Source: a virus
Length of the DNA stretch: 23,836 nucleotides
Virus record (IMG/VR): IMGVR_UViG_3300007346_000246
Span: 1 to 23,836 of that record
Reading direction: 5' to 3' (one strand)
Notes under the pieces: generated by a model
Told to the model about the DNA's origin: nothing
Seen by the model: only the letters and a program-made list of their open reading frames with translations
Databases searched by the model: none
Shown here: piece after piece, positions 1 through 23,836 of the stretch
Layout: each line of letters begins with the position of its first letter
How positions within the stretch are numbered: the stretch's first letter is position 1
Translations under genes and position numbers: made by a program

Positions 1-9
1 ATCGCTCCA

Positions 10-33
10 TTCGGCTAGGCACAATTCGCCGAA
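10..33 (+). other. Small stem-loop at the left edge
   Basis: A perfect 6-base inverted repeat, TTCGGC at 10-15 and GCCGAA at 28-33, encloses a 12-base loop and is followed by a loosely T-rich stretch (GTATTTTCTATT). It could be a weak terminator for a gene lying left of the window, or part of a packaging-site region, because cos sites of lambda-like phages lie just before the small terminase gene. Neither role is proven and the stem is short. Confidence 0.25.
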
Positions 34-113
34 GTATTTTCTATTCGTCAAACAATGCGTCCCCTACCCCGTCCGCTTTCGAAAAAGCCGGGCATTATAT
101 CACAAGATTTTGC

Positions 114-143
114 TTTACGCTAGCTGGACAATGCGTGTAATAT
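114..143 (+). promoter_or_regulatory. Possible promoter for the structural operon
   Basis: TTTACG at 114-119 and TAATAT at 138-143 are separated by 18 bases, each matching four of six consensus bases of a sigma70-type promoter. A start point about 7 bases after the -10 would fall at or next to the ATG at 150, and no Shine-Dalgarno sequence precedes that ATG. If real, the message would begin at the start codon. The match is weak and late genes of phages often use other signals. Confidence 0.3.
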
Positions 144-149
144 CTTTTT

Positions 150-677
150 ATGCCATTGATTACACGGTCCGAGGCGGCGCGAGCGCTGGGTGTGACGCCT
201 GAAGCTGTTTATGCAGCAGTGAAGACTGGAAGGCTTCCTGTGGTGCGAACAGCGGACGGTCGTGAGCTGGTGAACAGCGAGACCATGCGTGAGCACTGGG
301 CAAAAAACACACAGCGGCGTATTGGTCGAGGGCCAAAGCCGGCTGCGGGGCAGAAGGCGTTTCCGGCCGCAAGACCGAGGATGGCGAAGACGGAAGAGTC
401 GATCCCGGACTACGACGAGTCGAGAGCTCGTACTGAGCACTTGAAGGCTGAGCTGCTGGAGCTTGACCGCAAGCAGAAAGAAGGCGTTTTGGTAAAAGCA
501 GAAGAAGTCGAGCTGAAATGGGTAGAGATTGTGACATTAGCTAGGACAAAAATCTTGGGCATACCAACCAAGGCCAAGCAAAGGATCCCGGATCTTGACA
601 CCGAGGCCGTAACAACGCTTGAAGATATTGTTCGCGAAACGCTGGAAGACTTGTCTGAGAGTGTGTCTGATGACTGA
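150..677 (+). CDS. terS: Terminase small subunit, gpNu1-like
   Basis: This 175-residue protein is the likely DNA-recognition subunit of the packaging enzyme. Residues about 4-50 form a winged helix-turn-helix of the MerR/excisionase kind (SEAARALGVTPEAVYAAV, then the GRLP turn). That fold is how gpNu1 of lambda binds its cos region. Residues 60-90 are a basic, proline- and alanine-rich linker. Residues 90-150 are a charged helix (SRARTEHLKAELLELDRKQK) followed by the W-x-E-I-V-x-x-A-R and LGIP motifs seen in gpNu1-like proteins, where the C-terminal half contacts the large subunit. The start ATG has no clear ribosome site. The gene overlaps the large terminase start by 8 bases, which fits coupled translation. 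Assignment rests on motif recognition plus position. Confidence 0.85.
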   Translation: MPLITRSEAARALGVTPEAVYAAVKTGRLPVVRTADGRELVNSETMREHWAKNTQRRIGRGPKPAAGQKAFPAARPRMAKTEESIPDYDESRARTEHLKAELLELDRKQKEGVLVKAEEVELKWVEIVTLARTKILGIPTKAKQRIPDLDTEAVTTLEDIVRETLEDLSESVSDD

Positions 678-2523
678 AGACAACCTACTGAAGCTGGAGC
701 GTGCGGCATATCGGGCGTTTAAGCCACCAGAAAAGCTGACATTGAGCGAGTGGGCGGATCGTTATGCGTTTTTAAGCGCAGAAAGCAGCGCAGAAGGCGG
801 CAGATGGCACACTTTGCCGTATCAAAAAGGAATTATGGATGCAATAACGGATCCGAGGGTTGAGCAGGTGACTGTGATGAAGAGTGCGCGGGTGGGGTAC
901 TCGAAGATCCTTAACCACGCGATTGCGTTTCATGTTCACCAGGATCCATGCCCGATCATGTTGGTGCAGCCGACGATCGAGGACGCGCAGGGCTATTCCA
1001 AGGAGGAGATTGCGCCGATGCTGCGCGATACGCCTTGTTTGAAGGGCTTGGTGAGCGAGTCGAAGGCGAAGGATGGTGCAAACACGATTTTGCAAAAGCA
1101 ATTCCCTGGCGGAACGCTGAGCATGGTTGGCGCCAATAGTCCGCGCGGGTTTAGGCGTGTGAGCAGAAGGGTGGTGTTATTTGATGAGGTCGATGGGTAT
1201 CCGGCATCAGCGGGTGCGGAGGGCGACCAGATCAAGCTTGGTATCCGAAGGACTGAGTACTCCTGGAATCGCACAATTGTGGCTGGTAGCACGTCGACAG
1301 TTAAGGATTTCAGCCGTGTGGAGCGCATGTTCCTGCAAACGGATCAGCGTCGCTATTTCGTTCCGTGTCCTGATTGCGGTCATATGCAGTACCTGAAATG
1401 GCCAAACATTCGATGGACTGATGGCGACCCGAGCACGGCGGGGTATTGCTGCGAGTCATGTGGCGTAATAATTCCACATTCTAAAAAGCGTTGGATGGTG
1501 GAGCGGGGCGAGTGGCGGGCTACTGCACCGGGGAACGGAAAGCATGTGGGCTTTCATATTTGGGCGGCTTATTCGTATAGCCCGAATGCGACGTGGCCGA
1601 ATTTGGTGGAGGAATTTTTGGACGCGAAGAACGATGCGGAGCAGCTAAAGACGTTTGTGAATACGGTGCTGGGCGAGACGTGGGAAGACGAGTATGCGTC
1701 GAAGGTCGGGGCTGATTCGCTATTGGAGCGTGCAGCAGATGAGACTTATCAGCAATATGTGCCGCCGGTTGAGGCATTAGCGCTGACGATCGGATGTGAC
1801 GTGCAGGATGACCGGCTGTCGCTGAGCGTGTGGGGCTGGGGTCGCGAGGAGGAGGGCTGGTTGATTGACCGAGTGAAGATTTACGGAAGCCCGTCCAGAC
1901 CAGAGGTGTGGAAGCAGTTGGACGAGATCTTGCAGAAGCCTTATGTGAATGAGGCTGGGGAAGAAATAAAGGTGCTGTGCTGCGCGATTGACTCTGGTGG
2001 TCACCACACGCAGGAGGTTTACCAATACAGCCGTGAGCGTGCGGCGATGGGTGTGATTGCGATTAAGGGTATGTCGCAGAAGGGAAAGCCACCGCTGGGT
2101 AAGGCATCGAAGGTAGATGTGGATTACAAGGGCAAGGCGTTAAAGAAGGGGGCACAGCTGTTCCCGGTCGGCGTGGACACGGTGAAGTCGCTGTTGTTTG
2201 GGCGGCTGAAGCACAACGATCCCGGAGCTGGATACTTGCACTTCTTTCCCACGATCGGAGCCGACTATTTCGAGGAGTTGACAGCTGAGAAGCAGATTTT
2301 GCGGTTTAGAAACGGCTATCCCGAGCGCGTTTGGGTCAAAAAGAGCCAGGCACCAAATGAGGCACTGGACGAAATGAACTATGCGTATGCGGCGTTGCAT
2401 CGGCTGTACCAGAAGATGGACAGGAGGACAATTTGGGATCAGCTGGAGCGACGAGGAGAGGAGAAGCCCAAGCGTGTTCGTCAGACAGCGATTCCAAAGC
2501 GGAGTTTTGTGAAGCAGTGGTGA
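670..2523 (+). CDS. terL: Terminase large subunit, lambda gpA family
   Basis: This 617-residue protein is the ATP-driven DNA packaging motor and end-cutting nuclease. The motor domain carries a Walker A-type loop KSARVGYSK at 71-79, which I recall as the same motif in lambda gpA, and a Walker B strand VVLFDE at 168-173. A putative zinc site is formed by C233, C236 and the cysteines at 260, 261 and 264. The nuclease domain shows the family's acidic residues in GCDVQDD (375-381), AIDSGG (439-444) and LDEMNYAYAAL (566-576). I chose ATG 670 over an in-frame ATG at 619 because the 17 extra residues lie inside the small-subunit gene and look like out-of-frame sequence. The length fits the family (lambda gpA is 641 residues). 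Confidence 0.96.
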   Translation: MTEDNLLKLERAAYRAFKPPEKLTLSEWADRYAFLSAESSAEGGRWHTLPYQKGIMDAITDPRVEQVTVMKSARVGYSKILNHAIAFHVHQDPCPIMLVQPTIEDAQGYSKEEIAPMLRDTPCLKGLVSESKAKDGANTILQKQFPGGTLSMVGANSPRGFRRVSRRVVLFDEVDGYPASAGAEGDQIKLGIRRTEYSWNRTIVAGSTSTVKDFSRVERMFLQTDQRRYFVPCPDCGHMQYLKWPNIRWTDGDPSTAGYCCESCGVIIPHSKKRWMVERGEWRATAPGNGKHVGFHIWAAYSYSPNATWPNLVEEFLDAKNDAEQLKTFVNTVLGETWEDEYASKVGADSLLERAADETYQQYVPPVEALALTIGCDVQDDRLSLSVWGWGREEEGWLIDRVKIYGSPSRPEVWKQLDEILQKPYVNEAGEEIKVLCCAIDSGGHHTQEVYQYSRERAAMGVIAIKGMSQKGKPPLGKASKVDVDYKGKALKKGAQLFPVGVDTVKSLLFGRLKHNDPGAGYLHFFPTIGADYFEELTAEKQILRFRNGYPERVWVKKSQAPNEALDEMNYAYAALHRLYQKMDRRTIWDQLERRGEEKPKRVRQTAIPKRSFVKQW

Positions 2524-2566
2524 GTTACGGCGCTAAAGTACCAAGAAGCCTGAAGTTAGAGGTCGA

Positions 2567-3154
2567 ATGGCGATTCCCCCGTCCATAACAGCCGGCGTGG
2601 ACGTGGTGTGGACCGACGTTGCGACGAGCGATCTGTTTGGCAATGCAGTAACCAGTGCCACGCATAATCTTACTTATTATTTTCGGTTGAATACGGCTGG
2701 TGAGGGTGTCACGGCGACTGGCACCGCATATGGCGATGGCTGGCAGGTGACGATTCCGGCTGCTACTAGCACTGGGATGGACGCCAGTCCGAACTGGTAC
2801 TTCCAGGCTGTTCTGACTGCGATTAGTGGCGGTGCGGTTAGCGAGTACAGCAGGGGTCAGATTGAAGTTCAGGCTTCGCTGGCGTATTCGGGCACGCCGG
2901 GTGCGTTTGACGGTCGGACGCAGGCGCAGAAGGATTTAGACGCCGTTCAAGCCGCTATTCGGTCGTTGATGACGGGTGGAGCGGTTAGCGAGTATCGAAT
3001 CGGCAATCGCACGTTGAAGCGGTACGACCTACCTGATCTGCTTGCGCTGGAGTCGCAATTAAAGGCGACGGTGGTACGCGAAAATAAGGCGAAAATCATT
3101 GCATCGGGTCTTGGCGACCCGAACAATTTGTTTATCCGTTTTGGTAACGGCTGA
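2567..3154 (+). CDS. gpW-like head-tail joining protein with extra N-terminal domain
   Basis: This 195-residue protein lies between terminase and portal, exactly where lambda has gpW. Residues about 118-172 follow the gpW pattern: a helix (AQKDLDAVQAAIRSLMTGG) ending in LMTG as in gpW, a beta hairpin (SEYRIGNRTLKRY), then a helix (LPDLLALESQLKA). gpW closes the DNA-filled head and readies it for tail attachment. Lambda gpW is only 68 residues; here about 110 residues are added in front, rich in Thr, Ser, Gly and aromatic residues, predicted by eye as a beta-sandwich. GGAVSEY occurs twice, at residues 88-94 and 137-143, one copy on each side of the domain boundary. The start has a good ribosome site (AGAGGT). 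The stop overlaps the portal start by one base. Confidence 0.75.
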   Translation: MAIPPSITAGVDVVWTDVATSDLFGNAVTSATHNLTYYFRLNTAGEGVTATGTAYGDGWQVTIPAATSTGMDASPNWYFQAVLTAISGGAVSEYSRGQIEVQASLAYSGTPGAFDGRTQAQKDLDAVQAAIRSLMTGGAVSEYRIGNRTLKRYDLPDLLALESQLKATVVRENKAKIIASGLGDPNNLFIRFGNG

Positions 3155-4662
3155 TGGGCATCCGCACTGAAATTTTGCGTCGTTTCGGCCTTCAGCCTGT
3201 GCAGAAGGCGCTGACACCGGTAAGACGCCGTAATTATGCGGGGGCAATTATTAGTCGTCTGACAAGTGACTGGATGGCAACGCAGGCCAGTGCGGACGCT
3301 GAAATTCGCACCAGTTTGCGGAAGCTGCGTGACCGCAGCCGCGAGATGGTGCGGAATAATCCGTATGCCAAGCAGGCAAAGCGGACGACGCAGATCAACG
3401 TTGTCGGCAGCGGCATCAAGATGCAGTCGCAGGTGACGCTGCTGCGTGGCAACCGCCGCGATGAGCGCACTAATGCATTGATCGAGCAGAAATGGGCGTC
3501 ATGGTGTCGCGCACAGCATTGTGATGTAGCTGGGCGTCAAAGCTTCCACATGATGGAGTGGCTGGCTATTGGCGCGTTGCCTGAGTCAGGGGAGGCTTTG
3601 TTCAGGATCGTGCGTCGACCGTTTGGCGGCAGTCGAGTGCCATTGGCGCTCCAGATGCTTGAGGCTGATTACTTGGATGAGGAGTATCAAGGCCCAACCC
3701 TCGCCAATGGGAACGAATGGCGGATGGGTGTGGAAGTCAATGAATGGGGCCGCCCGGTGCGGTACGCCTTCCTCACGCGCCATCCAGGTGACTACTGGTT
3801 CCAGAATGCTCCGCAACGAAACGAAAAGCATGTCTTCCTGCCGGCGGAAGATGTCATTCATTTGTTTATTCCTGAGCGACCACAGCAACATCGTGGCGTG
3901 CCGTGGTTCCATCCGGTGATGTCAGACGCGCATCAGCTTCAGGGGTACGAGGAGGCTGCTGTAATTCGGGCGCGTGCTGGCGCGTCGATTATGGGCTTTA
4001 TTACTAATCAAGAAGGCGAGCTTACTGCTGATGACGTTGAGAATGAGCGTCGGATCAGCGAGTTTGAGCCAGGCATGTTCAAGTATTTAATGCCGGGCGA
4101 AAACGTAACGGTGCCAAACATTGACTCGCCTGACCAGCAGTTTGAAATGTTTGTGCGCAATAAGGTGCGCAGGTTTGCGAGTGGTTTTGGTTGCTCGTAT
4201 GAGACGTTGAGTCGCGACTTCAGCGACACAAATTATTCGAGTAGTCGGTTGTCGCTACTTGAGGACCGCGAGCATTGGAAGGTGGTGCAGTCGTACTTGA
4301 TGGAGCATTTCCATATGCGGGTGTTCCGCGAGTGGCTTGCTCTTGCAGTGCTTGCTGGCGAGCTTCCGTTCGATGATTTTGAGGCGCGGCCCGAGCGTTA
4401 TGACACGCCACGTTGGATGGCGCGTGGCTGGGATTGGGTTGATCCACTGAAGGAAGTGAAGGCTTACCGGGAGATGGAGCAGGCGGGTTACATGACAAAG
4501 GCGCAAATTGTGGCGAAGCTCGGCGGTGATTTTGACGAAAACTTGGCCGAATTGGCGCGAGAACAAAAGGCAGCCGATCGCCTAGGCATTGAGCTTGACC
4601 GGGACATTATTGAACAGCCGATGCTTCCGGCTGATCAACCACTGCCGCAGGAGGAAGACTGA
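3154..4662 (+). CDS. Portal protein, lambda family
   Basis: This 502-residue protein should form the dodecameric portal at one head vertex, through which DNA enters and leaves. Lambda-family marks are the N-terminal block with RDRSREMVRNNPYAKQA (about 59-75) followed by VVGSGI, a middle SGEALFRIVRR segment, the RGVPWFHPVM segment, and near residue 350 the hallmark GCSYETLSRDFSDTNYSSSR. The acidic C-terminus ends in a proline-rich tail. The length is close to lambda gpB (533 residues). In lambda the protease is a separate downstream gene, and here too protease and capsid follow at once. It starts at TGATG, sharing one base with the previous stop, and ends in the same way. Confidence 0.95.
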   Translation: MGIRTEILRRFGLQPVQKALTPVRRRNYAGAIISRLTSDWMATQASADAEIRTSLRKLRDRSREMVRNNPYAKQAKRTTQINVVGSGIKMQSQVTLLRGNRRDERTNALIEQKWASWCRAQHCDVAGRQSFHMMEWLAIGALPESGEALFRIVRRPFGGSRVPLALQMLEADYLDEEYQGPTLANGNEWRMGVEVNEWGRPVRYAFLTRHPGDYWFQNAPQRNEKHVFLPAEDVIHLFIPERPQQHRGVPWFHPVMSDAHQLQGYEEAAVIRARAGASIMGFITNQEGELTADDVENERRISEFEPGMFKYLMPGENVTVPNIDSPDQQFEMFVRNKVRRFASGFGCSYETLSRDFSDTNYSSSRLSLLEDREHWKVVQSYLMEHFHMRVFREWLALAVLAGELPFDDFEARPERYDTPRWMARGWDWVDPLKEVKAYREMEQAGYMTKAQIVAKLGGDFDENLAELAREQKAADRLGIELDRDIIEQPMLPADQPLPQEED

Positions 4663-7310
4663 TGGGCGCTAAGCCGAGCGATGGGATGAAAGAAGAGGCG
4701 CAGCGATATCGCGCCTGGAAAGAAGAAGGTCGCAAGGGTGGCACTGATGTTGCTGCTCGCAGGGCCAGTCAGATCCTCAGCGGCGATGAGCTGAGCGATG
4801 AGACCATCCGCACGATGAGTGCATGGTTTGCGCGGCATGAGGTGGACAAGCAGGCTGAAGGCTTCAGTCCTGGCGAGGAGGGGTATCCATCTCCTGGAAG
4901 GGTGGCATGGGCAGCCTGGGGAGGCGATCCAGGTAAAACATGGAGTGATGCACTTGTGGCTCGTATGGATTCTGATCGCGAAATGATGCCGGAGGGTGAC
5001 GCCAGTCGTCCCTATCCGAATGAGCATGCAGCAAGACTGCGTGATCCTGGGCAGTACGACCGCTTTCGTCGCCGTAACGATGAAGGAGGCAAGGGCGTTG
5101 ACTTCATCTTTGGCATCAAGGAAGGGGAAGACGGTGCTGAGCTGCAGGCAATTCGTTTTCGGCTGGACGAGTTCAGCGCTGCTGAAGCGCGTGCATGGCT
5201 AAGCGAGCGGGACTATGAGCCGCTTGAATTTGAAGAAGCAACAGGCGAGCGTTCTAAAGTAGATGAAATTGAGGTCGAAACTGTGACTGAAGAGCGCGCT
5301 GCGCCCAATGCCTTGGATGAAGGCGATTTCGTGTCATGGAACAGTTCTGGCGGCCGCGCACGCGGGCGTATTGAGCATGTGATGCGCGAGGGCACCCTTG
5401 GCGTACCTGGCACTGAATTCAGCATTGACGCAACGGAGGAGGATCCGGCTGCGTTAATTCGGATTTATCGCGATAGCGAAGCGACTGAGACGATGGTGGG
5501 CCATCGTTTTAGCACTTTGACCAAGATTGATCCGATTCGCGCTACTGAGGGCGGCAAGTTCCAGCGCTCTGAGGTGACCTCATTCCGCGCTTTGGAGGAA
5601 GAGCGGAGTTATGAGTTCCCCTTTAGCTCTGAGTATCCGGTGGTGCGGTACTTCGGCAACGAGGTACTGAGCCATGAAATGGATGCAGCAAACCTGAGTC
5701 GGCTTAACGATGGTGCGCCGTTGCTGTTTAACCATGATCCCGACCGGGTAGTCGGTGTTGTGGAGCGTGCTTGGGTTGATGGCGAGAAGAAGCGCGGTTA
5801 CGTCAAGGTGCGCTTCTCGCGTAACAAGTTTGCTCAAGAAGTGCTTGATGATGTCCGCGATAACATTTTGCGCGGCATCAGCTTTGGCTATTCGATCGAC
5901 AAGATGGAAGAGCGAGGCGATGACTTCGTGGCTACCCGATGGTCGCCTTACGAAGTCAGTGTGGTCTCTATACCTGCTGATCCTACGATTGGCATTGGCA
6001 GGTCTCTAACTGATGAGACCGTTGTTCAAGCGGCCCCAGCCGCATCACCAACACCTGAACCTGAAATGGAAAACACTCCAGATCTGGAGGTGATCCGGTC
6101 CGAGGCCGTCGAGGCCGAGCGTACCCGTATCGCCGCCATCAGCGCACTGGGCGACAAGCACCAGATGCAAGACCTGGCTCGCGAGCTGATCGACGGTGGT
6201 CGCACTGTTGATGAGGCTCGCGCTGCTGTCCTCGAAAAACTCGGTACTCAACCTGTGGAACAAGTCATTCGTTCTGCCGATGTCACCTCTAACGACGTTG
6301 GCCTCTCCGACAAGGAGACCCGTTCGTTCAGCTTTGCTCGCGCACTGAACTATCTCGCCAACCCCAGCGATTCTTCTGCTCGTCGGGCTGCTGAGTTCGA
6401 GATCGAAGTTGGTAAGGCCGCTGCTCAAAAGTATGAGCGCGCTTCCAACGGCATCGTGATCCCTAACGAGGTGCTGCGTCGTGATCTGGTGGTGGGCACT
6501 CCTACCGCTGGTGGCAACTTGGTGGCTGATGAGCTGCTGTCCGGCAGCTTCATTGATCTGCTGCGCAACCGTCTGGCTCTCGCCCAAGCTGGCGTGACCA
6601 TGCTGACTGGCCTGCAAGGCAACATCAGCATTCCCCGTCAGACTTCTGCTGCTACTGCCTACTGGGTGGGTGAGAACGCTTCTCCGACCGAAAGCCAGCA
6701 GGCAATCGATCAGGTGAACATGACGCCCAAGACCGTTGGCGCTTACGTCGACTACAGCCGTCGCCTGCTTCTGCAGTCCTCGATTGACGTTGAAGGCATG
6801 ATCCGCAACGATCTTGCCCGCGTGATCGCCCTTGAGCTTGACCGCGCTGCCATCTACGGCACCGGCTCTAGCAACCAGCCTCTGGGTCTGACCAACACCA
6901 CCGGCATTGGCAGCCAGACCATCACCACCTATGGCACCTTCGCCGAGTACATCGGCATGGAAACCGATGTGGCCACTGCAAACGCCGATGGCGGCAGCCT
7001 GCGTTACATCATTAACGCTGCTGCTCGCGGTGCTCTGAAGTCGACCGCCAAGGATGCCGCTGCTGTGGCCGCTGGCTTTGTGTTCGAGGATGGCGAGATC
7101 AACGGTTATCCCGCAATCGTGTCCAACCAGCTGCAGAACAACGATGCCCTGTTCGGCGACTTCTCCATGATGATCATGGGTATGTGGTCTGGCCTGGATC
7201 TGACTGTTGATCCTTACGCTGGTGCTACTGCTGGCACTGTCCGCGTGATTGCGCTGCAAGATGTGGACGTGGCCGTGAAGCAGCCTGGCGCCTTCTGCCT
7301 CGGCACCTGA
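4662..7310 (+). CDS. Prohead protease - scaffold - major capsid polyprotein
   Basis: One open frame of 882 residues holds several parts. Residues 11-101 are a conserved phage segment with WFARHEVDK and AWAAWGGDPGKTW. Residues 118-193 are a second recurring segment (YPNEHAARLRDP). Residues 219-289 look like the Hva1/DUF2945 Tudor domain (GDFVSWNSSGGRARGRIEHV, then VGHRFSTLTKI). Residues 300-447 are an HK97-type (U35) prohead protease with likely catalytic H358 in NHD, S407 in GISFGY and E431 in the PYEVSVVSIPAD block. A Pro/Ala-rich linker (458-468) leads to a charged scaffold-like stretch (469-590) and an HK97-fold capsid domain (about 594-882). M469 could be an internal start, but I see no ribosome site before it. 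Cleavage after assembly would release mature capsid protein. Codon usage changes near 6010-6066. Confidence 0.9.
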   Translation: MGAKPSDGMKEEAQRYRAWKEEGRKGGTDVAARRASQILSGDELSDETIRTMSAWFARHEVDKQAEGFSPGEEGYPSPGRVAWAAWGGDPGKTWSDALVARMDSDREMMPEGDASRPYPNEHAARLRDPGQYDRFRRRNDEGGKGVDFIFGIKEGEDGAELQAIRFRLDEFSAAEARAWLSERDYEPLEFEEATGERSKVDEIEVETVTEERAAPNALDEGDFVSWNSSGGRARGRIEHVMREGTLGVPGTEFSIDATEEDPAALIRIYRDSEATETMVGHRFSTLTKIDPIRATEGGKFQRSEVTSFRALEEERSYEFPFSSEYPVVRYFGNEVLSHEMDAANLSRLNDGAPLLFNHDPDRVVGVVERAWVDGEKKRGYVKVRFSRNKFAQEVLDDVRDNILRGISFGYSIDKMEERGDDFVATRWSPYEVSVVSIPADPTIGIGRSLTDETVVQAAPAASPTPEPEMENTPDLEVIRSEAVEAERTRIAAISALGDKHQMQDLARELIDGGRTVDEARAAVLEKLGTQPVEQVIRSADVTSNDVGLSDKETRSFSFARALNYLANPSDSSARRAAEFEIEVGKAAAQKYERASNGIVIPNEVLRRDLVVGTPTAGGNLVADELLSGSFIDLLRNRLALAQAGVTMLTGLQGNISIPRQTSAATAYWVGENASPTESQQAIDQVNMTPKTVGAYVDYSRRLLLQSSIDVEGMIRNDLARVIALELDRAAIYGTGSSNQPLGLTNTTGIGSQTITTYGTFAEYIGMETDVATANADGGSLRYIINAAARGALKSTAKDAAAVAAGFVFEDGEINGYPAIVSNQLQNNDALFGDFSMMIMGMWSGLDLTVDPYAGATAGTVRVIALQDVDVAVKQPGAFCLGT

Positions 7311-7312
7311 TT

Positions 7313-7555
7313 ATGAGGGTCGAGATCTTGCGTCCCGTAATGATCTCGGGGGAGCCGGTTAGCGCCGGCTCCTTTGCCGAGGTCAGTGAAGCTGACGGGA
7401 ATTTGTTGATTGGCAGCGGCAAAGCTGTTGTGGCGCTTACTGCCAAGAAGCCTGCACCTGTCGAGGTGACGGAACAGGCTCAGCCCGCTCCTGCGTCGGC
7501 TAAGCCGGCGAGGAAGGCTAAGGCTGTGACCTCTGAACTTCCTACCAAGGACTAA
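7313..7555 (+). CDS. Small protein following the capsid gene, function unknown
   Basis: An 80-residue protein starts 3 bases after the capsid stop. Residues 1-43 form a compact beta-rich unit (MRVEILRPVMISGEPVSAGS, then LLIGSGKAV). Comparable short proteins sit beside capsid genes of many siphophages without a known role. The second half (46-80) is rich in Pro, Ala and Lys and is probably disordered. No ribosome site is visible, so translation may depend on the capsid gene. Its first 70 bases also form two adjacent hairpins (7321-7375), so part of the coding sequence may be under RNA-structure constraint. Function is not assigned. Confidence 0.65.
   Translation: MRVEILRPVMISGEPVSAGSFAEVSEADGNLLIGSGKAVVALTAKKPAPVEVTEQAQPAPASAKPARKAKAVTSELPTKD
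7321..7375 (+). promoter_or_regulatory. Tandem hairpins just after the capsid stop
   Basis: Two adjoining stems begin 11 bases after the capsid stop. The first pairs CGAGATC (7321-7327) with GATCTCG (7342-7348). The second pairs GGAGCCGG (7351-7358) with CCGGCTCC (7365-7372) across a 6-base loop, and can be widened by G-T pairs with the TTT that follows at 7373-7375. The second stem plus TTT resembles an attenuator, but the T run is short and it lies inside a coding frame. It may trim read-through or protect the 3' end of the capsid message. Confidence 0.45.
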
Positions 7556-7557
7556 TC

Positions 7558-7968
7558 ATGGCGATCCTTTCTACTGGCCTGGAAAAACTTCAGCATTTTG
7601 CTTTCGCTCCTACCGCTGAACGCACCGCCAACCTGAATGGCACTGCTGTCGACATGAACGATTACGAGGGCGACCTCTTGCTCGTTCTTGATGTCGAGGC
7701 TGGCGGCACTTCGACTTTGGATGTAAAAATCCAGTCCAGCGACACTTCTGGTGGCAGCTACGCCGACGTAACTACTGCATTCAGTCTTGACGGCACAGAA
7801 CAAGCGTCTGCCGCCGTTGCTTTCGCTCAGGTAAGTACGTCTGCTAGCAAGCAGTACTTGGTATTTCCAAAAAGTGCTGCAAAGCGCTGGATCAAGGCTG
7901 TTTCAACGACTTCGACTTCAACTCACACCTATTCCATTAACGGTCTGGGCGCGAAGAAGTACGCCTGA
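7558..7968 (+). CDS. Probable head decoration or minor head protein
   Basis: This 136-residue protein lacks cysteine, is rich in Ser, Thr, Ala and Gly, and is predicted by eye as a beta-sandwich. It shows the pattern common in small head-associated proteins encoded right after capsid genes: an LLLVLDVEAGG strand, then LDVKIQSSDTSGGSYADVT, then YLVFPKSAAKRWIKAV, ending with GLGAKKYA. Position supports a role on the outside of the head. A direct assignment to a named decoration family is not possible by eye, and a tail role cannot be excluded. The start has a good ribosome site (AAGGA, 8 bases before the ATG). Codons resemble those of the capsid part, suggesting high expression. Confidence 0.6.
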   Translation: MAILSTGLEKLQHFAFAPTAERTANLNGTAVDMNDYEGDLLLVLDVEAGGTSTLDVKIQSSDTSGGSYADVTTAFSLDGTEQASAAVAFAQVSTSASKQYLVFPKSAAKRWIKAVSTTSTSTHTYSINGLGAKKYA

Positions 7969-7983
7969 TAGGCGGATGCATGG

Positions 7984-8013
7984 AGCCCTGGGTTGCTTTG
8001 GCGGCCTGGGGCT
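7984..8013 (+). other. Stem-loop in the gap before the connector gene
   Basis: AGCCCTGGG (7984-7992) can pair with CCTGGGGCT (8005-8013), giving nine pairs of which two are G-T, with a 12-base loop. It fills most of the 58-base gap between the stop at 7968 and the preferred connector start at 8027. Only TTAT follows, so it is not a proper intrinsic terminator. It may modulate translation of the next gene. Confidence 0.3.
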
Positions 8014-8026
8014 TTATGCTGTTTAC

Positions 8027-8443
8027 ATGGCATTCACCGAAGACCTAAGCGTATTCTTGGCTGATTTCGGTGTTCCGATTTCGGCTGGATCTGCGAGCGG
8101 CTTGGGCATTTTGGATATGCCAAGCGAGATGATCGCTGATGGCGTGGTGATGACCACTGACTACAAGGTCACGTGCCTCGCGAGTGTGTTTGGCGATTTG
8201 CAGTATGGCGCTGGCGTGAACGTAGATGGCTTGCCTTACACGGTGCGCAATGTTGAGCTGCTTGATGACGGCAAGTTTTGTGATTTGATGCTGCAGCGGA
8301 GTGCGACGCCTGTACTGGCTGCCGTGACGCCTGCTGTTCTTGATGGCAATGGTGTTGATATAGAGAGCGCGGTTATCCTTGATGGAGGCACGCCATCGAC
8401 TAATTATGTCGATGGGAACGTATTGAACGGCGGCACGCCATGA
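8027..8443 (+). CDS. gpFII-like head-tail connector
   Basis: From the ATG at 8027 this encodes 138 residues beginning MAFTEDLSVFLADFGVPIS, which matches the start pattern of small connector proteins related to lambda gpFII. Those proteins bind under the portal and form the surface to which the tail joins. The core (about 8-92) alternates beta strands (DYKVTCLASVF, VDGLPYTVRNVELL, DGKFCDLMLQ). Residues 97-138 are a low-complexity Asp/Gly tail with LDGGTP and LNGGTP. An in-frame ATG at 7976 would add 17 residues (MHGALGCFGG...), which do not look like the family; it has only a weak, close ribosome site. The 3' end overlaps the next gene in ATGA. Confidence 0.7.
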   Translation: MAFTEDLSVFLADFGVPISAGSASGLGILDMPSEMIADGVVMTTDYKVTCLASVFGDLQYGAGVNVDGLPYTVRNVELLDDGKFCDLMLQRSATPVLAAVTPAVLDGNGVDIESAVILDGGTPSTNYVDGNVLNGGTP

Positions 8444-9060
8444 CTGACACCATCACTCAGTTTCAACTTCGTCACGGCACTGCTGCGAATTGGACTAGCA
8501 GTAATCCAATTTTGCTCGATGGCGAGCTTGGGGTCGAGTCCGATACCAGAAAATTAAAATTCGGCAACGGAGTGTCGGCTTGGAATGACCTGCTTTATGT
8601 GCAGGGATACGACAATCCAACGTTTACCACGCTTGCAGCCACAGGCTTAGCCACATTGCCTCATATCCACGGCGCACTCGCTGGCCCTCTTTATATTCAT
8701 TGCCGAAATGGCAGTGGCGGGACATTGGCAAAAGGCACGCCGGTCTATATCACTGGCAACGTTGGTGACACAGCAACTGTGATTGTGGCTGCCGCGGACG
8801 CTTCGGATTTGGCAAAAATGCCAGCAATCGGAGTTCTTGATGCTGCCTTAGATAACAATGCAGATGGGCATGTTGTGGTTTCAGGTGAGATTACACAAAT
8901 GGACACAAATGGATATGCGGTTAATTCGCCTTTGTATGTTGCCAATGGCGGTGGCTATACAAATGTTGCGCCTGCTAATAAGCAGCCAATAGGTCGCGTA
9001 ACAAGGGGCAATAGCAATACGGGTGCATTGGTTGTAATGGGTCCAGGCGTGGTGCTGTAG
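8440..9060 (+). CDS. Short fibre-like protein with tropism-determinant-type N-terminus
   Basis: A 206-residue protein. Residues 7-53 (QFQLRHGTAANWTSSN, then LLDGELGVESDTRKLKFGNG, then AWNDLLY) match the small N-terminal domain first known from the major tropism determinant of Bordetella phages and common at the front of phage fibre proteins. Residues 75-206 form a second beta-rich region (GPLYIHCRNGSGG, KGTPVYITGNVGD, HVVVSGEIT, PLYVANGGG), a segment I also recall from tail-fibre proteins. Its place in the head-connector cluster, far from the fibre gene at 22982, suggests a head fibre, decoration or adhesion protein rather than a distal tail fibre. It overlaps the connector gene by 4 bases. 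The role is inferred. Confidence 0.65.
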   Translation: MTDTITQFQLRHGTAANWTSSNPILLDGELGVESDTRKLKFGNGVSAWNDLLYVQGYDNPTFTTLAATGLATLPHIHGALAGPLYIHCRNGSGGTLAKGTPVYITGNVGDTATVIVAAADASDLAKMPAIGVLDAALDNNADGHVVVSGEITQMDTNGYAVNSPLYVANGGGYTNVAPANKQPIGRVTRGNSNTGALVVMGPGVVL

Positions 9061-9062
9061 CG

Positions 9063-9233
9063 ATGAGCATGGACCGCGACACGTTTAAGAACTGGGTCAA
9101 GGTTATGCAAGCACTGGAGCAGGCCGGAAAAACAGATAGTTATATTTATTATCGAGCAAAATCAATTGTGACCAAGCAGGTCGACCCTGGCGCGTTTGGT
9201 CCGCTACCCAAGAGAGGATTCAATGACGACTAA
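9063..9233 (+). CDS. Small protein of 56 residues, function unknown
   Basis: The frame begins at ATG 9063, two bases after the previous stop, and ends at TAA 9231-9233, reading MSMDRDTFKNWVKVMQALEQ and ending FGPLPKRGFNDD. It is mainly helical by appearance, with a W-V-x-V-x-x-A-L-E-x-A-G-K-T pattern. It fills the gap between the fibre-like gene and the tail-completion gene and overlaps the latter by 11 bases, its last codons carrying that gene's ribosome site. The even packing makes it likely to be a real gene. I recognise no family with certainty. Confidence 0.6.
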   Translation: MSMDRDTFKNWVKVMQALEQAGKTDSYIYYRAKSIVTKQVDPGAFGPLPKRGFNDD

Positions 9234-9648
9234 GCGTGAGCGTATTTTACGCACAATTGAGGACAAGCTTGCGTTGACTTGCGGGGTTGATGGCAGAGTT
9301 TATCGCAGCAGAGTGACCGCGATGCAGCGTGCGGAGTCGCCTGCAATCGTGATTGAACCAATTAGCGATACGCCAACACAAAACACAAGCCTGCCAACGC
9401 TTGATTGGCGAATGCGCGTGCGAATGACGGTAATTGTGCGCGGCGATGTTCCAGATCAGCTCGCAGATCCAATTATTGAAGACATGCACGCTCGAATAGT
9501 CGCCGACCTGACACTTGGTGGTTATGCGATTGACGTGCAGCCGGATGAGGTGACTTACAACATGCTGGACGCCGATCAACCTGCAGGCGTAATTTTCAAT
9601 GATTATATCGTTCAATATCGAACGACTGTGGCAAGTTTGGCGACGTAG
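9223..9648 (+). CDS. Probable tail terminator / tail completion protein
   Basis: This 141-residue protein lies between the head connectors and the tail tube, the place of the tail-completion proteins (lambda gpZ/gpU; HK97 gp10-like). The sequence has an N-terminal helix (KRERILRTIEDKL), the block SRVTAMQRAESPAIVIEPI, a central strand pair (WRMRVRMTVIVRGDVPDQLA), and a C-terminal block LDADQPAGVIFNDYIVQYRT. This order of helix, strands and final strand is that of gpU-like terminators that cap the tail tube. I chose ATG 9223 because a good ribosome site (AGAGGA) precedes it; an upstream GTG-type start in frame at 9196 lacks support. Assignment is by position and pattern. Confidence 0.65.
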   Translation: MTTKRERILRTIEDKLALTCGVDGRVYRSRVTAMQRAESPAIVIEPISDTPTQNTSLPTLDWRMRVRMTVIVRGDVPDQLADPIIEDMHARIVADLTLGGYAIDVQPDEVTYNMLDADQPAGVIFNDYIVQYRTTVASLAT

Positions 9649-9673
9649 AGTCTGATAAGCCACCGGATTTACA

Positions 9674-9913
9674 GTGATTGATGAGTTTCAAGGGCAAGGT
9701 GGCTCGTACATCCTTGACCCCGAGACAGGCATCCGCACTCTCGTTAAGCGGACGCTGCCACCTGTTCCACAAGAGGTAATTTCCAATGCCCCTTCTAACT
9801 CGGAAACGTCTGATTCTTCTGGAGACGGAATCGACCTACGGGACCGATCCGACTCCCGGCGGAGCGGACGCCGTTCTGGTTCGCGATCTGAATATCACTC
9901 CACTGCAGAGTGA
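9674..9913 (+). CDS. Small protein overlapping the tail tube gene
   Basis: A 79-residue frame begins at GTG 9674. Residues 1-37 (DEFQGQGGSYILDPETGIRT, then LVKRTLPP) match a short protein type that I recall just before tail-tube genes in lambda-like prophages, with the GQGGSY and tGxRxLVxRT signatures. The frame does not stop there: residues 38-79 run 128 bases into the tail tube gene in another frame and become Ser/Arg/Asp-rich. Either the protein really has this overlapping tail, or the functional part is only the first half and the rest is tolerated read-out. It also carries the ribosome site of the tube gene (AGAGGT). The function is unknown. Confidence 0.5.
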   Translation: MIDEFQGQGGSYILDPETGIRTLVKRTLPPVPQEVISNAPSNSETSDSSGDGIDLRDRSDSRRSGRRSGSRSEYHSTAE

Positions 9914-10721
9914 TGTTGTTAGCCGTGAGCTGATTCGCCCTTATCTGGGCGCATCGGAGCAATTGCTGGCCAACACTCGCGTTGAATGCACCTTCAGCGT
10001 TGAATTGGCCGGTTCTGGCGCTGCTGGCACTGCCCCTCGCTACGGCAAGGCATTTCTTGCCTGTGGCATGAGCGAAACTGTTTCTGCCGGCGTGAGCGTA
10101 ACTTACGCGCCTGTTAGTGCCAGCTTTGGCAGCTGCACCATCTATTACAACATTGATGGCGTACTGCACAAGGTGACCGGTGCTCGCGGGACTTTTGCGC
10201 TGAACATGGCAGTCGGTGAGATTCCTACCTTGGATTTCACTTTCACTGGTGTGTACAACGCTCCGACTGATACTGCAGCGCCTTCGGTGACCTATGCCGA
10301 TCAGGCGACTCCTGTGATTGCCAAAGCTGGCAATACCACTGGCTTCCAGTTGCTGTCTTACAGCGGTTGCCTGCAGTCTGTGTCCTTCGATGTTGGCAAC
10401 ACCCTGGTGTATCGCGACCTGATCAACTGCACTAAGCAGGTGCTGCTGACCGATCGCGCTAGCACCGGTAGCGTTGTGATCGAGGCTCCGACCATCGCTC
10501 AGAAGGACTACTTCACTGCAGCGCTGAGCGACGGCACCCTGGGTAACCTGCTGTTCCAGCACGGCCAGACCGCTGGCAACATCGTTGATTTCGCCTCCAC
10601 CCGAGTCGATATTGGCGATGTGAGCTACAGCGACCAAGATGGCATCCACATGCTGACCATCCCCTACACCTGCGTACCTTCGACTGCAGGCAACGACGAG
10701 TTCAGTCTGGTTTACACTTGA
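9786..10721 (+). CDS. Major tail tube protein
   Basis: A 311-residue protein, beginning MPLLTRKRLILLETESTYGT and continuing with PLQSDVVSRELIRPYLG, then TFSVELAGSG. This is the pattern of tail-tube proteins of siphophages in which hexameric rings stack to form the tube. The middle holds a strand run (VLHKVTGARGTFALNMAVGE) and the end GIHMLTIPYTCVPS. A strong ribosome site (AGAGGT, 8 bases before the ATG) and a biased codon set point to high expression. No TTA, CTA or TCA codon occurs from 9795 to the stop. It is followed within 28 bases by an intrinsic terminator. It has no visible C-terminal Ig domain of the lambda gpV kind. Confidence 0.82.
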   Translation: MPLLTRKRLILLETESTYGTDPTPGGADAVLVRDLNITPLQSDVVSRELIRPYLGASEQLLANTRVECTFSVELAGSGAAGTAPRYGKAFLACGMSETVSAGVSVTYAPVSASFGSCTIYYNIDGVLHKVTGARGTFALNMAVGEIPTLDFTFTGVYNAPTDTAAPSVTYADQATPVIAKAGNTTGFQLLSYSGCLQSVSFDVGNTLVYRDLINCTKQVLLTDRASTGSVVIEAPTIAQKDYFTAALSDGTLGNLLFQHGQTAGNIVDFASTRVDIGDVSYSDQDGIHMLTIPYTCVPSTAGNDEFSLVYT

Positions 10722-10748
10722 TCTGTTGGACACAACGGATGAGATGGG

Positions 10749-10772
10749 GGGCCGCTAATGCGGCCCTTTTTT
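10749..10772 (+). terminator. Intrinsic terminator after the tail tube gene
   Basis: GGGCCGC (10749-10755) pairs perfectly with GCGGCCC (10760-10766) across the 4-base loop TAAT and is followed by six T (10767-10772). This is a complete Rho-independent terminator. It lies between the tail tube stop (10721) and the chaperone start (10811). I see no convincing promoter between 10773 and 10810, so downstream tail genes probably depend on partial read-through or antitermination. Confidence 0.85.
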
Positions 10773-10810
10773 ATCGGGTGTATGCTGTTGGAGTATCGCG
10801 TTCATTACGC

Positions 10811-11137
10811 ATGGCATTTGTCCGTAAAAAGATCAAGATTTTCACTTGGCCGGTTTCGATTGAGGAGCCTTCTGACGGCGGCACTTTTGACACCGCTACC
10901 TTTGACGCTAAGTTCAAGCGCGTTGGCCGGAAAGAGTTTCAAAAGCTTGGTGAGAAAGGCGAACTTGATCTCCTGAAGGTGATCATGGTGGGGTGGGACG
11001 GCATTGTGGACGAGGATGGCAAGGAAGTGCCGTTTTCACTGGAGGCAATGCGCGAATTCAGTGATGACCCGTATTGGATTCGTGGCGTGCTGAAGGCTTA
11101 CACCGAGACCTTCGAGGGTGGCCGCCAGGGAAACTGA
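10811..11137 (+). CDS. Tail assembly chaperone, short form (gpG-like)
   Basis: The zero-frame product has 108 residues (MAFVRKKIKIFTWPVSIEEP, ending FEGGRQGN). It sits between tail tube and tape measure, where lambda gpG is made, and should coat the tape measure and recruit tube subunits without entering the virion. The core shows FDAKFKRVGRKEF and an acidic helix region, then DDPYWIRGVLKAYTETFEGG. I chose the ATG at 10811: an open frame reaches back to 10718 but that part crosses the terminator and does not look like protein. No good ribosome site is visible, since the nearest GGAG is about 17 bases upstream. The last codons form a slippery site that gives the longer product. Confidence 0.8.
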   Translation: MAFVRKKIKIFTWPVSIEEPSDGGTFDTATFDAKFKRVGRKEFQKLGEKGELDLLKVIMVGWDGIVDEDGKEVPFSLEAMREFSDDPYWIRGVLKAYTETFEGGRQGN

Positions 11138-11481
11138 AGGATGCTGCCGTCTATTGGGCAGGCGGCGGCAAGCGAGTAGAAGATAAAACGAAGGAGGACG
11201 CTGCTGCATTTGGCATCGTCCTCCCAGAGCAGCCTGCCAGCGAGTCGGCTGATTTTGAGGTGTGGGACGAAAACTGGGATGTGGTGATGATGTTCCTGCG
11301 GATGCAGACGCAGTGGACGACCACGATGGCTGGTTACATGGGGCTGCGATATGACGTGCTGCTTGCGGCCGGCGGAATGTTTGACCTCTACAATGTGGAG
11401 AATCGCCGCGAGATGCTTGAAGACCTCCAGACAATGGAGGCTGCAGCGTTAAGCGAATTGGCCAAGGACAAAGATGGCTAG
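10811..11481 (+). CDS. Tail assembly chaperone, frameshifted long form (gpGT-like)
   Basis: A -1 frameshift at GGGAAAC (11128-11134) would join the 108 short-form residues to 115 more encoded from 11134 to 11478, giving 223 residues. The second part (LKDAAVYWAGGGKRVEDKTK, then WDENWDVVMMFLRMQTQW, then LRYDVLLAAGGMFDLY) corresponds in place to the T domain of lambda gpGT, which in lambda binds the tape measure, while G contacts tube protein. The second frame has no credible start of its own near 11134, only a TTG at 11074 without a ribosome site, so frameshifting is the natural explanation. It overlaps the tape measure start by 8 bases. Confidence 0.8.
11128..11170 (+). promoter_or_regulatory. 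-1 ribosomal frameshift signal
   Basis: The heptamer GGGAAAC at 11128-11134 is in the right phase (G GGA AAC in the zero frame, next codon TGA), so both tRNAs can slip back to GGG AAA. Lambda uses GGGAAAG at the same place. Seven bases later an 8-pair stem can form, TGCTGCCG (11142-11149) with CGGCGGCA (11163-11170), one pair being T-G, with a 13-base loop. Spacing and stem strength suit a stimulatory structure. Confidence 0.82.
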
Positions 11482-14400
11482 CAAGCAAGTCAGCGAAATT
11501 CTTATCAAGCTTGGCATCGATGGCCTGCAGGGCCTCGACAAGCTGAAAAGTTCGTTTCGCGAGCTTGAGAAATCTATTGGTCCTTCTGACGCGACTATTC
11601 AACGCGCGCGGAAAAGCATTCTTGACTTTGGCAATGCCGGAATCAGAAGCGAGCAAATTATTCGCGGCCAGCTAGAAGCGTTTCGCGGCTTAAAGTCGCA
11701 AGCTGATGTTAATAGTTCGACATTTATTAAACTTTCAGAAGATATTAAGAAGTTTGAACTTGAATTAAGTGGCTCTACGGCCGCTATCAACAAACAGCGC
11801 GCAGCGATTTTAAGATCCACTGCGGCCTCGGATGGAAATGTAGACGCATTGCGAAAGCAGGTCGATGCGCTGAGCAGACTTCAGCGGCAAACACGACCTG
11901 GCTCTGCCGCCTTTGTTCAACTTGGCAAAGACATTGAAAAAGTAGATCAAAAATTAGTCAAAGTTCGCAGCGAAGCACAGGCGTTTGCGCTTGCTTTGGG
12001 TCAATTTCCCGCTGCAAGCATGGAAAAACAAGTACGCCAAATTGAGACTTTAAGGCGTACCATGAATACGCTTAAGATCACAAGCGATGAATACTTAAAC
12101 ACACTGCAAAGAATCAACCTTGTCAGCACTGTGCAGGCTACGACAACTGGTCGGCAGCAGGTCCGGGCTGCCAACCAGATGTTTGAAAGCAGTCTTTTTG
12201 AGCGATTTGTCAGTAGTCGAGCAGAGGCGCTGCCGCTACCGGCGACAACCGCTGGGCTGCGGCAGAGGATTTCGGAAATCAATCAAGAACTTGACAATGT
12301 AACTGGATATGAGCGCAGGCGCGCTTTGACCGTTGAGCTTATTGAACTTAACCGTCAATTGAAAAATGCTGTAATTGAAATCACAACGACAGAAGAACTT
12401 GCTGCAATGGCAACAAGGCAGCGAGCCTCTGCGGCGCGTGAAATTTTAAGTCGGTCTGGATTTGGTGCTTTTTCTGCCGATGTTCGCGCTCGTGCCGCTG
12501 GCGGCGCTTACGATCCTGGCACTCAAAAGGCCATGGAGCGCGCAAGAAATCGCATTGTGGATCAAGAAGCAGTTCAAGCAATTGAACAGCTTTATGGCCG
12601 ATGGGAGCAAGCGTATTCAGAGATTGAGGGATTGCTTGAGCGACATCAAGTCGCAAAAGCGGAAATTACAGCAAAAGGCGCTAGAGCGCAAAACGAAATC
12701 CTGGATCGCCAGCATGATCAATCTTTGAGGGAGCAGCAGCGGCGCTTTGAAGAGGAGCTAGCGCTTTTTGATCAAAACCTCAGGCAGCGTGATCAGCTTC
12801 TTCAAAGGCGCACAGCCGTCAAGGGAATGCTTGGCCTGGAAGGGCGAGAGTTGTCTCCTCTATATCAAGGAATTGTTGATATTGGTACTCGTCGCGCTGC
12901 TGCCGAGCAAGCTCGCATGGGCAAAACGCCTCAGCAAGCGCTCGCCGATATTGTCAATGTATTTAACTCAGATCTAGATCGAGCTGGCAATGGCTTTCTT
13001 GAGTCAGAGCGTCAGCTTCGCGAAGCAGCAATTGAATTTGCTGGTGGATCGCGCAAAGTGCGCGAAAAATTTGAACAAATTGCACTAGGCAAGACGCCCG
13101 CGGGCATGTTCCCAGCTCCAGGAGAGGATCCGTCTGCCTATAAGCAAAGAGTTGAAGCGCCATCCGCTGGTTTTCGTGAAATTATTGAAAATTTTGCAAG
13201 AAAAACAGACAGGGCTGGAGACGGCTTTTTGGAGGCAGAGAAAAAGCTAAGGCAGGCTGCTATTGACTTTGCGGGTAATTCCGAGGAGGTCAAACGTGCA
13301 TTTGCACGCATTCCTCTTGGCAAAACGCCAACTTCAATGCTGCCCGGCGCTGGAGAGGTGCCGTCCGAATACATTTCGCGAATTCGAGGCGGGTTTGAAG
13401 ATGTGCGGCTCCCCGACTTTGCATCGTTCCGCAAAGGCACGACTCGCGAGCTTCAGCTTGTTCGCCAGTCTTTGCAGGAATTACGCATGGATCTCAGCCC
13501 ATTGGCTGCAGGATTTGAGGCAACAGAAAAGCGCATTGTTCGCAGCATTAGAAATATCGATAAAGAGCTTGAGCGTCGTCAGCTTGGCGGCCGCCGCATG
13601 AGCGGCATGCAAGTAGCCCAAGCTGCAGGTGCTGCTGTTAGTGGTGGTATTTTTGGCGGACCTGAGGGCTTCCTCGGCGGTGCAATTGGCGGCATTGCTG
13701 GTGGCGTCGGCGGTGCATTTGCTGGTGCTGCCGCTGGCGCGCAAGTTGGTGCATTGAGGCAACAGCTTGGTGGATTTGCGGATTATGCAGCGCAGATCCA
13801 GAAGATGGAGATTGCGCTGAAAAATGCCGCTGGCGGTCAAGCTGAGTTCAACCAAGCAATGGCTGCTGCATCGGCAGCCACCCGCGACCTGAATGTGCCG
13901 CAGGATGTGGCGATTCAAGGAATGACCAGGCTGACCGCTGCAGTGGTTGGCGCAAAAGGCAGCGTGAGCGATGCTGAGCTGGTCTTTAACAATGTCACTG
14001 CAGCCATCAAGGCAACAGGTGGATCAGCGCAGGATGTTGATGGCGCCATCACCGCGATGGTGCAGGTGTTCTCTAAGGGCAAGGTAAGCGCAGAAGAACT
14101 GAGCGGTCAGCTTGGCGAGCGCTTGCCTGGTGCAGTCACCAAGTTCGCTGAAGCGAACAAGATGAGTTTGCCTGAACTGCAGAAAGCGCTTGAGCAGGGT
14201 GAGGTTGGTCTGAACGAGTTGATGAACTTCATTATTCAACTTGGCGAGGAATACTCCGGTGTTGCAAACAAGATTGCCAGCTCCAGTCAAGACGCGGGAG
14301 CGCGTTTGACTGTGGCGTATGACAGCATGCGCATTGGCATTGGCAAGGCGCTGCAGCCTCTTGGCGCTCAGCTGCAGGAAACTTTTGCAAGATTTATCAG

Positions 14401-16549
14401 GGACATCGCGCCAGCCGTGACAGCAAGCGCTAAGGGCATTGCGGATGCGTTTGCTTTCTTCTTGGACAACAAAATCTTGTCTGGGCTCGCGGAGTTTGCT
14501 TTGAAGCTTGGACTTGTTACTGCTGCAACTGTTGCATTGCGTGCGGCAATGACAGCGCTAGCTGGCGTAAACATTATGAGCTGGTTTACTGGCGTGTCTT
14601 CTACCGCGCGAATCACTGGTGATGTAATGGCTGCTTCTGCCGTTAAGGCAAGCGGATTCACAACAGCAATGCGTGGCTTGCTTGGAGTGCTAAGAAGCAT
14701 TGCTGCGCTTGGGGCAATTACGGTTGCAATTGACGTAGTTGTTCGTGGTTTCGCACGGCTTATGGCTGCGCGTCAAGCTCTCAAAGAGCTGAACGCAAGG
14801 CGAGACGTTGTTGGAGCAACGGGTCCGCAGCTAACAATGACTGCTGAAAGACGCTATACCGGCGCAGCAAGGGAAAAAGTCGCTGAAGACATTAACAAGC
14901 AGCGAGAGTATGCGGCTCGCCTCAGGAAAGAAATTGAAGAAATTAACACTCAATTGCTAGTAATTGAAAGCATGCCAGGCGCGGAGCGCGCACCTCTACT
15001 TACATCAAACCTCAGGGCACAAGCAGAACTAAAAAAAGCACAACTTCGCGATGCAGAAGAGGTAATTAAGCTTGATCTTAAAACGTTCAAGACCCGCGAG
15101 CAGATTCAGTCTGAATATCTGCGCGGAATGAATGAACGCTTCAAGTCTCTGGTTGAAGAGGATGGAGATTCAAAGGCCAAGTCTGCCTCCGACAAAGCCG
15201 CCCGCGAAGCAGAGCGTGCAAGGCAAGCAATGCTTAAGCAGCTCAAAGCAGCGCAAGACCTGAATTTTGAGCAGAAGAATCGTCTTGACATCCTTCGCCA
15301 AGAGGAGCCTTTTGCCAAAGCATTTACTGAATTTGCTGTCCGCCGCGCTGAAATTGAACGCCGTTACAACGATTTGCTCGCAGCTAGCAGGAGCGAGGAC
15401 GAAAAATCTAATCTGCAGCAAGCGCGCGCAGCTGAATACAAACAAAGTAGCTTGATTTTGCAAAAAGAAATAAATCAGCTCACCGATAAGGCCGCAGCGC
15501 CAATTAAAGAGACGGTTGATCGCATCAAAGAGCGCATTGAATACGATCGCGAGTATGCAAAATTACTTAAAAAAGGTGTCACGCCTGAATTGGCGGAACA
15601 GCTGCTGCAAATTAAGAAAGCATACGATGAAAGCGTCAAAGCCTTGGAGCCGGCAGTCAAAGCTGCCGAGCTTGCGATATTGAAAGCAAAAGCGGAAGGA
15701 GCTTCTGCTACTGAAATTCAAAAGTATCGCGAAGAGCTGGAAAAAATTCAAAAACTTCCTGGACAGAAAAAAGAAGAAGGCGAAGCAGCTGCCAAGGAAG
15801 AAGCTGATCGAAAAGCGCGCGAAAAAGCCGCTCAAGATCAGGCTGAGCGGCTTAAGGCTATGTACGCCAACATCGTTAGCACGCTTGAAGATGGCATTGT
15901 TGGCTCGTTGATGGCCGGTATTGAGGCATTGATTGGAGGGACCAAGAGCCTTGGGGATGCGCTCAAGGAAATCGCAAGCGGAATTCTCAAGGATATTGGC
16001 CAAACATTGCTCCGTTTTGCGGTCAACCTTGGTATGAGAGCTGCCTTCCCAGGCGCATTTGCTGCGAAGGGTGCCTATTTCTCTGGTAATCAGGCTGATT
16101 TTGCTCAGAACAGCATCAGGCCGTTCGCCATGGGCGGCATCGTCACCAAGCCCACGTTCTTCAAGTACGCCAATGGTGGCACTTTTGGTAACGGCGTAAT
16201 GGGCGAAGCCGGTCCTGAAGCGATTATGCCGCTCAAGCGTGGCGCCGATGGAAAGCTCGGTGTTGCTGCTCGGCTTGATGGTGCAATGAAGCGTTATCGC
16301 GCAACACCTGGAAGTGCTGCTGCCGCCGCTCAAGATGAAAGTGCATCTGCCGTAGGCGCCACCGCCACAATGCAACCAATCGACGTGCGCTACACCGTGG
16401 AGCGCATCAACTCAGTTGATTACGTCACCGCTGATCAGTTCCAAGCTGGGTTACGTCAAGCTGCTGACCAAGGCGCAAGACAAGGCGAACGCCGCGCATT
16501 GACTAGCCTGCGGCAAAATACAACCACACGCCGGAAGGTCGGGATCTGA
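11474..16549 (+). CDS. Tape measure protein
   Basis: This 1691-residue protein sets tail length and is ejected ahead of the DNA. The N-terminal 480 residues are mostly helical and coiled-coil-like. Residues about 500-650 hold two tandem copies of a 77-residue unit (RAGNGFLESE at 503 and RAGDGFLEAE at 580). A glycine-rich stretch (about 708-750: GGIFGGPEGFLGGAIGGIAG) may insert in membrane. Residues about 770-985 match the tape-measure N-terminal domain of phage TP901-1 type (SGQLGERLPGAV, then AYDSMRIGIGKALQPLG). Hydrophobic helices lie near 1001-1037 and 1069-1099, and a Lys/Glu-rich coiled coil near 1234-1440. The C-terminus is lambda gpH-like (MGGIVTKPTFFKYANGGTFG, then MGEAGPEAIMPLKRG). 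A ribosome site (AAGGA) precedes the ATG. Confidence 0.93.
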   Translation: MASKQVSEILIKLGIDGLQGLDKLKSSFRELEKSIGPSDATIQRARKSILDFGNAGIRSEQIIRGQLEAFRGLKSQADVNSSTFIKLSEDIKKFELELSGSTAAINKQRAAILRSTAASDGNVDALRKQVDALSRLQRQTRPGSAAFVQLGKDIEKVDQKLVKVRSEAQAFALALGQFPAASMEKQVRQIETLRRTMNTLKITSDEYLNTLQRINLVSTVQATTTGRQQVRAANQMFESSLFERFVSSRAEALPLPATTAGLRQRISEINQELDNVTGYERRRALTVELIELNRQLKNAVIEITTTEELAAMATRQRASAAREILSRSGFGAFSADVRARAAGGAYDPGTQKAMERARNRIVDQEAVQAIEQLYGRWEQAYSEIEGLLERHQVAKAEITAKGARAQNEILDRQHDQSLREQQRRFEEELALFDQNLRQRDQLLQRRTAVKGMLGLEGRELSPLYQGIVDIGTRRAAAEQARMGKTPQQALADIVNVFNSDLDRAGNGFLESERQLREAAIEFAGGSRKVREKFEQIALGKTPAGMFPAPGEDPSAYKQRVEAPSAGFREIIENFARKTDRAGDGFLEAEKKLRQAAIDFAGNSEEVKRAFARIPLGKTPTSMLPGAGEVPSEYISRIRGGFEDVRLPDFASFRKGTTRELQLVRQSLQELRMDLSPLAAGFEATEKRIVRSIRNIDKELERRQLGGRRMSGMQVAQAAGAAVSGGIFGGPEGFLGGAIGGIAGGVGGAFAGAAAGAQVGALRQQLGGFADYAAQIQKMEIALKNAAGGQAEFNQAMAAASAATRDLNVPQDVAIQGMTRLTAAVVGAKGSVSDAELVFNNVTAAIKATGGSAQDVDGAITAMVQVFSKGKVSAEELSGQLGERLPGAVTKFAEANKMSLPELQKALEQGEVGLNELMNFIIQLGEEYSGVANKIASSSQDAGARLTVAYDSMRIGIGKALQPLGAQLQETFARFIRDIAPAVTASAKGIADAFAFFLDNKILSGLAEFALKLGLVTAATVALRAAMTALAGVNIMSWFTGVSSTARITGDVMAASAVKASGFTTAMRGLLGVLRSIAALGAITVAIDVVVRGFARLMAARQALKELNARRDVVGATGPQLTMTAERRYTGAAREKVAEDINKQREYAARLRKEIEEINTQLLVIESMPGAERAPLLTSNLRAQAELKKAQLRDAEEVIKLDLKTFKTREQIQSEYLRGMNERFKSLVEEDGDSKAKSASDKAAREAERARQAMLKQLKAAQDLNFEQKNRLDILRQEEPFAKAFTEFAVRRAEIERRYNDLLAASRSEDEKSNLQQARAAEYKQSSLILQKEINQLTDKAAAPIKETVDRIKERIEYDREYAKLLKKGVTPELAEQLLQIKKAYDESVKALEPAVKAAELAILKAKAEGASATEIQKYREELEKIQKLPGQKKEEGEAAAKEEADRKAREKAAQDQAERLKAMYANIVSTLEDGIVGSLMAGIEALIGGTKSLGDALKEIASGILKDIGQTLLRFAVNLGMRAAFPGAFAAKGAYFSGNQADFAQNSIRPFAMGGIVTKPTFFKYANGGTFGNGVMGEAGPEAIMPLKRGADGKLGVAARLDGAMKRYRATPGSAAAAAQDESASAVGATATMQPIDVRYTVERINSVDYVTADQFQAGLRQAADQGARQGERRALTSLRQNTTTRRKVGI
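12962..13423 (+). repeat. Tandem 77-residue duplication inside the tape measure gene
   Basis: Two in-frame units offset by 231 bases each read R-A-G-(N/D)-G-F-L-E, then (R/K)(Q/K)LR(E/Q)AAI(E/D)FAG, then (A/P)LGKTP, then a proline-glycine stretch (PAPGEDPS or PGAGEVPS). The RAG codons start at 12980 and 13211. The DNA has diverged clearly more than the protein, so the duplication is old and kept under selection. A further GKTP at residue 483 hints at a partial third unit before them. The outer limits given are approximate. Confidence 0.75.
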
Positions 16550-17028
16550 TGGCAGACGCACTTGCCTTTGCGCAATACATGACATTGCGCAGTGCTGATG
16601 GCGCAACACGGTATTACTTCCAGAACTACTGGATCAACGAAGACGCACCCAGTAAAGATGGCAGTATTATCTATGGCTTTATGCCATTTGCATTTAGCGG
16701 CATTCTGGTCACTAAATCTGGAGACAATCAACCAGCCACCTTGGCATTCCCCAACAATGAGCTAAGTCGTGGATGGGCTGAAACTGCCGTGCAAAGTGTC
16801 TGGATGGCTGACGTGCAAACCGTAATTGTCGATCCAGATAGCAAGCAAAATTACACCGTGCTATCTGAGTATGTCGGCCAAATCGTTGCTGGCGCATGGG
16901 ATGAAACTACATTGCAGCTTGAAATGGCGTCCGTGCTGGATGCTGTTGGCGCTGACGTACCACGCAAGCGCCTGACGCGGCAGCTTGTCGGCAACTTGCC
17001 GCTAACCAGCAGAATCCGCTTGTCGTGA
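16549..17028 (+). CDS. Minor tail tip protein (gpM/gpL position)
   Basis: A 159-residue protein starts with a 1-base overlap (TGATG) after the tape measure. Its beta-rich sequence (ALAFAQYMTLRSADGATRYY, then GFMPFAFSGILVTKSGDNQP, then LSEYVGQIVAGAWDETTLQL) ends in RKRLTRQLVGNLPLTSRIRL, a C-terminal pattern I associate with small tip-complex proteins of cyanobacterial phages. Lambda has gpM and gpL between tape measure and gpK; only one gene fills that space here. It probably forms part of the ring between tail tube and hub. Neither an iron-sulphur cysteine set like that of gpL nor any cysteine is present, so gpM or a distal-tail role is the better guess. Confidence 0.6.
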   Translation: MADALAFAQYMTLRSADGATRYYFQNYWINEDAPSKDGSIIYGFMPFAFSGILVTKSGDNQPATLAFPNNELSRGWAETAVQSVWMADVQTVIVDPDSKQNYTVLSEYVGQIVAGAWDETTLQLEMASVLDAVGADVPRKRLTRQLVGNLPLTSRIRLS

Positions 17029-17390
17029 TCGACCTGATAGGACGCCCCTATCGCCTAGGCGCTGATGGTACTGATCCTGATGGTGCGCTGGACTGCATAC
17101 ATTTAGTATTCGCAGTTCACGAAAGGCTTGGGTACTGGCATGTAAGACGCAATCCCGCGTGGTACGACAACAATCGAGTCCAGATGGCTCGGGACATACT
17201 CGCTATGTGGCGCCGGATAGACGTTCCTGAGTACGATGGAGACGTTCTAATGACTGCGCAACCCGAAGTTGCGTTTTCAGTTTTTTGGGATCAAGGATGC
17301 CTGTACATCAACCGATACCACAAGGCGGTGGCATGGCGCCCTATCAGCGGTTTGCAGTACAACCATTGCTTCCGTTCGAGAAGCGTTTAA
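17025..17390 (+). CDS. NlpC/P60-type peptidase of the tail tip (gpK-like)
   Basis: A 121-residue protein begins with GTG in a 4-base overlap (GTGA). Its first residues, IGRPYRLGADGTDPDGALDC, carry the NlpC/P60 cysteine motif with nucleophile C24 in LDCIHLVFAV. A downstream His in YINRYHKAVAW (H99) is the likely catalytic base. The place before the gpJ-like hub is that of lambda gpK, whose peptidase domain is thought to open cell-wall peptide links during DNA entry. It is short because the N-terminal JAB/Mov34 domain of lambda gpK is absent. Its 3' end overlaps the hub gene by 58 bases from the preferred hub start. Confidence 0.8.
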   Translation: MIDLIGRPYRLGADGTDPDGALDCIHLVFAVHERLGYWHVRRNPAWYDNNRVQMARDILAMWRRIDVPEYDGDVLMTAQPEVAFSVFWDQGCLYINRYHKAVAWRPISGLQYNHCFRSRSV

Positions 17391-20300
17391 TTGAAGAGCT
17401 TGGATGCACTGAAGGCGAATATCGCAGTTTTGCTGATCATGTACGCAAGCATCCTTATGTCAGGCCCGCAGCATACTCCCATATTCCCGAAGTAAATAAC
17501 TGGGATCCTGTTAGCTGGTCTATTGCTATCAGCCTTATTTTGGGCCTAGCATCAACTGCCGCTTCGGTGCTACTAGCACCAAAACCGCAGCAGCCAGGGG
17601 AATCAAAAATCAAATCTCGCCAGCTTGGCGGCAAAACAGGGCGTGATGTTTTCACACCAGCCTACGGCTTTGATTCGCTTCAAGAGTTAGCGGCATACGG
17701 CACCGCAGTGCCAATCGTTTTTACCAAGCAAGAATCACACGTCGATAGCACTGGCACGCCTTACGTCAGCGGCGGTGTTTTGATCTCGCCGTTGCTGGTT
17801 TGGTCGCGGGTTAGAAGCTGGGGTTCGTATCAAGTCGCGGATGTGATTGCGGTTGCTGGTCAAGGCCCGATGGCCAAGCCAGAGCTAAGTGGATTGTTCT
17901 TAGGCAATATCCCGATCGACGCGCTTTACGATCAGTTTTATGAGTTCTACTGGAACGCGGGCTATGAAGCGCTTGGCGCTGGCAGTCGCTTGCGCATGTA
18001 TAACTTGCGCTATGGCGATTTTGCACTAGAAGGCGCCACTGATCGCGCTAGCGGTGAAGAAGCATTTGTATGCCCTACGGCTTTGGGCAATGCGCAGCCG
18101 GCATTCAGCGGTACGTTTACGCCTACATCGCAAACTCAGTTCGGCGTTTTCAGCGGCATCACTAACGGCACACCGTACAGGCCAGACTGGAAAGTTATTT
18201 CAGTTCCAGACGAGTGGGAAAGCGATCAACGCGGTGATGCCCGCGAAGAGATGAAAAAGTATGTACCACGGTATCTGCGTGTGTTCCATCGGTTTGGAGC
18301 GCTCGGTATGCCAGGCACGGGTGTTAATTATGCCTCGCGAATTGGCGTTATTGCACACAAGGCTGCTGGCGCAACTGACTTTACCTCAATCCAGCCTGTT
18401 ACTTTGTATGACTCTAGTGACAGCAATGCGCCAGGTCGTTGGACAAACCTTAAGCAAGATATTGCTGTTGACGTAGGCGATGAAATTATTATCGGCATTG
18501 GTCGCAATCGACAAGATAAAACACCGTTTGAAGAGAAAGCCAACAATGCACAGCAAAAAGTAAAAGCTGATGACGTGCGTAATGCAGTTGAATCAGCAGT
18601 ATCACGCGCAGACCAAATTCTCAAGCGTGGCACCACGATCATGCTGGGGCGAACAATGTGGCAAGTTCTTAGCCGCAGCCCTGACGAGTATTACAGACCA
18701 GCACTGGCCAAAACTGGCGGCATCAACATCCGACTGAAATGTATTGAAGCTTGGGGTGAGGCAACTAGGCGGATTGGCATAGTGGCAGAACAGGCAATTA
18801 TTGCTGAAGATTACGTTAAATATGCTGCGCCGTTTGATGAAATTGACGAAGCCTGGTATCCGATCCTTAGGTATGAAGCAGCGACGATTCAAAACACGCG
18901 CCGCTGCGATGTGACCGAGATTGGCATCAAGTCACGGGTGTGGGCACGATTCAATAACATCACAAATTTCAATTCACTGCCAACACCATTTGAGCTTGCC
19001 GGCGATGGCAAAGATGACGAAAGAAGCTACAACAAACGCAATGTTGTACTGCGCGAAGGCAAGCTTACCAAGTACGTGCATCGCTTGTCGTTTTTCGCGC
19101 TGGATGTTCGTCCATCCAATGCAGATCAAGTTAAGAATCAAACAGATAACGACGGTTGGACGTTCCTTGGGCCTTACATTTTTGCGGTCATGGGTTCAGC
19201 GCCTATTGACATGTATTCCTTTATTAGAATTCGACACCCTAATCGCGGCCAATACGAATATCGCCTTCGTCCTTTCAATAGCGCTTGCTTTGCGCATCAG
19301 GGCGATGGGGGCTTTGAGGTATTCAAACTTGATGGCGGTCATCCCGGCTTGCGCAACTTAACCGCTGATGGCGGCTTCGCAAGCGGCTGGGAAACATACA
19401 TGGGTAACTTTGTCGTTTTTGCGCGTGGTGAATACATCCGCCCACGCGACTGGTATTACCACCGAGAAATGGCCGGCGAGCCAAGTCAAATTGATCCCGA
19501 TGGCGACGGCATCGTCAATCTGTCGTTGGCTACATTCCAAGTAGCAGGCGATAGCCTTGGTGATGTTGATCTGGATAGTGTCGTTGCAGCAGAAAATACA
19601 CCTACTTTTGCGATAAACGAACCAATAAGCAAGTACACATTAAGCAACATTCTCAGTAATTCGTTTGGCGTAGACCCTTATTTCGACAACCTTCCTGATG
19701 GTACTACGCGGAATTTCCAGGGCTGGACCGCAGAGTCAGTCGAGTTGGGCGGTCGATCCATCACGATGGAAGTAACCGTGCAGTCCTACACGGAAGCAAA
19801 CCCTAGTGGCGCAGCCCGCAATAAGTGGTGGCGAATTATCGAGCATCGCGTAACGGCAAAAACAGGTACATGGTCTAACGGCGATACCTTTGTTAAGTAT
19901 TCTCGAAACACGGCGGGTTATAGATTCAAATTTGTCTACGTCTACAAAAAGCAATATATCTCGACCGAAGATGACAGCCCGGCAACGCGCATGTTCCAGC
20001 GGTACAGCGGAATTGCTGAGGTATCACATTACGGCGATTTAATCACAAGAAGCTGTGATGACTCCCCCGAGCATGAGATTGTTTACGTCAACGAGTGCCT
20101 AGACGAAGATTCAATCCCGCAGTACGACAACTGCGCAATGGCCGGCTTGAAGCTGCGGTCTACCGAAAACTTCAACCAGCTTGATCAACTGCGGTGCATG
20201 ATGGCAAACGGCATTGAAGTCGAGCGCTTAACTGATGGTGGCACTGGGTCAAGCAATCTACTGACTGATCTGTTCTGGTATCTCTGCACCGACAAAGACA

Positions 20301-21262
20301 CCGGAGCTGGTGCCGTGATCAGCCCGGACATCATTGATCGCGCTGCGCTTGCCGCCACTGGCAACTACCTGAAAGTCAATCAGCTCTATTACGACGATGC
20401 CATTAGCGAGCCGTTGAACTTGCGTTCGTGGACTGCAGAGATCGCACCAAGCGTCTTGTGCTACACAACCTTAAAGAACGGCAAGATGGCAATCGAGCCT
20501 GCACTGCCATATACAAGCTCATACGAAATTGATGGCACAACGCCAGTCGCTATCAGTGGCATGTTCACCGATGGCAACATCATCGAAGGTAGCTTTGCTG
20601 TTGACTGGCTAGAGCTGGAAGAGCGCAAAATGTTCCAGGCTTCAATCAGCTACCGCTGGACAGGTGTTAATAAGTTCCCGGAACAGCGCACAGTCGTAAT
20701 TCGCTATACGGGCGACGGTGAAAAGCCTATTGAGACATTTGAGTTCCCGCATATCACCGGAGACGAGCACGCAAGAAAAGTTGCGCGTTATTTCTTGTCG
20801 CTACGCAAGCACATCACGCACACGGTTACTTTCAAAACTCTTCCTTGGGGATTGCAGCTGGCGCCGGGCAACTTTATCCGTGTTGCAACTGAAATCAGCC
20901 CCTATAACCCAACTAACAACGGCATCATCAAACCAGACGGCACTGTAATCGCAGTGTCGCCACTTGCTGATGGCAATTACAGCGTTTATTACTGGGAGCG
21001 CAGTCAACCCGGTGTAGCAAGCGGTACGTTGACCATTGCGGGCGGCATTGCAACCAATTTACGCAATACCGTGTTTTCAGTGATCAACGGCAATATCTTG
21101 AGTCAGGTCTATCAGGTGGAAGCGCTCGATATTGACTCTGAAGGTATTGTCACGATCAAGGCAAGCAACCACCCGGTAGACTCAAATGGAGCCAGCGTAA
21201 TTGCGCGAGACGTTCTAGACCTGGATCAGCGCTTTACTGTCGTAGACGCGAGCTTTGACTGA
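17333..21262 (+). CDS. Central tail hub / host-specificity protein, gpJ-like
   Basis: From ATG 17333 this encodes 1309 residues. The first 55 residues (FEKRLIEELGCTEGEYRSF, then RPAAYSHIPEVNNW) are a recurring front piece of gpJ-like proteins in lambda-like phages. Residues about 62-82 (SIAISLILGLASTAASVLLA) are a hydrophobic helix like the one in gpI. The rest is the hub: GTAVPIVFTKQESHV, then LVWSRVRSWGSYQVADVIAV, and near the C-terminus WTGVNKFPEQRTVVIRYTGD and the GLQLAPGNFIRV beta domain that closes gpJ-type hubs. DPDGDGIVNL near 721-730 is a candidate calcium-binding loop. In-frame ATGs at 17285 and 17297 are alternatives. The protein should sit at the tail tip, reach the receptor and connect to the fibre. 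Confidence 0.88.
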   Translation: MAPYQRFAVQPLLPFEKRLIEELGCTEGEYRSFADHVRKHPYVRPAAYSHIPEVNNWDPVSWSIAISLILGLASTAASVLLAPKPQQPGESKIKSRQLGGKTGRDVFTPAYGFDSLQELAAYGTAVPIVFTKQESHVDSTGTPYVSGGVLISPLLVWSRVRSWGSYQVADVIAVAGQGPMAKPELSGLFLGNIPIDALYDQFYEFYWNAGYEALGAGSRLRMYNLRYGDFALEGATDRASGEEAFVCPTALGNAQPAFSGTFTPTSQTQFGVFSGITNGTPYRPDWKVISVPDEWESDQRGDAREEMKKYVPRYLRVFHRFGALGMPGTGVNYASRIGVIAHKAAGATDFTSIQPVTLYDSSDSNAPGRWTNLKQDIAVDVGDEIIIGIGRNRQDKTPFEEKANNAQQKVKADDVRNAVESAVSRADQILKRGTTIMLGRTMWQVLSRSPDEYYRPALAKTGGINIRLKCIEAWGEATRRIGIVAEQAIIAEDYVKYAAPFDEIDEAWYPILRYEAATIQNTRRCDVTEIGIKSRVWARFNNITNFNSLPTPFELAGDGKDDERSYNKRNVVLREGKLTKYVHRLSFFALDVRPSNADQVKNQTDNDGWTFLGPYIFAVMGSAPIDMYSFIRIRHPNRGQYEYRLRPFNSACFAHQGDGGFEVFKLDGGHPGLRNLTADGGFASGWETYMGNFVVFARGEYIRPRDWYYHREMAGEPSQIDPDGDGIVNLSLATFQVAGDSLGDVDLDSVVAAENTPTFAINEPISKYTLSNILSNSFGVDPYFDNLPDGTTRNFQGWTAESVELGGRSITMEVTVQSYTEANPSGAARNKWWRIIEHRVTAKTGTWSNGDTFVKYSRNTAGYRFKFVYVYKKQYISTEDDSPATRMFQRYSGIAEVSHYGDLITRSCDDSPEHEIVYVNECLDEDSIPQYDNCAMAGLKLRSTENFNQLDQLRCMMANGIEVERLTDGGTGSSNLLTDLFWYLCTDKDTGAGAVISPDIIDRAALAATGNYLKVNQLYYDDAISEPLNLRSWTAEIAPSVLCYTTLKNGKMAIEPALPYTSSYEIDGTTPVAISGMFTDGNIIEGSFAVDWLELEERKMFQASISYRWTGVNKFPEQRTVVIRYTGDGEKPIETFEFPHITGDEHARKVARYFLSLRKHITHTVTFKTLPWGLQLAPGNFIRVATEISPYNPTNNGIIKPDGTVIAVSPLADGNYSVYYWERSQPGVASGTLTIAGGIATNLRNTVFSVINGNILSQVYQVEALDIDSEGIVTIKASNHPVDSNGASVIARDVLDLDQRFTVVDASFD

Positions 21263-21636
21263 TGGCCTTTCCTAGCATCGCCCCAACCAGCCGAAGCTTT
21301 GATGCTGGCAATTATCCGTTCAAAACGTTTACGGCGCAAAACGGGTCTGAGGTTCGCATCCTGTACGGCGACAAGCGCACCGGCATGACGCTGGATCTGA
21401 CGTACAACAACATTGCCGACACTACCGCCGACGATTTCGTTGCTCACTACGACGAAACCAAAGGCGGGTTCACATCGTTCACGCTGCCCACTGCTTTTCG
21501 CACTGGCTGGAGCGGTGATGCTGCTGCGATTGACGCAGCCACCGGTAACCAATGGCGTTACAGCAACCCGCCGACAATTACTTCGGTGCGGCCTGGAATC
21601 AGTAGCGTTAGAGTAAAACTGGTAGGTGTGCTCTGA
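21262..21636 (+). CDS. Small tail protein downstream of the hub, cyanophage-type
   Basis: A 124-residue protein in a TGATG junction. It reads MAFPSIAPTSRSFDAGNYPF, then GSEVRILYGDKRTGMTLDL, then YDETKGGFTSFTLP, then QWRYSNPPTITSVRPGISSV. From memory, proteins of this exact layout occur in siphophages and prophages of unicellular cyanobacteria next to the two following genes. The KGxFxSFxLP and WRYxxPPxxxSVxPG blocks also resemble the C-terminal region of distal-tail or gpM-like proteins, so a tip-ring role is possible. No enzymatic motif is present. Naming the family would need a profile search. Confidence 0.6.
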   Translation: MAFPSIAPTSRSFDAGNYPFKTFTAQNGSEVRILYGDKRTGMTLDLTYNNIADTTADDFVAHYDETKGGFTSFTLPTAFRTGWSGDAAAIDAATGNQWRYSNPPTITSVRPGISSVRVKLVGVL

Positions 21637-22061
21637 TGGCGAAGGTCTACACCGGACGTGATGGGCGCTTGTTGCTGGATGGCATCGAGCAGATCAAGGT
21701 CACGAATTGGCAGCTGACCGGCAGCCTTGAAATGCTGGAGACCACCAGCTTGGGCGAATCACAACGATCTTATGCACCCGGCGTACAGGAATTTAACGGT
21801 AGCGCCACGTTGCTGTATTACAACGACGGCACTGGCCGCAATGATGCCGCAACTGCATTGAAGAAAGTGCTGCGTGTCAGCGGCGTAAGCAGTAGTGACA
21901 CCGTGGACATGCGCCTGCGTCTGGTTGAAGGCAGCACAAACCATGACGTAAGGCTTACCACCTACATCACCAGCGTCAGCTTTGGCGCCAGTGTTGGTGA
22001 AGTTGGCTCTGCACAGATAAGTTTCCAAGGCACTGGTGCGCTAGCTGAGGTGACGATTTAA
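21636..22061 (+). CDS. Tail-tube-like protein encoded after the hub
   Basis: A 141-residue protein with the look of a small tail-tube fold: YTGRDGRLLLDGIEQIKVTN, then TGSLEMLETTSLGESQRSY, then VQEFNGSATLLYYND, a variable loop, then VRLTTYITSVSFGASVGEVG and QISFQGTGAL. The residue pattern is similar to tube proteins in which one side of a beta sheet lines the tube. The phage already has a larger tube gene at 9786-10721, so this one may make a tip segment, a second tube protein, or a fibre-attachment ring. Residues 22-64 align visibly with residues 136-178 of the next protein. It overlaps both neighbours by one base. Confidence 0.6.
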   Translation: MAKVYTGRDGRLLLDGIEQIKVTNWQLTGSLEMLETTSLGESQRSYAPGVQEFNGSATLLYYNDGTGRNDAATALKKVLRVSGVSSSDTVDMRLRLVEGSTNHDVRLTTYITSVSFGASVGEVGSAQISFQGTGALAEVTI

Positions 22062-22954
22062 TGGGTATCTATTTAGGCAATATCGGCAATGTCGAGATCG
22101 CTAGACGCTCCACTGATGACGGCCTAGCAAGTATTGTCAACCCATCTGATGTAAACGCAAGCCACAACAGGTTTAGTTTTGATTTTGATGAAGGTTGCTT
22201 GATCAGCGGCGACCTCGTAGAAATCACTACTACCGATGGCACGAATCTTGATTTTATTTCTGCTAGCGGCTGGGACAATGCCACAGTTCAAAGCAGCGGT
22301 AACTGGTTCGTTTTCATTGATGAACTAGGCGGCATTCGGCTTTACGACAACTTTGATGACAGCCTTGAGGGCAGCGCCGCTGGTTTGGTGTCACTTGCTG
22401 CAATTGCACGCGACATACCAATTTCCGTCAAAGTGCAGGATCGCGGCGGGCGGTTACTTGCTTGCGTTACTGACTACGAATTAAATACAAATCGAGAAAC
22501 CGTAGACATTACAGCACTTAGCGACCGTTACCGTGAGCAGTACAGCAGCCTGATCACTGGCTCTGGGCGCATCACAGCGCAGTGGGATTACGTCAATGAA
22601 GCAGGGCAAGAACCTGTGCATTACTTGATGCAGCTGGTACTGCGTACTGAAATTGGCTCTGGGCTGCATCTCAAGCTGTACGTCAAAAGCGCTGGTACTG
22701 ACGCATCAGGCGGACCCTTTTCTGCTACGCAACTGAACGATGCCTTGTGGTGGGAGTTTGATGCGCTAATCACGAACAGTGCTACCAGCTTTGCGCCGGG
22801 CAACATCATTGTGTCCGCTATTGATTTTGTGGCGACTGGCTCAATCAAGTTGCGAGCCCGCACAACAGCAACATCAAGTCGTCTACTACAGGAGTCAGGT
22901 GATCCAATCTTGCTGGAGCAAGGGGGTTACCTTTTGAACGAGAGTGCTGCCTAA
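22061..22954 (+). CDS. Two-part tail protein with tube-like second half
   Basis: A 297-residue protein starting in a TAATG overlap. The first half (1-120: MGIYLGNIGNVEIARRS, then SIVNPSDVNASHNRFSFDFD, then GGIRLYDNFDDSLEGSAAG) is a block I recall from cyanobacterial phage tail genes. The second half (about 130-265) repeats the tube-like pattern of the protein before it: VTDYELNTNRETVDITALSD, then YSSLITGSGRITAQWDY. The last 25 residues (LLQESGDPILLEQGGYLLNE) are a short Leu/Glu/Gly repeat seen at the ends of cyanophage structural proteins, possibly an assembly tag. Probably a tail-tip or fibre-connecting component. It is separated from the fibre gene by only 27 bases. Confidence 0.6.
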   Translation: MGIYLGNIGNVEIARRSTDDGLASIVNPSDVNASHNRFSFDFDEGCLISGDLVEITTTDGTNLDFISASGWDNATVQSSGNWFVFIDELGGIRLYDNFDDSLEGSAAGLVSLAAIARDIPISVKVQDRGGRLLACVTDYELNTNRETVDITALSDRYREQYSSLITGSGRITAQWDYVNEAGQEPVHYLMQLVLRTEIGSGLHLKLYVKSAGTDASGGPFSATQLNDALWWEFDALITNSATSFAPGNIIVSAIDFVATGSIKLRARTTATSSRLLQESGDPILLEQGGYLLNESAA

Positions 22955-22981
22955 GATGGCTGTATTGAGGTAGCACGCACA

Positions 22982-23836
22982 ATGGCCGACCTGCGGATCA
23001 GCGAACTACAAACGCTTGCTGGCGCCAATCTTGCAGCGGGCGACTACATGCCGCTGGCAGACGTTAGCGCCAGCGAGTCACGCAAGATCACCGTCACCGA
23101 TTTCCTGGGTAATGCCGTAACGCTACTGGCAGACGACACGATACCAAGTGGCAAAATCCTGTTTGGTGCCGAGAGTGTTCCCGGCTCAGCGCTTGAAAAC
23201 CTAGCGGTTGACACCAACCAAATCAACAATGGCAGCATTACGGCTGCCAAACTTGCTGACTATTCTTCGGTCACTTTTGTCTCGTCCTTGCCGGCATCCG
23301 GCGCTTTTCGTGGTCAGCTTGCCGTTGACACCGCAACACTCGCTGTTTCTGCATGGGACGGCAGCGCTTGGAGATCCATCAAGGCATCAGGCTCAATCAA
23401 TGGTTTTGTCGGCGACAGCACGGGCATCATCAATATCTCTGTATCGCAGGTTGGAGATAATGTTTCAATTAGCGCAACGCTAGATGACACTGCGGCTGCG
23501 GCGCAATTTTTAGCTGGTCCTAGTGGCAGTGCTGGTGCTGTTAGTTATCGCTTGATTGCAGCAGCTGATCTACCCACGGCAACTACAGCAGCAAAAGGTG
23601 CTGTCCAGGTCAATGGCAATGGCCTGACCATGAGCGGTGATCAAATCCAGATTGATAACACCGTCACGCCAAATACTGCTACCTATTATCTTGTTCAGTA
23701 TGACGCCAATGGTCTTGTAACGGGCGGGCGTGCAATTACTGCCGCAGATCTACCAACTGCAGGTGTCGGCACTATTGGCGCTGTTTATCCAGGAACGGGT
23801 CTTAGTGTTGCCGGCAGTGGGCAGCTAAATCACACA
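22982..23836 (+). CDS. Tail fibre protein, N-terminal part (runs off the window)
   Basis: The frame opens at ATG 22982 and is still open at the last base, giving 285 residues. It begins MADLRISELQTLAGANLAAG, followed by MPLADVSASESRKITVTDFL, TIPSGKILFGAESVPGSAL and NNGSITAAKLADYSS. This start is a pattern I know from fibres of cyanobacterial phages and should be the attachment to the tail. Further on, two shaft units 60 residues apart begin with AADLPTA (Asp at 196 and 256) and continue to GxGLxxxG. GAGG, as part of TTGAGGTAG about 12 bases before the ATG, may be the ribosome site. The receptor-binding end lies beyond the window. Confidence 0.82.
   Translation, partial: MADLRISELQTLAGANLAAGDYMPLADVSASESRKITVTDFLGNAVTLLADDTIPSGKILFGAESVPGSALENLAVDTNQINNGSITAAKLADYSSVTFVSSLPASGAFRGQLAVDTATLAVSAWDGSAWRSIKASGSINGFVGDSTGIINISVSQVGDNVSISATLDDTAAAAQFLAGPSGSAGAVSYRLIAAADLPTATTAAKGAVQVNGNGLTMSGDQIQIDNTVTPNTATYYLVQYDANGLVTGGRAITAADLPTAGVGTIGAVYPGTGLSVAGSGQLNHT

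Follow-up and report, generated by a model that had tools for sequence, protein, structure and literature searches.

The window analysed here, a stretch of 23,836 nucleotides of viral DNA (IMG/VR record IMGVR_UViG_3300007346_000246, positions 1 to 23,836), carries at 4662-7310 on the plus strand an open reading frame which starts with ATG, encodes 882 amino acids, contains zero internal stops and is preceded by a strong Shine-Dalgarno sequence (aggagga, 4649-4655; -10.3 kcal/mol). Its features are as follows, with coordinates, strand, description and, in brackets, basis.

4662..7310, +, entire 882-residue frame: modules A-B-T, protease, scaffold, capsid (ORF, Pfam, PHROG, Shine-Dalgarno)
4662..4982, +, module A, residues 1-107, helical 'RHEVDK' module, phrog_2859 (PHROG match; pLDDT near 84 for the greater part)
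5001..5246, +, module B, residues 114-195, 'PNEHAARL' segment (family alignment with invariant residues; low model confidence)
5307..5537, +, module T, residues 216-292, Hva1/DUF2945 Tudor-like barrel (Pfam PF11160; fold match)
5586..5999, +, HK97-type prohead protease, Peptidase_S78, residues 309-446 (Pfam, PHROG 617)
5733..5735, +, H358, predicted catalytic His (invariant, 43 sequences)
5880..5882, +, S407, predicted catalytic Ser (invariant, 43 sequences)
5952..5954, +, E431, predicted third catalytic residue (invariant, 43 sequences)
5985..6083, +, disordered protease-scaffold linker, residues 442-474 (pLDDT <50)
6066..6068, +, M469 ATG, where a scaffold-capsid product is proposed to start internally (linker ATG, codon switch, accessibility)
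6066..6497, +, predicted helical scaffold (delta-like), residues 469-612 (model; location flanked by protease and capsid; analogy with HK97)
6084..6086, +, codon 475, codon-usage change point (codon tables, window lineage)
6086..6095, +, GGAGGTGATC, fully complementary to the 3' end of 16S rRNA and located after the proposed internal ATG
6495..6542, +, disordered stretch, residues 612-627, probable maturation cleavage region (model; aligned start of the R4C chain)
6498..7307, +, HK97-fold major capsid domain, residues 613-882 (Pfam PF05065, PDB 8GTA, Foldseek)

Domains of the fused gene

That no stop separates these segments had been proposed from the sequence of the window, and the doubt attached to that proposal, a sequencing error hiding a real stop near 6000-6066, can in practice be ruled out, since among all loci fetched the protease and the capsid lie within a single ORF in 304 related loci and are split in 4, all of them distant. 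Relatives of the gene are encoded by at least 598 stretches (598 of the 600 matches listed in the first scan), and a scan with R4C alone as query gave no matches. Module-less protease-capsid fusions are common in prophages, while fusions bearing module A are found in the isolates S-CBS1 and S-CBS3 (836 amino acids) and in roseophages CRP-811, CRP-821, CRP-822, CRP-831 and CRP-406; in S-CBS1, S-CBS3 and five CRP roseophages the similarity to the window gene begins at the N-terminal module and reaches as far as the capsid. Both the protease-capsid fusion and the presence of module A on such a fusion are already in public records. The apparent gene split in CRP-823 was not retained as a natural one and may be a sequencing error, because it can be traced to one additional T within a run of Ts.

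The domain assignments of the original prediction were supported by profile searches. Residues 5-108 match phrog_2859 (E 2e-28 in the PHROG search), residues 221-267 match Hva1_TUDOR (PF11160; 27.7 bits against a cut-off of 24.1), residues 321-442 match Peptidase_S78 (38.2 bits against 21) and residues 617-881 match Phage_capsid (PF05065; 150.9 bits against 24.2), whereas module B, the 'PNEHAARL' segment, matched no family in Pfam or PHROG. PHROG 617, 'major head protein', spans protease, scaffold and capsid together (residues 311-881, E 5.8e-162). The predicted catalytic residues H358, S407 and E431 are invariant across 43 diverse relatives, and their spacings of 49 and 24 residues also agree with those in the triad of the HK97 protease. 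A structure model of the full-length chain (mean pLDDT 73.7), also envisaged in the original prediction, resolves into discrete domains connected by disordered linkers (residues 442-474 and 612-627), in the order helical module A, Tudor barrel, protease, helical scaffold from 475 and capsid. In a model of the N-terminal part the barrel aligns with the PHF1 Tudor domain (Z 7.2, rmsd 2.2 over 55 residues, with alignments spanning only residues 210-293), a match which is indicative of the fold of module T and not of its function.

The closest solved relative of the capsid domain is the R4C capsid (PDB 8GTA, E 1.6e-53), and a Foldseek search returned 8GTA (E 1.9e-21) and HK97 (E 1e-12). R4C has an ORF of 629 amino acids, yet its deposited capsid chain consists only of the last 268 residues, and the start of this chain aligns with G617 of the window gene; by analogy, it is likely that everything upstream of the capsid domain is removed at maturation. 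The R4C capsid has 415 subunits (PMC10276861).

Evidence for a probable second, internal start

Within the fused gene, codon usage turns from ordinary to highly biased, of the type seen in highly expressed genes, with codon 475 as the change point (475-480 by bootstrap; P < 1/5000 by permutation). The genes compared were 55 non-redundant members of the lineage to which the window belongs, only residues 1-300 and 620-882 served to train the codon tables, and the bias is greater downstream of the switch in all 55. In the window, the cumulative codon deviation of the fused gene reaches 4.9, with its peak at codon 475, and that of four other genes lies between 0.7 and 2.1; residues 469-882 constitute its most codon-biased coding stretch, followed by the tail protein at 9786, and its portal, terminase and tape measure are codon-unbiased. 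The minimum of synonymous diversity within residues 446-882 likewise begins at 475-476 (P < 1/2000). When 102 diverse genes are pooled, the change point falls 6 codons after the linker ATG, but the codon step is small in these genes, as it is in the Gifsy-2 family, which counts against an internal start.

The switch lies just downstream of M469. A Met is present in the otherwise unalignable linker of every member of an 11-sequence alignment, and an in-frame ATG occurs no more than about 50 amino acids past the protease in 104 of 105 fused genes (non-redundant at 70% identity); the presence of an ATG alone is only mild evidence, because equal control stretches contain one in 79 to 89 of these genes. 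More telling is the strong Shine-Dalgarno sequence (-6 kcal/mol or better) found at the linker ATG in 51 of the 105, against 26.4 ± 3.2 expected (maximum 33) from protein-preserving codon shuffles and 5 to 20 genes in six equal control stretches. The fraction of linker ATGs with a strong Shine-Dalgarno sequence, 0.33-0.47, is the same as around annotated starts; on the opposite side, about half of the diverse fused genes lack one at this ATG.

M469 of the window itself has no Shine-Dalgarno sequence upstream (+0.4 kcal/mol), in contrast to the full-length start (-10.3), which weighs against initiation there. Its start region is, however, the most accessible one tested (unpaired 0.58), above 14 other starts of the window and 90 of 91 internal ATGs, so that initiation independent of a Shine-Dalgarno sequence is plausible here. 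All 81 family genes have the same first 9 bases of GGAGGTGATC (chance 0.03 per window). A hairpin after M469 was also considered and rejected, as on inspection it was not maintained across family variants. Taken together, the conservation of the linker ATG, the change in codon usage and the suppressed synonymous diversity indicate, as far as sequence evidence goes, a separate and more heavily translated scaffold-capsid product.

Considerations of dose point in the same direction. With the copy number taken from relatives and an assumed radius of 190-230 Å for a T=7 cavity, residues 1-612 in 415 copies amount to 27.9 MDa and would occupy 0.66-1.18 of the cavity, against 0.16 to 0.28 for residues 469-612 alone. 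At the upper filling values the packing of full-length chains is impossible, which is the reason why a second start was sought. The original prediction had placed every module in the prohead at equal dose with the capsid protein, while suggesting that an internal start at M469 might make extra capsid; these results do not support the former and lend weight to the latter. A single product, in which each capsid subunit is made as an 882-residue polyprotein and its modules and protease are trimmed during or after assembly, would be in keeping with the frame being open throughout, with the strong Shine-Dalgarno sequence of the full-length start and with the lack of one at the window's M469, but it leaves the prohead overfilled and does not account for the switch at 475, the suppression beginning there or the family-wide linker ATG, and we consider it quite unlikely.

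Another possibility is that surplus scaffold-capsid protein is translated from M469 on a shorter transcript made from an internal promoter, as is the case for herpesvirus UL26.5. This would also explain the codon switch, along with the missing Shine-Dalgarno sequence in the window lineage; no sigma-70-like site was found at 5300-6300, however, and many relatives have a ribosome-binding site instead, leaving this explanation with a low probability. That the switch merely records the acquisition of the capsid half from a phage with other codon habits is very improbable, since, clearly as the N-terminal modules have been swapped between relatives, the switch sits at the internal ATG and not at the edge of the protease domain, and the same position recurs both across diverse fused genes and in a family unrelated to them, that of Gifsy-2.

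The reading that we favour, and hold to be probable on the strength of these sequence features, is that one frame specifies two products. A minority full-length polyprotein, initiated at 4662, would comprise everything from modules A, B and T through the S78 protease and the scaffold to the capsid domain, and a majority scaffold-capsid protein of 414 residues, initiated at M469 (ATG 6066), would be the equivalent of HK97 gp5. As both would co-assemble through their common capsid domain, the full-length chains would bring the protease and the modules into the prohead as a controlled minority. Cleavage by the protease near residues 612-617 would afterwards remove the scaffold from every subunit, giving a mature capsid protein of about 270 residues.

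Fusing a protease to a capsid protein creates a dose problem, as the prohead has no room for a protease plus several modules on each subunit. This problem would disappear with an embedded capsid start, which seems to have evolved in two fusion families that are not related to each other; there are probably two products for each of hundreds of phage genes now annotated as a single major capsid protein. The open-access papers searched described neither the embedded capsid start nor the shared module set.

The interchangeable N-terminal modules

The N-terminus of the fused gene is a cassette whose modules are reshuffled among relatives. It had been proposed that the exact order of the segments be surveyed; with our own profiles, A-B-T proved to be one among many arrangements preceding the protease, the others including A-X-B-T, A-X-B, A-T, A-B, A-T-B, A-B-X, A-X-T-B, A alone, B-T, T-B, B, T and none, where X is a four-cysteine module (its match to HiPIP is below threshold). 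The CRP-821 fusion includes a DUF5824-like segment, and at one locus (L060) module A is missing from its usual position. Module B was confined, among annotated phages, to S-CBS1, S-CBS3 and four of the CRP roseophages.

Homologs of module A occur on proteases, portals and MuF proteins, and also as small standalone proteins. On portals, which belong to two Pfam families, the module is C-terminal; further carriers are one MuF protein, a chain that combines domains of XkdF-type protease, Tudor and ferritin-like kind, and proteases and portals of archaeal viruses. The findings point to an unnamed but common set of small modules recurring on prohead-interior proteins of bacterial and archaeal viruses. 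A profile search with module A among solved structures gave no match, and neither did a scan with its most diverse alignment. In the open-access literature searched, no paper pairs Hva1_TUDOR or DUF2945 with a phage, and Tudor domains are unmentioned in papers on polyvalent proteins and jumbo phages.

In the usual models of tailed-phage heads, portals, MuF proteins and head proteases face the prohead interior. Because these other carriers do so, modules A, B and T are, by analogy, probably prohead-interior modules on the minority product, in agreement with the earlier suggestion that they act inside the prohead. A bolder and rather unlikely extension is that the full-length minority chain is a vehicle taking interchangeable modules (A, B, Tudor, four-cysteine, DUF5824) into the prohead, and that these would stay in the virion and act on packaged or ejected DNA instead of being assembly waste. 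Regarding such a vehicle, it may be observed that the same modules hang on portal C-termini, MuF, other head proteases and the chain with the ferritin-like domain.

Comparison with known systems

Protease-capsid fusions are known, as had been noted in the original prediction. Those of PHROG 617 and NF045541 (R4C, RcCronus, VP882, Mica and Jilinvirus ECO1230-10) resemble the window gene in that a single ORF comprises an S78 protease, a scaffold and an HK97-fold capsid and contains an in-frame linker ATG, often with a Shine-Dalgarno sequence, but they are devoid of modules A, B and T, and the window gene scores 176.7 bits against the NF045541 whole-protein cut-off of 525. Similar, too, are gp04 of Synechococcus phages S-CBS1 and S-CBS3 and the proteins of Roseobacter phages CRP-811, CRP-821 and CRP-406, which carry module A (with B, T or DUF5824) N-terminally on the same fusion. 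S-CBS1 and S-CBS3 have the order A-B; across all these phages the module sets are A-B, A-T, A-DUF5824-B and A only, with A-B-T in none of them.

The tripartite capsid gene of Gifsy-2, reportedly described by Effantin et al. in 2010, is similar in that protease, central region and capsid are joined in one gene with an internal ATG after the protease. It differs in its ClpP-type protease (CLP_protease), where the window gene has S78, and in its capsid family (PF25209). In 35 non-redundant Gifsy-2 relatives (from the Gifsy-2 record itself only the capsid gene was analysed), the ATG at residue 221, where the ClpP domain ends, is invariant (35/35) and led by a Shine-Dalgarno sequence (mean -6.2); the codon change point, at 214, is 7 codons away from this ATG and the codon effect is weak (28/35).

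An internal start that yields an extra C-terminal part of a protease fusion is also known from lambda C/Nu3 and herpesvirus UL26/UL26.5. The window gene resembles lambda C/Nu3 in having a conserved in-frame candidate internal start accompanied by initiation-related signals, in this case the linker ATG, the codon switch and accessibility. In lambda and the herpesviruses, the part common to both products is the scaffold only, whereas in the window gene it would be scaffold and capsid. Finally, the protease family, the delta-type scaffold and the capsid fold are those of HK97 gp4/gp5, in which the protease is likewise a minority component, but which, unlike the window gene, are two separate genes.

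Features around the internal ATG and on the opposite strand

Window 6086-6095: GGAGGTGATC, perfectly complementary to the 3' end of 16S rRNA
Window 6045-7259, minus strand: long antisense ORF, 404 aa
Window 9795-10733, minus strand: long antisense ORF, 312 aa

The 16S-complementary stretch lies on the downstream side of the internal ATG (M469, the proposed second start), at a distance of 17 nt, and no start codon was found at a usable distance downstream of GGAGGTGATC. Within the gene's own family GGAGGTGAT is invariant, being kept unchanged in all lineage genes (81/81); after it comes CGG, an Arg codon that is otherwise rare. The two antisense ORFs overlie the two most codon-biased coding stretches of the window and are probably a by-product of that bias.

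Variation among related genes

L082:5049-5054: single extra T within a T run, roseophage CRP-823
L010, L058, L063, L069, L143: four-cysteine module (CANC..C..C) between modules A and B

The extra T accounts for the CRP-823 gene being split into two annotated "major capsid proteins"; in its relatives CRP-821, 822 and 831 the annotation gives one intact ORF. The four-cysteine module, present at five comparison loci between the helical RHEVDK segment (module A) and the PNEHAARL segment (module B), gave a sub-threshold match to HiPIP, and a similar C4 stretch is present in the phiPsal1 protease.

Module A on other head proteins

L329:2281-5499: single chain of XkdF-type protease, module A, Tudor and ferritin-like domain
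L308, L322, L334, L341, L342, L343: module A at the portal C-terminus
L095:1329-3340: module A and Tudor genes, Limnohabitans phage DC31

The portals carrying a C-terminal module A belong to two Pfam families, and in one case the module comes after a MuF domain. In DC31, module A, fused to an XkdF-type protease, and Tudor are encoded by two separate, adjoining genes, both located upstream of the capsid gene.
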